Part shown: in pieces, positions 1 to 64,000 of the stretch
Numbering within the stretch: position 1 is the first letter of the stretch
Layout: each line of letters starts with the position of its first letter
Origin: Moraxellaceae bacterium
GTDB lineage: Bacteria; Pseudomonadota; Gammaproteobacteria; Pseudomonadales; Moraxellaceae
Direction of reading: 5' to 3'
Assembly: GCA_030646295.1 (NCBI GenBank)
Contig: JAUSND010000003.1
Location: forward strand, 1 to 64,000
Length of the DNA stretch: 64,000 nucleotides
The notes under the pieces: generated by a model
Database searches by the model: none
Told to the model about the DNA's origin: nothing
What the model saw: only the letters and a program-made list of their open reading frames with translations
Position numbers and translations under genes: made by a program

Positions 1-206
1 ATGAAGCTGCGTTTGACCCCGTGGAACTCGGCCTTAAGCTTCTCTTCGCTCGGATCTACAACCACCTGGCTGCGCTCATCGAAGATGTAGTCTTCGACTT
101 CGATGAAGCCATACAGCTCGCTCTGATATACCTGTTTGGCAAAGACTTCATAGACTTTGCCCTTGTTGAGGAACGTGATTCTGTAGATTTCGGAAGGAGT
201 AGCCAT
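1..206 (-). CDS. DUF1820 family protein (3' end outside window)
   Basis: The reverse strand reads MATPSEIYRITFLNKGKVYE, then a run containing LYGFIEVEDYIFDE and VVVDPSEEKLKAEF. I recognise this as the small DUF1820 family (about 100-110 residues in proteobacteria), of unknown function. The first 68 codons are present; the C-terminus lies before base 1. The ATG at 206-204 is the natural start because the family begins at this point. It diverges from miaB, next to which this family is often found. No close Shine-Dalgarno sequence is visible; GAGGAG lies about 15-20 nt upstream. Confidence 0.8.
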   Translation of the reverse strand, partial: MATPSEIYRITFLNKGKVYEVFAKQVYQSELYGFIEVEDYIFDERSQVVVDPSEEKLKAEFHGVKRSF

Positions 207-354
207 TAATGCAATCTCGTAAACGTTGACGCTCCTCTATATCAGGGCGAATTCGCGCAATTCAAGCGCAGAAACTCGGACCGGACGGAGCTGGCTGGCA
301 TTTTACAGCAATTGTCTCCCGGCCACCCGACAATCTTTCCTACCCCCGCGCAGG

Positions 355-383
355 TTTTGTGCACACCGCTAAGCTGCTACAAT
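355..383 (+). promoter_or_regulatory. Candidate sigma-70 promoter of miaB
   Basis: TACAAT at 378-383 is a good -10 element, with TTTTGT at 355-360 as a weak -35 at 17-bp spacing. Transcription would begin near 390, giving a leader of about 70 nt before miaB. The rest of the divergent interval 207-458 shows nothing else that I can support. Confidence 0.45.
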
Positions 384-458
384 CCGCGCTCTGTTAAAAC
401 CGCCACTTTTTGATCAGCCCGTTTCGCAAAGCCCCTCCGGGGTGGAATCCGTCTTGCC

Positions 459-1811
459 ATGATGAACAAAGACTCTCTCACTAGCCCAGCAATTAAAAAG
501 GTGTTCATCAAGACCCACGGCTGTCAGATGAACGAGTATGACTCGTCACGCATGCTGGATATGCTGAAGGAGTCCCACGGCGCCGTGCTGGTCGACACGC
601 CGGAAGAGGCCGACCTGCTATTGCTCAATACCTGCTCCATCCGCGAGAAGGCCCAGGAGAAAGTATTTCATCAGCTGGGCCGCTGGAAGGCGCTGAAGAA
701 AGCCAATCCAAACCTCAAGATTGCCGTCGGTGGCTGCGTGGCCAGCCAGGAAGGCGCTGCCATTGGCAAGCGCGCCCCTTATGTCGATGTCGTATTCGGT
801 CCGCAGACGCTGCACAAGCTACCGCAGATGCTGAAAAGCTCCAACGGCAGCAACACCGTCGTGGACATCAGCTTCCCCGAGATCGAGAAGTTTGACCGGC
901 TCCCCGAGCCCAGGGTCGACGGTTGCGAGGCCTTCCTGACGGTGATGGAAGGCTGCAGCAAGTACTGCTCCTTCTGCGTGGTGCCTTATACACGCGGCGA
1001 AGAGGTCAGTCGTCCGCTGGATGACGTTCTGGCAGAAGCGGTGCATCTGGCTGGACAGGGCGTGCGGGAGATCAATCTGCTGGGCCAGAATGTGAACGCC
1101 TATCGCGGCCTGAGCCATGAAGGCCAGATCACTGACCTGGCAACGCTGATCCAGTACGTCTCCGCCATCGACGGCATCGGCCGGATTCGCTTCACCACCT
1201 CGCACCCCACGGAATTCAGCACTCGACTGATCGAGACCTATCGCCAGATACCCGCTCTGGTAGATCACCTGCATCTGCCGGTACAGAGCGGCTCGGACCG
1301 GATTCTGGCGGCCATGAAGCGCGGCCACACGGTGCTGGAGTACAAATCCATCATTCGCAAGCTGAAGGCCATACGCCCCAACATCAGCCTGTCATCGGAC
1401 TTCATCGTCGGTTTCCCCGGCGAGACTCACAAAGACTTCGAGGACACGATGAATCTGATCATGGAGATCGGTTACGACACCTCCTTCAGCTTCATTTACA
1501 GTGCCCGCCCCGGCACTCCGGCATCCGATCTGCCAGACACAACCTCCGAGCAGGAGAAGAAGCACCGCCTTAGCATCCTGCAGGCCCAGCTGATCCAGCA
1601 GGCCGCCGCGATCAGTGAACGCATGATCGGCACGACCCAGAGAATTCTGGTCACCGGCCTGTCCCGCAAGGACCCGGGCGACTTGCAGGGCCGCACAGAG
1701 AACAACCGTGTGGTAAATTTCCGCTGCGATGACGCCCGCCTGATCGGTCAGTTTGCAGACGTCAAGATCACCACAGCCTACCCCAATTCGCTGGTGGGAA
1801 CGCTGCAATAG
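459..1811 (+). CDS. miaB: MiaB, tRNA-2-methylthio-N6-dimethylallyladenosine synthase
   Basis: 450 aa. A radical SAM methylthiotransferase that converts i6A37 to ms2i6A37 in tRNAs reading UNN codons. The N-terminal UPF0004 domain carries the auxiliary cluster cysteines C22, C59 and C93. The radical SAM motif is C166-x3-C170-x2-C173 in [18 protein letters not shown], the hallmark of MiaB. The C-terminus (about 385-450) is the TRAM RNA-binding domain. Length matches the family (about 440-475). The start is MMNKD; the second ATG is equally possible. It is the first gene of the miaB-ybeZ-ybeY-corC block, which is conserved across gammaproteobacteria. Confidence 0.97.
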
Positions 1812-1828
1812 CAGCTCTGTTAAAACTG

Positions 1829-1856
1829 CTTACAAGCAGCGATAGATTGGTATACT
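1829..1856 (+). promoter_or_regulatory. Candidate promoter of ybeZ
   Basis: CTTACA (1829-1834), a 16-bp spacer, then TATACT (1851-1856) form a plausible sigma-70 promoter between miaB and ybeZ. It overlaps a short palindrome, CTGCTT-AC-AAGCAG, at 1826-1839. The AGGAGG that follows ends 16 nt before the ybeZ ATG. That is unusually far, and an in-frame TAA between them excludes an upstream start. Confidence 0.4.
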
Positions 1857-1923
1857 ACGGCCGCTGCGCGACCGATATCCGTATGCATTTCGACTTAACG
1901 TAGGAGGTTTGTAAGCTGTCTTA

Positions 1924-2973
1924 ATGGCAACCCAGAAATTCACTCAGAAGCTCGTTCTCGAGCCCGACAACACACACCGCCTGGCCAATTTATGCGGCCA
2001 TCTCAATGAACACCTGCAACAAATTGAGAAGTCGCTGGCCGTCAAGATTCAGCAGCGCGGCAATGTATTCAATCTCTCTGGCTCCAAGAGCGCCGTGGAG
2101 AGCAGCAGGCACCTGCTGGACAGGCTCTACACCGCGACCGGCAGTGGTGATGGCGTCAATCCGGATGTCGTGCACCTCGCGCTAAAGGAAGTGCAGAACA
2201 AGCCGCAATCCACGGCGGACAAAATGGACAAGACCCACTACGATGTCGACAAGCCGCTGATCCTCAAGACCCCCAACACCTCGGTGAAGCCACGCGGCCC
2301 CCACCAGCGCGACTACGTCGAATCCATCCAGCGTTTCGACATCAATTTCGGCATCGGTCCCGCTGGCACGGGCAAGACCTATCTGGCGGTGGCGTGTGCC
2401 GTCGAGGCCCTGATGCAGGAGCGCGTGCAACGTCTGCTGCTGGTTCGGCCTGCCGTGGAAGCGGGCGAGAAACTGGGCTTTCTCCCGGGCGACCTCACCC
2501 AGAAGATCGACCCATATCTGCGCCCCCTCTATGATGCGCTGTACGAGATGCTTGGTTTCGAGCGCGTCGGCCGCCTCATCGAGAAGAATGTCATCGAGAT
2601 TGCGCCGCTGGCCTACATGCGCGGACGCACGCTGAACAACTCTTTCATCATTCTGGATGAAAGTCAGAACACGACGACGTCGCAGATGAAGATGTTTCTG
2701 ACCCGCCTCGGTTTCGGCTCCACAGCGGTGATCACGGGCGACGTCACCCAGATCGATCTGCCCAAGGGCACAAAGTCCGGCTTGATCGAAGTAACCCGGG
2801 TCCTCAAGAATGTCGAAGGCATCGCCTTTACCTGGTTCGATTCCAAGGACGTAGTGCGTCACACGCTGGTGCAGCGTATCGTGGAAGCCTACGACCGCTA
2901 CGACCAGAAAAATATCGGCACGCTGAACAGCCAGGATGGCGCACAGGACAAGGGCCATGATCGCGACGCTTGA
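1924..2973 (+). CDS. ybeZ: PhoH-like ATPase YbeZ
   Basis: 349 aa. PhoH-family NTPase. Walker A is [13 protein letters not shown] (about residue 143), followed by [17 protein letters not shown] and the Walker B region [11 protein letters not shown]. It aligns along its whole length with E. coli YbeZ. A KH-like nucleic-acid-binding region lies N-terminal. Family members partner with the endoribonuclease YbeY, and here the ybeY start lies inside its 3' end. The start ATG is fixed by an in-frame stop just upstream and by family alignment, although the AGGAGG is 16 nt away. Confidence 0.95.
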
Positions 2974-3454
2974 TTTCGAAAATGCTCTTGCAGAGAGTGC
3001 CTGTGCAGAGATCGCCGTCCCTGCCGAAGAAGATTTCCTGCGCTGGATCGAGTGCGCGCAGCAGCATGTGGCCGCCGCGACCAAACCCGTGAATATCGGT
3101 ATCCGCATCATCGACGCCAAGGAATCCGCTGCTCTCAACCACGACTACCGTGGCAAGGACTACGCGACCAATGTCCTGTCCTTTCTCAGCGGCATTCCGG
3201 ATGCCATCGTGGCAGAGCTGGAAGAAATTCCGCTGGGTGATCTTGCCATTTGCGCAGAGGTAGTCGCACGAGAGGCCATTGAACAGGGCAAGCCCGCTGC
3301 CGCACACTGGGCGCACATGGTCGTGCACGGCACGCTGCACCTGAATGGCTACGACCATGAGGATGATGTGGAGGCAGAGGAAATGGAAGCACTGGAGCGA
3401 CGCATACTCGCCACATTGGGGATCGACGATCCCTATCGCAATGATGAACACTGA
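2957..3454 (+). CDS. ybeY: Endoribonuclease / rRNA maturation factor YbeY
   Basis: 165 aa. Zinc-dependent single-strand RNase used in 16S rRNA 3'-end maturation and 70S quality control. The motif [14 protein letters not shown] holds the three zinc-binding histidines, and [13 protein letters not shown] is the conserved N-terminal block. I chose ATG 2957 over an upstream ATG at 2936 because AGGA lies about 9 nt before it and the product then matches the family length. It overlaps ybeZ by 17 nt, so the two are probably translationally coupled. Confidence 0.95.
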
Positions 3455-3501
3455 TATCACCAACCAATTTCCAACACCGAACGAGGAAAAAAGATCAGCA
3501 A

Positions 3502-4380
3502 ATGGCAGATGACCAATCGAGTATCGATCCAAGACCCCGGTCGTGGATCGAACGGATAGCGCAGGTTTTCTCGGACGAACCTACCGATACCAAGAGCCTG
3601 CTGGAACTGCTGCGCAATGCGGAGCAGGATCATGTGCTGGATGCCGATGCACTAGCCATCATCGAAGGTGCACTGCAGGTCTCCAACATGCAGGTCCGGG
3701 AAATCATGATTCCCCGCGCACAGGTCATCACCGTCGATGCCACGGACTCATTCGAGAATGTACTCGACATTACCGTAACGGCCTCCCATTCGCGCTTTCC
3801 CGTCATCGCTGAAAATTCCGACTCCGTGATTGGTATCTTGCTGGCAAAGGACCTGCTGCAATATATCTGCAGCGGTGATCGCACCAGCTTCGATGTACGC
3901 AGCATCATGCGTCCGGCCACTTTTGTGCCGGAGAGTAAACGTTTGAACGTCCTTCTCAAGGAGTTTCGGGAGACCCGCCACCATATGGCAGTGGTCATCG
4001 ACGAATATGGCAGCTCCTGTGGCATCGTCACCATAGAAGATGTGCTGGAGCAGATCGTGGGCGAGATCGAGGATGAGTACGACGTCAATGACGAAAGCTT
4101 CATCAAGAAGATCGACACGCGCAATTACATTGTGCAGGCATTGACGCCGATCGCGGAGTTCAACGAGTATTTCAGCAGTGAATTCAGCGATCAGGAAGTT
4201 GATACCATCGGTGGGCTGGTGCTGCAGCACCTGAACCACATTCCAGAGCACGACGAAAGCATCGACGTGGGGGACTTCCACTTTACCGTGTTGAACGCGG
4301 ACAGCCGCCAGATTCGCCTGCTGAAGGTGACGACTACCCGTCCGCGTGCGGGTGCGGCGACTCCGGAAAGGTCAACCTGA
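3502..4380 (+). CDS. corC: CorC/YbeX, magnesium/cobalt efflux-associated CBS protein
   Basis: 292 aa. HlyC/CorC family protein of the YbeX type without membrane segments. Two CBS domains lie at about residues 65-185 (MQVREIMIPRAQVITVD and VLLKEFRETRHHMAVVIDEYG), followed by the CorC_HlyC transporter-associated domain at about 200-280. YbeX is linked genetically to Mg2+/Co2+ tolerance and ribosome metabolism. It belongs to the ybeZ-ybeY-corC operon. The next gene in most relatives is lnt, which is missing here. Confidence 0.93.
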   Translation: MADDQSSIDPRPRSWIERIAQVFSDEPTDTKSLLELLRNAEQDHVLDADALAIIEGALQVSNMQVREIMIPRAQVITVDATDSFENVLDITVTASHSRFPVIAENSDSVIGILLAKDLLQYICSGDRTSFDVRSIMRPATFVPESKRLNVLLKEFRETRHHMAVVIDEYGSSCGIVTIEDVLEQIVGEIEDEYDVNDESFIKKIDTRNYIVQALTPIAEFNEYFSSEFSDQEVDTIGGLVLQHLNHIPEHDESIDVGDFHFTVLNADSRQIRLLKVTTTRPRAGAATPERST

Positions 4381-4431
4381 AGCGCCGCGAATGTCCTTAA
4401 CGGACTCACTCCAGTCAAACGAGCAACAAAC

Positions 4432-4926
4432 ATGCGACATACGATTACACGCCTCACAGTCCTTCTTGGCCTGCTATGCATGCTGACAGCCTGCGGCTTC
4501 GCGCTACGTGGCGCAGAGCACGGCACCCTGCCCTTCACCAGCGTGCAGTTGCAGGCGGCACAGGCCAGCAGCGCCTTTCTGCAGCAACTGCGCACAGCAC
4601 TATCAGCCAATCAAATCAGCACGATCAATGGACAATCGCCCTATACATTGCGCGTAGGTGCAGAGCAGTCCGACACGCGCACCGCCTCCGTCAATGGGCG
4701 CGCGAGGGCGGCCCAATACGACCTGCGACTGGCGGTCGAAGTCAGCCTGGAGCACGATGGCGTTGCCTTGTTCGGGCCACAGGTACTGTCGGCGCAACGC
4801 AGCTACTTTGAAGACATCGCCAACATCGCGGGCAGCACGGAAGAAATGGAATTGCTGCGTGTCGAAATGCGCCAGGACCTCGCTCAGCAGCTGCTCAGCA
4901 GACTGCGGGCAATAGGCAACAACTGA
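4432..4926 (+). CDS. lptE: LPS-assembly lipoprotein LptE
   Basis: 164 aa. Outer-membrane lipoprotein that plugs the LptD barrel during LPS insertion. The signal peptide ends in the lipobox LTAC (Cys22), followed by GFALRGAEH, the typical LptE opening (GF.LRG). Length and its position immediately before holA agree with LptE (RlpB). Its stop codon abuts the holA ATG. leuS, which usually precedes lptE, is not here. Confidence 0.93.
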   Translation: MRHTITRLTVLLGLLCMLTACGFALRGAEHGTLPFTSVQLQAAQASSAFLQQLRTALSANQISTINGQSPYTLRVGAEQSDTRTASVNGRARAAQYDLRLAVEVSLEHDGVALFGPQVLSAQRSYFEDIANIAGSTEEMELLRVEMRQDLAQQLLSRLRAIGNN

Positions 4927-6009
4927 ATGCGCATCAACTCCGACCAGCTCGCCCCGCAGCTGCAAAGGCAACTGTTGCCGATGTACTGGATCGCGGGTGA
5001 CGAGACTCTGGTAGTCCAGGAAACTCTGGACAAACTGCGCGCCCGCTGCCGCCAACAAGGGTTCAGTGAGTGGGAATTGTTCTTTGTTGATCGCAGCTTC
5101 AACTGGCAGACCATGTTGCAATCAGGCAACAGCCTGTCCTTGTTCTCCGACAAGAAAATCATCGAACTGCGACTCTATTCGGCCAAACTGGAGGAAGAGG
5201 GGCGCCAGGCCCTGCAGCAATATCTCGCCGATCCCAATCCCGACAATGTCCTCATCATCGTCAGCCCGCGCCTGGAGACCAGCGCTCTCAATACCAAGTG
5301 GTTCAAGGCTGTGGAGACAGCCGGCGCTTTCGTACAGGTCTGGCCGGTAGATGGCAAAGCGCTGCCACGCTGGATCAATACACGCATGGCAGCGTACGGC
5401 TTGCACGCCGATCCGGAGGCGATAGCGATACTGAGTGACCGCCTGGAGGGCAACCTGCTCGCCGCGAGTCAGGAGATCGAAAAGTTGCGCGTCCTCACCG
5501 GCGCGAGCCCCGAAAACAAGGTGCAGATCGACAGAAAGCAGATCATGAATCTGGTCGCCGACAATTCGCGTTACAACACTTTCAATCTCATGGACGCGGC
5601 GTTGCTGGGCAATGCCCGCCACTGCCTGAAAATTCTGAACGGGCTGCGCTCCGAGGGCAACGAAGTACTGGCGCTCCTCGGCATGCTGACGCGTGAACTG
5701 CGCACCCTGATAGCCGTCTCGACACGCATGGCGGCGGGGCAGAGCACAGGCAGTGCGCTGCAGAATGAAGGTGTCAGGAAGAACCACGAAGGCCCGGTCA
5801 GTGCCGCCGTCCAACGTCTCAGTGTAACGACACTGGAGAATCTCCTGCAGCAGGCGCGCCTGGTAGATCTCGCGGTTAAGGGTCTGCACAAGAGTGATCC
5901 GTGGATAGAGCTCAGCAACGTTTTGCTCGGACTCTGTGGCATCAATTTCTTCGGTAACGATCTCCACAACATCAAAGCCAGTACCACACAATCCCCACGT
6001 CGATTCTAA
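4927..6009 (+). CDS. holA: DNA polymerase III delta subunit
   Basis: 360 aa. Clamp-loader delta subunit, which opens the beta sliding clamp. The N-terminal block (LLPMYWIAGDETLVVQETLD, then the FSEWELFFVDRSFNW region) and the C-terminal LEGNLLAASQEIEKL and NSRYNTFNLMDAALLG blocks match HolA. Length is slightly above the usual 340-345. The ATG directly follows the lptE stop, so coupling is likely. Confidence 0.94.
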   Translation: MRINSDQLAPQLQRQLLPMYWIAGDETLVVQETLDKLRARCRQQGFSEWELFFVDRSFNWQTMLQSGNSLSLFSDKKIIELRLYSAKLEEEGRQALQQYLADPNPDNVLIIVSPRLETSALNTKWFKAVETAGAFVQVWPVDGKALPRWINTRMAAYGLHADPEAIAILSDRLEGNLLAASQEIEKLRVLTGASPENKVQIDRKQIMNLVADNSRYNTFNLMDAALLGNARHCLKILNGLRSEGNEVLALLGMLTRELRTLIAVSTRMAAGQSTGSALQNEGVRKNHEGPVSAAVQRLSVTTLENLLQQARLVDLAVKGLHKSDPWIELSNVLLGLCGINFFGNDLHNIKASTTQSPRRF

Positions 6010-6022
6010 CGGAGTACTCAGT

Positions 6023-8449
6023 ATGTCGACTTTCATGCAGTCACTGATTGTTCTCGCGGTGATCTGGGTGCTCGCCTATCGTCGCGCGCACATGGGAAAC
6101 ATTCTCGCCGGAGTCGCTATCACGTTGCTCGCGCTGACCTGGTATGGAGGCTTCGCGTGGCTGCCCTGGCTCGTATTGCTGGTCGTTGCGCTCTTCTACT
6201 TCGAGGACAATCTGCGCCGCGACAAGCTGACGCGCCCGGTTTACCAGTTCTTCAAGCGCGTCCTGCCCCCCATGAGCGCAACGGAGCAGGAGGCACTCGA
6301 AGCCGGCGACACCTGGTGGGAAGCAGATCTGTTCAGAGGAGCACCGGACTGGAAGAAGTGGCTGGATATTCCGTATCCAACGCTCAGCAAGGAGGAAGAA
6401 GAATTCCTCGCGAAACAGACCGAAGAGTTTTGCGCGATGATCAGTGACTGGGACATCGTGCACAAGGACAAGGATCTGCCGACCGCTGCCTGGGAATACC
6501 TGAAGAAAGAGAAATTCTTCGGCATGATCATTCCGGAGGAATACGGCGGCCTGGGGTTCTCCGCGCTGGCTCACTCCACTGTCGTCACCAAGATTGCCAC
6601 GCGCAGTTGCAGCGCGGCCGTAACCGCCATGGTTCCCAATTCACTCGGGCCTGCCGAACTGCTGATGAAATATGGCACCGAAGAACAGCGCCAGCACTAT
6701 CTCCCGCGACTGGCCTGCGGTGAGGAAATTCCCTGCTTCGCGTTGACCGGGCCGGAAGCTGGCAGCGATGCCGGCGCGATGACCGATACCGGCATCGTCT
6801 GCATGGGCGAATATCAAGGCAGGCAGTGTGTCGGCCTCTCGCTGACCTGGAACAAACGCTACATAACGCTGGCGCCTGTGGCGACGGTGTTGGGTCTTGC
6901 GTTCAAAATGCAGGATCCTGAGCACCTGCTCAGTGATGTCGTCGATCGTGGTATCACGGTTGCCCTCATTCCAACCTCACACCCCGGCGTAGAGATCGGA
7001 CATCGACACTTCCCCATGGGCATGACGTTCATGAATGGCCCGACGCGCGGCGAGAATGTCTTCATCCCGCTGGAATGGATCATCGGCGGCGTCGAGCGCG
7101 CGGGGCAAGGCTGGCGCATGCTGGTCGAATGTCTGTCGGAAGGACGGGCGATCTCCCTCCCCGCCCTGGCCACCGCCACGGGCAAGCTCTGCTACAGGAT
7201 GAGTGGTGCCTACGCCAGAATCCGCACGCAGTTCAATCTGGCGATCGGCAATTTCGAGGGCGTCGAAGAGGCGCTGGCCAGAATCGCGGGGCACACCTAT
7301 CAGCTTGAGGCCGCCCGAATCATCACCGCCGGAGCGGTAGATGCGCATATCAAACCCGCTGTGGTATCGGCGATAGCCAAATATCACATGACCGAAAAAT
7401 CGCGCTCCGTGATTGAAGATGCCATGGATATCCACGCAGGCAGAGGCTTGATCCTTGGTCCATCGAATTATCTCGCCCATGCCTACATGAGCATGCCGAT
7501 TGGCATTACTGTCGAGGGTGCCAACATTCTCACCCGCAATCTGATGATCTTTGGTCAGGGAGCAGTGCGCTGCCACCCTTTCATCGCGCGCGAAATGCAG
7601 GCGGCGAAAGATCCAAACGAGAGTGCAGGGCTGCGCGAATTCGACAGCCTGATCTTTCGCCACATCGGCTATGGCATCAGCAACTTCGTACGCACACTGA
7701 CACTGGGGCTGAGTGGCGGCAGAATCGCTGCCAGCCCGACGCAGGATGCAAGCAAGGGCTTCTATCAGCAACTCACACGCATGAGTTCCGCGCTGGCACT
7801 GGTTTCCGATATTTCGATGCTCATGTTCGGCGGCGAGTTGAAACGCAAGGAAAGACTCTCGGCACGGCTCGGCGATGTCCTCAGTCAGCTCTACCTGGCA
7901 TCTGCGGTACTTCGCTATTACGAGGGCAATGGCCGCGCCACGGCAGACCTGCCCTACGTGCGCTGGAATGTGGAATTCGCTCTCCATGAATGCCAGCGTG
8001 CATTCAATGACTTCTTTGACAACCTGCCCAATCGCACCATCGCGATTCTGCTCAAGCGCGTGGTATTTCCCTGGGGAGACGCCTACCGTCAACCGGCAGA
8101 CCGACTGGACCATGAAATCGTGCAGACGATGTGGGCAGACACCGAGCTGCGGGATCGCCTGACTCGTTACGCGTATATCGGCAACAGTAATGCCGATTCG
8201 GCATACATTATCGAAAATGCATTCAGCAGAATTGTCGCCACGAAAGCAGTACGAGATTCAATACGAGCCGCCATCAAACAGGGACAGCTGCAGAGTGACA
8301 TATCACTTGAAGCGTTGGCGGCAGAAGCGGTCAACCGAAAAATCTGCAGTCCGGCAGACGCCGAAGCCTATGTCGAGGCCGAACGCGCTCGCAACCTGGC
8401 CATTCAGGTCGACGAACATGAATCACTAACCTTCCACGCGAACCAGTAA
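6023..8449 (+). CDS. fadE: Acyl-CoA dehydrogenase FadE
   Basis: 808 aa. First step of fatty-acid beta-oxidation: acyl-CoA to trans-2-enoyl-CoA, FAD dependent. Two hydrophobic N-terminal segments (about residues 5-55) match the membrane-associated FadE type. PCFALTGPEAGSDAGAM and the run TWNKRYITLAPVATVLGLA are nearly identical to E. coli FadE, and the C-terminal DUF1974 region is present. ATG 6023 is preferred: GGAG lies 8 nt upstream, and an earlier in-frame ATG at 5936 lies inside holA. The stop converges on the DUF4404 gene. Confidence 0.95.
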   Translation: MSTFMQSLIVLAVIWVLAYRRAHMGNILAGVAITLLALTWYGGFAWLPWLVLLVVALFYFEDNLRRDKLTRPVYQFFKRVLPPMSATEQEALEAGDTWWEADLFRGAPDWKKWLDIPYPTLSKEEEEFLAKQTEEFCAMISDWDIVHKDKDLPTAAWEYLKKEKFFGMIIPEEYGGLGFSALAHSTVVTKIATRSCSAAVTAMVPNSLGPAELLMKYGTEEQRQHYLPRLACGEEIPCFALTGPEAGSDAGAMTDTGIVCMGEYQGRQCVGLSLTWNKRYITLAPVATVLGLAFKMQDPEHLLSDVVDRGITVALIPTSHPGVEIGHRHFPMGMTFMNGPTRGENVFIPLEWIIGGVERAGQGWRMLVECLSEGRAISLPALATATGKLCYRMSGAYARIRTQFNLAIGNFEGVEEALARIAGHTYQLEAARIITAGAVDAHIKPAVVSAIAKYHMTEKSRSVIEDAMDIHAGRGLILGPSNYLAHAYMSMPIGITVEGANILTRNLMIFGQGAVRCHPFIAREMQAAKDPNESAGLREFDSLIFRHIGYGISNFVRTLTLGLSGGRIAASPTQDASKGFYQQLTRMSSALALVSDISMLMFGGELKRKERLSARLGDVLSQLYLASAVLRYYEGNGRATADLPYVRWNVEFALHECQRAFNDFFDNLPNRTIAILLKRVVFPWGDAYRQPADRLDHEIVQTMWADTELRDRLTRYAYIGNSNADSAYIIENAFSRIVATKAVRDSIRAAIKQGQLQSDISLEALAAEAVNRKICSPADAEAYVEAERARNLAIQVDEHESLTFHANQ

Positions 8450-8474
8450 GTAACTGCGTATGCGTAACCGTTGA

Positions 8475-8735
8475 TCAGATGCCGATGCGCCCCAGACTGT
8501 CTATCAGCTCCCGGATCAGGCGCTCCGCCACCGGGTGATTTACCGCAAATCTTGCTTCCAGGGCAATCGCATCGTCCAGCTCGGGGCTGTTGACGTCTTC
8601 TGCCGAGGCAATGAAGGCATTGATCTCCTTGTCCAGCTTTTTTACCAACGCCAAAGTTTCATCATCCACCGCTCCGCCTTCCGCAAGCGCTTGCTGCAAC
8701 TGCTGCAGCAAATTTTTTACATTATTTTCACTCAA
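8475..8735 (-). CDS. DUF4404 family protein
   Basis: 86 aa with a TTG start at 8735-8733. GAGGAGAG sits about 8 nt upstream of this TTG, and the product then begins MSENNVKNLLQQLQQALAEG as DUF4404 proteins do. An ATG 27 nt further upstream would add residues not typical of the family. The protein is small, acidic and mostly helical, with no known function. It lies tail-to-tail with fadE. Confidence 0.75.
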   Translation of the reverse strand: MSENNVKNLLQQLQQALAEGGAVDDETLALVKKLDKEINAFIASAEDVNSPELDDAIALEARFAVNHPVAERLIRELIDSLGRIGI

Positions 8736-8797
8736 GTATTCTCTCCTCGCGCCGATAACCACTACAGACGCATCGTATCCAGACTCACTGTTTATTC

Positions 8798-8815
8798 GTT
8801 AACCATTGTTAACCA
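8798..8815. repeat. Two 8-bp direct repeats with 10-bp period
   Basis: GTTAACCA occurs at 8798-8805 and 8808-8815, exactly one helical turn apart, 63-80 bp upstream of the DUF4404 start. This could be a head-to-tail operator. The rest of 8736-9012 shows nothing I can assign. Confidence 0.35.
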
Positions 8816-9012
8816 CCGATACGCAGCAGTTTGACCCAATGCAGGAACCCTCGCAAGTGCAGAGGAATAACTGCAGACAGAGAAACCGCACACGAACAAA
8901 CTGCGGACAAAGAAATCCCACGCAGCATAAAATGCCACCCGATCAAACGCTCCCTGATATCAACCGGGCAGCATCAGCGCGTGCTCTTATATTCTATTCG
9001 CAGCAAATAATC

Positions 9013-9639
9013 CTACGATTCGGCCTGACGCAACTCCCTGCTGTAAGCGCGCTGCTTCAGACGCTTGGTTGAGCGCTTCTCTCTGTTCTTGTATTCCATC
9101 CAGTAACGTGGAATGTTTGCCACCATCTGCCAGCGCGTAGTGAAGGCGACACGAATTGTTGAATGGCTGTTGCTGCCGGCCATCAACATGGGTGGGCCTT
9201 CATACAGCAATTCCGGATTGGTGAGGCTGTGAATATTCTTGACGTTGCCATTGCGCAGATTGGCCATCAGCAGAACATATTTTTTCTTTGTAAAAAATAC
9301 ATCCCACATCATATGGATCCAGATACGGAAATAGTCGGTTGCGGATTTCAGCGACACGCTTATCCAGACTCCGTTGACTTCCATCATTTCATATTGATCG
9401 TTCTTGAAAAATTCATGTGTCTCTTTAACACTGTCAGGAACAAACATCAGACTTCTGAATTCAGGTTTGGTGACCAGCATATATCCCGCAACCATTTCCT
9501 CTCCCTTGAAGGCTCCCACAATTCTGCTGCGGATTGTGTAGTCGTAAGGCAGCCTGACCCCAACAAAACCTTCGAATTTGGCGATGTATTTTTCGATTTC
9601 GACTTCAGTGGTCAGCGTTCTAAACTTGATAGCATCCAT
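9013..9639 (-). CDS. Conserved-looking hypothetical protein
   Basis: 208 aa, beginning MDAIKFRTLTTEVEIEKYIA. I do not recognise a family. It is a soluble, mixed alpha/beta protein. The middle (GAFKGEEMVAGYMLVTKPEF) has the feel of an N-acyltransferase (GNAT) beta-strand pair, but no acetyl-CoA loop is clear. The C-terminus is strongly basic (NREKRSTKRLKQRAYSRELRQ). It is divergent from the membrane nucleotide cyclase at 10195, across an intergenic region with several operator-like repeats. Start by first ATG; the A-rich stretch upstream has no clear Shine-Dalgarno. Confidence 0.6.
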   Translation of the reverse strand: MDAIKFRTLTTEVEIEKYIAKFEGFVGVRLPYDYTIRSRIVGAFKGEEMVAGYMLVTKPEFRSLMFVPDSVKETHEFFKNDQYEMMEVNGVWISVSLKSATDYFRIWIHMMWDVFFTKKKYVLLMANLRNGNVKNIHSLTNPELLYEGPPMLMAGSNSHSTIRVAFTTRWQMVANIPRYWMEYKNREKRSTKRLKQRAYSRELRQAES

Positions 9640-9652
9640 TTTTTTATCCCGG

Positions 9653-9668
9653 GTAGGAACATTCCTAC
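9653..9668. promoter_or_regulatory. Perfect 7-2-7 palindrome upstream of the 9639 gene
   Basis: GTAGGAA-CA-TTCCTAC lies 14-29 nt before the start codon of the reverse-strand gene. On that strand an AT-rich AATATATTC (about 9670-9680) could be the -10, which would put the palindrome at or just after the transcription start, a typical repressor position. Confidence 0.4.
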
Positions 9669-9693
9669 ATTTTGAATATATTTTCCATACTCT

Positions 9694-9712
9694 GGTGAGT
9701 ACAGGTGAGTAC
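9694..9712. repeat. Two 9-bp direct repeats, 10-bp period
   Basis: GGTGAGTAC occurs at 9694-9702 and 9704-9712. On the reverse strand this places them upstream of the presumed -10 of the 9639 gene, as for an activator that binds head to tail. The remaining part of 9713-10060 shows nothing I can assign. Confidence 0.35.
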
Positions 9713-10062
9713 GCGCTCGTCTTGATGAGACCTCACTCCGCTCTGGCAGTACGGAAAAGCGCCCATCAAGGCAGTGGCAGTGTAATCCACAAGAATGGTG
9801 AATTAAACACCAACGCTCCATGTGGTCAGCGTCATGAGACAGACACTGTTTAAACGAGCTCGAAGCGTCGGTATAGACTCGTTTTTCTCGCATCAAGAAC
9901 TGGACGACATGGCGGGCAGAATGAAGTCATTGCAGAATTGGTCGGGTCACTCACTTTTATGCTCGAGCCGAACTGCCACCATTCCAACGTAGCCCACAAA
10001 GATGACGAACGCCCAAGATGTGATCTGGTTCATTAAATTCAACATACTGATATATAAGCGAA

Positions 10063-10109
10063 TTGCCGAGGCGGGCTATTACTGTATAATCACGCGACTC
10101 TCAAGAGTC
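10063..10109 (+). promoter_or_regulatory. Promoter of the cyclase gene with palindrome at the start site
   Basis: TTGCCG (10063-10068), a 16-bp spacer and a perfect TATAAT (10085-10090). The palindrome GACTCT-CA-AGAGTC (10096-10109) falls on the expected transcription start, a likely repressor site or 5' hairpin. The leader to the ATG is about 100 nt and has no obvious Shine-Dalgarno. Confidence 0.55.
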
Positions 10110-10194
10110 CTCCGGAAAATTATCTTCACCGGAAGTTGACGGGTCAGAGTCCATTCAACATGGATCATCGTTCTGCATGATTATAAAAACATAA

Positions 10195-11577
10195 ATGAAC
10201 TCAGATAAGTATTCGGCCTATTGCAGAGAGCACATCAAAGAGTTCAGGGATGAATTACGGGACGAGGCGTCGCAGGCGCTGACAAGTTGGCCCGGAAAAT
10301 CTGCGGCCATCCTGCTGGCCATCTCCTCTGTCATGACCTACATGACACGTTCCGGCAATAACAGTCCCTTGGCATTTCAGGCACTGTTCGCCTATGCGGT
10401 TCCAATTCTGCTGATCTTTCTGTTTCCGATCGCATCATTGCTGAATTCTCGCATCGAAAAATATTCAAGGGTGGTGCTCGACCTCGCCAGCTTGACGGTC
10501 TTGTTGGGCTTCTGTCTGACTCTGCGCTTTGTATTTGAACCAGGAATGGTGATCGATCAACAATCAGCGATCTTTCTTGCACCGTCCGGTCAGATCAACT
10601 TCACACTGTTGATGACAACGGCGTTCTCCTACCACACGTCATATAGAACGACATTTCTGCGCAATATTTTGTTTACTCTCATCATGGTGATGCTCATCTT
10701 TTTGATCAGCCCGCCATATCTGGCGACCAATGCCGTGCAGGTCATTCAGGGATTTCTGGCCGGCACGATCTTCAGCTGGATGTTTTTCGCACGCGTGCAG
10801 ATTCGCTTCTACTACCGCTCCATTGATGCCGATACGCGACAGCATCTCTACAACCAGCTCTCGAAACTTGTGTATCCGCACCAACTGGAAATGATCAAGG
10901 CTGGCGACGAGCTTGAAGACACCATGCCTGTCGAGAAGGGTCGCGCCATCATCAATGTGTTTGACGTGCAGCGCTCCAGCGAGATCAAGCACGAGCGCAC
11001 CAAGTCATTTTTCCTCGACGTGTTCCGCAATTTTTTTCAGATCTGTATGCTGGGATATCAGCACAACCCGTTGAAGTCGAGGGCCTTCCGACTAAAGGAG
11101 ACCGGCGATGGATTCATCAGCTCCATTGGCTATCCCTTTCTGGCGGAAGACCCCAATCTGTTGGCGGACCACGCGATCGCCACGGCTCTGATGATGTTCA
11201 GAGAGTTCAATGAAGAGGTCCGACGCTTCGGTTATGGCACCCCTATCAAGGGAGCCATGGGGCTGGCATTCAATTCAGTGCAGGGGACGTTCCAGAGTAG
11301 CGGCATCAAGTCTTATGATCTCTTCGGTGAAGCGCTGATTCAGGCCTATCGCTACGAGGAAATCCGCAAACATCCGGTCATCGAAAAACTCATTCATGAC
11401 AAGGCGCTGGAATCGGGGCTGTCGCACTACAACATCCTCATTGTCCAGGAAGTGATCTACAACTCGTTGAAGATCGAGTACAAGGCACTGTTCAACCGCA
11501 TTGATCTGCGCGAGATCGGGTTCCAGATTCGCCAGGACATCAGCGCGCAATACGTCTACTTCCACGTATTGGCTTGA
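10195..11577 (+). CDS. Membrane-bound class III nucleotide cyclase-like protein
   Basis: 460 aa. About six hydrophobic segments (residues 36-205) precede a linker, LSKLVYPHQLEMIKAGDEL, that resembles the helix before class III cyclase domains. The catalytic domain (about 250-440) keeps the first metal Asp in NVFDVQRSS (D257), the adenine-selecting Lys and second metal Asp in LKETGDGFISS (K301, D305), and an Asp and Arg in YDLFGEALIQAYRYEE (D375, R386). The transition-state Asn of the usual VNLAAR motif is Ile here, so activity may be reduced. Adenylate rather than guanylate specificity is inferred from the Lys. The architecture recalls Pseudomonas CyaB, but I cannot confirm a MASE2 domain. 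Confidence 0.72.
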   Translation: MNSDKYSAYCREHIKEFRDELRDEASQALTSWPGKSAAILLAISSVMTYMTRSGNNSPLAFQALFAYAVPILLIFLFPIASLLNSRIEKYSRVVLDLASLTVLLGFCLTLRFVFEPGMVIDQQSAIFLAPSGQINFTLLMTTAFSYHTSYRTTFLRNILFTLIMVMLIFLISPPYLATNAVQVIQGFLAGTIFSWMFFARVQIRFYYRSIDADTRQHLYNQLSKLVYPHQLEMIKAGDELEDTMPVEKGRAIINVFDVQRSSEIKHERTKSFFLDVFRNFFQICMLGYQHNPLKSRAFRLKETGDGFISSIGYPFLAEDPNLLADHAIATALMMFREFNEEVRRFGYGTPIKGAMGLAFNSVQGTFQSSGIKSYDLFGEALIQAYRYEEIRKHPVIEKLIHDKALESGLSHYNILIVQEVIYNSLKIEYKALFNRIDLREIGFQIRQDISAQYVYFHVLA

Positions 11578-11586
11578 CCGCGCAAC

Positions 11587-12918
11587 TCAGTCCAGCGGCC
11601 TTCCCGTGGCCTGCAGCCAAGCGACTGCCCCCCGCCCCGCGCGAAGCCCACTGGCGAAGCAGGCGTTCAGCAGATAGCCTCCAGTGGGAGCTTCCCAGTC
11701 GAGCATCTCACCTGCGAAGAATATCCCCGGGTTCACAACACTCATCAATTGGTCATCGAGTGCATTGAGCAATACCCCGCCTGCGGTCGAAATTGCCTCA
11801 TCGATCGGCCTGGCCTGACGCAACGTTTGCGGAAGCTGTTTGAGCAATGCGGCCAGTTGCTCAGCATCACTGCCTGCTTTGCCCGCCAGTTCGTGAAAGA
11901 GGCTCAGCCGCACACCTTCCAGCCCCAGCCGTTTGCGTAACCAATTGCTCAGAGAGTCCTTGCCACGAGGCGTGCGCAGAGCGGCCTGCGCCTGTGCCAG
12001 CGTACGGTCCGGCAGCAAATCCCAGTAGATGCGCGCCGCTCCTTCACGATCAATCAGATCGCGAATGTGACGAGATGCCGCATAAATGAGACTACCCTGA
12101 ATGCCATGCCGACTGACAAGGGCTTCCCCTTTGCGGGAAAAGGCAACCTGACCATGAGCATCCTGAACGGTCAGCCCCACAGGTTTCAGCGGGCTGCCCG
12201 CAAACTGCTCCAGCAGGCGCGCGCTCCAGGCATAATCAAAACCACAATTGGCTGGCTTGAGCGGAGCACAGGCTACGCCTGCGTGCGCAAGCAGAGGTAG
12301 CCAGCGTCCGTCGCTACCAAGACGCGCCCAGCTGCCACCACCTAGGGCGAATATCACCACCTGGGCAGACACTTTTTGTGCGCCCTCGGGAGTCTCGAAG
12401 AGAAGGGTATAAGAAGCTCTGGCTTGCGCTGCGGCGGAGGGCGCATTGGCAAAGCCCAGCCAGCGCCAGCGGGTATGCAGCACACATCCCTGTTCCCGCA
12501 ATCTGTGCAACCAGGCTCTTAGCAGCGGCGCCGCCTTCAGCCCCACGGGAAATACCCGGCCGGAGCTGCCTACAAAAGTCTCGACACCTAGCTGTTGCGC
12601 CCAGTGTCGCAGTGCATCAGCATCGAAGTCATGTAACCAAGACGATACCGTTTCCACTCCCTTTCCGTCTGCGCCATCGAGGTCACTCTGCGTGTGTGAA
12701 TAACGGGAGCGAAAGCTTGCCAATTCCTCTGCATGCGTCAGGTTGAGACCACCGATGCCAGCCCGCAGAAATTTTCTTCCCACGGACGGCATGGCATCAC
12801 ACACATGCACCGCAATACCCGCCTTGGTCAGCTGTTCGGCGGCCATCAATCCGGCCGGACCGGCGCCGACGACCAGTACCGCAGAGCTGCCCGTGGCATT
12901 CAAAAAAGGAAAGCCCAC
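11587..12918 (-). CDS. Flavoprotein of the HI0933/PP_4765 family
   Basis: 443 aa. FAD-binding oxidoreductase. The N-terminal Rossmann motif is VLVVGAGPAGLMAAEQL (about residue 14). The signature GRKFLRAGIGGLNLTHAE identifies the uncharacterised TIGR03862 (PP_4765-like) group of BaiN/HI0933 flavoproteins. C-terminal GGVLLNALDDQ and FFAGEMLDWEAPTGGYLLNA complete the second FAD-binding half. Substrate unknown. It converges with the cyclase gene and lies 12 nt downstream of the GST gene, so the two may share a transcript. Confidence 0.85.
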   Translation of the reverse strand: MGFPFLNATGSSAVLVVGAGPAGLMAAEQLTKAGIAVHVCDAMPSVGRKFLRAGIGGLNLTHAEELASFRSRYSHTQSDLDGADGKGVETVSSWLHDFDADALRHWAQQLGVETFVGSSGRVFPVGLKAAPLLRAWLHRLREQGCVLHTRWRWLGFANAPSAAAQARASYTLLFETPEGAQKVSAQVVIFALGGGSWARLGSDGRWLPLLAHAGVACAPLKPANCGFDYAWSARLLEQFAGSPLKPVGLTVQDAHGQVAFSRKGEALVSRHGIQGSLIYAASRHIRDLIDREGAARIYWDLLPDRTLAQAQAALRTPRGKDSLSNWLRKRLGLEGVRLSLFHELAGKAGSDAEQLAALLKQLPQTLRQARPIDEAISTAGGVLLNALDDQLMSVVNPGIFFAGEMLDWEAPTGGYLLNACFASGLRAGRGAVAWLQATGRPLD

Positions 12919-12930
12919 GATGCCACCTTC

Positions 12931-13554
12931 TCAGTGCGGCATGCGCGCCAGAGTTCTCTGGAATGCCGGCCGCGATTTCATCTCCTCATACCAACGCTGA
13001 ATGGATGGATATGCATCAAGGCTCAAAGAGGTGACTTCCTGAGCGTGGAAGTAGGGCAGCGCAATCGTGTCAGCCAGCGTGATCTGATCGCCACACAAAA
13101 ATTCGGCCGAACTCAGTAGCTTGTCGATGTAGGGCAGCACCTGATCCAGAAACCCTTTGGCCTCCGTCAGCGCCTTGTCATCCGGCTGCTTGTTGTAATA
13201 CTTCTTGAGCACGACCTCTTGATAGAAGTAGACACCGAACCAGCGACCGACGTGATGGCAGATCATGTCCACCATTTGATCGATCTCCGCCGCCCGCAGA
13301 GGATCCGCTGAATACAGTCGCTTGTCGCTGATATTGGCAAGGTAGCGACAGAGCGAGGCACTCTCGAAAAGGAAATGTCCGTTATGTTCAATTGCTGGCA
13401 CCTTGCCCAGAGGATGACGTGCCAGATGTTCCGGGCTCTTGTGCTCGCCCTTCACAAAATTCAGATGCACATATTCGCAGGGAACCTCCAGCTCTTCGGC
13501 GGTAAACAACACTTTCGTGGCGTTGTAGGTGCTGCCTCCATAGATCTTGAGCAT
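12931..13554 (-). CDS. Glutathione S-transferase family protein
   Basis: 207 aa. The N-terminal thioredoxin-like domain (MLKIYGGSTYNATKVLFTAE) has the conserved GKVPAIEHNG cis-Pro loop and the FESASLCRYLA segment that binds the gamma-glutamyl group. The C-terminal helical domain includes LCGDQITLADTIALPYF, the N-capping box motif of GSTs. ATG 13554 is chosen because GGAG sits about 8 nt upstream and the fold starts there. Substrate unknown. Confidence 0.88.
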   Translation of the reverse strand: MLKIYGGSTYNATKVLFTAEELEVPCEYVHLNFVKGEHKSPEHLARHPLGKVPAIEHNGHFLFESASLCRYLANISDKRLYSADPLRAAEIDQMVDMICHHVGRWFGVYFYQEVVLKKYYNKQPDDKALTEAKGFLDQVLPYIDKLLSSAEFLCGDQITLADTIALPYFHAQEVTSLSLDAYPSIQRWYEEMKSRPAFQRTLARMPH

Positions 13555-13701
13555 AGTGTTTTCTCCAGTTTTGTCAGGGTATAGTGCTGATAACAAGCCG
13601 ATGTCCAAGCGCTTGACATGCGCGTCGCCACGGCAATGTACAGAAGGCATTTTTCTTATGCAAGCAATGGGGACAAGCACAAATTCCGAGGAATCACTGA
13701 C

Positions 13702-14874
13702 ATGCCAATGAATATTGCGGAAATCAGACAACACACACCGGCGTGCAGCGAATTGATACATTTCAACAACGCCGGTGCGTCACTTTCACCTCAGCCCGTT
13801 CATCAGCGTCTGTTGCAACACCTGACGCTGGAACAACGCATTGGTGGTTATGAGGCGGCCCAGCAGGAAGCGGCAGCAGTCGAAAATTTTTACAGCGCCT
13901 TTGCGCATCTGTTGCATTGCCAGCCCGATGAGATCGCCTACGCAGAGAGCGCTACTCATGCCTGGAACGCCGTGTTTCATGCCATTGCGCTGCAGCCTGG
14001 CCAGCGCATTTTGACCGGGCAATCCGAATACGCGAGCAACTATCTGGCGTTCCTGCAGATGGCTCGCTTGAAGGGTCTGCACGTCGACGTGATTCCGAAT
14101 GACGAGCACGGCCGCATCTGCCTGGATCGCCTTGCAGAAGCGATCAGCGACGATGTCGGGCTGATCGCGCTGACCCATGTCCCCAGCCAGAGCGGAGTCA
14201 TCCATCCGGCCGCCGAAGTGGGACGACTCGCCAAGGCGCACGACATTCTCTATCTGCTGGATGCGTGTCAGTCTGCAGGACAAATCGATCTGGATGTCGC
14301 TGCACTCGGCTGCGACATGCTGACCGGCACCGGGCGCAAGTACCTGCGTGGTCCACGTGGCACCGGCTTCCTCTATGTCCGTCGCGAAGCGCTGGCGAGA
14401 CTGCAACCAGACCGGATCGATTTCCACTCCGCACGCTGGACGGCCGAGAATCAATATGAATTTCGTGACGATGCTCGACGCTTTGAGAGCTGGGAATGCA
14501 GTGTGGCAGGCAAGATTGCCTTGGGGGCTGCTGCAAATTATGCGACAGCGCTCGGCATGCATAACATCGAACAAAGGGTGAGCGAACTGGCGGCCACATT
14601 TCGCAACCAGCTGCGCGGACTGCCAGACATTCAAGTACACGAATCAGGCTCTTCACTGAGCGGCATCGTGACCTTCAGCAAGAGCGGCGAGAATGCGGAG
14701 TCTTTACAGCAACGCCTGCGTGAGAGCGGCATCAACACCTCTGTCACTCGGCTGAGTGGCAACCTGTTGGATCTGCCACGCAGAGGGCTGGGGGATATCA
14801 ACCGAGCCTCTGTGCACTACTTCAACACAGAGGAAGAAATTGAGCGCTTCTGTCAGGTCTTGCTGAACGCCTGA
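13702..14874 (+). CDS. Class V aminotransferase-fold PLP enzyme
   Basis: 390 aa. HFNNAGASLSPQPV near the N-terminus and the PLP lysine in LTGTGRKYLRGPRGTGFLYV place it in the cysteine desulfurase / isopenicillin N epimerase-like branch. The Asp that binds the pyridine nitrogen is in YLLDACQSAGQ. No catalytic desulfurase cysteine loop is evident, so I do not call it an IscS-type enzyme. ATG 13702 is preferred because GAGGA lies 9 nt upstream; an earlier in-frame ATG at 13618 lacks a ribosome binding site. It is divergent from the GST gene. Confidence 0.82.
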   Translation: MPMNIAEIRQHTPACSELIHFNNAGASLSPQPVHQRLLQHLTLEQRIGGYEAAQQEAAAVENFYSAFAHLLHCQPDEIAYAESATHAWNAVFHAIALQPGQRILTGQSEYASNYLAFLQMARLKGLHVDVIPNDEHGRICLDRLAEAISDDVGLIALTHVPSQSGVIHPAAEVGRLAKAHDILYLLDACQSAGQIDLDVAALGCDMLTGTGRKYLRGPRGTGFLYVRREALARLQPDRIDFHSARWTAENQYEFRDDARRFESWECSVAGKIALGAAANYATALGMHNIEQRVSELAATFRNQLRGLPDIQVHESGSSLSGIVTFSKSGENAESLQQRLRESGINTSVTRLSGNLLDLPRRGLGDINRASVHYFNTEEEIERFCQVLLNA

Positions 14875-14905
14875 CAGCGGCTCCAACACAATCGCCGCGC
14901 AGCTT

Positions 14906-15880
14906 TTACTGTTCGAACGATTCCAGGGTGAATTCCCAGGTTTGCGCGTTGCTCAACCCGAACACTACATTCTTGTAAACGGAGACATTGCCGTTGTTGT
15001 TCACTTCCAGCGACGATATGCGCAACTTGTTGTCTGCGGCAGTAAACGTCGCCGCCCCCACTGGCTTGATTGCCAACGTGATCATGGTGTCAGGATTCAG
15101 ACGTAGAACCACGCCGGGACGATCCGTGAGCAATGACATATGAACACTGTAGACACCGAGTGTCTCCCCGCCATCGATCGTCAGCATCAACTTGCCTGAC
15201 TGCGATTCAAACACCGCCAGCGCCTCACTATAACGCTGTACCACCTGGGTCGTCATGGTGATGAAGTTCGCCGCTTTGACCACTGTAAACGCTTCGTAAT
15301 TGGCCAGAGGAAGCTGTGTGTGTGTCTGCCCAAGGCTGTAGACGCCGACCTGGGTATTGATGCTATCGAGCACATTCATGCCATTGCCCAGCACGCGACC
15401 AAAGGCGGTGAAGCCTCCGTTCTGAGTATCGAGGTTGGCGCTGTTGTCCGCCAGGTTCACGAACCACTGGTTGGTCGCGCTGTTCGGATCATCGCCCAGC
15501 TTGGCCATGGCGACTGTGCCTCGGGTATTGGACACACTGTACTCGTTGACGATGGGCGGATCGACAGGCAATGCGATCGGCCCGACGAAGGGTTGGAAAC
15601 GGTAGGCGCCCCCCTGCAGCACAAAGCCCTGTTCGAGGCGGTGAAAATAGCTGCCATTGAAGGTGCCGCGATTCACGTAATTCAGAAAATTGCTCACTGT
15701 CACCGGCGTAACGGTATCGAACAGCTCGATCGAAAAATCACCATAAGTGGTACTGACTCGCACAATGGTGTTAGCTTGCGCGGCGGTTCCGACCAGCGCC
15801 AGCATAAGCACCAGCACCTGCCCGATTCTGAACAGCGCCCGACCCGACGCGCGTGAAGACTGCTTCCTGATAACTGCCAT
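14906..15880 (-). CDS. Secreted cyclophilin-type peptidyl-prolyl isomerase
   Basis: 324 aa. A signal peptide (about residues 1-36, ending AAQA) precedes a cyclophilin domain (about 38-200) with FHRLEQGFVLQGGAY and NEYSVSNTRGTVAMAKLGDDPNSATNQWFVN split over the family blocks. A C-terminal extension of about 110 residues is unusual; it looks beta-rich and I do not recognise it. ATG 15880 has AGGAG 5 nt upstream; a GTG two codons earlier is less likely. It converges on the class V aminotransferase gene. Confidence 0.88.
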   Translation of the reverse strand: MAVIRKQSSRASGRALFRIGQVLVLMLALVGTAAQANTIVRVSTTYGDFSIELFDTVTPVTVSNFLNYVNRGTFNGSYFHRLEQGFVLQGGAYRFQPFVGPIALPVDPPIVNEYSVSNTRGTVAMAKLGDDPNSATNQWFVNLADNSANLDTQNGGFTAFGRVLGNGMNVLDSINTQVGVYSLGQTHTQLPLANYEAFTVVKAANFITMTTQVVQRYSEALAVFESQSGKLMLTIDGGETLGVYSVHMSLLTDRPGVVLRLNPDTMITLAIKPVGAATFTAADNKLRISSLEVNNNGNVSVYKNVVFGLSNAQTWEFTLESFEQ

Positions 15881-15968
15881 GACCACTCCTGAAACCTGTT
15901 TTACCCCTGCTGGAGGGGCCTCATTCTAAACTGAAAAACTCTCGACTAAGCCTGCCTCCGAATCGAGA

Positions 15969-16940
15969 TCAGACCGCCTCACCGCGAGCCTGTTTATCGG
16001 CGTGGTAGGACGAGCGCACCAGCGGCCCACTGGCCACATGTGCGAATCCCAACGCCTCTCCGAAGACTCGCAATTCCTCGAACTCATCCGGATGCACAAA
16101 ACGGCTGACCGCCAGATGGTTGCGGCTGGGCTGCAGATACTGCCCCAGCGTGACCATATCGACGTTGTGCTCTTTCAGATCACGCATGACCTCCATGACC
16201 TCTTCCTTGGTTTCACCCAGCCCCAGCATGAGTCCTGATTTGGTCATGACCGACGGCACTCGCTCCTTGTATCCTTTCAGCAGTGCCAGGGACCACATGT
16301 AATCGGCGCCAGGTCGCGCCTGACGGTAAAGGCGTGGCACTGTCTCCAGATTGTGATTGAACACATGCGGTGGCGTCTTCTCTAGAATATCCAGTGCGAT
16401 CTCCATGCGGCCCCGGAAGTCCGGCACCAGCACCTCTATCTGAATCTCGGGGTTTAATCGGCGCACTTCCGTGATGCAATTGGCGAAGTGCTGGGCACCG
16501 CTGTCCTTGAGATCATCACGGTCTACGGAGGTGACGACGACGTAGCTCAAGCCCATCTCGGCAATCGCTTCGGCGAGTTCCAGAGGCTCATTTTCATAAA
16601 GCGGTTTCGGCTTGCCATGCGCCACATCGCAGAACGGACAGCGACGTGTGCAGATCTCGCCCATGATCATGAAGGTGGCAGTGCCACCGCCAAAGCATTC
16701 CGGCAGGTTGGGGCAGGCGGCCTCTTCACACACCGTGTGCAGTTTCTGCTCACGCAGCACGCTCTTGATGCGCTGGACTTCACCGGGGTTGGAGATGCGG
16801 ACACGAATCCAGTCCGGCTTGCGCGGCAGCTCTGTCGTGGGAATCACCTTCACCGGAATACGGGCTACCTTCTCGGCCCCGCGCAGCTTCACGCCCTGTT
16901 CGACGGGGACGGGACGGGGGGCTTCGGTGGACTGGCTCAT
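15969..16940 (-). CDS. lipA: Lipoyl synthase
   Basis: 323 aa. Inserts two sulfurs into protein-bound octanoyl groups. The auxiliary cluster motif is [12 protein letters not shown] (C71, C76, C82) and the radical SAM motif is CTRRCPFC (C97, C101, C104). The C-terminal RSSYHA serine ligand region is present. In most gammaproteobacteria lipB is adjacent; here lipB is at 56 kb. It is divergent from sthA. Confidence 0.97.
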
Positions 16941-17048
16941 GACGAACTCCGGCAGGGCATGGCAATCGTTCGAGTATACCTCACCCGATGGGGCTGGCCG
17001 TAGACATCACAGTACCAGTTCGTGTGTCCGGAGCAGGAAATCAGGCAC

Positions 17049-17093
17049 TTAGACTCAGGTCGTACGGACAGACGGTGGCTGGCGATGTACCAT
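17049..17093 (+). promoter_or_regulatory. Candidate CrbR-type site and -10 upstream of sthA
   Basis: TTAGACTCAGGTCGTA at 17049-17064 matches the 16-bp element found at the acs promoter. TACCAT at 17088-17093 starts 31.5 bp from the element centre, the same distance as at the four other copies. The -10 match is weak (TA...T), as expected if an activator is needed. This is the least palindromic copy. Confidence 0.5.
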
Positions 17094-17114
17094 TCACGCC
17101 CAGTGGAGGACGTT

Positions 17115-18500
17115 ATGCAGAACCGTTACGACGTGGTGGTGATCGGCTCCGGTCCCGCCGGAGAAGGAGCGGCCATGAAGGCCGTGAAGGAAGGGCGCCG
17201 GGTTGCCGTGGTGGACAGCCGGCCCCGGGTAGGCGGCAACTGTGTGCATCTGGGGACCATTCCCTCCAAGGCACTGCGCCAGACCGTGTGGAACCTCATG
17301 CGCTTTCAGCGCGACCCCCTGTTTCAGCGGGCCGGCGCGGAGATCCGCAATGTTCCGCTGTCGCAGGTGCTGGCCAGCGCCCATCGCGTGATCGATAGCC
17401 AGGTCAGCGTGCACACCCGCTTTTACGAGCGCAATAACGTGCACCTGTATACCGGCGGTGCGCGCTTCGAGGATGACCATACCCTTTCCGTGATGACGCC
17501 TGATGGCGTGCGCGAGAAGCTGGATTTCGAGCATGTGGTGATTGCCACCGGCTCGCGCCCTTATCAGCCGGCCGATATCAATTTCAAACATCCGCGTGTG
17601 TTTGATTCCGACAAGATCCTGACGCTGGATTACCCGGTACACAAGCTCATCATTTACGGTGCCGGTGTGATCGGGTGCGAATACGCATCGATTTTTGTGG
17701 GCCTGGGTTGCAAGGTTGACCTCATCAATACGCAGAAGCAGTTGCTGTCGTATCTGGATGACGAAATCGCCGACGCGCTGTCGTATTACCTGCGTGAACT
17801 GGGTGTGCTGATCCGGCATCAGGAAGAATACGAGCGCGTGGAAACCTTTGATGACTGCGTGATCCTGCACTTGAAGTCGGGCAAGAAGATCAAGGCCGAT
17901 GCCATTCTCTGGTGCAACGGGCGTACCGGTAATACCGATACGCTGGCGCTGGACAAGATCGGTCTCAAGGCCAACAGCCGTGGCCAGCTGGCGGTGGATG
18001 AGCGTTACTGCACGGCGACACCGCATGTGTTTGCGGTGGGTGACGTGATTGGTCATCCGTCACTGGCATCGGCGGCCTATGATCAGGGCCGCTGTGCAGC
18101 GGCACATATTACCGGCGCGATTGATGTGCCGCGGGTGGCCGAGGTGCCTACTGGCATTTACACCATTCCGGAAATCTCCTCGCTGGGAAAAACGGAAAAG
18201 CAGCTGACCGAGGAAAAGGTACCTTACGAGGTTGGCCAGGCGTTTTTCCGGCATCTGGCGCGTGCGCAGATTTCCGGCGAAACGGTGGGCATGCTAAAAA
18301 TCCTGTTTCACCGTGAAACGCTGGAGATTCTCGGTATTCACTGCTTTGGTGATAACGCCGCCGAGATTGTCCACATTGGTCAGGCGGTGATGCAGGGCAA
18401 GAACACCCTGGATTATTTTGCCAATACCACGTTCAACTACCCGACCATGGCCGAGGCCTATCGTGTGGCGGCACTGAACGGACTGAACCGCCTGTTCTGA
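17115..18500 (+). CDS. sthA: Soluble (Si-specific) NAD(P)+ transhydrogenase
   Basis: 461 aa. Flavoprotein of the disulfide reductase family that moves hydride from NADPH to NAD+. It has the FAD motif [15 protein letters not shown] and the NAD motif [15 protein letters not shown]. The redox-active disulfide is absent: [13 protein letters not shown] has Thr where reductases have the second Cys, which is diagnostic for SthA/UdhA. GGAGG lies 6-10 nt before ATG 17115. Excess NADPH arises during growth on acetate, which fits the acetate-type regulatory site upstream and the acs gene 1.7 kb away. Confidence 0.95.
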
Positions 18501-18557
18501 TCGGGAAACGGCTGTAATAAACGTTCCAGTAAATGTTCTGATAAAAATAAAGGTTCT

Positions 18558-18592
18558 AAAAAAAGGGACGCTGTATTAAGCGTCCCTTTTTG
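18558..18592. terminator. Bidirectional intrinsic terminator
   Basis: AAAGGGACGC (18562-18571), an 8-nt loop, then GCGTCCCTTT followed by T's. A-run and T-run on the two sides serve both sthA (+) and the convergent porin (-). Confidence 0.9.
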
Positions 18593-18607
18593 TTGCGCGT
18601 ACTTTTA

Positions 18608-19933
18608 TCAGAAGCTGTATTTGCTGCTGAACTGTACGCGGTCCATGTCGCCATCCTTGCCGTCTTCGGTTTCACGCGTGGCGTGCGACAGCTCGATGCC
18701 GACATCCAGCCGGTCCAGTGGTGTCCAGATCAGGTTGGCCATCATGGACTCCACGCTTTTGGTAGTAGTGAGGCCGGTCTTGGCAACCGGATTGTCGGCG
18801 GTGAACATCGAGAGGCTGCCCATCGAGCGCAGGCGTGGCGACCACTGGTGATGCAGGGCGACAAAGCCGGCAGTGAGGTCGATGGCCTCCAGTGCGCCGG
18901 TAGCATCCTGTACTACGTCATTGACGATGTTAAGACCGACATAACGACCGATGCCGCTGCCGGTGGTTGCCATGAAGCGCACATCATTGCCTTCGCCCAG
19001 CCTGATCTTGCCGGAGAACGACACGCCGACGCCGCTTTCGTTTTCCTTCTTGCCGGTGGTGCCGTCATGCGTGGCCAGTTCACGCAGCAGTGCGCCGAGG
19101 GAGAGATGACCGAAGTCGCCCTTCCACACATAGCGCGCCGTGATGTCCGGCAGGCGGTTATCGCCGCTGGTGAAATTGCAGGTGTTGGTGGGCGAGGTGG
19201 TGCAGGTGCCCGTGAATCCGGTGACGGCTGTTTCGGCATTTTCTGCCGAGACCGACAGGCCGCCAGCGGTGTAGCGCAGCTGCGTCTGTCGCGAAAACAC
19301 CGTGCCTTCGGTAGGGCCGATGAAGTCCAGGCTGTCCGGCAGGGCGGCAGTGTCCTGGAAGTTGCTCCATGCCTGGCCGACCAGCCAGCGGTCATATTGC
19401 ACAAAGGCCTGCCGCAGCTCCGGCTCGTAGCCATTGGAAACGCGTTCATTGCCATCCACGGCACTCATGAAATCCAGTTCGATATGCGTCTTGACGGATT
19501 TTCCGTTGGCGGGTGTTTCCGTACCAAAAATCAGGCGGCTCTGTTTGGCATGGGCATCGAACACCGTGCTGGAGGGTAATGTGCCGACCGGAATGGCCGA
19601 GGGCAGGTAGAAATCGCGCAGGCCGCTGGTTTCGGCGACTTCACCGGCCGAAAACTTGCTGAACAGGGCGTCTGCCTTGACATAACCCTTGTAGGTAAAT
19701 CGTGTGCTGCTGGCGGGTGTTGCTGCTGGTGTTGTTGCAGGTGTGGCAGCTTTTTGTTGCGTCTCCAGCAGGGCAATGCGCTGCTTGAGTGATTCCAGCT
19801 CACTGTTATTGGCTGAAGTGTCATCCGCAGCACTGGCCGTGCCGGCAAGGGCAAGGGTCATGGCCAGTGGCAGGGAGGCCAGTAACGGCAGGCGCTGGCG
19901 GATTGTGTGTCGCGTGATGTGGCGGGTCGGCAT
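18608..19933 (-). CDS. DcaP-family outer-membrane porin
   Basis: 441 aa. A signal peptide (to about residue 33, TASA) is followed by a short coiled coil (NNSELESLKQRIALLETQ) and then TYKGYVKADALFS. This is the layout of DcaP trimeric porins, where the N-terminal coiled coil aids trimerisation. The protein ends in Phe (SSKYSF), as beta-barrels do. AGGAG lies 7 nt upstream of ATG 19933. DcaP porins take up negatively charged small molecules such as dicarboxylates. Divergence from acs and a shared regulatory element suggest a role in acetate or short carboxylate uptake; that is inference. Confidence 0.85.
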   Translation of the reverse strand: MPTRHITRHTIRQRLPLLASLPLAMTLALAGTASAADDTSANNSELESLKQRIALLETQQKAATPATTPAATPASSTRFTYKGYVKADALFSKFSAGEVAETSGLRDFYLPSAIPVGTLPSSTVFDAHAKQSRLIFGTETPANGKSVKTHIELDFMSAVDGNERVSNGYEPELRQAFVQYDRWLVGQAWSNFQDTAALPDSLDFIGPTEGTVFSRQTQLRYTAGGLSVSAENAETAVTGFTGTCTTSPTNTCNFTSGDNRLPDITARYVWKGDFGHLSLGALLRELATHDGTTGKKENESGVGVSFSGKIRLGEGNDVRFMATTGSGIGRYVGLNIVNDVVQDATGALEAIDLTAGFVALHHQWSPRLRSMGSLSMFTADNPVAKTGLTTTKSVESMMANLIWTPLDRLDVGIELSHATRETEDGKDGDMDRVQFSSKYSF

Positions 19934-19977
19934 GGTGGCGCTCCTGTGTGTTTTTGTGTGCGCATCTGACCCTTGCT

Positions 19978-20022
19978 GGTATAGGCCTCGCATCGGGGCA
20001 GAACCATTAGCCGATGGTCGTA
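19978..20022 (-). promoter_or_regulatory. Candidate CrbR-type site and -10 of the DcaP porin
   Basis: Reading toward the porin, TACGACCATCGGCTAA (20022-20007) is followed by TATACC at 19983-19978. The hexamer starts 31.5 bp from the element centre. The upstream TGTGGCAGTG (20033-20024) also occurs in the acs promoter. Confidence 0.6.
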
Positions 20023-20097
20023 GCACTGCCACACCGGGGCGGGAAGAGGTTCTGGAAGCGGCGGTGGACGTGCGCAGGCTCAGGTGCGACAGAAGGC

Positions 20098-20142
20098 TTA
20101 GACCATCGGCTAATACCCCCTGTGGCAGTGGACTCCGATACT
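20098..20142 (+). promoter_or_regulatory. Candidate CrbR-type site and -10 of acs
   Basis: TTAGACCATCGGCTAA (20098-20113), then GATACT at 20137-20142, again 31.5 bp from the centre. Fourteen bases of this element (20100-20113) are an exact inverted copy of the porin-side element, 80 bp away. TGTGGCAGTG at 20121-20130 is a second shared module. No good -35 is present, consistent with activator dependence. Confidence 0.65.
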
Positions 20143-20170
20143 CGATGCAATTCCGCAGGAGGGATGCGCC

Positions 20171-22123
20171 ATGAGCGAGCCGAAAACCTATGCCGTGCCC
20201 GAGTACTATGCCGGGGCATCAACACTGAGTGACGCCGACTACGAGCGTTTGTATGCCGAGTCGGTCAACAACCCCGATGTGTTCTGGGCGCGTGAAGCGC
20301 AGTGTGTGGACTGGAGCCGGCCGTTCACGAAAGTGAAGGACACGTCATTTGATCGTGATGATTTTCATGTGCGCTGGTTTGAGGATGGTGAGCTTAATCT
20401 TTCGTACAACTGCCTGGATCGTCATCTGGCCACCCATCCCGACAAGACCGCCATCATCTGGGAAGGCGATCATCCGGCAGAGCACAAGCATGTGTCATAT
20501 CGTGAACTGCACCGTGAGGTGTGCCGCTTTGCCAATGCCCTCAAGGCGGAAGGCGTGCAGCCCGGTGATCGCGTCACGATCTACATGCCGATGATTCCGG
20601 AAACCGCAGTCGCCATGCTGGCCTGCACCCGCATTGGTGCCGTGCACTCCGTTGTGTTTGGCGGATTTTCGCCGGATTCACTGGCGGGTCGCATTGCGGA
20701 TTGCGACTCCAAAATAATCATTACTGCCGATGAAGGCCTGCGCGGTGGCAAGACCGTGCCGCTGAAGGCGAATGTGGATGCCGCACTGGCCCACGATGCC
20801 ACGGCTGATGTTGAAAAAGTGATTGTGGTGCGTCGTACCGGCGGCCACGTGAGCTGGAAACCGCACCGTGATCGCTGGTATCACGACCTGCTGGTGGGCC
20901 AGTCGGACGAGTGCCTGCCCCTGTCGATGAATGCAGAGGCGCCACTGTTCATTCTGTACACCTCCGGCTCTACTGGCAAACCCAAGGGCGTGCTGCACAC
21001 CACCGGTGGCTATCTGGTTTATGTCACCAGCACTTTCCGTCATGTGTTCGATATCCGTCCGGATGATGTGTATTTCTGCACGGCGGATGTGGGCTGGATT
21101 ACCGGGCACAGCTACATGCTTTACGGTGCGCTGAGTAACGGTGCCACCACGGTTATGTTTGAGGGCGTGCCGCAGTATCCGGACTGGTCGCGTATCGGGC
21201 AGGTGGTCGACAAGCACAAGATCACCATTCTCTACACGGCACCTACCGCCATTCGCGCGATGATGCGTGAAGGTGATCATCATGTACGCCTGAGCAACCG
21301 GCACAGCCTGCGTCTGCTCGGCTCGGTGGGCGAGCCCATCAATCCCGAAGCGTGGGACTGGTATCACCGTGTGGTGGGTGAGGGGCGCTGCCCGATTGTG
21401 GACACATGGTGGCAGACGGAAACCGGCGGCATGCTGATCTCGCCGTTGCCCGGTGCCACGCCACTCAAGCCTGGCTCTGCCACGCGGCCGCTGTTTGGCG
21501 TGCAACCGGCCATTGTGGATGCCGAAGGCAATCTTATCGAGGGGGCCTGCGAGGGTAATCTCGTGCTGCTGGATTCCTGGCCCGGCCAGATGCGCACGGT
21601 TTACGGCGATCATCAGCGCTTTATCGAAACGTATTTTTCCACGTACCCCGGTATGTATTTCACGGGCGATGGTGCACGCCGCGACGCGGACGGTTATTAC
21701 TGGATTACCGGGCGTGTGGATGATGTGCTGAACGTCTCCGGCCATCGTCTGGGCACGGCCGAGGTGGAAAGTGCGCTGGTGTCGCACCCGGCAGTATCCG
21801 AAGCCGCCGTGGTGGGCATGCCGCATGACATCAAGGGGCAGGGTATTTATGCCTACGTCACGCTGCAGGCCGATCGTGAACCGGACGAAAAGCTGCGCAA
21901 GGAATTGCGTGACTGGGTGCGTCAGGAGATCGGCCCGATTGCCACGCCAGACGTGATCCAGTGGGCGCCTGGCCTGCCAAAGACACGTTCCGGAAAAATC
22001 ATGCGCCGCATCCTGCGAAAAATTGCCGCACACGAACTGGACGGACTGGGCGATACATCGACGCTGGCGGACCCATCAGTGGTGGACAGCCTGATTGAAG
22101 GGCGTCTACAGTTGGTCTCATGA
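20171..22123 (+). CDS. acs: Acetyl-CoA synthetase
   Basis: 650 aa. AMP-forming activation of acetate. [20 protein letters not shown] is the P-loop; [10 protein letters not shown] and [21 protein letters not shown] form the adenylate-binding and hinge motifs. [11 protein letters not shown] holds the regulatory lysine K609, the residue known to be acetylated in Salmonella Acs. Length is typical (about 650). It overlaps crbR by 4 nt (ATGA), so the enzyme and the regulator are co-translated. AGGAGG precedes the ATG. Confidence 0.97.
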
Positions 22124-22785
22124 AACTGATTATTGCTGACGACCATCCACTCTTCCGCGACGCGCTACGGCGCGCGGCGGAAGTACTGTTGCCGGATGCA
22201 CACATTCTGGAGGCGGACAGTGTGGCTGCGCTGCAGACACTGCTGGAACGCGAGCCGGATACCGATCTGTTGCTGCTGGACCTGCACATGCCGGGTGCCA
22301 CGGGATTTTCCGGGCTGGTGTTTGTGCGTGCGCATCATCCGTCCGTACCGGTGATTGTGGTCTCCGGCAATGAAGAACCCCAGGTGATGAAGCGTGCCAT
22401 GGCACATGGTGCCAGTGCCTACATTCCCAAGTCGTCGTCCACCGACCGCATGCGCGAGGCCATTCAAGCCGTGCTGGATGGTGATACCTGGTTGCCACCG
22501 GAAGTGAATGCTGCCGACCATCGTCTTTCCGTCGATGAGGCGGATATTGCCCGCCGTGTGCGGGAACTTACACCGCAGCAGTTCCGGGTGCTGATGATGC
22601 TGGCCGATGGCTTGCTCAACAAGCAGATTGCCTACGAGCTGGGCGTTTCCGAAGCGACCATCAAGGCGCACATGACCGCCATCCTCAAAAAACTGGGTGC
22701 CAGCAATCGTACGCAGGCAGTCGTTGCTGCTGCACGCCTGCAGATTGACCCCAGCATGCGCATCGAGGTGGTGGAGGAAGAGTAA
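22120..22785 (+). CDS. crbR: LuxR/NarL-type response regulator, CrbR (ErdR-like)
   Basis: 221 aa. The receiver domain (residues 1-120) has the acidic pocket IIADDHP and the phospho-acceptor D54 in [13 protein letters not shown]. The LuxR-type HTH (about 150-210) reads [42 protein letters not shown] in two conserved halves. In Vibrio and Pseudomonas, CrbR/ErdR paired with the SLC5-fused kinase CrbS/MxtR activates acs. Here acs is directly upstream with a 4-nt overlap, and a CrbS-like kinase is 5 kb away, so the assignment rests on context as well as sequence. Confidence 0.85.
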
Positions 22786-22859
22786 GTCCGTTTACTCCTT
22801 TGCTGTTCTCGCCAATGTTCTAACCAACGTTTTCCGCAAACTGCAAAACTGCCGGCAAA

Positions 22860-24170
22860 TCAGGCCTGACCCACGGCATCGATGTTTTCCAGCAGCACGG
22901 CTGCACCAAGACCGCCACCGGCACAGGTGGAAATCACCGCATAACGTTTGCGTGACTGACGCAGACGCTGCGCTGCCGTCATGAACAGGCGCACGCCGGT
23001 CGCGGCAAAGGGATTGCCCAGCGACAGCGAGCCGCCCCAGCTGTTGAGCTTGTCCAGGGGGATTTCACCCACCGGTGCGTTGCGGCCAAACTGCGCAGCA
23101 ACAAATTTGCCGTCCGCCATGCACTGGCGATTGATGAGCACCTGGGTGGCAAAGGCCTCGTGAATTTCCCAGACATCAATGTCGTCATAGCCAAGGCCGT
23201 TGCGCTGCAGCAGTTTCGGCACAGACATGGCCGGGCCGAGCAGCATTTCTTCCTGCAGACTGGGCACACCCACCAGACAGTAATCGCGAATCACCGCCTG
23301 CACATCCAGCCCCTGTGCACGTGCGCTGCCAAGGCTGCCCAGCAGCAGGGCGCCAGCACCGTCGGAGAAGCGCGAGGAGTTACCCGGCGTGATGATGCCG
23401 TGTTCACGATCAAACGCCGGTGCGAGACGCGCCAGCGTGTCTGTAGTGGCATCGGCGCGCGCGGTGTTGTCTTCCGTTACGGTGAGGGTGCCGACCTGCA
23501 CCGGGATGATCTGTTGCCTGAAGTAACCGTTTTTTGTGGCCTCAATGGCACGGGCGTGGCTGCTCGCGGCAAAGGCATCGCTGGCACTACGGGTGGCGCC
23601 GTATTTTTTCGCCATGATTTCACAGGCGGCACCCATGGTGAGGCCGGTGGTGAAGTCAGAGCTGCTCGGCGCCTCCAGCTTGAAGTCTCCCGGGCGCAGG
23701 CCGGCCAGAATGCGCAGCCTGTCCTTGCCGCTTCTGCACTGACGCAGTTTCATCAGCATGCGCCGCATGTTCTGTGAAAGGCGCACAGGCACATCCGAGA
23801 AATTTTCGGTGCCGGCGGCAATGCCCATGTCCAGACGGCCCAGTGCAATCTGGTCACAGATATTCATCACGCCCACGGACGGCGAGATGCCAGCCATGGC
23901 CACTGTGTATGCCGGAATGGTGCTGGGCAGTCCACCCGCCAGCATGCTCTCGCGTGCCACATTGGTGGTGTTCACCTCATGCAGTACAGTGCCCATTGCG
24001 ACCAGACCGATTGTCTGTACATCCACCGGGGCGCGTTGCATCAGCCCCGCGATGGCTTTTGCACCCAGTTCATAGCTCATCAATGGCGAGTAGGCGCCGG
24101 CACTGTCCAGAAACGGTGTGCGTGCGCCGGCAATCAGTACGGGAAGGCGATCATCCGGACGTGACTTCAT
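22860..24170 (-). CDS. FadI-like thiolase with the nucleophilic Cys replaced by Gly
   Basis: 436 aa. Thiolase fold throughout: IAGARTPF at the start, EIHEAFATQ (catalytic His region), CAGGGLGAAV (C-terminal catalytic Cys). At the first active site, where family members have MACIS or RACATS, this protein has AYTVAMAGISPSVG, so residue 94 is Gly (codon GGC, 23891-23889). Neighbouring residues of the loop also differ, which argues against a single sequencing error. Without the cysteine no acyl-enzyme can form. The ATG overlaps the stop of the MaoC gene by 4-nt style coupling (ATGA). Confidence 0.85.
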   Translation of the reverse strand: MKSRPDDRLPVLIAGARTPFLDSAGAYSPLMSYELGAKAIAGLMQRAPVDVQTIGLVAMGTVLHEVNTTNVARESMLAGGLPSTIPAYTVAMAGISPSVGVMNICDQIALGRLDMGIAAGTENFSDVPVRLSQNMRRMLMKLRQCRSGKDRLRILAGLRPGDFKLEAPSSSDFTTGLTMGAACEIMAKKYGATRSASDAFAASSHARAIEATKNGYFRQQIIPVQVGTLTVTEDNTARADATTDTLARLAPAFDREHGIITPGNSSRFSDGAGALLLGSLGSARAQGLDVQAVIRDYCLVGVPSLQEEMLLGPAMSVPKLLQRNGLGYDDIDVWEIHEAFATQVLINRQCMADGKFVAAQFGRNAPVGEIPLDKLNSWGGSLSLGNPFAATGVRLFMTAAQRLRQSRKRYAVISTCAGGGLGAAVLLENIDAVGQA

Positions 24171-25096
24171 TTTTTCGTGGTCCCCTGTGGCAGAAAGCTG
24201 CCGACCTGATACAGGTTGTTGTCCGCGTCGATCAGGCGGACGGCGTAGCGGCCATCTGCGCCGGGTGTACGGGCGGTCTGGATGTGCAGCACCGGGCTTG
24301 GCAGGGGCAAGGGTTTGATGAAGCGGATGTCGATGTCGCTGATGGTGACACCGCTGCGCTGTACGGCCTCGAACACCTGCGCAAAGGCACCATAGCCATG
24401 CATGATGCAGCCGCGGAAACGGGTGTATTTTGCAAATGCCGGCAGCGTGTGGATCGGATTGAAATCACCGGTCAGGTAGAAAAATTTCACGCCTTCATTT
24501 GCTGCCGCCTGCCATTTGGCCACCGTGTGATAGTCCGGCTCGGTTCGCGCATCGGCCTTGTCGGTGTCCGGGCGTTTTTTCAGCATCACGGCGGCCATGG
24601 CATCGACGGTGATGGCATTGGGCGCACTGGCGGTGCCAACCTCCACGCGCGAATGAATGCGGGCACGATACCCGTCGTCAGAGGCCTCGACGAGTTTGCC
24701 GCGCAGCACGAGCGTTTCCCCGGCCGGCAGTGGCGTGTGGATTTGTAGCCGCACACCCTGGTTGAGCACGCTGAGCAGCGGGTAGGGTGATTGCGCCGTC
24801 AGTGCCGACACCATTGGCAGGGCAATGCGGGCACTGACCATGTGGGGCGGAATGCTGCCGGCATAGCGTGACGGCTCTGCGCCAGCCCAGGCCTTGTAGG
24901 TATCCAGCAGCAAGGCCGAAGGCGGTGTCTGCAACTGCATCAGCGTGGCGTTGGTGGCCGGGCTCTTGCGCGGCAACAGCGACCGCGCGGCACCGATCAG
25001 GAAGGCACTGATGGTGGCGGTCTGCTCGGTGAGCAGGCGGGCGGGAATGACGGCCGGGGTCATGGCACGAGTGGCGGCAGGGGTGACAACAGACAT
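24167..25096 (-). CDS. MaoC-like hydratase/dehydratase
   Basis: 309 aa from ATG 25096. Double hot-dog-like protein. The C-terminal half has the hydratase 2 motif in FFYLTGDFNPIHTLPAFAK (catalytic Asp and His), then FRGCIMHGYGAFA. The family hydrates trans-2-enoyl-CoA or dehydrates 3-hydroxyacyl thioesters. It is cotranscribed with the thiolase-like gene, and divergent from an AraC regulator. Fatty acid or ketone metabolism is likely, but the substrate is unknown. Confidence 0.82.
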   Translation of the reverse strand: MSVVTPAATRAMTPAVIPARLLTEQTATISAFLIGAARSLLPRKSPATNATLMQLQTPPSALLLDTYKAWAGAEPSRYAGSIPPHMVSARIALPMVSALTAQSPYPLLSVLNQGVRLQIHTPLPAGETLVLRGKLVEASDDGYRARIHSRVEVGTASAPNAITVDAMAAVMLKKRPDTDKADARTEPDYHTVAKWQAAANEGVKFFYLTGDFNPIHTLPAFAKYTRFRGCIMHGYGAFAQVFEAVQRSGVTISDIDIRFIKPLPLPSPVLHIQTARTPGADGRYAVRLIDADNNLYQVGSFLPQGTTKK

Positions 25097-25122
25097 GAGC
25101 AACACACCAGATGGTCAGATGA

Positions 25123-25135
25123 CGCCATCATGGCG
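25123..25135. promoter_or_regulatory. 13-bp palindrome between maoC-like and AraC genes
   Basis: CGCCAT-C-ATGGCG is perfectly symmetrical and sits 27 bp upstream of the MaoC-like start and about 125 bp upstream of the AraC gene. Possible operator. The rest of 25097-25261 shows nothing else. Confidence 0.3.
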
Positions 25136-25261
25136 GACAAGGGGTGTGGTCTGAAGGGAGGATGACGACAAGGGGCATGCAGAAAGTGACAGTCGCGCCG
25201 AGCTCAGGCAATCTAGGGCCAGGCGATCTCATTCTTCCCTGCGAATGTTCCGGAGCTGCCC

Positions 25262-26263
25262 TTGCGCTATCCCGTCACCTATTCCCGTTTGCTGGCACGC
25301 GAGCTGAGGCTTGATGCGAAGGGGCAGGCCGGGCTGCTGGCGGGTACAGACCTGACGCCGGAGGATCTGGCGGCCCTGGACCAGCTCATCAGCGAGGCAG
25401 ACCAGCTCACCATCATCCGCAATGCCTTGCAGCTGGGTGGCCGGCCCACACTGGGGCTGGAGATTGGCAGTCGCCTGTCGCTGGCTGCGCATGGCCCGCT
25501 GGGGCAGTTGCTGTCGTCCAGCCCGTCACTGGGCGATGCCTGGCGGGCGCTGGAGCGCTTTCATGCCCTGCGCGTGCCACTGGTGCAATTGTCACGACGC
25601 GTCGACGGCGACCAGATGGCGATCTGCCTCACGCTTCAGCACACGCCGGATGAGGCCGGTCTGTTCCTCATCGAAGTCATGATGGTGACAGTGCAGCGCG
25701 GGATCGAGTTGCATATCGGCCGCCGCCTGCGTGAAGCGACCCTGCAGTTTGCCTATCCGGCCCCCGCACATGCCGAGGCCTACTCACGCTATCTGCATGG
25801 CAAGTGCGTGTTCGGCGCCAGGGAGACGGCCCTGATCATTCCGCTGGCATTGATGGAGCAGCCCAATCCCTTTCGCGACCAGCGCGCGTGGGAGCAGGCG
25901 CTGCAGCATTGCGAGTTGCTCGAACAGTCACTGGAGTCCGGCTCGCCGGCAGTGTGGAGCAATCGCATCACGCATCTGTTGCAGCAGAACCCTGGGCAGT
26001 TGTGGACGCTGCTCAAGGTGGCCGCACATTTCAATCTGTCGCCGCGCACGCTCATGCGTTATCTGGGCGCGGAAGGTACCAGCTATCAGGATGTGCTCGA
26101 TCGCGAACTGGCGCGCCAGGCCCTGTTGCACATGAGCTCGCCACGGCACACCACGGAGTCGGTGGCGCTGGCGCTGGGGTATCAGGATGCCACGGCATTC
26201 CGGCGGGCATTCAAGCGCTGGTTTGGCGAGCCGCCTTCGGTTTACCTGAGGCGTAACCATTAG
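25262..26263 (+). CDS. AraC-family transcriptional regulator
   Basis: 333 aa with a TTG start at 25262, supported by GGAG 6-7 nt upstream; the nearest ATG (25245) is out of frame. The N-terminal Arabinose_bd-like effector domain (PF12625 type; LGLEIGSRLSLAAHGPLGQL) is followed by a C-terminal AraC HTH (about 235-330) with TTESVALALGYQDATAFRRA and the ending FGEPPSVYLR. This subgroup often controls the adjacent fatty acid or amino acid catabolic genes, here the divergent MaoC/thiolase pair. The stop codon lies inside a tandem repeat (see the repeat at 26241). Confidence 0.88.
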   Translation: MRYPVTYSRLLARELRLDAKGQAGLLAGTDLTPEDLAALDQLISEADQLTIIRNALQLGGRPTLGLEIGSRLSLAAHGPLGQLLSSSPSLGDAWRALERFHALRVPLVQLSRRVDGDQMAICLTLQHTPDEAGLFLIEVMMVTVQRGIELHIGRRLREATLQFAYPAPAHAEAYSRYLHGKCVFGARETALIIPLALMEQPNPFRDQRAWEQALQHCELLEQSLESGSPAVWSNRITHLLQQNPGQLWTLLKVAAHFNLSPRTLMRYLGAEGTSYQDVLDRELARQALLHMSSPRHTTESVALALGYQDATAFRRAFKRWFGEPPSVYLRRNH

Positions 26264-26302
26264 GTCTACCTGAAGCGTAACCACGAGATTTACCTGAGGA
26301 AT
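26241..26302 (+). repeat. Three tandem 24-nt repeats crossing a stop codon
   Basis: Units start at 26241, 26265 and 26289, each opening T(T/C)TACCTGA. The period is 8 codons: the gene ends VYLRRNH-stop, and read-through would give VYLKRNHE then IYLRNDKPD-stop. Unit 1 has TAG where unit 2 has GAG, so the stop may be a nonsense mutation in an older, longer C-terminus, or the repeats may be a slippage product. Confidence 0.75.
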
Positions 26303-26407
26303 GACAAGCCAGACTGAGTCTGCGTGCCGGCAAGTTTCCAGTTGCCGGCCAAACGCCGCATAATGATTTCTGGTGTGCCACACCCCCGTAACCGTTCCGG
26401 AGTCATG

Positions 26408-27181
26408 ATGAAACGTCCCAGTATTTTTATTACCGGTGCTGCTGCCGGTATTGGTCGTGCTGCTGCCCTGCATTTTTCTCGGCAGGGATGGTTTGTCGGT
26501 GCGTTCGACGTGGATGAGGTTGGTCTGGCGGGACTGAAGGCCGAGCTGGGCGAGTGCGTGACCGGCAAACTGGATGTGTGCGATTACGCAGCCTGGGAGA
26601 CCGCGCTGGAATCCTTTTTCGTTGCAGCGGGCGGCCGTCTGGACGTGCTGCTTAACAATGCCGGCATCCTGGCCTCCGGGCCTTTTGAAAATACGCCGAT
26701 CGAGCGTCATCACCTGATTGTGGACATCAACATCAAGGGCGTGATGAATGGCTGTCATGCAGCATTGCCATGGTTGCAGCGGACACCGCGCAGCCGGGTC
26801 ATCAACATGGCCTCGGCCTCGGCCATTTATGGCCAGCCTTCGCTGGCCACGTATTCAGCTACCAAGTTTGCCGTGCGCGGCCTGACCGAGGCGCTTGATC
26901 TGGAGTGGCAACAATTCGGTGTGCGTGTGATGAGCGTATGGCCGCTGTTTGTGCAGACCGCCATGGTTGACGGCATGGATGCAAAAAGCATCAGTGCACT
27001 GGGTGTGAAGCTGACGGCACAGGATGTGGCCAACGTGATCTGGCAGGCCGCAATGCATGACGGCAGGCCGAAAGTGCACTGGCCCGTCGGTTTGCAGAGC
27101 AAGCTGTTCCAGCAGACCTCAAAGTACTCACCGGAATGGCTTAACCGTTTTATCAATTTCCATATTGCCGCAAAACACTGA
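26408..27181 (+). CDS. Short-chain dehydrogenase/reductase
   Basis: 257 aa. Classical SDR. The cofactor motif is ITGAAAGIGRAAALHF (TGxxxGIG), then LLNNAGIL (NNAG). The catalytic Ser and YxxxK are in MASASAIYGQPSLATYSATKFAV. Two ATGs lie in tandem (26405 and 26408); GGAG is only 2 nt before the first, so I use the second. Asp-rich FDVDEVG after the second strand suggests NAD(H), but this is weak. It follows the AraC gene on the same strand. Confidence 0.9.
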   Translation: MKRPSIFITGAAAGIGRAAALHFSRQGWFVGAFDVDEVGLAGLKAELGECVTGKLDVCDYAAWETALESFFVAAGGRLDVLLNNAGILASGPFENTPIERHHLIVDINIKGVMNGCHAALPWLQRTPRSRVINMASASAIYGQPSLATYSATKFAVRGLTEALDLEWQQFGVRVMSVWPLFVQTAMVDGMDAKSISALGVKLTAQDVANVIWQAAMHDGRPKVHWPVGLQSKLFQQTSKYSPEWLNRFINFHIAAKH

Positions 27182-27206
27182 ACAAGAAACACAGTGCAGC
27201 GCGCAA

Positions 27207-27246
27207 TAAAAAAGCCCCGGTGCCGTAAAGCGCCGGGGCTTTTTTA
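27207..27246. terminator. Bidirectional intrinsic terminator
   Basis: A-run, GCCCCGGTGC, short loop, GCGCCGGGGC, T-run. Serves the SDR gene (+) and the convergent FKBP gene (-). Confidence 0.92.
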
Positions 27247-27257
27247 TTCAGTACGTC

Positions 27258-27962
27258 TTACTTCACGATTTCCAGCAGTTCCACTTCAAACTGCAGTACC
27301 GAGTTTGGCGGAATCGGGCCTGCGCCCTGATCGCCATAGGCCAGATTGGCCGGCATGGCGAACTTGAACTTGGAACCGACCTGCATCAGCTGCACGCCTT
27401 CGGTCCAGCCCGGGATCACGCGGTTCAGCGGGAAGCTGACCGGTTCGCCACGCTGGATGGAGCTGTCGAACACGGTGCCGTCGAGCAGCTTGCCTTCGTA
27501 ATGCACCTTCACGGTGTCAGTGGCAACCGGCTTGGCACCAGTGCCCTGCTTGATCACTTCATACTGCAGGCCGGAGGCAGTCGTGGTCACGCCAGCCTTC
27601 TTGCCGTTTTCAGCGAGGAATGCGGTGCCCTTGCTGGAAGCCTCAGCAGTGGCCTTCTGCATTTTTGCCGTGGCTTCTTCACGCAGTTTCTGTTCGAACG
27701 CCATGAGGGCGGCCTTCATTTCGTCCTGGGTGATCACGCCGTCTTTCTTGGCGTAGGCATCACGAAAGCCGGCAGCAAACTGGTCGACATTCAGGGACGG
27801 TGCCTGGGCAGAGCTGGATTTGCCGGTCATGTAGCCAATACTGTAGGCCGCACGTTCTTCGACGGACTCAGGCTTCTTGGCGGATGGGTTGGGCGGCATG
27901 CAGGCGGCGAGGCTGGCACCGATCACGACGATCAGGCTGCCATTGCGAAGGAGGCGATTCAT
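27258..27962 (-). CDS. FKBP-type peptidyl-prolyl isomerase lipoprotein (FkpA/Mip-like)
   Basis: 234 aa. The signal peptide ends in the lipobox LAAC (Cys21). An N-terminal dimerisation domain (about 35-120) is helical. The FKBP domain (about 125-234) includes VKVHYEGKLLDGTVFDSS, VIPGWTEGVQLM and the ending FEVELLEI. It likely acts on proteins folding in the periplasm. Whether the Cys is anchored in the inner or outer membrane cannot be told; residue +2 is Met, which favours the outer membrane. Confidence 0.93.
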   Translation of the reverse strand: MNRLLRNGSLIVVIGASLAACMPPNPSAKKPESVEERAAYSIGYMTGKSSSAQAPSLNVDQFAAGFRDAYAKKDGVITQDEMKAALMAFEQKLREEATAKMQKATAEASSKGTAFLAENGKKAGVTTTASGLQYEVIKQGTGAKPVATDTVKVHYEGKLLDGTVFDSSIQRGEPVSFPLNRVIPGWTEGVQLMQVGSKFKFAMPANLAYGDQGAGPIPPNSVLQFEVELLEIVK

Positions 27963-28024
27963 AGGGGGTCCTGTTCAGGGGTCAAAATCCAGGCAGAGAA
28001 ATTACACGCAAGCGGGCCTTATGG

Positions 28025-31000
28025 CTATGCCCCAGGGCCCTGCGCCGCCAGAAAAGCTCGCAATGCCGCCGGTTTCACCGGTTTGCGCAGCAGGGTAAAG
28101 CCGGCTTCCCGTACCTGCTGGGCCAGTTCCTCGGAGTGATCGGCGGTAATCAGGGCTGCCGGCAGCCCGCGGGTCAGGCGTTTGAGCAGGCTCAGGCCGT
28201 TTTCCTCGGTGCCCAGGTGGTAGTCCGCCAGAATCACGTCGACGCGGTCGGCAGAGCCGGATTCGCCCAGTAACAGTTCGGCCTCTACCGGGTGGCTGGC
28301 CAGGTAGACCGTGCAGCCCCAGCGGCTGAGCAGGGCATTCATGCCGGCCAGAATGTCGGGCTCGTTGTCGATGCAGAGCACGTGCAGGCCGGCCAGCGGG
28401 TGTTGCGAGGCGCTGCTACCGGCTTCGGCAGGCAGGGCAGGGGCGGCGGCGGCACGGGGCAGGGTGACGGAGAACACGGCCCCATGCCCGGGGGCGGAGC
28501 GGACGGCCACACTATGGCCGAGCAGGCGCGCCATGCGGTCCACGGTGGCCAGACCAAGCCCCATGCCTTTTTCACCCCATGGCGAGGCCTCTCCGCCGCG
28601 GTGAAACTCTTCAAAAATCTGGGTCTGCTTGCTCGGGGGAATGCCGGGGCCGGTGTCCCATACCTCAATGCGCAGGCCTCCCGTCGTGCGGCGCACGCCC
28701 ATGATGACGCGGCCATGACGGGTGTAGCGCAGGGCATTGCTCAGCAGGTTCTGCAGGATGCGCCGCAGCCATTGCCGGTCACTGCTCACCCATGCCTGCG
28801 TACGCACGATATGCAGCTGCAGGTTGCGGCGTTCGGCCAGGGCGGCGAATTGCCCCCGCATGCTTTCAAACAGGTCATCAAGCGACACCGGTGTGATGTT
28901 GGGCGTCAGTGCACCGGCATCCAGTCGCGAAATTTCCAGCAGGGCAGAAAGCAGTTCCTCGGCACCATGCAGCGAGCTGTCAATCTGCTGCACCAGTTCG
29001 CGCTCCCCGGCCTTGTCCCCGGTTTGTTGCTGCAGTGCGGTCACAAAGAGACGTGCCGCATTCATGGGTTGCAGCAGATCGTGACTGGCTGCCGCAATGA
29101 ACCGGGTTTTTGACAGGTTCGCTTCCACGGCCTGCTGTTTGGCGGCTTCCTGTGCGCCAAGTGCAGCGCGCAACTGTTGGGTGCGTTCTTCAACGCGCTG
29201 CTCCAGTGCCTGCTTGGCATCGGCCAGTGCCTGTTCGGTGCGCTTGAAGTGCGAGACATCGGTGAACGTCGTGACAAAACCACCGCCGGGGATGGGTTGT
29301 CCGCGCATTTCAATGACACGACCATCGCTGCGCACACGTTCAAATACATGCGGGCTGCCGGCGCGCATGTATTCCACGCGCTTGCGGACATGCTCATCAA
29401 TGTCACCGGGCCCGCACTCACCCCGTTGTGCATTGAAACGGATGAGGTCGCTCACCGGGCAGCCGACATAGACCAGTTCCGGCGGGTAGTCGAACAGTTC
29501 CATGTAGCGCCGGTTCCAGGCGACCAGACGCAGCTCGGCATCAACCACGCTGATGCCCTGCGTGATGTTTTCCATCATGGTGGAGAGCAGGTCGCGATTG
29601 AAACGCTGCAATTGCGAGGTCTGGTCCAGCAGCGACATCACCTGACCGATTTCCATGCCGCTGCCGCGCAGGGTGCTGGTGATCATGGCGCGGGCCGACG
29701 GCGCCCCGATGGCACCTGCCAGCAGGCGTTCGGTGAACTGCCACCACGGGGCACTCGCATGACGGCGGACATCAAGGGTTTCGTTGCGGTTGCGGGCAAA
29801 TGTCTGAAAGGCCTGGTGTGCCGGGCCTTCGCCCACAATGCGCGCGGCCAGGTCCTGCAGCTCGCTCAGCGGCAGGCGTTCCCATTCTGCCGGACTCACC
29901 GGCGCACTGGGCGTGGCATACGGGTCCAGGAACGGCGTGGCCTGAATCTGCTCGTTGAGCGTGGGGCGGTAGCGCAGGGAGATCAGTACAAACAGGCTGA
30001 TATTGGCGAGCAGTGACCAGAACACCCCGTGTGTCAGGCTGTCCCAGCCGGAAAGGTTGAACAGTGATTCGGGACGCAGCCAGTCAAGGCCCAGAGGCCC
30101 CTGCTGAACCCACTCGGGCGTGTGCCCACCGGCGCGGCCAAGGGCTGGCAGCAGTAACGTATACAACCACAGGCCAAAGCCTGCACACAGGCCGGCGGTA
30201 ACGCCATGACGACTGCCGCCACGCCAGAACAGCCCGCCGACAATGGCCGGTGCAAATTGCGCCATGGCAGCAAAGGCCAGCAGGCCAATGGTGGCCAGTT
30301 GTTCGAATTCATTAATGAGGCGATAGCAGCCATAACCCAACAGCGCGATCACGATGATCGAGAGCCGGCGCGTGGCCAGCAGCAGGCCCTTTATCTGCCG
30401 GCGCTCGCCCAGTCGCAATGACTTGATGCGCCACAGCGCTGGTATCACCAGATCGTTGCTGACCATGGTGGAGAGGGCAACGGTGGCGACAATCACCATG
30501 CCGGTGGCCGCAGAAAATCCGCCGAGGAATACCAGCATGGCCAGCGCGGGCTGATCGGCCACCAGTGGCAGGGCCAGTACCGCAATGTCCGGGTTGATGC
30601 CGGCCAGGCGCGGATCGGTCAGTGCGGCCACGGCAATCGGCAATACCGCCAGCGTCACCAGCAGCAGATAGCCACCAAACAGCCAGCGCGCGCCACGCAC
30701 ATGGCGCACATCGTCGCACTCCACCACACTCACATGAAACTGTCGGGGCAGACAGAAAAATGCCACAAAGGCGAGCAGCGTCTGTGCCATGAAACCGTGG
30801 GGCAATTCGCCGGGCCGCACCAGTTTCTGCAGGCGTTCATCCTGCAGCAGGTTGGTATCCGGCAAGGTGCCCAGTGCAAAGCAGCCAACGGCAACCAGCG
30901 CCGCCAGCTTCACCACCGACTCCATGCCGATGGCCAGCATCAGGCCCAGATGATGCTCGCTGGCGTCCAGCCGGCGGGTGCCAAAGAGAATGGCCAGCAG

Positions 31001-31501
31001 GGCCAGGAACAAGGCCGTCCACAGTGCAATGTCGCCGGGGATGATGTCGTGGCTAAGGCCGTGCCCACCCATTACCTCCACGCTCATGGCAACGGCTTTC
31101 AGTTGCAGCGCGATATAGGGAAGGATGCCGATGACGGCAAAGACGGCGACCAGTGCCGCCAGGTGTTGTGCCTTGCCGTAACGGGCGGCAATGAAGTCCG
31201 CAATCGAGGTGACGGGCTGCGCCTTGCTGGCCAGGATCAGGCGTTCCCAGATGCGGTGCCCGAAGAAAACCAGCAGCAGTGGCCCCAGGTTGATCGGCAG
31301 GAAGCTCCAGCCGCTCTGCACGGCAGCACCCACGGCCCCGTAGAACGTCCACGAGGTGAAATACACCGCCAGCGTCAGGCTGTAGAGCACCATGCGCTGG
31401 CGAGGGCTGAACCGGCCTTCCTGCCGGTCGCCCCAGAAGGCGAGGGCAAACAGCAGGCCGAGATACACCAGGGTGATGAGTGGCAGAATCCAGGCAGACA
31501 T
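28025..31501 (-). CDS. crbS: SLC5-fused hybrid histidine kinase, CrbS (MxtR-like)
   Basis: 1158 aa. The N-terminal half (about 1-500) is a sodium:solute symporter (SLC5) with roughly 13 membrane helices. A PAS-like domain follows (MMENITQGISVVDAELRLVA, about 650-760), then a short coiled coil, HisKA with H807 in AAASHDLLQPMNAA, HATPase (NLLSNALRYT, DTGPGIP, KGMGLGLATV) and a C-terminal receiver with D1093 in VILADYHLG. This is the architecture of CrbS/MxtR, which with CrbR/ErdR senses acetate metabolism and activates acs. The transport domain may sense or carry acetate. The acs-crbR pair lies 5 kb away. Confidence 0.9.
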   Translation of the reverse strand: MSAWILPLITLVYLGLLFALAFWGDRQEGRFSPRQRMVLYSLTLAVYFTSWTFYGAVGAAVQSGWSFLPINLGPLLLVFFGHRIWERLILASKAQPVTSIADFIAARYGKAQHLAALVAVFAVIGILPYIALQLKAVAMSVEVMGGHGLSHDIIPGDIALWTALFLALLAILFGTRRLDASEHHLGLMLAIGMESVVKLAALVAVGCFALGTLPDTNLLQDERLQKLVRPGELPHGFMAQTLLAFVAFFCLPRQFHVSVVECDDVRHVRGARWLFGGYLLLVTLAVLPIAVAALTDPRLAGINPDIAVLALPLVADQPALAMLVFLGGFSAATGMVIVATVALSTMVSNDLVIPALWRIKSLRLGERRQIKGLLLATRRLSIIVIALLGYGCYRLINEFEQLATIGLLAFAAMAQFAPAIVGGLFWRGGSRHGVTAGLCAGFGLWLYTLLLPALGRAGGHTPEWVQQGPLGLDWLRPESLFNLSGWDSLTHGVFWSLLANISLFVLISLRYRPTLNEQIQATPFLDPYATPSAPVSPAEWERLPLSELQDLAARIVGEGPAHQAFQTFARNRNETLDVRRHASAPWWQFTERLLAGAIGAPSARAMITSTLRGSGMEIGQVMSLLDQTSQLQRFNRDLLSTMMENITQGISVVDAELRLVAWNRRYMELFDYPPELVYVGCPVSDLIRFNAQRGECGPGDIDEHVRKRVEYMRAGSPHVFERVRSDGRVIEMRGQPIPGGGFVTTFTDVSHFKRTEQALADAKQALEQRVEERTQQLRAALGAQEAAKQQAVEANLSKTRFIAAASHDLLQPMNAARLFVTALQQQTGDKAGERELVQQIDSSLHGAEELLSALLEISRLDAGALTPNITPVSLDDLFESMRGQFAALAERRNLQLHIVRTQAWVSSDRQWLRRILQNLLSNALRYTRHGRVIMGVRRTTGGLRIEVWDTGPGIPPSKQTQIFEEFHRGGEASPWGEKGMGLGLATVDRMARLLGHSVAVRSAPGHGAVFSVTLPRAAAAPALPAEAGSSASQHPLAGLHVLCIDNEPDILAGMNALLSRWGCTVYLASHPVEAELLLGESGSADRVDVILADYHLGTEENGLSLLKRLTRGLPAALITADHSEELAQQVREAGFTLLRKPVKPAALRAFLAAQGPGA

Positions 31502-31636
31502 TCAGTGCCTCGTGTGATGGTCTGGCCATTGGTAGCCCGGATATTCATGGCCCGGCTATGACCGGCTATGGATGGCTCGACCGTTGGTTAGCTGACTATG
31601 GAACAGGGCGTGACTGTCGTCCAGCCGGTCAGCCCG

Positions 31637-31681
31637 TTAGACCAAGGTCTAAGCGCTGTTCTATGGACAATGCGCTAGGCT
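31637..31681 (+). promoter_or_regulatory. Perfect CrbR-type palindrome and -10 divergent from crbS
   Basis: TTAGACC-AA-GGTCTAA (31637-31652) is the only perfect copy of the element. TAGGCT at 31676-31681 starts 31.5 bp from its centre, on the forward strand. In the opposite direction the matching position reads TCACGC, so the site points away from crbS, although it could also influence crbS, which starts 136 bp away. Confidence 0.6.
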
Positions 31682-31687
31682 GTAGGT

Positions 31688-31769
31688 ATGTAAAAGCTAG
31701 CAAGAGAAACAGGACGCATCATTTGGAGTGTTGTCTCCTTGTCGGGTACCGGAAGGTGCCCTTTTTTTT
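31688..31769 (+). ncRNA. Candidate acetate-regulated small RNA
   Basis: An 82-nt interval begins 6 nt after the -10-like hexamer and ends at a strong intrinsic terminator: GGGTACC-GGAA-GGTGCCC (31744-31761) plus eight T's. A second small hairpin, GGAG-TGTTGT-CTCC, lies in the middle. There is no credible reading frame (the only early ATG is followed by TAA). No forward-strand gene lies upstream that would need this terminator, because crbS and the exonuclease both run on the reverse strand. Transcription is inferred, not shown. Confidence 0.5.
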
Positions 31770-31823
31770 GCCCGGGCGATGCATTCCGGGTAATTCCGGT
31801 GCGAGTGCAGCGGCAGCAGGCAG

Positions 31824-32528
31824 TCATTGTGACTTCATCTGTTCCAGCTGCTGATACAGCCGGATTTTCTTTTGCAGGTCGGCCACGGTTTGCAGGCCGT
31901 CACGACGCGCCGCACGTAACAGGATCAGTGTCAGCTCGGCCGTGACAAAGGCATCAGCCGCCGCTTCATGGCGCGCATGATTGTGCAGCCCGAAAAAATT
32001 CGCCCAGTCATCCAGTCCGCGTAATCCGTCGCGCTCTTTCGGGAACAGGGCGGGCAGGCAGACGGCAAGGTCCAGCCACAGGCGGGCAGGCACCATGCCG
32101 AAGTGCTGCCGGGTGGCACGCTCGACCATGTTCTGGTCAAACACCGAATGGAATGCAAAAAACACGGCAGGCCCGGACCACTGGTAAAAGCGCAACAGTA
32201 CCTCTACCGGAATGTCGCCGGTGGCAATCGCCTCGCTGCCAAGACCATGCAGCAAAACGGTGTCGCGCGTATCGGCACCGGCTTGCGCCAGCACGGCCTC
32301 AAACTGGTCGGCAAGACGGATCTGCTCCGCTTCGATGGCAACGGCACCGATGGACAGCAACAGGTCCTTCTGCATGTTGAGGCCGGTACTTTCCACATCC
32401 ACCACCACAAAGCGGCAGTCATGCAGTGACAGTTGTGCCGGTGCCGCCGGGGCGGTAATGGCCGCCAGTGCACGACGGTCGCCTACCGCCGCTGCAGGTT
32501 TTCCTAGAAGTCGCGTCAGCCAGTTCAT
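31824..32528 (-). CDS. DEDDh 3'-5' exonuclease (DNA polymerase epsilon-like)
   Basis: 234 aa. Exo I VVVDVESTGL (Asp and Glu), exo II VFFAFHSVFDQNMVE (Asp), exo III NHARHEAAADAFVTAEL (His and Asp) give the complete DEDDh set. It starts 7 nt after the DUF294 gene, forming one operon. The same pair of genes is found beside acetate permease genes in Pseudomonas, which supports a place in the acetate regulon; its substrate there is unknown. Confidence 0.88.
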   Translation of the reverse strand: MNWLTRLLGKPAAAVGDRRALAAITAPAAPAQLSLHDCRFVVVDVESTGLNMQKDLLLSIGAVAIEAEQIRLADQFEAVLAQAGADTRDTVLLHGLGSEAIATGDIPVEVLLRFYQWSGPAVFFAFHSVFDQNMVERATRQHFGMVPARLWLDLAVCLPALFPKERDGLRGLDDWANFFGLHNHARHEAAADAFVTAELTLILLRAARRDGLQTVADLQKKIRLYQQLEQMKSQ

Positions 32529-32535
32529 GACTGCC

Positions 32536-34479
32536 TCACAGCTGCCAGGTCAGCGCCAGCACTTGCTGCAGACGCTGAGCCTGACGGAAGGATTCGCGCA
32601 GGATGCGTGCATCCAGCGGATTCAGTGTTTCCGGCTTCAGCCGGTTATCCAGCGGCTCACTTGCTGCCCTGCGTTCCTGGTGATGACGCATGCGCAACAG
32701 GTGCAGCAGGCTGTAGGCCTCTATCCATGCATTCACATCCGGGGCGGTCAGCACGCCGGCCGCCTGCAGTGCCTCCAGTCGGTCAAAGGTGTTGGTGGCG
32801 GCAATATCTTTTGAGTAGGCCAGCACGCGCGCGGCATCCACAAACGGCGTCAGCCCCTGCAGCTTGAGATCAATCGTGTTCTTGTCGCCCCCCCTGGCGT
32901 AGACAAAGCCCTGGAAGAAATTGAGCGGCGGACGACGCTCCAGTGACATCTCGGCCATCATGCGCAGAAAAAGCGAATGCCCGCTGATGCGTGTGCGCAC
33001 GTGCGCGAAGAGTTCGTCTGCCATGGCCACATCACCAAAGATGGCACGGGCATCCAGAAAAATGGCGGAATGGACCAGATTCTGCGGTGTCCATGCCTCG
33101 GTGAAATGACGGTACCAGTCCTCCCACTCGCCCAGACTCAGGCAAAGCTCGGGATTGCTGGCCATGATGTTGCCCTTGCACAGCGTAAAGCCGCAGGCGG
33201 CCAGGTCTTCGTTGACACGTTTGGCAAACGGCAGCAGCCGTTCACGCATGGTGGCGGGTGTCATGCCCTCCGGTACGGTAAACAGGATGGCATTGTCCTG
33301 GTCCGTGTACAGCGTTTGCTCCTGCCGCGCCTCGCTGCCAAAACTGAGCCAGGTAAACGCCACGCCGGGATCATGCCGCGCCAGATTCAGTTCGATCACC
33401 CGCTTCACGGTGCAGTCATTCAGGCTGGTGATCACGCGCAGGATTTGTCGTGCCGCCGCGCCACGCGCCAGCATGGAATCAACCAGTTGCTGGATGTCTT
33501 CGCGCAGGGCCACCAGCGTGTGCAACTCGGGCGCCGTGGCGATGGTGCGGGTGAGGTGCACCAGACTGACTTTCTGCAGCGCAAACAGGTCACGCTCGGA
33601 CACCACGCCCACCAGTTCACGCTCGGGGTTGGTCAGGCAGACATGGGCAAAGTGATGGGCCGCCATCACCAGTGCCGCATCAAACGTGGTGTCATCCGGC
33701 GACAGGCACAGCGGGCGTTGCGTCATCACCGTCTGGATGGGGGCATCCAGCGCCGCATTACCGGCAATCAGTGCACGCAGGTCGCGCAAGGTGAAAATGC
33801 CGATGGGGTGACGATGATTGTCAGTGATGATGATCGAGCCCACATTCGCCTCGTGCATGCGCAGCACGGCTTTTTGCACCGGCGTATCCGGCGAGCACAC
33901 CACCGGATTGCGCAGGGCATAACGCGACAGTGGTGTGTCCAGGCTGGCTTCATCGCCCACGGTTTGTTGCGCTTGCTGGCGGATGCTGCGGTTAACCTGG
34001 TCCAGCAGGCTGCTCACGCCGCGCAGGCAGTAGTCGCGAAACACATCACTGATGGTGAACAGCTGCACGAACATCTTGCGATCAAGACTAAGGCAGAAGG
34101 TGTCGCCTACGGCGCGATGCAGCGTGCGGGTCGGCCGCTCGCCGATCAGGGCGGCCAGAGGAAAGCATTCGCCCTGGGTTATTTCGAAAGTGATCTCGAT
34201 GCCGGGTTCTGCTCCGGTCTGGGATTGCTGGTCGCGGGCAGAAGGGCGTTCGCCACGGATGCGCCCCTGCTTTACGACAAAGAAGCGCTCGGCGGGCCCG
34301 TCTTCCGGCCGTATCACTACCTCGCCATCGGCAAAGTAATGCAGCTCGCTGGTTTCCACGAACAGGGCCAGGTGCGCCGCCTCCATGTGGCTGAAGGGCG
34401 CGTAGTGGCGCAGAAATTCCATCAGGGCGCGTATGTTGGAACCGCTCACCCGCTGCGAGGTGGGGGGCATGGCAGACAT
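32536..34479 (-). CDS. cNMP-binding/CBS/DUF294 putative nucleotidyltransferase
   Basis: 647 aa. Domains in order: cyclic-nucleotide-binding fold (about 15-150), two CBS domains (about 180-310), a DUF294 nucleotidyltransferase-like domain (about 340-480; FGSEARQEQTLYTDQDNAIL has the G-S and D-x-D arrangement of GlnD-type enzymes) and a DUF294 C-terminal helical domain. It may modify a protein in response to nucleotides. Known Pseudomonas homologues lie next to the DEDDh exonuclease and an ActP-like permease. A CrbR-type element lies 45-60 bp upstream. Confidence 0.88.
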   Translation of the reverse strand: MSAMPPTSQRVSGSNIRALMEFLRHYAPFSHMEAAHLALFVETSELHYFADGEVVIRPEDGPAERFFVVKQGRIRGERPSARDQQSQTGAEPGIEITFEITQGECFPLAALIGERPTRTLHRAVGDTFCLSLDRKMFVQLFTISDVFRDYCLRGVSSLLDQVNRSIRQQAQQTVGDEASLDTPLSRYALRNPVVCSPDTPVQKAVLRMHEANVGSIIITDNHRHPIGIFTLRDLRALIAGNAALDAPIQTVMTQRPLCLSPDDTTFDAALVMAAHHFAHVCLTNPERELVGVVSERDLFALQKVSLVHLTRTIATAPELHTLVALREDIQQLVDSMLARGAAARQILRVITSLNDCTVKRVIELNLARHDPGVAFTWLSFGSEARQEQTLYTDQDNAILFTVPEGMTPATMRERLLPFAKRVNEDLAACGFTLCKGNIMASNPELCLSLGEWEDWYRHFTEAWTPQNLVHSAIFLDARAIFGDVAMADELFAHVRTRISGHSLFLRMMAEMSLERRPPLNFFQGFVYARGGDKNTIDLKLQGLTPFVDAARVLAYSKDIAATNTFDRLEALQAAGVLTAPDVNAWIEAYSLLHLLRMRHHQERRAASEPLDNRLKPETLNPLDARILRESFRQAQRLQQVLALTWQL

Positions 34480-34494
34480 CCTGTTTTGATTCTG

Positions 34495-34539
34495 ACTCTA
34501 GCCGTAATTGTGCTGTCTTGATCTTAGACCAAGGTCGGG
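34495..34539 (-). promoter_or_regulatory. Candidate CrbR-type site and -10 of the DUF294 operon
   Basis: Reading toward the gene, CCCGACCTTGGTCTAA (34539-34524) has the same core. TAGAGT (34500-34495) starts 31.5 bp from the centre and 16 nt before the ATG region begins, which implies a very short leader. Confidence 0.6.
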
Positions 34540-34665
34540 ATGACGCCGGCGCATGACTGTGGCAGGGCGCTTGGGGAAGGTGTGATGCAGGTGAATGAGT
34601 GACTGTCTTGCGGCCGGCAGGCCGGAGTGACCGTGGCCACTCCGGTGCGTGTGTCAGCGGGGTGA

Positions 34666-35124
34666 TCAGGCCGGTTGCTTGAGGACAGTGCCGTCCACAT
34701 TCTTCACGGTAAGGTGCACCGGAATTCCCAGCGCCACACTGCGGGTGACGGTGCAGAAGCCTTCAAACTGGCTGAGGATGCGCTCCAGGTGTTCCACACC
34801 TGCGCCGTCCTTGCCCAGCGTCAGCTCCGCATCAATCGACAGCACCCGCAGACGGTTTTCCTCGTTGCGGCCAACGTTTGCCGTTGCCTTGCAGCTGAGC
34901 GGCTCGGCATCCTGCTTGAACTTGCGCAGGGCAAACAGCAGGCTGTCGGTCAGGCAGTTGGCCACGGCCGCCAGCAGCAGCTGCACCGGGCTTGGTCCCT
35001 GGCTGGTGCCAAGGGGTGGTGGCTCATCGGCAGTCAGTAGAGGAATGCCCTCGCCAAAATTCACCGTGCAGCGATAATCCTGCACCTGCTGCAGGGTCAG
35101 GGTTTCCTGTTGGATGTCGCTCAT
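34666..35124 (-). CDS. OsmC family protein
   Basis: 152 aa. OsmC/Ohr-fold protein. The peroxidatic Cys is in LLAAVANCLTDSLLFAL and the resolving Cys in FEGFCTVTRSV. Such proteins reduce organic hydroperoxides with lipoyl or thiol partners. ATG 35124 has GGAG 6 nt upstream. It is divergent from a peroxiredoxin-like gene, so the two may respond to the same stress. Its upstream region contains GATAGCC-CGTTT-GGCTATC (35162-35178), a possible operator for either gene. Confidence 0.85.
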   Translation of the reverse strand: MSDIQQETLTLQQVQDYRCTVNFGEGIPLLTADEPPPLGTSQGPSPVQLLLAAVANCLTDSLLFALRKFKQDAEPLSCKATANVGRNEENRLRVLSIDAELTLGKDGAGVEHLERILSQFEGFCTVTRSVALGIPVHLTVKNVDGTVLKQPA

Positions 35125-35299
35125 CACTGGCTCCGGTTCGGGTAATAACGGTGAAGCCTGAGGATAGCCCGTTTGGCTATCGCCAGCATGACAGGAGTCA
35201 TGGTTTGGCCGGATTGACCTGTCCGGCGACTTACTGACAGTTTGATAGTTGTCGAAATATGAAATAATATCCAGACACAATCACTCGCAGGAGCCTCCC

Positions 35300-35836
35300 A
35301 TGCGCTTGTCCGTCGGCACCGCCGCCCCAGACTTCTCTGTTACCGACCTTTACGGCCAGACCCGGTCACTGTCGGATTACCGTGGCCGCAAACTGCATCT
35401 GTCGTTTTACCGCTATGCCTCCTGCCCGTTCTGCAACCTGCGTGTTCACGCCATGCGCCAGAAGGCCGCAGACTGGCAGCAGCAGGGCCTGGACCTGATG
35501 GCCGTGTTCCAGTCGCCGGTTGAAAGCATTCAGGAATACGCCGTGGGCAAGGTGGAAGAGTTTCCGGTCATCCCCGATCCGTCACGCACGCTCTACAAGG
35601 CCTATGGTGCCGAAACGTCATGGCTGGCATTTGCCAAGTCGGCGGCGCGTTTGAAGGATGTGGCTGCTGCGACCGCCAAGGGTTTTTTACCCGGCAAGAT
35701 GGAGGGCGAGGTCAACCAGGTGCCGGCCGAATTCCTGATTGATGAAAACGGCATTATCCGCACCGCCTTTTACGGCAAGGATATTGGCGATCATCTGGAT
35801 ATTGAGGTGATTGAGCGGTTTCTTGCTGGGCGCTGA
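35300..35836 (+). CDS. Peroxiredoxin-like (AhpC/TSA) protein
   Basis: 178 aa. Thioredoxin fold with PDFSVTDLYGQTRSLSDYRG at the start and the active-site region YASCPFCNLRVHAM, a CxxC motif rather than the usual single peroxidatic TxxC, as in PRX_like2 proteins. AGGAG ends 6 nt before ATG 35300. An alternative upstream start (35249) has no ribosome binding site. Confidence 0.87.
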   Translation: MRLSVGTAAPDFSVTDLYGQTRSLSDYRGRKLHLSFYRYASCPFCNLRVHAMRQKAADWQQQGLDLMAVFQSPVESIQEYAVGKVEEFPVIPDPSRTLYKAYGAETSWLAFAKSAARLKDVAAATAKGFLPGKMEGEVNQVPAEFLIDENGIIRTAFYGKDIGDHLDIEVIERFLAGR

Positions 35837-35860
35837 TAAAAGCGCGACATGAGGTGACGT

Positions 35861-35891
35861 AAAAAGGGCGCTTGTTCAGCGCCCTTTTTTT
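35861..35891. terminator. Bidirectional intrinsic terminator
   Basis: A-run, GGGCGCT, loop TGTTC, AGCGCCC, T-run, between the peroxiredoxin gene (+) and the convergent monooxygenase-like gene (-). Confidence 0.92.
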
Positions 35892-35932
35892 ATACCGGTT
35901 TTACAAGGCCGGTTTTTCAGGACCATCCGTTT

Positions 35933-36256
35933 TCACGACCAGTGTTCCCCTGGCGGCAGCACTTCCCATTCCGGCTCTTCGAATTCCCCGACCACCGTGA
36001 TGTCGCAGTTTTGCGCATGTTTCTCAAGGATGGCCCGCACGGTGTCACTGCTGCGGTCATCCTTTGCATCCCGGTGTGCCTTTGACTCCCAGTGCGCAAT
36101 CGCCAGCAATGTATCAGGGCTGCCGATCTTGCGGTGCAGGTAAGTGCCTTTTGCGCCAGGTGTTTGCTGGATGATCTTGCTGGCACGCACCCAGGCCTCG
36201 GCGTATTCAGCCACCGTATAGCCCGGTTTCATGCGTACCAGAAAGATGAACTTCAT
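35933..36256 (-). CDS. Small dimeric alpha/beta-barrel protein (ABM/EthD-like)
   Basis: 107 aa, beginning MKFIFLVRMKPGYTVAEYAEAW. The strand-helix pattern and the LLAIAHWESKAHRDA block resemble antibiotic biosynthesis monooxygenase or EthD-type ferredoxin-fold proteins. Function unknown. It lies 17 nt after the beta-barrel gene and may be cotranscribed with it. Confidence 0.65.
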   Translation of the reverse strand: MKFIFLVRMKPGYTVAEYAEAWVRASKIIQQTPGAKGTYLHRKIGSPDTLLAIAHWESKAHRDAKDDRSSDTVRAILEKHAQNCDITVVGEFEEPEWEVLPPGEHWS

Positions 36257-36273
36257 GGTCTGGCCTTGTGATA

Positions 36274-36888
36274 TCAGAAGCTGAAGTTGATGCCGGCCTT
36301 GAGCAGACCGAAATCGTAGTCGCCTTCAACAGTCTGCGACATGGAAACGATGCCGTTGGTGGCAGTAATTTCACCCTCAAGATCAAGAACGGTGTAGCGG
36401 TACTCGGCAAAGATGCCAATGTTCTTGTTCAGCTGGTGATCAAGCCCGACGCCGATATGCACGCCCATGGCATCATCAACATCCATCGACGAGGTGACTC
36501 CCGGAGGGAATACGCCCGGATCAACGGTTACATCCACATCGACCATGTTGTAGTTCAGGCCAGCGAGAAAATAGGCATTGGTTGACGTCGCGATCGGGGA
36601 CTGGAACAGGGCGGAAACCCCCAGCGAGGTGAGTTCCTGGTCAAGTGCGATGCCAGAGTCGGCAAAGTTGTCGCTAAAGCGGGTAAGCGCCACTTCAATG
36701 GCCACGGTGTTCGACATCGGAAACTTCATCTGGATGCCAAGGCCGGTATCCGACTCTTCAATGTCGCCACCGGTTGAGTAGGCACCATGAATACCGAAGG
36801 ACGTACTGCCCATTTCCTCGGCGGCAGCGCTGTAACCAGCCATGCCCATCAGGGTTGCGAACAGTACTGTCGTCATATGTCGTTGCAT
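36274..36888 (-). CDS. Small outer-membrane beta-barrel protein
   Basis: 204 aa from ATG 36888, which has GGAG 7 nt upstream. A signal peptide (to about residue 21, YSAAA) is followed by alternating strands such as FGIHGAYSTGG, GVGLDHQLNKNIGIFAEYRY, and a C-terminal GINFSF with terminal Phe, the beta-barrel assembly signal. It resembles the OmpA/OmpW-like eight-stranded class. Ligand unknown. Confidence 0.8.
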   Translation of the reverse strand: MQRHMTTVLFATLMGMAGYSAAAEEMGSTSFGIHGAYSTGGDIEESDTGLGIQMKFPMSNTVAIEVALTRFSDNFADSGIALDQELTSLGVSALFQSPIATSTNAYFLAGLNYNMVDVDVTVDPGVFPPGVTSSMDVDDAMGVHIGVGLDHQLNKNIGIFAEYRYTVLDLEGEITATNGIVSMSQTVEGDYDFGLLKAGINFSF

Positions 36889-36964
36889 CAGAAAACTCCA
36901 TGTTGGATGAAATATCGCCAATACGGCGATTTTTTATAATGTCATACAGGAAATCACCCGTGCA

Positions 36965-37369
36965 TCAGCTCTGGGCAGTTTCCGGCTGCATGAATACCAG
37001 TTCCCATACGTGTCCATCAAGATCCTGATAGCGATGTTCGTACATAAAACCGTGATCTTTTGGTGGCAAGGGAACCGTGCCGCCGGCTGCTTCCGCTTTT
37101 GCCACCATGTCATCCACGGCAGCACGGCTTTCGCAGGACAGGCAGATCAGTACTTCAACCTGCTTGGTGGCATCGCAGATGGTCTTGCTGGTAAAGGTCT
37201 GGAAAAACGGCTCCACCAGCAACATCACATAGATGTTCTCCGACACGATCATGCAGGTGGCATTCTCGTTGGTGAATTGCTCGTTAAAGCTGTAGCCAAG
37301 GCTGCTGAAGAATCCGATGGAGCGATTGAGGTCCTTCACCGGCAGGTTGACGTAAATTTGCGTGGCCAT
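36965..37369 (-). CDS. VOC (glyoxalase) superfamily protein
   Basis: 134 aa. MATQIYVNLPVKDLNRSIGFF is the typical VOC opening, and the C-terminal YQDLDGHVWELVFMQP ends with the conserved metal-ligand Glu. Related to the YaeR/PhnB-like small glyoxalase-type proteins, with no defined substrate. Confidence 0.85.
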   Translation of the reverse strand: MATQIYVNLPVKDLNRSIGFFSSLGYSFNEQFTNENATCMIVSENIYVMLLVEPFFQTFTSKTICDATKQVEVLICLSCESRAAVDDMVAKAEAAGGTVPLPPKDHGFMYEHRYQDLDGHVWELVFMQPETAQS

Positions 37370-37415
37370 TGCGGGTTCCTCCGTGAGTGTGATGGAAACG
37401 CCTGCTCATGATTGG

Positions 37416-37823
37416 TCAAAGGCGCGCCTGACGATAGCGGTCAATGTCGGGTGTTGAACAGTACAGGTGCTCAATAAAAAAGTTGCGCTCGGCCCAGAAT
37501 ACTTCCAGATCAAACAGGCAGAACGAATAGCGGGCGGGGTCTTCCATCCAGCCATCCGGCGTCAGTACAGAGACCGAGGTGAACAGTTCGTTGTCGTTGC
37601 CCCACCAGGCCAGAATCAGGTACAGGCAGCTGGCACCTTCATGCAGGATGGCAAAGGCCGGTGTGTGGGTCCAGTCGATGTGCCGGGCCGCTTTTACCTG
37701 TTGCAGGCGATCCTCGAACAGGTGGCGATCCACCGGTCGGGCATTTGCGGAAATGGTGTAGAGCTTGATGCCGTCGGCATCTCGCCAGGCGGGCGTACTT
37801 TCAATCGTCCTTGGGGTGAACAT
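37416..37823 (-). CDS. Hypothetical protein
   Basis: 135 aa from ATG 37823 (AGGA 7 nt upstream); an ATG 21 nt further upstream is possible. Tryptophan- and aromatic-rich (CLYLILAWWGNDNELF, FCLFDLEVFWAERNFFIEHLY). No signal peptide and no family that I recognise. The sequence appears well conserved in style and has normal codon use, so I regard it as a real gene. Confidence 0.6.
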   Translation of the reverse strand: MFTPRTIESTPAWRDADGIKLYTISANARPVDRHLFEDRLQQVKAARHIDWTHTPAFAILHEGASCLYLILAWWGNDNELFTSVSVLTPDGWMEDPARYSFCLFDLEVFWAERNFFIEHLYCSTPDIDRYRQARL

Positions 37824-37860
37824 CCTGCTGTCCTGATGGTCCATACCCCCACAGCATAGG

Positions 37861-37907
37861 GGAACTGGTGCGTATGACGAAAGCCTTCCGTCATACGCAC
37901 CAGTTCC
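37861..37907. repeat. Perfect 19-bp inverted repeat, 9-nt loop
   Basis: Arms at 37861-37879 and 37889-37907 pair without mismatch. It begins 27 nt after the porin stop (reverse strand) and ends 38 nt before the hypothetical gene. There is no T-run, so it is not a standard intrinsic terminator. It may protect the porin mRNA 3' end or be a REP-like element. Confidence 0.85.
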
Positions 37908-37933
37908 TCACGCTGCCGGCTTCAGGTAGCAGA

Positions 37934-39274
37934 TCAGCGCATCAGATCAACCTGTGCGCTGAACTGGATACGCGTGGCGGTGGTGTCGGTACCGTCGTTG
38001 TTCTCCAGCGTGCCCTGCAGGATTTCCATGCCCAGGTTGAGGCTGCCAACCGGATTCCAGATCAGGTTAAGCGAGGCATACTCGTCCTTGTGCAGGGCGC
38101 TGCCCAGTTGTCCGGTCGAGTTGTCTACCTGCAGGTTGCCGTAGACCAGAGCAGTGTTCCATTTGTCATTCCAGAAATGCTGGTAGGCAATGAAACCGCC
38201 AGCGCTGGACAGGGCCTCCAGATCGCCATTGGCATCAAAGCCTGCGTCACTGGTGCCGCCATTCAGGTCAGAGTAGTAGTGGCCAATGCCTTCGCCGCCC
38301 GTGAGCGAGAACTGGATGGAATCGTCACCAAAGGTTTTCACCACGCCGGAGATGCTGCCACCCATGCCGGTCACGGTGTCATCCTGACCGGCACCGTCGC
38401 TCCATCCAACCTGGCGTGCCACTGCACCAATCTGCAGGTGTCCGCCTTCTGCTTCCCAGCGTGCGCGTGCAACGATGTCAGGCATGGGGGTGTTGGCTTC
38501 AAGCGCGGGGCCGGCACCGTAATCTATTTCTGCAGCGGGGCGTTCCAGTGCAAATGCCACATTGGTGCCTTCACCCAGATCTTTGGAGAAGCGCAGTTGC
38601 GGTGTGAACAGGAACACCGCACCACCTGGGCCGGCAAAGTCCAGCGTGTTGGGCAGGGCATCGGCATCCATGAAGGTGGAGTAGGTGTAACCACCCAGGA
38701 TATTGTTGACCTGCGCAAACGCATGGCGCAGACGGTAGTTGGTGCTGTAGTCCGGACCAAAGAAATCGTTTTCGATCAGGATGCGCAGCGGACCCATGGC
38801 ATCGTTGGTCGGGCGCCGTATTTCAAAGTTGATACGGGTCTGCTTGGCATGCATGTGAAACTGGTTTTCCGCGCCGGCAGAAGGCAGGTAGGCAACCAGA
38901 AACTGGTCGGGGTCGCCAGTCGGATCAAGGTCATAAATCGCGTCCATCTTCAGGTAGCCACCAATACGCATGATGCTGTCGGTATTGGGCAGCTTGAAGA
39001 AGCCGCTGAGGTCATCGCCATACAGCGCATTGTCGATACGGGCGCTGGCACTGGCATTGTCGTTGATGGTGCGGCGAACCAGCGTAGTGACCTGTTCGGA
39101 CGCTTTCTTGACACTGCTTTGCGTGCTGCTGATGTCGGTCGAATTTTTAGAGACCTGTTGCTCCAGTGCACTGATGCGCGCACGCAATGCATCCAGATCG
39201 TCGGTGCCGGTTTCGGCAGCCAGCAGCGAGCTGCTCAACAGTGCCAGCGGAATAACAGTCATAATACGTTTCAT
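37934..39274 (-). CDS. DcaP-family outer-membrane porin
   Basis: 446 aa from ATG 39274 (GAGGA 8 nt upstream). The signal peptide ends at SSSLLAAE; a coiled coil follows (LDALRARISALEQQVSKNST), then GYLKMDAIYD and a long barrel. Same organisation as the porin at 18608 but clearly a different paralogue. It follows the decarboxylase gene by 26 nt on the same strand and probably belongs to that operon. It may admit the decarboxylase substrate, which is inference from position. Confidence 0.83.
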   Translation of the reverse strand: MKRIMTVIPLALLSSSLLAAETGTDDLDALRARISALEQQVSKNSTDISSTQSSVKKASEQVTTLVRRTINDNASASARIDNALYGDDLSGFFKLPNTDSIMRIGGYLKMDAIYDLDPTGDPDQFLVAYLPSAGAENQFHMHAKQTRINFEIRRPTNDAMGPLRILIENDFFGPDYSTNYRLRHAFAQVNNILGGYTYSTFMDADALPNTLDFAGPGGAVFLFTPQLRFSKDLGEGTNVAFALERPAAEIDYGAGPALEANTPMPDIVARARWEAEGGHLQIGAVARQVGWSDGAGQDDTVTGMGGSISGVVKTFGDDSIQFSLTGGEGIGHYYSDLNGGTSDAGFDANGDLEALSSAGGFIAYQHFWNDKWNTALVYGNLQVDNSTGQLGSALHKDEYASLNLIWNPVGSLNLGMEILQGTLENNDGTDTTATRIQFSAQVDLMR

Positions 39275-39300
39275 GGTGCAGTCCTCTTCTGGTGTGCTGC

Positions 39301-41598
39301 TCAGGATTTCTTGTTTTTGATGCAGCACACTTCGTAGTGCGCACCCTTGTCACTGCGCTTTATTTCAAGGCCGTGAATTTCTGTTTCAAAGCCCGGGAAC
39401 TGGCTGTCCTGGTCGCGACAGTTTTTCAGGTAGTCCAGTACGGCAGGCTGATCAAACTTTTCACCCGGCATGATGACGGGGATTCCTGGCGGGTAGGGCA
39501 CCAGCATCACGGCCGGAATGCGTCCGTTCAGCTCATCCATGGGCACCATTTCAACCTCGTTGCGCACCAGCTTGTCGTAGGCATCGCAGGGCAGCATCAC
39601 CGGGGTTGGCAGATCAGTGAACATGTCTTCCATCAGCTTCAGCGTGTTGCTCTTCTTGTAGAAGCCATGCATTTTTGCGGCGAGGTCCTTGATGCCAAGG
39701 CCGGCATAAATGTGAGGATGGCTTTCCGTCATGCCGGGGAAGACTTCGTCCAGTGAAGCATTGCGGTCAAACAGTTCCTTGAAGCGGAACAGTTCGGCCA
39801 GCAGCGAGCCCCACTTGCCCTTGGTGATGCCCAGCGAGAACAGCACAAGGAAGGAGTAGATGCCGGTCTTCTCCACCACGATGCCGTGACGGCCGAGGTA
39901 GCGGGTGACCAGTGCGGCCGGGATACCTTCTGCCTGCAGCGTGCCGCTGATGTCCAGGCCCGGGGTGAGGATGGTCACCTTGATCGGGTCCAGCATCACG
40001 TGATCCTTGGTCACCTGCTTGAAGCCGTGCCATTTGGCATCGGCCTTCAGCATGAAGTCCTTGATGTCCACATTGATGGTGGCCAGCGGAGCGACCTTGG
40101 CGTTCTTGCTGTCGGCAATCTTTTCCGACTGCCATGCGTTAAAGAACCACTCACCCTTGTCCTGCAGTTCGCGGTGGGTGCGTGCAAGCTTGCGGCGGAA
40201 GGCCATGGCTTCGGCAATCGCATCCTCGATCAGGGCACGTCCGGCACCACCGGCCATCATGCGGCTGGCCACATCGCAGGAGGCAATCACGCTGTACTGC
40301 GGCGAGGTCGAGGTGTGCATCATGTAGGATTCGTTGAAACGTGAATGCGAGAAATCACCTTCCGCATTGTTCTTCACATGAATCATCGATGCCTGCGACA
40401 GCGCGGCGAGCAGCTTGTGCGTGGAGTGGGTGGTGAAGGTGATCGGTTCGCCCGGCTTGGGTTTGGCGCTGGCTGCCATGCCGTAGCGGCCTTCATAGAA
40501 CGGGCTGAAACGAGCGTAGGCATACCAGGCTTCATCGAAATGCAGCACTTCAACCTGCTTGGCCAGAGCCGCGCGGATGGCCGGCGCGTTATAGCAGAGG
40601 CCGTCATAGGTGGAGTTGGTCACCACCGCCAGACGCGGCTTGACCTTCTTGTTCTTGATCAGCGGCGATTCATCGATCTTTTTCTGGATGGCTTCGGTAG
40701 TGAACTCTGCCTCCGGAATCGGCCCGATGATGCCGTAGGGGTTACGCGTTGGCCGGAAATAAACCGGCACCGCACCGGTCATGATCATCGAGTGAAGAAT
40801 GGATTTGTGGCAGTTGCGGTCGGCCACCACCACGTCACCGCGTGATACCGAGCCATGCCAGACCATCTTGTTGGCCGTGGACGTGCCATTGGTGACAAAG
40901 TAGGTCTGGTCAGAGCCAAAGTTGGTGGCCGCTTCGCGCTCGGCTTCGCCCACTACGCCGGTGTGTTCCAGCAGCGAGCCCAGTTGGCCGACCGAAATGG
41001 AAAGGTCGGAGCGGAAGGTGTTTTCACCAAAGAAATCAAAAAAGGCACGGCCCACCGGAGACTTCAGGAAGGCCACGCCACCGGAGTGGCCGGGCGTATG
41101 CCAGGAGTAGGCATGTTTCTCGGTGTGTTCCACCAGCGCCTTGAAGAAGGGCGGCAGCAGCTTGGCGAGATAGGCGTCGAGAGCCTCCTCAAGGCGGCCG
41201 GCAATGAACTGTGCCGTGTCTTCCTGCTTGCAGATAAAGCCGGTGAGTTGCGACACCAGCGCCACAGGCAGCGTGTCGATCACGCTTGAAGACGAATCCA
41301 GGAAAATTCCAACGCGCGGATAACGGTTGCGAAAGCGCTGGATGGCAGCCGCCAGGTCGGCGGTTGGCAGGTTCGACACAGTGCCGTAATTGAACACGAT
41401 CACGCCGATTTCCGGGTGCGCGACGATGCGCCCGGCGCCATCCTGAAAGTCACTGGCGGTAATGACCTCGACGTTTTTGTGAATCAGTTCCTCGATAATG
41501 TCCCGGATGGCATGACCACCGGCATTATCGGCATTGAGGTCCTGGTCAATGATCAGGATGGGGAATTTTTCGCGCAGAAAATCCTGTGAACCGGCCAT
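39301..41598 (-). CDS. Orn/Lys/Arg decarboxylase (class I, biodegradative type)
   Basis: 765 aa, near the length of AdiA (about 755). The N-terminal wing domain (about 1-130) is receiver-like. The PLP domain has SWHTPGHSGGVAF, HFDEAWYAYARFSPFYEGRY and the PLP lysine in TTHSTHKLLAALSQASMIH. A C-terminal domain is present. The exact substrate (arginine, lysine or ornithine) cannot be read off. A gene for an APC antiporter lies upstream in the same direction, which suggests proton-consuming decarboxylation with amine export. Confidence 0.9.
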   Translation of the reverse strand: MAGSQDFLREKFPILIIDQDLNADNAGGHAIRDIIEELIHKNVEVITASDFQDGAGRIVAHPEIGVIVFNYGTVSNLPTADLAAAIQRFRNRYPRVGIFLDSSSSVIDTLPVALVSQLTGFICKQEDTAQFIAGRLEEALDAYLAKLLPPFFKALVEHTEKHAYSWHTPGHSGGVAFLKSPVGRAFFDFFGENTFRSDLSISVGQLGSLLEHTGVVGEAEREAATNFGSDQTYFVTNGTSTANKMVWHGSVSRGDVVVADRNCHKSILHSMIMTGAVPVYFRPTRNPYGIIGPIPEAEFTTEAIQKKIDESPLIKNKKVKPRLAVVTNSTYDGLCYNAPAIRAALAKQVEVLHFDEAWYAYARFSPFYEGRYGMAASAKPKPGEPITFTTHSTHKLLAALSQASMIHVKNNAEGDFSHSRFNESYMMHTSTSPQYSVIASCDVASRMMAGGAGRALIEDAIAEAMAFRRKLARTHRELQDKGEWFFNAWQSEKIADSKNAKVAPLATINVDIKDFMLKADAKWHGFKQVTKDHVMLDPIKVTILTPGLDISGTLQAEGIPAALVTRYLGRHGIVVEKTGIYSFLVLFSLGITKGKWGSLLAELFRFKELFDRNASLDEVFPGMTESHPHIYAGLGIKDLAAKMHGFYKKSNTLKLMEDMFTDLPTPVMLPCDAYDKLVRNEVEMVPMDELNGRIPAVMLVPYPPGIPVIMPGEKFDQPAVLDYLKNCRDQDSQFPGFETEIHGLEIKRSDKGAHYEVCCIKNKKS

Positions 41599-41748
41599 TA
41601 TGTTCTCTCTGATTCGTTATTCATGGTGCGCGTCCTGCACTTTCATGAAATACCGGTAAACCTGTTGCGGTACTTCTTCAGCGTCAGGACGCACTCAATC
41701 GGTGGTTGTTCTGCATCAGCGCTGTATCAACAGCGAATCTGCACTGCA

Positions 41749-42231
41749 CTATTTTTTATTTTTGCTTTCGGCCAGCCGCTTCTCGTACACCTTCTGCAGG
41801 GCCTGCCGGTTTTTACCCACATTGGGGCCAATCAGCGCCACCGCCGAGAAGTCACCGACCGGCCAGATGCCGGCGCGCAGGTTGATGCCGCGCGGTGCAT
41901 TGGTACGGTAGTGGCTAACCACACGGTCGCGGTCGGGCGTGTTGTCAAACTGCTGTATGCGGGCAATGTCGGGGTTATTGAGATTGCGCTTGCTGCAGTC
42001 CTGCGCAATCTCCACCCACATCGACGCCACGGTGCCCTTCCACGGCGAGGCGGCAGGATTAAGCTCCTCAATGCTGCACACCTGCAGCCCGGCTTCATTC
42101 AGAAAGCCTTCAACATACGGCACGGTGAGAGTGACCGGCTTGTTCGGGGTGAGAAGTTCCGGTGCGGAAAATGCCATGCCACTGCCAAGAAGGCCGAGCA
42201 GGAGAACAGTGCAATTAATCTTCTTCATCAT
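41749..42231 (-). CDS. Periplasmic hypothetical protein
   Basis: 160 aa. MMKKINCTVLLLGLLGSGMAFSA is a clear signal peptide, cleaved after about residue 22. Two cysteines remain in the mature part (VCSIEEL and QDCSKR). No family that I recognise. It lies between the antiporter and the decarboxylase genes, 14 nt after the antiporter. The 150-bp gap to the decarboxylase contains GCGTCCTG (41630-41637) and its complement CAGGACGC (41685-41692), a possible leader hairpin. Confidence 0.6.
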   Translation of the reverse strand: MMKKINCTVLLLGLLGSGMAFSAPELLTPNKPVTLTVPYVEGFLNEAGLQVCSIEELNPAASPWKGTVASMWVEIAQDCSKRNLNNPDIARIQQFDNTPDRDRVVSHYRTNAPRGINLRAGIWPVGDFSAVALIGPNVGKNRQALQKVYEKRLAESKNKK

Positions 42232-42245
42232 TGGATTCCTTGTGC

Positions 42246-43682
42246 TTAACCGTTCTTGGCCAGGTTTTTGGCGGCTTCTTCACGCCATGAATCCTTGCGG
42301 AAAAACAGGAACAGGATGGGGGTGAACGACAGCGCAATCGTGCCGGCAACCATGATGCCGATGTAGCCAGCGGGGCTGATGAAGTCCATGCCTTCCGGCG
42401 GCATCATGCCGAAGTAGCCGGCCAGCAGCAGCGCAATCAGGCCAATGCCGCCAATGATCCAGACGCCGGCAAGGCCGCCCGGAATGCGATACGGGCGTGG
42501 GCGGTCGGGAGCGTTGTAGCGCAGCTTGATGACAGCACCAAAGACCAGGATGTACATGATGACCAGCACTTCGGTCGTCATGGCCGACATGATCCAGTAA
42601 GCGTCATTGATCGAAGGAATCATCAGGTAGGCGATGGTGAACAATGTACCGATCACCCCCTGCAGCATCATCACGCCAACCGGAATGCCCTTGTCGTTGT
42701 AGCGGCTCCACATCGGCGGCAGCAGGCCCTCCTTTGCCACCACGCCAAGGCCCAGCGCCGGGCTCACCATCCAGGCAGTCATCAGGGCAACGCCACCAAT
42801 GCCCAGAGCCAGTGCCATGATCGGGGCCATCCACTCCAGGCCAAGGCCCGAGAACATCACGTTGAGCGCCTGGATTACGCCGGCGTTAAGGTCGATTTCC
42901 TTGGACGGCACTACCCATGCCAGTGCCAGCGTTGGCACCACGGACATCACAAAAATGATGATGGCGGCAAGGAACGTTGCCTTGGGAAAATCCTTCTGCG
43001 GATCTTTCACGCTCTTTGCGTAGTAACCGCACATCTCAATGCCCGCAAACATCAGCACCATCGATGCCACAAACGGCAAGTTGCCGAGGGAGAGGTCCGG
43101 AATCAGCGCCTCGGCCGAGAACGGAATGGCATTGGTCTTGCCCATGACCATCCACGCCACCCAGAGCAGGATGATGAATACACCGGGAATCAGCGTACCC
43201 ACGATCACCCCGATGGATGACATCTTGCTGGTTATCTCGGTGCCGCGCAGGTTGATGAGGATGGTGCCCCAGAAAATGCCGAGCATGACAACGACGTTGT
43301 ACAGCTTGTTGTTGCCCAGCTCGGGATTTATTGCGGCCGCAAACGAAACGGCAATGTACGACAGTACGGTGGGATACCAGATCAGGTTCTGCGAGAACGC
43401 ACACCACACCGCCACAAAGCCCCAGCGTTCACCGAAGGCCTCCTTCACCCAGATATAGGTGCCACCATCTTCCGGCCAGCCCGACGCCAGCTCTGCGGCG
43501 GCCAGTGACAGGGGGATGATGAACAGGAAAGTGCCGATCAGGTACCAGGCGATGGATGACCATCCATACACTGCCATGGTGGGGTAGTTACGCAGGCTGA
43601 GCACGGCGGCCACGCTGATCATGGCCAATGCAAAAACACCGATATACGACTTCTGGACAGTTCCGTTTGCTGAAGTTGCCAT
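42246..43682 (-). CDS. APC-family amino acid/amine antiporter (GadC-like)
   Basis: 478 aa with 12 predicted membrane helices. ASGWPEDGGTYIWVKEAFGERWGF is the conserved APC block after helix 2, split here as EDGGTYIWVKEAFG. It resembles glutamate:GABA or arginine:agmatine antiporters. It is the first gene of the antiporter-periplasmic protein-decarboxylase-porin cluster, which supports precursor/product exchange. Confidence 0.85.
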   Translation of the reverse strand: MATSANGTVQKSYIGVFALAMISVAAVLSLRNYPTMAVYGWSSIAWYLIGTFLFIIPLSLAAAELASGWPEDGGTYIWVKEAFGERWGFVAVWCAFSQNLIWYPTVLSYIAVSFAAAINPELGNNKLYNVVVMLGIFWGTILINLRGTEITSKMSSIGVIVGTLIPGVFIILLWVAWMVMGKTNAIPFSAEALIPDLSLGNLPFVASMVLMFAGIEMCGYYAKSVKDPQKDFPKATFLAAIIIFVMSVVPTLALAWVVPSKEIDLNAGVIQALNVMFSGLGLEWMAPIMALALGIGGVALMTAWMVSPALGLGVVAKEGLLPPMWSRYNDKGIPVGVMMLQGVIGTLFTIAYLMIPSINDAYWIMSAMTTEVLVIMYILVFGAVIKLRYNAPDRPRPYRIPGGLAGVWIIGGIGLIALLLAGYFGMMPPEGMDFISPAGYIGIMVAGTIALSFTPILFLFFRKDSWREEAAKNLAKNG

Positions 43683-44018
43683 TTGAGAGTCTCAGAAAGG
43701 CACCAACCCATTCCCCTGAAAAACTGTCTGGCGGGTTGGAGGGCCGGACAGCCTTGTTGGCTGTCACTGCAATCACGCAGCAACAACACCAGTAACCAAT
43801 GTAGTACACACCGGAAGTGCTGCAATGTTTTGACAGCACCATTTCAGGTTCGCTTGACCAGTGTCAGCTTTATGTTTGGGGAGGGGGATGGGGGAAGGGG
43901 AGGGGCAAGGCGGTCTGGCATGCATCAGGCACCCACCCGGCTGACCATCAGGTTTCCCGTAAATCCTGAGCGTCATGCTAGGATTTGCGCTGTTTTTTGC
44001 CTGCTCCCGGAGATGTGC
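43683..44018. other. Divergent intergenic region with a leader hairpin
   Basis: 336 bp between the antiporter gene (-) and DUF3422 (+). The hairpin GACAGCC-TTGTT-GGCTGTC (43747-43765) would fall in the 5' leader of the antiporter mRNA. A G-rich stretch lies at about 43877-43915. No convincing promoter or small gene. Confidence 0.4.
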
Positions 44019-45371
44019 GTGACGGTATTTGTTCCCCCGGCCTCATCGGCCACCATGGCCATACCTGCCCCGTCGCCGTCTCCGGCAGAGTCTGCACGCC
44101 TGCTGCCCATTCATGCCGACCGCGACCGCCTGTTCAACGAGCTGCACACACGGCCCTTTCCCGTGCTGGAGCAGGGCTCGCGCGTGTCGCAGGTGGCCCT
44201 GCTGCATGGCGGCAAGGATGTTGCTGCCGAATACCGGCATATCCAGACCCTGTGCGAGCGCTATTCCATCCTGCCGCCGGCACCGGGTTCGTCCTGCTAC
44301 TACCAGAACTTTGGCGGATTCGAGTTGCGCTGGGAGCGCCATACCGAGTTTTCCACCTACACGTTTATCCATCGCGTGGACGGTCCCGAGCCGTTCCAGC
44401 GCACGGCACTGTCGCTATTGCCGCCGGGCTGGCTGGCCGAGCTGCCGGGCGAGGTGATCAGCGGTCTGCATATCGAGATCATCGCCATGCCAGAGCCGTC
44501 CCCCGGCACCGAGGCGTTGCGTCAGCATTTTGAAGGGCATCGCCTGATCAGCTCGTGGGTGATCGACCGCAAGGCGCGCCTGTGGACCGCCTACCGCATT
44601 CACAACGACGGGCTTGGCCGCATTCTGGTGCTGAACAAGGAGCTTAATCCCTGCCAGCTGGGCCGGCTGGTGCGCCGCCTGCTGGAGCTGGAAACCTATC
44701 GCATGATGGTGCTGCTCGCGTTTCCGATGGCGCGCAGCATTGCTCCCGGCATTGCCGACATGGACCAGCAACTGGCCACCATCAACGAACAGATCAATGC
44801 CATTCGCGGACTGGATGACGAGCGCCGCTTGCTCGGGCAATTGTCCATGCTGGCCGCACGCATCGAGCACCTGCGCTCGGACACCAACTTCCGTTTTTCG
44901 GCGGCCCGCGCCTATTACGAACTGGTGCTCAGTCGTCTGGACGAATTGCGCGAGCAGGAAGAGCCCGGCATGCAAACCTTCAACGAGTTTTTGCCGCGCC
45001 GCCTTACGCCGGCCTTCCGTACCTGCGAGGCCGTCTCTGGTCAGCTGGATAACCTGTCGCGCCGCATTGATCGCGCCAGCGAACTGTTACGCACCCGCGT
45101 AGACCTCACGCTGGAAGCGCAAAACCAGGACCTGCTGCAGTCCATGAACAACCGCAGCCAGATGCAGCTGCAATTGCAGCAGGCCGTAGAAGGCCTGTCG
45201 GTAGTGGCCATCAGTTACTACATGGTGGGGCTGGTCAAATACATGGCCGGCTCACTGCACGAAATGGGCGTGCTGCATTACCCCGAGCTGTGGGTGGGCG
45301 TGTCGGTGCCGGTGTGCGTGCTGCTGGTGTGGCGCGGCGTCAAGCGATTGCGCAAGCAGCTGGTGGGGTAA
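44019..45371 (+). CDS. DUF3422 family membrane protein
   Basis: 450 aa with a GTG start at 44019; GGAG (44009-44012) is 6 nt upstream, whereas the ATG at 44013 directly abuts it. The protein begins with RLLPIHADRDRLFNELHTRPF, typical of DUF3422. It has a long helical middle (LATINEQINAIRGLDDERRL) and two C-terminal membrane segments (about 395-445). Its architecture resembles CorA-like proteins in broad outline, but function is unknown. Confidence 0.85.
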   Translation: MTVFVPPASSATMAIPAPSPSPAESARLLPIHADRDRLFNELHTRPFPVLEQGSRVSQVALLHGGKDVAAEYRHIQTLCERYSILPPAPGSSCYYQNFGGFELRWERHTEFSTYTFIHRVDGPEPFQRTALSLLPPGWLAELPGEVISGLHIEIIAMPEPSPGTEALRQHFEGHRLISSWVIDRKARLWTAYRIHNDGLGRILVLNKELNPCQLGRLVRRLLELETYRMMVLLAFPMARSIAPGIADMDQQLATINEQINAIRGLDDERRLLGQLSMLAARIEHLRSDTNFRFSAARAYYELVLSRLDELREQEEPGMQTFNEFLPRRLTPAFRTCEAVSGQLDNLSRRIDRASELLRTRVDLTLEAQNQDLLQSMNNRSQMQLQLQQAVEGLSVVAISYYMVGLVKYMAGSLHEMGVLHYPELWVGVSVPVCVLLVWRGVKRLRKQLVG

Positions 45372-45429
45372 ATCAGCGTAACAGCCTGACGATCCCGGCC
45401 TGCATCAGCAGGCCGTTACCGCACAGCCG

Positions 45430-46350
45430 TTACCGCATAGCTATTAACAAAAAGCCGTCACGCGGAAAGTGCACATGCAGCGTGCCCAGTTCTGCTTCTT
45501 CGCGCGCCAGAATCCATTGCGATGGCGTGACGCCCACCAGAACGCCTTCGGCAGGAATCTGGCCATAGTCGGACGGGGCAATGCGCACCAGCTTGCCTAC
45601 CATCGGGTCGGTCGTGAACTCGGGTGGAATGGCGCGTGGTGTGGCATTGCGTGCAACCGCAAGGGCCTGCTCTGCCGTGAGTGGCTGGGCGTGCCCTTCG
45701 CCAAAGGCCTTCATGCGGTCCATCCAGGCCATGGTGCGAGGGTAAGTGTTGACGAGGGGCGACTCGGCCAGCTCGCGGACAAACCAGAGGCTGTGCCAGG
45801 TCGAGAAATCGGCATGGGTGGGATGAGCGCCAAACAGGAAGTCCTGCGTCAGCCGCTGTTCGACATCAGCGAGATGTGCCTGCACATAGGCACGCGCCTT
45901 GTTTGGCGGCACGGCACGCACCGAGGCCGTGCGGCCGACATTGATGCGGTCCCAGACAAAGCGCGCAATATCCGGCAGCGACATGGACTGGCGCACCTTG
46001 CGCAGCAGCGTGCCGGTGCCACTGACCATCAGGCAGGCCAGAAACACTTTCAGGTCCACTTTTTTCACATAGGCCTGGGCATCGGCACTGCAGTTTTCCA
46101 GTGCCAATTCCGGGCGTCCGGCCATGCGCGCAATTTCTGCCGCAATGGTGCGGGTGTCGCAAAAAATGTCGGCACCAATCTGCGCAACTGGAATCTTGCG
46201 GTAGCCACCGGTCAGCCGCTCCAGCAACGGACGTGGCGGCATCTCGCGCGTGATCACCGACAGCCATTGCACGTTGGCATAGCCCAGCATGGTGCGGATT
46301 TTTTGTGAAAACGGAGACATCGGGTAGTGGTGCAGGATGAGGCTGGTCAT
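45430..46350 (-). CDS. Glutathione S-transferase family protein
   Basis: 306 aa. The N-terminal domain (SLILHHYPMSPFSQKIRTML, then GYRKIPVAQIGADIF) is a thioredoxin-like GST fold; the C-terminal helical domain has FLFGAHPTHADFSTWHSLWF. About 80 extra residues at the C-terminus (from EFTTDPMVGKLV) form an additional, probably beta-rich, domain. The catalytic residue is likely the Ser in PMSPFSQK. Start ATG 46350 at the fold boundary. Confidence 0.8.
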   Translation of the reverse strand: MTSLILHHYPMSPFSQKIRTMLGYANVQWLSVITREMPPRPLLERLTGGYRKIPVAQIGADIFCDTRTIAAEIARMAGRPELALENCSADAQAYVKKVDLKVFLACLMVSGTGTLLRKVRQSMSLPDIARFVWDRINVGRTASVRAVPPNKARAYVQAHLADVEQRLTQDFLFGAHPTHADFSTWHSLWFVRELAESPLVNTYPRTMAWMDRMKAFGEGHAQPLTAEQALAVARNATPRAIPPEFTTDPMVGKLVRIAPSDYGQIPAEGVLVGVTPSQWILAREEAELGTLHVHFPRDGFLLIAMR

Positions 46351-46486
46351 TGGGCGTCCGGTGCGGGGCAACAAAGGTCGGTAGTAGGTGAGGGTAAACG
46401 AAAGCTGAAGGGTTCAACTCTCGCCATTGCATGAGTGTTTTGCAAGTGCGCCAGCGTGTTCCTCAGCCAGCACCGCAGCCTTCACC

Positions 46487-46702
46487 TCAGTCAGCATTAA
46501 CGCCAGCGGCGCAGCGAGGGCACAGACAGGCCTTGTTGATCTTGTCCGCCGGCACAAGGGCCAGCGCCGCCGGGCTGATGGCGGCCGTGGTACACCAGCA
46601 TTCAACATCCAGCCTGCCGGTCTGCGCGGGTTCGCACTGGTTGGCACCGCCGCACAGCGGGCAACGGGTTTCGGGCAGTGCCTGCAAGGTGGGTGCTGTC
46701 AT
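46487..46702 (-). CDS. Cysteine-rich CWC family protein
   Basis: 71 aa. Cys pairs are in RCPLCGGANQC, VECWCTT and ACLCPRCAAG, the PF14375 (Cys_rich_CWC) pattern, likely zinc binding. Function unknown. It starts 6 nt after the TMEM175-like gene ends and is probably cotranscribed with it. Confidence 0.85.
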   Translation of the reverse strand: MTAPTLQALPETRCPLCGGANQCEPAQTGRLDVECWCTTAAISPAALALVPADKINKACLCPRCAAGVNAD

Positions 46703-46708
46703 GGCGGG

Positions 46709-47296
46709 TCAGGCGGCGCGGCCCGCAAGGGCTCTCTCAATCCGGCGGTCCGGCGCAAGCCAGATCACTGCCACCAGAACGTACAGGCTCATGGCCGCCC
46801 ATGATGACCAGAAGGCCAGCAGGATGGCCGTGCTGTAGATGACCGGCGACAGTTTGCCCTTCCAGTCCGTGCCGATGGCCTGCTTGAGGATGGAGTCCTG
46901 GCCCTGCGATGCAATGATCAGCTTTTGCAGAATCCAGTACGCCAGCGACGCCATGAGCAGCACGACGCCGTAAAGGGCAGAAGGGGCTGCTGCAAAATGG
47001 TTCTCACCCATCCAGCCGGTTGCAAACGGAATCAGCGACAACCAGAACAGCAAATGCAGGTTGGCCCACAGGATTGGCCCCGTCACCGTGCGACAGGTAT
47101 GCAGCATGTGGTGATGGTTGTTCCAGTAGATACCCAGATAAACAAAACTGAGGACATAACTCAGGAACACCGGAAAAAGCGGTGCCAGCGTATTGATGCT
47201 TTCACCATGAGGTACCTTGAGCTCCAGCACCATGATCGTAATGAGGATGGCAATCACACCGTCACTGAATGCCTCAAGTCTGCTCTTGCCCATCAT
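46709..47296 (-). CDS. TMEM175-like potassium channel (DUF1211)
   Basis: 195 aa, about six membrane helices. KSRLEAFSDGVIAILITIMV carries the family FSDG motif on helix 1. Bacterial members form tetrameric K+-permeable channels. Either of two tandem ATGs may start it. It leads a small operon with the CWC gene. Confidence 0.87.
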   Translation of the reverse strand: MMGKSRLEAFSDGVIAILITIMVLELKVPHGESINTLAPLFPVFLSYVLSFVYLGIYWNNHHHMLHTCRTVTGPILWANLHLLFWLSLIPFATGWMGENHFAAAPSALYGVVLLMASLAYWILQKLIIASQGQDSILKQAIGTDWKGKLSPVIYSTAILLAFWSSWAAMSLYVLVAVIWLAPDRRIERALAGRAA

Positions 47297-47382
47297 GGCG
47301 TCTCTGCTGGTTGATAAAGGGTGCTGGTCAATGAAATGTGCTGGCGTATCTTAAAAGAAAACCGGAAATCCCACGGACAACT

Positions 47383-47964
47383 TTATTGTATTTGCGACTC
47401 TTGCCCGGTCGTGGCGGCAAGGCTGCCGAGATGCTCTGTCCATGAGGTCAGGCACTGCCGCCACGGGCCGGGCTGGCATGCGGGCTGGCCGGCGCGTTGC
47501 AGGGCATACACCCGGTTCTTGTCGATGCCCACGGCGGCATAGGCCTCAAAGTCTGTCGACGAGTCACCGTAGGCCGCCACAAAGTGCCAGCCATTTTGCT
47601 GGTAGCGCTGCAGTATGCGGGTTTTGAAGGCGGCATGATCGGCACTGTCGGCATGGCTTTGGGGCACATGAATGCTGCCCTCGGGAAAACCGTGCTCCGC
47701 CAGCCATTCGGGAATGCCGGACTGCAGGGGCCTTACGCGGGCACTCAGGTAGATGATCTTGTAACCCCGGTCGGCAAACCGGCGGACGGCACTGGCTGCA
47801 TCTTCGCGTGGCGTAAAAATGGAGCGTGGGCGTGGCGTCAGCGTGCCATCAATGTCAAACACCACGGCCTGATCAGGCCTGACCGGTGTTTTTTGTACCT
47901 CGGTGGGGTGTAGCGTGCAGCCTGTGCAAAGCAGGACAAGTGCAGCCAGTGTGAGGGTGCGCAT
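47383..47964 (-). CDS. HAD-superfamily phosphatase lipoprotein (LNS2-like)
   Basis: 193 aa. Lipoprotein signal with LLCTGC (Cys16). HAD motif I is VVFDIDGTLTPRPRS, motif II IIYLSARVRP, and motif III-IV VAAYGDSSTDFEAYAAVGI. The layout resembles LNS2/phosphatidate phosphatase-like HADs. It would act in the periplasm, attached to a membrane. Substrate unknown. Confidence 0.85.
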   Translation of the reverse strand: MRTLTLAALVLLCTGCTLHPTEVQKTPVRPDQAVVFDIDGTLTPRPRSIFTPREDAASAVRRFADRGYKIIYLSARVRPLQSGIPEWLAEHGFPEGSIHVPQSHADSADHAAFKTRILQRYQQNGWHFVAAYGDSSTDFEAYAAVGIDKNRVYALQRAGQPACQPGPWRQCLTSWTEHLGSLAATTGQESQIQ

Positions 47965-48022
47965 TCGGTGCTTGTCTCGAACGGGTTTCAGTTGTCAGGT
48001 GTTGCGGCAGCGTGTGCCGCAA

Positions 48023-48051
48023 GGCGAGGGCAAACAGGGTTTGCCCTCGCC
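48023..48051. repeat. Perfect 13-bp hairpin between 48069 gene and HAD gene
   Basis: Arms 48023-48035 and 48039-48051, loop AGG. It follows the stop of the hypothetical gene (reverse strand) by 18 nt. A T-run is present only on the forward strand, where no gene needs it, so on the reverse strand it would be a poor terminator or a processing hairpin. Confidence 0.7.
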
Positions 48052-48068
48052 GGTTTTTGCCGCCGCAC

Positions 48069-48749
48069 TTACTCGATTGTTTCGGCCTGCATGGGAGCGG
48101 CTTGCGTAGGCGCAATAAAGTCTACGGCCTTCCAGTCAGGTTTGGCACTTGCGTCCGGCAGCACTTCGCCAACACGCCAGGCCGGTGTGGCCGGGTTATC
48201 GGCCAGCGGCATGTCGGTCGCGGCGGGGGCAGGGCTGCGCGTGTGGGCGTGCATCACGGTGGGCAGCTTGTAGTACTCCGGCGTCTGGATGGCGTTAAAC
48301 CAGCCGTTGGGAATCCAGTTCAAGTGAGGCGAAGGCAGCTCGCTGCCGTTGTAGGCGCAGTTGGCAAAGGCACGCAGCACGTCATAGGTGCGGTTCATGC
48401 AGTTGCCGCCGGTAAGGCTGTAGGGCTGGTGCTTGGCCCAGGCCACCACATTGTCGGCTGCCTTCCAGTCCGGCGTAATGCCGTCAGAGACGGTGAGTAA
48501 CTTGTACACGTCGTATTCGTTACCGCGCTTGCTGCCGGTTTCTGCAAAGTACATGAGTGCCGCACGCAGGTTGGGCACGCGCAACGCCCAGAAACCGTTA
48601 TAGCTGCCTTGCCAGCCCGGACCTTCCAGCGCACCAATGCACCAGGAACCATCGGGATATTCAAAGCCCCAGGCAGCATGCCCGAGCAGGGGTTGACCGG
48701 CGAGTGCATCCGGACGGTGGGGACATAGAACGACCATTGCCTTGGCCAT
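48069..48749 (-). CDS. Hypothetical protein
   Basis: 226 aa, no signal peptide. GGNCMNRTYDVLRAF (about residue 115) resembles the Cys-containing helix of NlpC/P60-like or DUF4105-type proteins, but the matching His is not certain. The last 60 residues are Pro/Ala-rich and look disordered. Start ATG 48749, with AGGAG 5-10 nt upstream. It borders the AT-rich defence islet but has normal composition. Confidence 0.6.
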   Translation of the reverse strand: MAKAMVVLCPHRPDALAGQPLLGHAAWGFEYPDGSWCIGALEGPGWQGSYNGFWALRVPNLRAALMYFAETGSKRGNEYDVYKLLTVSDGITPDWKAADNVVAWAKHQPYSLTGGNCMNRTYDVLRAFANCAYNGSELPSPHLNWIPNGWFNAIQTPEYYKLPTVMHAHTRSPAPAATDMPLADNPATPAWRVGEVLPDASAKPDWKAVDFIAPTQAAPMQAETIE

Positions 48750-48826
48750 GAGTGACTCCTTTCACAGTGGGGTGGGTACATTAAAATTGTTTGTGATGGC
48801 TTGATGCGGAATCATATGAGTGAGCA

Positions 48827-51280
48827 TCAGCCTAAGTACCGTCTAATTTCGAATTTATAAAAGTCATTGACCGTCATTAAGTAGCTCTCAAATTCGGGAG
48901 AGGCTTTAAGATTGTTGAAATCATCGAACTGCAGGTTGCCAAGCTGATTGTCGGCTTCGAGCCTCGCGATCATGCTTACGCTGAGTCCGTATTTTGTGAG
49001 CTTTATTTTTCGCTCATCAGTTGTTCCGTAAATATAAGTGTTGTATTCATTTACGCTTATCAGGTCGTGATCAAATAGCATTAAAATAAATTTTCCTAGC
49101 TTGAATCCAACAAAGTCATCTTCCATTTTTAGTTTTACTACTGCTAAATTTACAAGTTCTTTTTCTGATTTTTTTGAAAGATCGACGTATGTATTTTCGG
49201 AATTGTTGGGGTAGGCTCCGGTTTCTCGTGGCTCTTCGCCATATGATCTTCCGAAATACATTTTTCTATCGTCCGACTGCGCGCGTTCATTAAAGTATTT
49301 GACTTGCGCATTGATATTCTCCCTTAGTGCCTTTTTTTGTGTAATAAGGATGTGATTCTCGTAGTAGTTTCGTGCTTCTTTCGATAATAGTCGTTTTATT
49401 TCATAGTCGGAGATGTTTGTGATGTCGCGTAAGAAAACATATTCGATTTTATCCATCATTGAGGTGCTGCGCCATGGCTCTTGGTGGGCGCTAGAGCTGA
49501 TGGATGAAGCTTCAATAAAGCGATCGATTACTTCTTCAAGGTCGGCGTAGAATTCGATAATGCCAGACTGAATAAAGTATTCTCGTACTTTATCATCTTT
49601 AGTAATTTTTTCGGATATTAAGAATTTCTCGTTTTTTTGAATAGATTCAATTTTTTCAATATACTTTTCTTTGGATGACGATGGCTTTTTGATGGACTCA
49701 ATATTAAAGGCCGCGAGTGTCGGGTTATGAACTTGATCGTCAAATACTCGACTTCTCAGTAGCGTTATCTTGTTCTCCATTTTGCTCCCAATGCGGTAGT
49801 GCTCTTCATTATTAATGAAATGTACTTTTGGCAGGAGTCGCGAGAGTCTATTTTCCCCGTGCCCAAATATTGTATTGAGCCGATTGACTCGGCCTATTAG
49901 GTTCATTAGTTCTTTGCCTTTCAGTGAGCGCACATTGAATATAAAGAGGGTGTCTATTGGTAGATTCATGCCTTCTAAAATGACGGAATTGGCAACAATA
50001 TATTTAAGTTCGGTCAGATTTTTATATTTAAATTCCAAATATTCTTTTATGAGGTCTGGGAGCTTTCCATGCAGATACACGACGCCATGCTTGAGGTGGT
50101 CTATTGCAAAGAAATCTGGGTGGACCTCGCTTGCTAGGATGCGAGAAATTTGGTTGATATCTTCTGTCTTTTCAATTTTTGGAATTATTGTGCAGAGCTC
50201 TCTAGCCAACTGCTCAACTTTAATTGGGCGGTAATTGTATATAAAATTTTTATTGCCAGATGCTGAGATAAGATAGTTACTTTTTTTTATGTCATCTTTT
50301 AGTTTGTAGAAAACATTCAGAAATCTGTTGTACTGGTATGTCTCGTTGTTGAGTCGGAGCTCAAATATCTCAGGTTCTTTAACATTAAATTTAATGGAGT
50401 GTGATGAAATGTTTTGGTCTGATGATAGGCGAAGGTTGGCTGCATCTTGAATAAGAGGAGAGAGGTAAAGTACACGATGGCTAGGGTTGAGTGCGCGATT
50501 TTTGCCTATGACACGGGATAGTAAAATGCTTCTGCTGTCTGCTTTAAGAAGGTTGTGTGCTTCGTCAATAAAGATAAGATCAAAGAATATATTGTTTTTT
50601 GAAAGTAGACGGAGTGCGCGCTCTTGAGTCAGAACTGCTATGAAGGAGGCCTCTCCATTATACATCTCATCATGAACAATCAGTTTTCTACGTAGATCTG
50701 ATTCCCTGATCATCTGAAGCGTCTGAATTAGCAAAGATTTTGTTGGGACGATGATGGCGATTTTGCTGGGCTGGTCGTCAAGTTGCTTAATATGGTCAAC
50801 AATAATAGAGCTTTTTCCGAAAGAGGTGGGAGCCAAGTAGCAAGTTTCGCGTGTGCTCTCGTTTAAGAGCTTGGAGCTTTCAATATATTGCTCTAGTGTT
50901 AGTGTTGTATTATCGGCTCCACGATAATTATCAAGTTTAATGTCTCCAAGGCAGTCAATAATGGGGTTTCCTTTGTAAAGGTCGTTTTGGAGAAGGTCTT
51001 TTGCTATTGGATAGAATCCGAAATTTACAGAAAAATCATACAGTGGAGCATAGTCTTTATACTGTAGGGAATATTTGAGAATAATATAATAGGCTAAGTC
51101 TGCATATGATTTGTGCCGCTGATCTACTTGGTAGCGCCTGATAAGGATCATTGCAGCGCCTAGAATATAGGTCTTGTCCTCATTATCAATTTCTTCTCCA
51201 AGTGTTAATTTTTTTAATATTTCGCTGAAGCGGGGTTCTTTTCCAATGTCGGTCAGTGCTCTTTTTTCGATGCTGTCCAT
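48827..51280 (-). CDS. hamB: Superfamily 2 helicase, HamB-like
   Basis: 817 aa. Walker A YLAPTSFGKSS (about 149-158), DEAH in LIFIDEAHNL (239-242), a second RecA domain with VILEGMNLPIDTLFIFN and motif VI MNLIGRVNRLN. Strongly AT-rich with lysine codon AAA, unlike the flanks. It starts 3 nt after the HamA-like gene. In Hachiman systems HamB is the helicase partner that senses damaged or invading DNA and releases HamA. The C-terminal 200 residues are unassigned. AbpB-type helicases are a possible alternative. Confidence 0.7.
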   Translation of the reverse strand: MDSIEKRALTDIGKEPRFSEILKKLTLGEEIDNEDKTYILGAAMILIRRYQVDQRHKSYADLAYYIILKYSLQYKDYAPLYDFSVNFGFYPIAKDLLQNDLYKGNPIIDCLGDIKLDNYRGADNTTLTLEQYIESSKLLNESTRETCYLAPTSFGKSSIIVDHIKQLDDQPSKIAIIVPTKSLLIQTLQMIRESDLRRKLIVHDEMYNGEASFIAVLTQERALRLLSKNNIFFDLIFIDEAHNLLKADSRSILLSRVIGKNRALNPSHRVLYLSPLIQDAANLRLSSDQNISSHSIKFNVKEPEIFELRLNNETYQYNRFLNVFYKLKDDIKKSNYLISASGNKNFIYNYRPIKVEQLARELCTIIPKIEKTEDINQISRILASEVHPDFFAIDHLKHGVVYLHGKLPDLIKEYLEFKYKNLTELKYIVANSVILEGMNLPIDTLFIFNVRSLKGKELMNLIGRVNRLNTIFGHGENRLSRLLPKVHFINNEEHYRIGSKMENKITLLRSRVFDDQVHNPTLAAFNIESIKKPSSSKEKYIEKIESIQKNEKFLISEKITKDDKVREYFIQSGIIEFYADLEEVIDRFIEASSISSSAHQEPWRSTSMMDKIEYVFLRDITNISDYEIKRLLSKEARNYYENHILITQKKALRENINAQVKYFNERAQSDDRKMYFGRSYGEEPRETGAYPNNSENTYVDLSKKSEKELVNLAVVKLKMEDDFVGFKLGKFILMLFDHDLISVNEYNTYIYGTTDERKIKLTKYGLSVSMIARLEADNQLGNLQFDDFNNLKASPEFESYLMTVNDFYKFEIRRYLG

Positions 51281-51283
51281 GTT

Positions 51284-52057
51284 TTAGTTCTCTAGATAGT
51301 CCCAAAAAAGGTCAACTGATGCTTTATTGGTACATATTATTTGGATCTTCTGGAAGCTAAAGGCTTTTATGAGTTGGTCGATTTTGGGCTTGAGATCTTT
51401 TGCGTCTATATCAGACCAGGTTCCGTTTAGAAATAGTGTCGATCCTGGAATGACGTTAAAATTTTCAATTTTATTAACTTTTCCTTCAGTGAACGAATTT
51501 GCAAGTTTTTGTAGGCTTTGTCTGATGCTTTTACTTGTGCCAACATCGACATGACTTGCATGGTTATATGCATTCTTCCATGGGTTATTTGCTGGGGCGC
51601 CTGCAATTTTTTCTTTAAGATCTGAGCAGGCTAACTGAATTTTTGATGTGTGCGTTGCTCCTTTTGTTTCCATATTTCCAGATTTGCTTTCATATATCCA
51701 GGCCTCATTATTCCAAGAATAATACCCATCAAAGCCTTTTTTGATGGAGCCCTCTTCTAAGTTCAGGAAAAGAAACTCTTGATTGAAGCCGATTTCGGTT
51801 AGATATAGATGCCCAAAGAATTCAGCAATGGCTCCCATTTCGGTTGTAGATCCTTTTTTGGGTGTCAAAAATGCTATCAGTCTCTGCTTGATTATGGATA
51901 AGTCTGTATTTGCCGCTCCTTCGCAGATGGAGACAATATTGGCATCAATGTGAGATTTTATGCAGTCATCTAGCACTGGTATATTGATAAGATGAAGGCT
52001 ATTTTTATTTTCAAGTTCTATGCATTCGGTTTTGAAAATTTTGCTTTTAAAGAGCAC
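51284..52057 (-). CDS. hamA: HamA-like (DUF1837) nuclease
   Basis: 257 aa with a GTG start (AGGA 7 nt upstream). The conserved core GAIAEFFGHLYLTE, then KKGFDGYYSWNNEAWIYESKSG matches the DUF1837 PD-(D/E)xK arrangement (D110, E123, K125). With the downstream helicase this makes a HamA-HamB order. Very AT-rich, which suggests recent acquisition. The assignment depends on the motif and the pairing; I have no alignment to confirm it. Confidence 0.65.
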   Translation of the reverse strand: MLFKSKIFKTECIELENKNSLHLINIPVLDDCIKSHIDANIVSICEGAANTDLSIIKQRLIAFLTPKKGSTTEMGAIAEFFGHLYLTEIGFNQEFLFLNLEEGSIKKGFDGYYSWNNEAWIYESKSGNMETKGATHTSKIQLACSDLKEKIAGAPANNPWKNAYNHASHVDVGTSKSIRQSLQKLANSFTEGKVNKIENFNVIPGSTLFLNGTWSDIDAKDLKPKIDQLIKAFSFQKIQIICTNKASVDLFWDYLEN

Positions 52058-52302
52058 GTAAAGGTCCTCTTGCTAATTACATTTTGTTGATCCGGCGCTG
52101 AGGTGATAAAGCATGAAATTAATTATGCAATTTCGTGGTTGGTTTTCAGTGTTAATTCCACGTGATTTTCTCGCGCTGATATATAATGTAAGTGACTTTC
52201 CATGGTCTAATCAGACTAATCGTTTGTAACGAACTTATCTAACCCGTCGCCAGATGTCCATTGTCGCTAATCTGTCGCTAATGCAGATTGCCACCACGCC
52301 CA
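52058..52302. other. AT-rich upstream region of the defence islet
   Basis: 245 bp. The inverted pair GAAATT (52115-52120) and AATTTC (52129-52134) could be an operator for hamA. A TATAAT at 52182-52187 faces away from hamA. No att repeats, tRNA or integrase are seen. The composition returns to normal by about 52250. Confidence 0.4.
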
Positions 52303-52674
52303 TCACCTCATCGAATGCAGCCCGATCATGTTCCCTTCGGTGTCGTAGACCAGCGAGATGTAGCCGTACTGGCCAATCGACATTTTCTGGTTTTGCAGTT
52401 TGCCGCCGGCGGCCAGGGCGCGGGCTTGTTCGGTGGCGCAGTCTTCGCAGCTGAAGTACACCAGTACGCTGTTCTTGCCGGCAGAAAAGCCTTTCATGTG
52501 CACGAGTGCGCCAGAGGTGCCCATGCGTTCGGGGTTCATGGGGAAGGCCCACATTTCGGGGGTGGGGGCGTTCAGCCGTTCCAGCGTTACCTGAAAGACG
52601 GCTTCGTAGAATTTCTTGGCGCGGGCCATGTCGTCTACGTAGATTTCAAACCAGCCGACCGGGTTGATGGTCAT
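52303..52674 (-). CDS. VOC-family protein
   Basis: 123 aa. VGWFEIYVDDMARAKKFYEAVF is the VOC opening; it ends DTEGNMIGLHSM, as in PA1353-like glyoxalase proteins. A pair of cysteines (FSCEDCATEQ) is typical of that subgroup. Substrate unknown. It is probably the native neighbour interrupted from the 48749 gene by the defence islet. Confidence 0.87.
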   Translation of the reverse strand: MTINPVGWFEIYVDDMARAKKFYEAVFQVTLERLNAPTPEMWAFPMNPERMGTSGALVHMKGFSAGKNSVLVYFSCEDCATEQARALAAGGKLQNQKMSIGQYGYISLVYDTEGNMIGLHSMR

Positions 52675-52739
52675 GATTTCTCTCCCTGAGAATGGGCCTG
52701 TCGGCGCAGGGTGCCGACGGCCGTTGCCATCCAGTATGG

Positions 52740-55625
52740 CTAAAAGCCGCGCATTGTCGCGGGAATAACGTAGGTTTTTCCGTCATACCGCAGTGTATCC
52801 ACGGTCACGACCGGTGCGGTGGCGGTCTCTACGCACTCGTCGTTTTCTGCGCTGCTCCGGCTGCCGGTCGTCACGGTCCGCACTAGCAGGTCGGCAAAGC
52901 CGTGGCTGACTGTCTTGCCAATCTCGATGGTGCGTTCGGTTTGCTCAAACTCGCCGGTGCAGTTGGTGTCCCACTCGCCGCGCGTGCTGCTGGTGACCAG
53001 TCCGGTGATTACCTGCCGCAGGGTGCCCTGCTGTTGCACGTACAGGTACAGGGTAGTGTCGCCGGCCGGGTTGACGCGGGACGAGCCGGAGTGGCTGGTG
53101 CGCACGCCAAAGGCGCGCACGCCGGGTGCCAGCCGGTAGCGGGCGGTATCAATGGTGATGCCGCCAAAGCGCCAGGCGTCCGAGGTAATGGCGGCTTTCT
53201 GCAGCAGGCGGGCCAGTGGCTTGCGGGTGGCCGAGTTGACGATCATCACATCCAGATCGTAATCGCCCATGGTGTCGTCGTTGCCATAGTTGTTGCCATC
53301 GTCGCTTGTGTCTTGTGCTGCATCGCCCGGAGGGTTTTGCAGGTAGGACAGCGCCACAATGCTTTTGCTTTTGTCATCCGGCCACGCCTTGCAGGTGTTG
53401 AACTGGTTGTAACGCCGCACGGGGTAACCAAGGTCGCGCGCGGTGAGCAGTGCCAGCATGGGCAGCTCGTCGTCGCATGTGGGCTTTTTGATGTCGGTGG
53501 GGGTCTGACTGAACAGCGCCAGGGTTTTAACCGGTGTATTGCCGTGCAGCAGCGTGAACTGGGTGCCGCCCAGCACAGGGCGACAGGTTTTTGTGGCCTC
53601 AGCCGGTGCCAGTCCCGGCCGTTGCTGGCTCTGGTTGATGGCGCGGCGCAAGCCTTGCTGTGTATAGGGCGGAAAGTCCGGGGCTTCGCTGGCCAGCAGG
53701 TCTTCGTCAATCTGGAAGGTGTTGCCTTCGCGCGGGAGGTTCCATGGTGCGGAGTTGGCTTCTTTCCATGAGTACAGCACCGTGTCGCCGCACTGCATGT
53801 AGGCCATGGCCTGCGCCTGCATGCTGAGCGGGGCGGTTGCCTTGGCGGATGGCTCTACCGTAATGCCGGACACCGACGAGACGGTCTCGGACGTTATCTC
53901 GTCCAGTGTGAGCGGGAGTGTGCCCGCACCGTCGCTGCCCTGCAGGGTAATGGAGCGGTACGGCAGGGCCTCCAGTCTGGCCGTGATGCTGCGTGCGCAG
54001 GCCTGTACCTGACTGGCGTGGCTGGCGCTCATCACCAGTGGTGCCGGTTTGCTGAAGTTTGGCAGTACGGGCAGTGCGCCGTTAAGTGCATCCTGCAGGT
54101 TGATCAGGCGGTTGTTCTGCTGCAGGTGAAAGTCTTCCAGGTTAAGCGGGTTGCTTACGCCATCCACCTCGCCACAAATGGCGTTACTGGCAATGGTGGC
54201 GGTGCGTTCATCTGTGGCGGTCCGCTCATCTGTAGTGGCGCTGGTCGTGCTGCTGTCGGCAATGGTCAGCGCATAAAGCGGAATGACCTCGGCGCTGAGT
54301 GTCAGCCAGCTGTAATCCTCTTCGCTCAAAAATGCCTGTGGTCTGGTGACCAGGTAAAGCACGCCATCCTGCGCGATCACTTTGTTGTTGAGAAAGTCGG
54401 CAATAAACGCAGGGGCTTTTTTAAGGGCTGCAATGTGGTCGGCCTGGGTGTGATCAAGGGCGAGGATGTCGCCTTTGCTGTCGGTAAAGGGGCGATAGCC
54501 GACAGAGGGGGCAATCTGGCCGTAGGCATCGTAACCCCGGCAACGCAGGGCGCCGTTCACCAGTGCGCAGGTATGGCTTTCGCCGGCGGAGACTGCGCTA
54601 ACGCCGGCCGGTATGGCGACCGTGGGGGTGGTGAGTACGCCGGGGGAGGGGCCGGTGCCTATCACGTTGCTGCCGTTATAGCCCCAGCACTGCAGGGCGT
54701 CTTTCACGATGGCACAGGTGTGTGCGCTGCCGGTGGCAACGGCGGTGACATCACGCGCAATCATCTGCGTTGGCCGTAATGTATTGTTGCGCGCATTGGG
54801 GCCTATGCCCTTGTCGTCGGTTTTGCCCCAGCAGTACAGGGCCTGTGCCACGATGGCGCAGGTGTAATCGTTACCTGCGGCCACGGCGCTGACTTGCTTG
54901 TCAAAAATGCGGGTGGGCGTGAGTACGTCGGTACCTTGTTTGTTTTCCGCGTGTTCATTACCAGCCAGCCCGTTGCCAATCTGGCCGTAGCGGTTGCGGC
55001 CCCAGCAATACAGGGCGTCGTTCACAATGGCGCAGGTCTGGTCGCCCCCGGCCGACACGGCCTGTACGCCGCTGGCAATCACCTGCGTTGGTTTGGTGAC
55101 GGCGTTACCGGCCATGCCGTTACCAATCTGGCCGTTGGTGTTGTCGCCCCAGCAATACAGTGCATCGCCCACCACGGCGCAGCTGTGCATGCCGCCGGTG
55201 GAGACGGCGCGTACATTTTTGGCAATGACGGCAAACGGGCTGGCAACGTTGCCACCGGTTTTGCCATTGCCAGTCTGGCCCGAGTAATTCCAGCCCCAGC
55301 AGTACAGGCCGCCATCCACAATGGCACAGGTGTTGGCATACGAGGCGGACACAGCGGTGGCACCATTCGCAAACACCAGGGCCGGTGTACGCACGCGGTT
55401 GTGCCGGCTTTCGGCCGCAGTATTGCCGATCTGGCCGTTGCGGTTGTCGCCCCAGCACAGCAGCGCGCCACTGCGCACCACGGCACAGCTGTGATTGTTG
55501 CCTGCATCAAACTGCACAACGTGGTTGTCGTCTGGTGTGGAATTAGATGAAGCAAGCACATGGCCTGCACCGCTAACAATCAGCGCAATCAGTACGGCTG
55601 GCAGGTGGCGGAATGACATGGGCAT
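52740..55625 (-). CDS. Secreted RCC1-repeat protein
   Basis: 961 aa. Signal peptide (to about residue 25). Seven RCC1-like repeats of about 50 residues (33-400) share VSAG-H-TCAIV-ALYCWG-N-GQIGNG, enough for a seven-bladed propeller. Each blade has two Cys spaced 8-9 apart, suggesting disulfides in an oxidising compartment. The C-terminal 560 residues are not recognised; they contain a further set of Cys and a beta-rich end. AGGA lies 8 nt before ATG 55625. Confidence 0.8.
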   Translation of the reverse strand: MPMSFRHLPAVLIALIVSGAGHVLASSNSTPDDNHVVQFDAGNNHSCAVVRSGALLCWGDNRNGQIGNTAAESRHNRVRTPALVFANGATAVSASYANTCAIVDGGLYCWGWNYSGQTGNGKTGGNVASPFAVIAKNVRAVSTGGMHSCAVVGDALYCWGDNTNGQIGNGMAGNAVTKPTQVIASGVQAVSAGGDQTCAIVNDALYCWGRNRYGQIGNGLAGNEHAENKQGTDVLTPTRIFDKQVSAVAAGNDYTCAIVAQALYCWGKTDDKGIGPNARNNTLRPTQMIARDVTAVATGSAHTCAIVKDALQCWGYNGSNVIGTGPSPGVLTTPTVAIPAGVSAVSAGESHTCALVNGALRCRGYDAYGQIAPSVGYRPFTDSKGDILALDHTQADHIAALKKAPAFIADFLNNKVIAQDGVLYLVTRPQAFLSEEDYSWLTLSAEVIPLYALTIADSSTTSATTDERTATDERTATIASNAICGEVDGVSNPLNLEDFHLQQNNRLINLQDALNGALPVLPNFSKPAPLVMSASHASQVQACARSITARLEALPYRSITLQGSDGAGTLPLTLDEITSETVSSVSGITVEPSAKATAPLSMQAQAMAYMQCGDTVLYSWKEANSAPWNLPREGNTFQIDEDLLASEAPDFPPYTQQGLRRAINQSQQRPGLAPAEATKTCRPVLGGTQFTLLHGNTPVKTLALFSQTPTDIKKPTCDDELPMLALLTARDLGYPVRRYNQFNTCKAWPDDKSKSIVALSYLQNPPGDAAQDTSDDGNNYGNDDTMGDYDLDVMIVNSATRKPLARLLQKAAITSDAWRFGGITIDTARYRLAPGVRAFGVRTSHSGSSRVNPAGDTTLYLYVQQQGTLRQVITGLVTSSTRGEWDTNCTGEFEQTERTIEIGKTVSHGFADLLVRTVTTGSRSSAENDECVETATAPVVTVDTLRYDGKTYVIPATMRGF

Positions 55626-55708
55626 GGCATGTTTCCTGAGCGTTTTTTGTTGTTCTTGTTGAGACAGTGGCTGTGGTCATGGCAGGGCAGGCAATACCGC
55701 CAGCGGTT

Positions 55709-56062
55709 TCACCGCAGCAGCCATGCACCATAAAACAGGATGTTAAACCCGAACAGTGTCAGTCCCATGATGGCCAGCACCTTGCGTGGCAAGCCGTCGG
55801 GGTACCAGCGCCGGGTGATGTACTGCTCGATAAAGCCCAGCTCGTAGGCGGCCAGTCCGCCGGCCACGCGAAAGCGGTTTTCCAGCGGGGTGAGCGGGCA
55901 GGTCCAGCCGATGATGGCAATCAGTACTGCCCAGGTCAGCACCGGCAGGTGCAGCCAGATCACGCCGGGCCAACTCCACAGCAGCAGGCCGCCCAGAAAG
56001 GCAAAGGCAATAAAGCCAAAGTGCAGGGTGGCAACGGTGTGGGCCGCAATACGGTTATGCAT
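55709..56062 (-). CDS. DUF2784 membrane protein
   Basis: 117 aa with about four membrane helices. TVATLHFGFIAFAFLGGLLL and IIGWTCPLTPLENRFR, then GFIEQYIT match DUF2784. Function unknown. Its ATG shares one base with the lipB stop (TGATG), so translation is coupled. Confidence 0.87.
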   Translation of the reverse strand: MHNRIAAHTVATLHFGFIAFAFLGGLLLWSWPGVIWLHLPVLTWAVLIAIIGWTCPLTPLENRFRVAGGLAAYELGFIEQYITRRWYPDGLPRKVLAIMGLTLFGFNILFYGAWLLR

Positions 56063-56682
56063 CAGGCGTATCCAAAAAACTGTTTTTGCAACGCGTGGGT
56101 AATGCGCACGCCCACCACGGCCAGCGACGGGGTGGCATCGCCCAGAAAATCCTTTATCTGTGTCATTTCCAGACCGGCATAGCCGCAGGGATTGATGCGG
56201 GTAAACGGCTCCAGATCCATGTTCACGTTAAGCGACAGGCCGTGATAAGCGCAGCCCTTGCGTATGCGCAGGCCCAGCGAGGCAATCTTCTTGCCGTTCA
56301 CGTACACGCCATGCGCCTCGCGGTTGGCCACGGCGGGAATGCCCATGTCCTGCAGCACGCTCACTACGGCGTCCTCGATTTTTTCCACAAAGGCACGCGG
56401 GCCCAGGTTAAGGCGCTTGAGGTCGAACAGGCAGTAGGCGGTAAGCTGGCCGGGGCCGTGATACGTCACCTGCCCGCCACGGTCGGACTGCACCAGCGGA
56501 ATGTCGCCGGCAGCCAGTACGTGCTCCTGCTTGCCGGCCTGCCCCAGCGTGAAGACGGGGGTGTGCTCCAGCAGCCAGAGTTCATCGTTGGTATCGGCGT
56601 TGCGGCGGTCGGTGAAGGCGCGCATGGCCTCCCATGTGGGCTGGTAGTCGACGATGCCAAGGGGGCGAATGAGTAGGGTCAT
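56062..56682 (-). CDS. lipB: Octanoyltransferase
   Basis: 206 aa. Moves octanoyl from ACP to lipoyl domains. [17 protein letters not shown] is the family signature, K132 in [10 protein letters not shown] and catalytic Cys166 in RINPCGYAG complete the dyad. Length typical. It precedes DUF2784 and is separated from ybeD by a lipoprotein gene, whereas in E. coli ybeD and lipB are neighbours. Confidence 0.96.
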
Positions 56683-56710
56683 GGGCTGGATGGTACTTGG
56701 CTGGCGCGCA

Positions 56711-56744
56711 TAAAAAAACCGGCAGGTGGGTGCCGGTTTTTTTA
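56711..56744. terminator. Intrinsic terminator after the lipoprotein gene
   Basis: A-run, CCGGCA, loop, TGCCGG, T-run. On the reverse strand it terminates the 56761 gene and isolates lipB, which then needs its own promoter. Confidence 0.9.
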
Positions 56745-56760
56745 TGCCTGCTAACTAGGG

Positions 56761-57807
56761 TCAGGGTGCGGGATAGAAGTGCGTGAGCATGCCAGTGGCG
56801 GTCAGGTTCTGGGTGGTGCCGGTAATGGCGGTCAGCTCGGTGCTGCTGACATCAAACCATATGTAGCTTGAACCCTTGTTGACCGTAATACCGCTGCAGG
56901 CAGGGAGGGCGCCACCGCACTGGAAGGCATATTTGTCGTTTTCGATCATGAGGCTTTGCACGGTGGTATCACCAGCGTCCAGAGTGAACTTGACGTAGGT
57001 GGTGCCGTTACCAGCGCTGGTGGACGTGAACTGGTAGTAGTTCGGGATGGCGTTGCTGGTTGCCTCCAGTGTGAATCCACAGAAGTCCGAAGGGTTGTTG
57101 CTGAACAGCAGTTTGTCGTCACCCGCCGTGCAGGTGGAGGTGCTGGTGGCCGTGGGCAGGGCTGCACCAGAGGCAAAGTTGGTCAGTGCGGTATCCAGAT
57201 CAATGCCGGCATCGGTCAGGGCCGCTTTCAGCGCTTCCAGCAGGTCATCGTAAGCGTTGCCGTTGACGGGCGAGAATGTCTGGGTGAGCGGATTGAAGTT
57301 GGCGGGCAGGGTGTAGCCGGCGCTCTGCATGGCGGCAATCAGCTGGCTGATGGCATTGGCGATCAGGCTGGACAGCTCCTGCACGCCGGCACTGTTAAGC
57401 GCATTGAACCAGGTGCTGTCGAGCGTGGCGCCGGTGGCCTTTGCCAGTGCCAGGCTGGTGAGGGGTGTCAGGTTGCTGGTGATGCTGGCACCGCTGCCGG
57501 AGACCAGTGAGTAAAGGTCCTGGGTGTTGCCGGTGCCGCCATTAAGGCGAACGGCGCAGGGCAGGTTGGCGGTAGGTACCTGTATGGTCCAGCTGCCGTT
57601 GCTGCCGGTGCTGGCGCTACCGGTCCAAGAGTTCATGCAGCGCAGGGCCACGGTGCCATCCACAATGGGAGCGCCAGTGGCGGCCGTGCCGGAAACAGAG
57701 GTTGTGGTCGCCGCAGTATCGCTGTCGCTGCCGCAGGCGCTCAGCAACAGAGTGCTGCTGATGAGCAGTGTGCCGGCAAGCCCGGTGCGGATGTCATGAA
57801 GAGTCAT
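56761..57807 (-). CDS. Putative lipoprotein, unknown function
   Basis: 348 aa from ATG 57807. Lipobox LLSAC (Cys21) followed by GSDSDTAAT, an export-prone spacer. A carboxypeptidase-like beta domain start (VSGTAATGAPIVDGTV) then a helical middle and a beta-rich C-terminus with Cys pairs (CTAGDD, DFCGF, FQCGG, PACSG). Low-complexity Thr/Ser runs suggest a surface protein. It is inserted between ybeD and lipB. Confidence 0.7.
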   Translation of the reverse strand: MTLHDIRTGLAGTLLISSTLLLSACGSDSDTAATTTSVSGTAATGAPIVDGTVALRCMNSWTGSASTGSNGSWTIQVPTANLPCAVRLNGGTGNTQDLYSLVSGSGASITSNLTPLTSLALAKATGATLDSTWFNALNSAGVQELSSLIANAISQLIAAMQSAGYTLPANFNPLTQTFSPVNGNAYDDLLEALKAALTDAGIDLDTALTNFASGAALPTATSTSTCTAGDDKLLFSNNPSDFCGFTLEATSNAIPNYYQFTSTSAGNGTTYVKFTLDAGDTTVQSLMIENDKYAFQCGGALPACSGITVNKGSSYIWFDVSSTELTAITGTTQNLTATGMLTHFYPAP

Positions 57808-57892
57808 TGCGGTCCCTCGATACGTGATTGTGCGAAAACGGATGGCGCAGATGCGCACAGTGCACAGAAGTATCGAGGGGGAGTGAAGGTGA

Positions 57893-57919
57893 AACCATCC
57901 CGCGATTGGGGGGATGGTT
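57893..57919. repeat. 9-bp inverted repeat after ybeD
   Basis: AACCATCCC (57893-57901) and GGGATGGTT (57911-57919). It lies between ybeD and the lipoprotein gene on the reverse strand, with no T-run; a weak terminator or an operator of the lipoprotein gene. Confidence 0.5.
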
Positions 57920-57941
57920 CAGCCAGTTCTGCGATGAGCGG

Positions 57942-58229
57942 TTATAAAACCATCCTGATGTGTTCGCAGGCCGCAAAGTCGGCATACATGCCGTTGATCT
58001 GCTCCTTGCAGGTGACATACACGGTCACGGAGACAGACACATACTTGCCGCCGGACGAAGGCCGCTCGCTCATGTTGGCGGGGTCAAACTCCGGCACATG
58101 GCGCAGCACGATATTGGCGATGACCTCGCGCATGGGGTGCTGTGCCTCGCCCATGATCTTGAGCGGGTAGTGCATGGGGAATTCCCACAGTGCTTCATTC
58201 TGGATGTCGGTGGGGCGAAAGGTGCTCAT
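57942..58229 (-). CDS. ybeD: DUF493 family protein YbeD
   Basis: 95 aa. ALWEFPMHYPLKIMGEAQ at the start and SSGGKYVSVSVTVYVT then HIRMVL at the end match E. coli YbeD along its length. It has an ACT-like fold. In E. coli it lies beside lipB. The ATG at 58229 has no clear Shine-Dalgarno; upstream in-frame codons are not family-like. Confidence 0.9.
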   Translation of the reverse strand: MSTFRPTDIQNEALWEFPMHYPLKIMGEAQHPMREVIANIVLRHVPEFDPANMSERPSSGGKYVSVSVTVYVTCKEQINGMYADFAACEHIRMVL

Positions 58230-58492
58230 GGGCGTGTACCGTGACTGTTCTGGCGGATCTTGGCCTGTCTGAAGGCAATATGAGGGCGCCCCCCCTGTTC
58301 TGCAAGTGGGTGTGGAGGGCACCTGTGGTGGCGTAATTGTCCCCTATTTGGTGCGTGTATGGGGCATGATGGCCGTTGTGCTGCCTTTGGGTGCGAATTC
58401 TGGCACTGGTTATGTGGTTTTGACGGTGCTGCAGCCTTGTAGATGGCTTGTACAGGCGGGTTTGCGATGGCAGATATGGTGATGGCGCTGTC

Positions 58493-58508
58493 TGGCACAG
58501 CCATTGCA
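58493..58508 (+). promoter_or_regulatory. Sigma-54 promoter of nasT
   Basis: TGGCACAGCCATTGCA has GG-N10-GC in the right spacing and matches the -24/-12 consensus closely. It is 93 nt before the nasT ATG. The remaining part of 58230-58600 contains no gene or repeat that I can support. Confidence 0.75.
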
Positions 58509-58600
58509 GATGTCTTTGCATATATATGGCGGTTGCCCCGGGGCAATGGCCGTTGGGTGTATTGGCCGGCACATGGCATGAAGAGCCCAGGAAGTGTGAC

Positions 58601-59173
58601 ATGCTGAAAGTATTGCTGGTGAACGACACCAGAAAACAGGTCGGAAAACTGCGGGAGTCGCTGATTGCCGCCGGTTGCAGTGTGGAGGAAGTTTCGCAGG
58701 CGCTGTTCATTCCGCGTCAGGTGGATGCCCTGCAGCCCGATCTGGTGATTATTGATACCGACTCCCCCTCGCGTGACGTGCTGGAGCAGATCTGCGTGGT
58801 TACGCAGGATGCCCCACGCCCCATTGTGATGGTGAGTGACGACAGCCAGCCGGCCGCCATCAAGGCGGCCATCAGTGCCGGCGTGTCTGCTTATGTAGTA
58901 GAGGGAATTGACAAGGGCCGTCTGGCCGCCGTGCTCACCGTGGCACAGGCGCGCTTTGAGGCAGACCAGTCGCTCAAGGAGCAGGTAAAGGTAGCGGAAG
59001 GCAAGCTGAACGAGCGCAAGGACATCGAACGCGCCAAAGGCATGCTGATGAAGCTGCGCGGCCTGAATGAGGCTGATGCGTACCACGCCATGCGCAAGAT
59101 GGCGATGGACCAGAATGTGCGCATTTCCGATGTGGCCGCCAAACTGCTCTCGGTCAACGATTTATTGTCCTGA
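58601..59173 (+). CDS. nasT: ANTAR-domain response regulator NasT
   Basis: 190 aa from ATG 58601 (AGGAAG 6 nt upstream). The N-terminal receiver-like domain lacks the full acidic pocket but keeps LVIIDTDSPSRDV. The C-terminal ANTAR domain (about 125-185) has ERAKGMLMKLRGLNEADAYHAMRKMAMDQNVRISDVA split in two. NasT binds leader RNA and prevents termination upstream of nitrate assimilation genes; it is normally held by the nitrate sensor NasS. No nasS is adjacent here. Confidence 0.9.
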   Translation: MLKVLLVNDTRKQVGKLRESLIAAGCSVEEVSQALFIPRQVDALQPDLVIIDTDSPSRDVLEQICVVTQDAPRPIVMVSDDSQPAAIKAAISAGVSAYVVEGIDKGRLAAVLTVAQARFEADQSLKEQVKVAEGKLNERKDIERAKGMLMKLRGLNEADAYHAMRKMAMDQNVRISDVAAKLLSVNDLLS

Positions 59174-59199
59174 TTTATCCCTTTCCGGCCTTCCTCGAT

Positions 59200-59230
59200 T
59201 CGGCGCCCTCATACGGCGCCGTCTTTTTTT
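59200..59230 (+). terminator. Intrinsic terminator after nasT
   Basis: CGGCGCC (59201-59207), short loop, GGCGCCG and a T-run. It separates nasT from the nitrate operon, which has its own promoter. Confidence 0.88.
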
Positions 59231-59421
59231 GTGGCACACCTTGCGCAAATGACGGGCATGCTGCGCACATTTGCGGAACCAGAATGGCGCAAGCCTGCAC
59301 CACGAAATACATGAAAACAGCGCATGCACGGCGCGATTAATGAGTAGGTGTAATCGCGAGTGCCGGTGCATTTGAAAAAAACCTCTTTTAAAACAGTGTC
59401 TTTTGCGTGTTGCCAAAAAGT

Positions 59422-59437
59422 TGGCACGCTCAATGCA
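59422..59437 (+). promoter_or_regulatory. Sigma-54 promoter of the nrt operon
   Basis: TGGCACGCTCAATGCA has GG-N10-GC and matches the -24/-12 consensus well. Transcription would begin near 59449, giving a leader of about 205 nt. NtrC-type control under nitrogen limitation is likely. Confidence 0.82.
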
Positions 59438-59486
59438 ATATCTCTTTCAGCAAGTCTGGGTGCTCCAGCGTTGGAAACGGCTTGCG

Positions 59487-59605
59487 AATGTCGGGAGACA
59501 TTGACCTGTGTTGTGTTGCCCTGTGCTACAGGGCATTTGAATCCGGTGAAATACCCAAGTGGACAATGGCGTCCTGCGGAGAAATCTGCAGACGTCATTT
59601 TTTTT
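59487..59605 (+). promoter_or_regulatory. Leader RNA with two hairpins and an intrinsic terminator
   Basis: AATGTC/GACATT (59487-59502) and TGCCCTGT/ACAGGGCA (59517-59535) are hairpins. A 14-bp stem (59566-59598, one bulged C, GAAA loop) is followed by eight T's (59598-59605), an intrinsic terminator about 49 nt before the nrtA ATG. Such a terminator in front of an operon is the expected target of NasT antitermination. I found only one weak hexaloop (AGCGTT at 59467-59472) that meets the ANTAR A1/G4 rule. Confidence 0.7.
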
Positions 59606-59653
59606 GGCTCGGGGTTTTCACAGGCAGTGAAGACCAGCAAAACGAGGTGCATG

Positions 59654-60949
59654 ATGGCTGAGCGCGATGAAATGAAAGAAACAGTGTCGGCAACGGGCCC
59701 GGAAACAGAGGTCGGTGTTGATCGTCGCCAGTTTCTCAAAGGCACGATGCTGGCAGGAGCTGCCGGCTTGATGGGGGGAATGTCCATGTCACTGTCATCC
59801 ACTGCCTGGGCAGCAGGTTCGGACAAGCCGGAAAAAACCGAGGTAAACGTCGGTTTCATTCCGCTGACCGACTGCGCACCAGTTGTTATTGCTGCGGTGC
59901 TGGGCTTTGACAAGAAATACGGCATCAAGATCAATGTCAGCAAGGAGGCCTCGTGGGCCGGTGTGCGTGACAAGCTGGGCAATGGCGAGCTGGATGCCGC
60001 CCACGTGCTGTACGGCCTGATTTATGGCGTGCACCTGGGCATTGGCGGTCCCAAGAAAGACATGGCCGTGCTGATGACACTTAACCAGAATGGCCAGGCC
60101 ATCACGCTGTCCAACCAGTTGAAGGAAAAAGGCGTCACTGACGGCAAGTCACTCAAGAAACTGATTGATACCGACAAGCGCGAATACACGTTTGCGCAGA
60201 CTTTCCCCACCGGTACCCACGCCATGTGGCTGTACTACTGGCTGGCGGCCAATGGCATCGACCCCATGCGTGATGTGAAAACCATTGTGGTGCCACCACC
60301 ACAGATGGTGGCCAACATGCGCGTTGGCAACATGGATGGTTTCTGTGTGGGTGAGCCGTGGGGTGCACGTGCCATTTTTGACAACATCGGCTTTACCGCC
60401 ACCACCACGCAGGCCATCTGGCCAGATCACCCGGAAAAAGTGCTGGGTTGCACCGGCGAATTCGTGAAGAAATATCCGAATACGTCACGTGCGCTGATCA
60501 TGGCGGTGATGGATGCCGCCCGTTACATCGATGATGTGAAGAACCGTCCACAGGTGGCCAAGCTGATTGCCGGCAAGTCCTATGTCAATGCACCCGAAGA
60601 CGTGATCAAGGAACGTTTTCTGGGTAACTACGACAACGGCATCGGCAAGAAGTGGAAGGATGCCAACCCGATGCAGTTCTATGACGGTGGCAAGATCGGC
60701 TTTCCGTATTACTCCGATGGCATGTGGTTCCTCACCCAGCACAAGCGCTGGGGCATGCTCAAGACCGATCCGGATTATCTGGGCGTGGCCAAACAGATCA
60801 ACCAGGTCGAGCTTTACAAGCAGGCGGCAACGCAACTCAAGGTCCCTGTCCCGTCATCACCGATGCGCGCCAGCACGTTGATCGACGGCAAGGTGTGGGA
60901 TGGCTCCAATCCTGCAGCTTACGCGGCAGGTTTTGCCATCAAGATGTAA
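59654..60949 (+). CDS. nrtA: Nitrate ABC transporter substrate-binding protein (NrtA-like)
   Basis: 431 aa. Tat signal (DRRQFLKGTMLAGAAGLMGG) followed by a CmpA/NrtA-type binding protein with VNVGFIPLTDCAPVVIAA and DGFCVGEPWGARAIF. It is exported, so it is not the cytoplasmic sensor NasS. ATG 59654 is preferred to 59651 because GAGG is 6 nt upstream. NrtA binds nitrate or nitrite; bicarbonate or cyanate are alternatives, but nasT nearby supports nitrate. Confidence 0.9.
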   Translation: MAERDEMKETVSATGPETEVGVDRRQFLKGTMLAGAAGLMGGMSMSLSSTAWAAGSDKPEKTEVNVGFIPLTDCAPVVIAAVLGFDKKYGIKINVSKEASWAGVRDKLGNGELDAAHVLYGLIYGVHLGIGGPKKDMAVLMTLNQNGQAITLSNQLKEKGVTDGKSLKKLIDTDKREYTFAQTFPTGTHAMWLYYWLAANGIDPMRDVKTIVVPPPQMVANMRVGNMDGFCVGEPWGARAIFDNIGFTATTTQAIWPDHPEKVLGCTGEFVKKYPNTSRALIMAVMDAARYIDDVKNRPQVAKLIAGKSYVNAPEDVIKERFLGNYDNGIGKKWKDANPMQFYDGGKIGFPYYSDGMWFLTQHKRWGMLKTDPDYLGVAKQINQVELYKQAATQLKVPVPSSPMRASTLIDGKVWDGSNPAAYAAGFAIKM

Positions 60950-60955
60950 GCCACC

Positions 60956-61025
60956 GTCACGTCACCCTGTGGTGACGTGACCTTTCCAAAGTCTGTACAA
61001 CCCCGTTGCTCTTTCGGGAGCAACG
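60956..61025 (+). repeat. Two tandem hairpins between nrtA and nrtB
   Basis: Perfect 11-bp stem at 60956-60966/60971-60981 with loop CTGT, then 8-bp stem 61004-61011/61018-61025. Neither has a T-run. Such hairpins often protect the upstream message and raise binding-protein output relative to the membrane components. Confidence 0.75.
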
Positions 61026-61072
61026 CGGCCCCTTGCTGCCCGAAAACGCTGATGGCGTGAAAGGAGAACGAG

Positions 61073-61933
61073 ATGACGGCAATCGTTTCTGAACTGGAAA
61101 AACCGGCGGCCAAAGTGGCGCCATCCCGCGTGGACAAGGCACGCAACTGGCTTGCCGGCGTTGCCTGGGGCACCGTGATTGCCCGTACGGCAGCACCGCT
61201 GCTGGGTGTCTCCATGTTTGTATTTATCTGGGCGGTGGTCAGCTACTACCGTGTTGACCTGCCCGGCCCGATGGCCACGTGGGAAGCAGCAAAAACGCTG
61301 TTTGCCGATCCCTTCTACCAGAATGGTCCGAACGATCAGGGCATTGGCTGGAACATCCTGCGCTCGCTGGGGCGTGTCGGTCTCGGGTTTGGCATGGCCG
61401 CCGCCATCGGCATTCCGTTCGGCTTCATGCTCGGTCGCTTTCGCTTTCTGAACGACATGGCCTCGCCGATCATTTCGCTGCTGCGTCCGGTGTCGCCACT
61501 GGCCTGGCTACCAATCGGCCTGCTGGTGTTCAAGGCGGCAGAGCCGGCTTCCATCTGGGTGATTTTCATCTCCAGCATCTGGCCCATCATCATCAATACC
61601 GCCGTGGGCGTATCGCAGGTGCCGCAGGATTACCTGAACGTGGCGCGCGTGCTCAACCTGTCGGAATGGAAAGTGTTCACCAAAATCCTGTTCCCGTCGG
61701 TACTGCCCTATCTGCTGACCGGTATCCGTCTCTCGATCGGTGTGGCATGGCTGGTGATTGTGGCCGCCGAGATGCTCACCGGTGGCGTTGGCCTGGGCTT
61801 TTGGGTGTGGGATGAGTGGAACAACCTTAATGTGGCACACATCATCATCGCGATTTTTGTGGTGGGTATTGTCGGGCTTCTGCTGGAGCAGATGCTGATC
61901 CTGGTGGCCAAGCGTTTCACCTACGAAAACTGA
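61073..61933 (+). CDS. nrtB: Nitrate ABC transporter permease (NrtB-like)
   Basis: 286 aa, about six membrane helices. The EAA-loop region is LNVARVLNLSEWKVFTKILFPSVLP, and the C-terminal GVAWLVIVAAEMLTGGVGLGFWVWDEWN segment is typical of NrtB/CynB permeases. AAAGGAG precedes the ATG. It works with the NrtA-like binding protein and the ATPase downstream. Confidence 0.93.
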   Translation: MTAIVSELEKPAAKVAPSRVDKARNWLAGVAWGTVIARTAAPLLGVSMFVFIWAVVSYYRVDLPGPMATWEAAKTLFADPFYQNGPNDQGIGWNILRSLGRVGLGFGMAAAIGIPFGFMLGRFRFLNDMASPIISLLRPVSPLAWLPIGLLVFKAAEPASIWVIFISSIWPIIINTAVGVSQVPQDYLNVARVLNLSEWKVFTKILFPSVLPYLLTGIRLSIGVAWLVIVAAEMLTGGVGLGFWVWDEWNNLNVAHIIIAIFVVGIVGLLLEQMLILVAKRFTYEN

Positions 61934-61947
61934 GTGGGAGCATTGTC

Positions 61948-62742
61948 ATGAAAAAGATCGTTTCCATTGAAAATGCCGGCATGAGCTTCAAGACCAAGAA
62001 GGGCATGTTCACCGCGCTGCGCGATATTGATCTGGCCATTGCTGAAGGGGAGTTTGTCTCGCTGATCGGTCACTCCGGTTGCGGCAAGTCCACGCTGCTT
62101 AACCTGATTGCCGGTCTTACGCTGCCAACCTCTGGCGTGCTGCTGTGCAACAACCGCGAAATTGCCGGGCCGGGCCCGGAGCGTGCGGTGGTGTTCCAGC
62201 ACCACTCGCTGCTGCCATGGCTGAGCTGCTTCGAGAATGTGCATCTGGCCGTGGAGCGTGTGTTTGGTGTGTCCGAGAGCAAGGCCCAACTGAAAGAGCG
62301 TACCGAAAAGGCGCTGACACTGGTTGGCCTGTCGCATGCCATGAGGAAAATGCCGGGTGAAATTTCCGGCGGCATGAAACAGCGTGTGGGTATTGCCCGT
62401 GCACTGGCCATGGAGCCGCGCATCCTGCTGATGGACGAGCCGTTTGGTGCACTGGATGCACTCACCCGCGCACACCTGCAGGACGAGCTCATGAAGATTG
62501 TGGCGGCAACCGGTTCTACCGTGGTCATGGTGACACATGATGTGGACGAGGCAGTGCTGCTGTCTGACCGCATCGTGATGATGACCAACGGCCCTGCCGC
62601 CACCATCGGCGAGATTCTTGACGTCAATCTGGAGCGTCCGCGTGATCGCATGGCGCTCGCCAGCAACAGTGATTATCACCACTGTCGTTCCGAAGTCCTG
62701 AAGTTCCTCTACCAGGGGCAGCGGCACCCGTCAGCTGCCTGA
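61948..62742 (+). CDS. nrtD: Nitrate ABC transporter ATP-binding protein (NrtD-like)
   Basis: 264 aa. Walker A GHSGCGKST, signature SGGMKQRVGIARAL, Walker B LLMDEPFGALDALT. Length matches the single-domain NrtD type; there is no NrtC-like regulatory substrate-binding extension, so nitrite/nitrate inhibition of uptake by that route is not expected. It starts 14 nt after nrtB. Confidence 0.93.
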   Translation: MKKIVSIENAGMSFKTKKGMFTALRDIDLAIAEGEFVSLIGHSGCGKSTLLNLIAGLTLPTSGVLLCNNREIAGPGPERAVVFQHHSLLPWLSCFENVHLAVERVFGVSESKAQLKERTEKALTLVGLSHAMRKMPGEISGGMKQRVGIARALAMEPRILLMDEPFGALDALTRAHLQDELMKIVAATGSTVVMVTHDVDEAVLLSDRIVMMTNGPAATIGEILDVNLERPRDRMALASNSDYHHCRSEVLKFLYQGQRHPSAA

Positions 62743-62764
62743 TTCAAGCGGGGTTTGCTTTTCT

Positions 62765-62784
62765 GGCGATGCATTTGCATCGCC
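62765..62784 (+). repeat. Hairpin between nrtD and porin gene
   Basis: GGCGATGCA-TT-TGCATCGCC; 9-bp perfect symmetry, no T-run. A third intra-operon hairpin of the kind seen after nrtA. Confidence 0.6.
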
Positions 62785-62858
62785 ACGGGCCCGGCTTGCC
62801 CGAACAAAAAGTCGTGCGTATCACACAGGTGATTTCACAAGGGAAAAGGGGTGTTGTG

Positions 62859-64000
62859 ATGAAGCGGTCAATTCTGTTGTCTTCGATGATGCTGGCTGGC
62901 ATGGCAAGTGGTACTGCGCATGCCGAACCGATGGAAGTGGCCTTGCTGCAGGAAGCCATTTTCAGCGGAAAAACGTCGCTTGATCTGCGTTTGCGCGCAG
63001 AGTGGGCGGATTATGACAATGCAACACATGAAGCCAACGCAGAAACCCTGCGCACGGTGCTGGGTTACAAGACGGGTGACTACCATGGCGTGAAGGCGTT
63101 CCTGGAATTCGAGGACGTCAGCAACATGGGGCACGAGAACTACAACAGCACCGTCAATGGCAAGGTTGAATACGGTGTGATTGCCGATCCGCAAGTCACG
63201 CAGGTCAATCAGGCATATCTGGAAGGTTATGGCTTCAAGGCCGGCCGCCAGAAAATCATTTTTGACAACGCCCGTTTTGTGGGTGATGTCGCCTGGCGCC
63301 AGAATGACCAGACCTTTGATGCCATCGGCTACACCAACACCACGCTGCTCAAGGATCTGGCCGTCACGCTGGATTACGTAAGCAAGATCCACCCGATCAA
63401 CGGGGTGGTCAAAGGTGTGCGTGCGCCCATGGTGAATGTGCGTTACGCCGGATTTCCCGCCGCCAAGTTTGCGGTGTTCTACTACGGCGTGGATGAGCAG
63501 TACACCCCGGCCAATTCCTGGGAACATGCCGGTGCCCGCGTGGATGGTGTGATCAAGGATTTCCTCTACGAAGCGTCGTATGCCGATCAGGATCAGTACC
63601 AGCAAGGTACCACCAAGGGCTCCAGCTACCACGACCTGCAGGTGGGCTACAAGTTTGGTCCGGTCACGCTGAAGGTGCAGCAGGAAGTGCTCAAGCAGGG
63701 CTTCAAGACCCCGCTGGCCACCCTGCATGCCTTCAATGGTTGGGCTGACCGCTTTCTGGCAACGCCAGCCAACGGTCTGGAAGACATCAACATCAAGCTG
63801 ATGACCAAACTGGCGGATTACAGTTTTGTGCTGGCCGCGCATGACTTCCAGTCCGATGCCAACAGCGACAAGTACGGCCAGGAAGTTGATTTCTCGGTGA
63901 GCAAACCGCTGACCTCCAAGCTGACGATGCTGGTGAAGGCGGCCAGCTTCAATGCAGATGGCAAGACGACCGGCTTTACCAACGACACCACCAAAGCCTG
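62859..64000 (+). CDS. Outer-membrane porin (alginate-export-like), 3' end outside window
   Basis: 380 codons visible. Signal peptide MKRSILLSSMMLAGMASGTAHA, then LLQEAIFSGKTSLDLRLRAEW and many strand pairs, including VKAFLEFEDVSNMG and AGRQKIIFDNARFVGDVAWR. This pattern resembles the alginate-export/OprE-like porins that flank nitrate ABC operons. The window ends in TG of the next codon. It follows nrtD by 116 nt. It may be the outer-membrane route for nitrate; that is inference from position. Confidence 0.75.
   Translation, partial: MKRSILLSSMMLAGMASGTAHAEPMEVALLQEAIFSGKTSLDLRLRAEWADYDNATHEANAETLRTVLGYKTGDYHGVKAFLEFEDVSNMGHENYNSTVNGKVEYGVIADPQVTQVNQAYLEGYGFKAGRQKIIFDNARFVGDVAWRQNDQTFDAIGYTNTTLLKDLAVTLDYVSKIHPINGVVKGVRAPMVNVRYAGFPAAKFAVFYYGVDEQYTPANSWEHAGARVDGVIKDFLYEASYADQDQYQQGTTKGSSYHDLQVGYKFGPVTLKVQQEVLKQGFKTPLATLHAFNGWADRFLATPANGLEDINIKLMTKLADYSFVLAAHDFQSDANSDKYGQEVDFSVSKPLTSKLTMLVKAASFNADGKTTGFTNDTTKA

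Follow-up and report, generated by a model that had tools for sequence, protein, structure and literature searches.

A likely remnant of a deleted symporter operon beside crbS in a Moraxellaceae genome

Layout of the crbS locus

The window analyzed in this study is a stretch of 64,000 nucleotides (contig JAUSND010000003.1 of assembly GCA_030646295.1) from a Moraxellaceae bacterium, the genome of which (G000, 3.14 Mb) was scanned as a whole where indicated. In this window, the gap between the kinase gene crbS and an exonuclease gene holds a palindromic box that is followed on the forward strand by a -10-like hexamer and two hairpins, the second of which ends in a T run (Table 1). The first-pass annotation had read this gap as an acetate-induced small RNA gene divergent from crbS, composed of the box, the hexamer TAGGCT at a spacing of 31.5 bp and a terminator with a 7-bp stem, a GGAA loop and eight T's. 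All of these parts were present, and both flanking genes were confirmed to be on the reverse strand.

Table 1. Features of the crbS locus and CrbR-type boxes of neighboring genes and of actP (positions in the window unless another locus is named)
Feature	Position	Strand	Basis or remark
CrbR-type box of acs, 2 mismatches	20098-20113	+	motif scan and phasing
acs	20171-22123		family match
crbR, response regulator with LuxR-type domain	22120-22785	+	family match
crbS, SLC5-fused hybrid histidine kinase	28025-31501	-	named after the first-pass annotation and the literature
-10-like CATAGT, putative crbS promoter	31595-31600	-	18 nt from the -35; CATAGT in 7/7 loci
-35-like CTGGAC, putative crbS promoter	31619-31624	-	by eye; counterpart in 7 relatives
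CrbR/ACTU box TTAGACCAAGGTCTAA, perfect palindrome	31637-31652	(.)	motif scan and PMC5715377 (extract)
Spacer from box to -10, 23 nt	31653-31675	+	length equal at acs, DUF294 gene and actP
-10-like TAGGCT	31676-31681	+	TGCGCTAG common to the L032 symporter promoter
Presumed start (about 31688) and 5' leader, drifted	31682-31709	+	16/28 nt identical to G004
Hairpin 1, AGGA/UCCU base, pairs 31711-31739	31710-31739	+	predicted for the isolated core
Intrinsic terminator, 7-bp stem, GGAA loop, 8 T	31744-31769	+	terminator scans
Exonuclease (RNase_T) gene, convergent with the RNA	31824-32528	-	family match
cNMP/CBS/DUF294 signal-transduction gene	32536-34479	-	family match
CrbR-type box of the DUF294 gene, 3 mismatches	34524-34539	-	motif scan and phasing
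CrbR-type box of the DUF485 and symporter operon (actP)	L109 376-391 = G000:C13:205475-205490		23-nt phasing, CATGAT

The CrbR box and the forward promoter

When the whole genome was scanned, the box without mismatch was found once, at 31637-31652, in agreement with the earlier statement that the palindrome has a sole perfect copy, and this single site rules out a chance origin of the perfect box. With up to three mismatches allowed, 20 boxes were found in the genome versus 125 for a backward-read control pattern. Because the control pattern is commoner than the real one, boxes with 2-3 mismatches are no evidence by match alone, and the weaker boxes in Table 1 are supported by their place and phasing rather than by their match. 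Within the 64-kb window, four boxes with up to three mismatches were found versus 0.84 expected, a number reached by 1 of 100 shuffles.

The gap between box and hexamer was exactly 23 nt in four promoters, namely those of the present unit, acs (GATACT), the DUF294 gene (TAGAGT) and actP (CATGAT), and their hexamers match TATAAT at 3-4 positions. TAGGCT itself, 31.5 bp from the box centre, is a weak match (3/6), and a generic sigma-70 scan of 31000-32600 returned no promoter. The available extract of PMC5715377 describes the ACTU motif as CrbR-dependent, places it at -52 to -36 in the acs promoter of P. fluorescens and reports mutation that shows the motif to be needed. The locus in the window has the GAC-N4-GTC palindrome of such promoters, located just upstream of a putative RpoD-type promoter at an acs-like distance, and by the published sequence criteria the box at 31637-31652 is a CrbR site. 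The forward promoter is predicted to be under CrbR control and is probably acetate-induced. As in the ACTU/CrbR promoters of acs, actP and pflu5625 (PMC5715377, extract), the same palindrome precedes a sigma-70-type -10 at an acs-like distance and the same regulon members are found near the unit; however, a protein gene follows those promoters, whereas none follows the promoter in the window. For P. putida, the extract of PMC8402216 gives binding of the regulator to the actP-I operon promoter and to that of the CBS-domain gene PP_0354, and no shift with the acsA-I promoter.

The expected RNA and its conservation

A loose terminator scan saw 1 site versus 1.3 expected, which proves nothing. Under strict criteria (at least 7 pairs and at least 7 T of 8), eight strand-sites including 31744-31769 were detected in the window versus 0-2 per shuffle (n = 20), and a chance origin of the terminator was thereby ruled out. 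The expected RNA is probably ~82 nt long and runs near 31688-31769, with a presumed start. A search for small open reading frames found no credible peptide in the RNA region, and the single longer plus-strand frame in the gap (124 aa) reads through the terminator. The layout is that of a small RNA gene, being intergenic, with a promoter of its own (a sequence match only) and an intrinsic terminator, and without a credible open reading frame; our literature search found no CrbR-controlled sRNA. CrcZ has an Rfam model, and an Rfam search of the RNA returned no family at the cut-off and three chance-level matches at E up to 10, none of which was CrcZ. On the minus strand, no terminator-like site was found in 31502-31823, from the exonuclease gene to crbS, so that transcripts of the DUF294 and exonuclease genes may run into crbS; given such read-through, the short RNA would be antisense to the DUF294-exonuclease-crbS transcript.

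A model of the RNA (R1) was then run with strict filters over 348 family genomes, and the unit was found in two of them, the genome of the window and G004. Among the 57 matches with E up to 1, only these two exceeded 30 bits (93.4 and 95.8 bits, respectively) and the next scored 29.1. The ten alignments listed rest mostly on the terminator. In L032, a relative with a symporter operon beside crbS, the only match listed lies at the operon 3' end; it is weak (16.3 bits), and unrelated terminators score comparably. Locus L031 and G004 represent one genome, so there are two distinct RNA sequences in all, between which the stems show no variation. The conservation check that the first-pass annotation had proposed was thus borne out in part: box, -10 and terminator are retained in this 94%-identical relative, but the strictly filtered search found the RNA, with no match above 30 bits, in none of the other 346 family genomes.

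From 17.0 to 37.4 kb, G004 is identical to the window at 88.0% of third codon positions and at 84.7% of noncoding positions outside the gap (n = 1020). Within the unit, identity was 15/16 for the box, 21/23 for the spacer, 6/6 for the -10, 16/28 for the leader, 30/30 for hairpin 1, 22/22 for linker and terminator stem and 8/8 for the T run, that is 27/29 for spacer and -10 together and 60/60 window positions for the core with its T run; G004 has one extra G ahead of the T run. Two mismatches in 89 positions have a probability of 5.5e-5 at the noncoding rate when reckoned site by site, a figure that treats dependent sites as independent and refers to blocks chosen afterwards. In the same region, 44 of 767 noncoding windows of 52 nt are identical, in three runs including this unit. 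Of the nine other noncoding gaps nearby with sufficient length, two likewise contain identical 52-nt runs, and the terminator at 27211-27242 with its 30-nt flanks is 97-100% identical to G004. Such equally conserved noncoding runs nearby weaken the conservation as proof of function. That core and promoter were kept while the leader drifted suggests that the unit is probably still transcribed and under some constraint, with a regulatory function as a candidate only.

This pattern could reflect, in line with the first-pass reading and irrespective of origin, a selected trans-acting sRNA, which CrbR would make on acetate and which, with Hfq, would pair through its hairpin or leader with mRNAs of acetate metabolism; we regard this as possible but somewhat unlikely. 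The mismatch-free core next to a drifted leader, the retained -10 and spacer, the 8-U tail and the presence of Hfq among the encoded proteins are consistent with it, although the part that drifted is the usual seed site and the identical runs in other gaps and the terminator at 27211-27242 are kept equally well. Folded alone, the core (31711-31769) forms a hairpin, a 4-nt linker and the terminator at -21.2 kcal/mol (z -2.83), better than all 200 shuffles, but the full-length RNA outdoes shuffles only moderately (z -2.36, with 5/200 shuffles as good). In the latter, the leader is predicted to engage the 3' arm of hairpin 1, which leaves hairpin 1 out of the minimum-energy fold of the window RNA, while the predicted fold of the G004 RNA keeps it (z -1.76 and -1.94); the two folds thus differ, and the two genomes show no covariation. 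No clear target emerged from a duplex test on 25 gene starts, in which crbR was the best, with 1/100 shuffles as good before any correction for 25 tests, and long imperfect pairing dominates. When a 15-mer of the core was used for an antisense search of the genome at up to two mismatches, three forward and three reverse sites were obtained including the own locus, versus two and two for the control.

Synteny and origin of the unit

The nearest relative with all parts is L032 (QR_Bin.12, also numbered G371/L114), which is placed in another family of the database and whose CrbS is 76-78% identical to that of the window. From crbS onwards, this locus has the box, a divergent operon of a DUF4212 gene and a symporter gene (VC_2705 family, 870 bits), a terminator and the convergent exonuclease and DUF294 genes. 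The order in the window is the same without the DUF4212 and symporter genes, and the gap from crbS to the exonuclease gene measures 322 nt versus 2225 nt in L032. Common to both loci are the box, the TGCGCTAG -10 region (the promoter region reads TGCGCTAGGCT in the window versus TGCGCTAGCGT ahead of the L032 symporter), the convergent exonuclease-DUF294 pair and a two-hairpin 3' end, in which a hairpin, a 4-nt linker, a terminator with a 4-nt loop and a T run reproduce the layout of the window core. In the more distant G461 (L142), crbS is likewise divergent from a DUF4212-symporter-DUF294-exonuclease array, which indicates that the symporter at this place is old.

Elsewhere, the box faces a divergent DUF485-symporter operon in all 22 loci read from three other genera of the family (g10, g12 and g15). 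In the six loci of genus g2 (L080-L085) no reference protein lies across from crbS, and both a symporter and an RNA of this kind are missing there. With shifts of up to 2 nt from the 23-nt spacing allowed, the forward -10 likeness reached 3-4 matches in 22/22 symporter-facing loci, and 1, 2, 2, 2, 1 and 3 matches in the g2 loci versus 3 in the window, and is a weak discriminator. DUF4212 was found in 0/9 genomes of the genus (completeness 59-99%). One DUF485 gene each was found in G000 and G004, away from the crbS locus and with a CrbR-type box ahead, and in G000 a full symporter lies behind it. A count in five genomes gave no DUF485 gene in G371, G461 and G009 and one each in G004 and G264. 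With g2 loci lacking both symporter and RNA, and with DUF485 in the g2 genome G264 and none in another g2 genome, G009, the history is not simple. In an order-level sample, crbS was above threshold in 99 of 195 genomes; among 28 order-level loci (L114-L141), a VC_2705-type symporter was near crbS in 11 and divergent in three (L114, L131 and L140, the last being a 27%-identity match), and most of the distant loci had no good box. On a plain reading, one symporter was replaced by another, where the old pair would have been lost and its promoter and end hairpins kept.

We consider it likely that 31637-31769 is the remnant, promoter plus 3' end, of a deleted divergent symporter operon that was acetate-induced. 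In the ancestor, CrbR at the ACTU box would have driven the pair of DUF4212 and VC_2705-family sodium/solute symporter genes, in an operon whose two-hairpin terminator faced the exonuclease gene. Both symporter genes would have been lost in the lineage of the window, and promoter, short leader and end hairpins would have stayed, such that the promoter would still fire when CrbS/CrbR is active and yield a ~80-nt RNA ending at 31769; on its other side, the box may act on crbS as well. Directly observed were the parts and their phasing, the synteny, the lack of the two genes and the conservation of sequence. From these we infer promoter activity, accumulation of the RNA and a deletion in the window lineage, and an insertion of the symporter pair in L032 could also account for the difference in gene content. 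The earlier claim of a stand-alone sRNA lost ground by this comparison, since the unit sits where relatives have a divergent symporter operon and looks like that operon minus its genes; its other half, activation of the RNA by CrbR, gained from the published ACTU motif, the phasing of three other promoters and the intact unit in G004. If the RNA is made and functional, the locus would allow the birth of an sRNA through an internal deletion in an operon to be traced, with the before-state (L032) and the after-state (window and G004) both available, and the acetate switch would gain an RNA output. If it is functionless, the locus calls for caution, in that a box, a -10 and a terminator outlasting gene loss can mimic an sRNA gene.

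The box also lies 12 nt upstream of the putative crbS -35. Relatives of crbS were found in 191 of the 348 family genomes, and upstream sequence was read for 35 crbS loci, 28 from the family list and seven others. GAC-N4-GTC was located 63-154 nt upstream of crbS in 34/35 loci versus 0/34 in a farther-out control stretch; the exception, L039, has just 44 nt of upstream sequence, and three stretches were counted twice under two locus numbers. By a looser 12-position score, the box was not always the top match (L033/L080 and L083). In L082, it falls inside the 3' part of a lipoyl-ligase-type (lipB-like) gene at 769-1440 on the crbS strand, and since the box is much more widespread than the RNA and kept also when facing such coding sequence, the box alone is no argument for an sRNA. 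These observations suggest that the box may act on crbS too. They would also suit a reading in which the box serves crbS by autoregulation, the forward side is silent and the terminator is a leftover, as would the pair of -35-like element and CATAGT toward crbS in seven loci, the coding sequence without a good -10 across from crbS in g2 (a family assignment tested in L082 only) and the CrbS site GTCGACCAAGGTCGTGT predicted in P. fluorescens at q 0.6 (PMC5715377, extract). Yet the spacer and -10 kept at 27/29 positions and the 23-nt phase shared with acs, DUF294 and actP argue against a silent forward side, and the distance from the box to the crbS -10 differs among relatives, which leaves this reading unlikely.

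A variant of the remnant hypothesis is that the symporter mRNA had a 3' end that served as a regulatory RNA in acetate metabolism even then, and that this part was kept when a DUF485-type transporter encoded elsewhere took over, an sRNA outliving its mRNA. We regard this variant as quite unlikely; if true, the unit would be a free-standing CrbR-induced sRNA shortly after its birth. Like the 3'-UTR-derived bacterial sRNAs described in the extract of PMC9438474, the window core looks like the part of an operon next to its terminator, but here the parent mRNA is gone and transcription would start from the promoter of the operon itself. Against the remnant hypothesis as a whole, direct sequence homology to the L032 untranslated regions is weak: local alignment to L032 was matched by 717/1000 shuffles for the 5' part against the leader and by 44/1000 for the 3' part, the latter alignment consisting of the T run only. 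A likeness to the ribosome site of the genome's DUF485-actP operon was seen in the CAGGA-CGCATCAT stretch of the core: the full window RNA scored 24 against this site (0/1000 shuffles as good; best of 32 control gene starts, 23), while the core and the G004 RNA scored 21, below the best control. An origin of the core from the actP ribosome site is suggestive, and by this likeness the core may descend from a 5' end instead of a 3' end. The core stretch GACGCATCATTTGGAGTG at 31713-31730 (+) recurs in G019 as a 20-nt match within a 322-aa open frame, and was rejected as an RNA homologue and taken as chance.

A decoy for CsrA, with three GGA motifs that stand at the hairpin 1 base and at or within the two hairpin loops, would recall the acetate-responsive BarA/UvrY system that drives CsrB/CsrC in E. 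coli (PMC8639471, extract), but is highly improbable with just three GGA, one of them within the paired base, and no variation among the sequences. The analogy to CrcZ drawn by the first-pass annotation was not borne out: as with CrcZ/CrcY of CbrA/CbrB, a short RNA candidate would answer to a two-component system whose kinase is SLC5-fused (PMC5715377, extract), and the leader stretch CAAGAGAAACA has 11 nt in common with a proposed P. aeruginosa Crc site (PMC3003667, extract), but a CrcZ-like sponge for Hfq/Crc is scarcely credible for an RNA of ~82 nt with a sigma-70-like promoter, a LuxR-type regulator, no AAnAAnAA and no Rfam match at the cut-off, whose 11-nt stretch is missing in G004, when CrcZ has five A-rich motifs and RpoN dependence (same extract).

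Three further observations concern CrbR-type boxes beyond the unit. The actP-type arrangement of a box before a DUF485 and symporter operon is likewise present in G004. In L082, the regulator site is embedded in coding sequence, and the other g2 loci (L080-L085) look alike, the family model having been run on L082 only. Finally, a 3-mismatch CrbR-type box (TTAGACTCAGGTCGTA, 17049-17064, + strand) has TACCAT beyond a 23-nt gap and precedes a pyridine nucleotide-disulphide oxidoreductase gene, which we take to resemble the soluble transhydrogenase gene sthA; this gene is a possible extra CrbR target that would tie acetate growth to NADPH balance.
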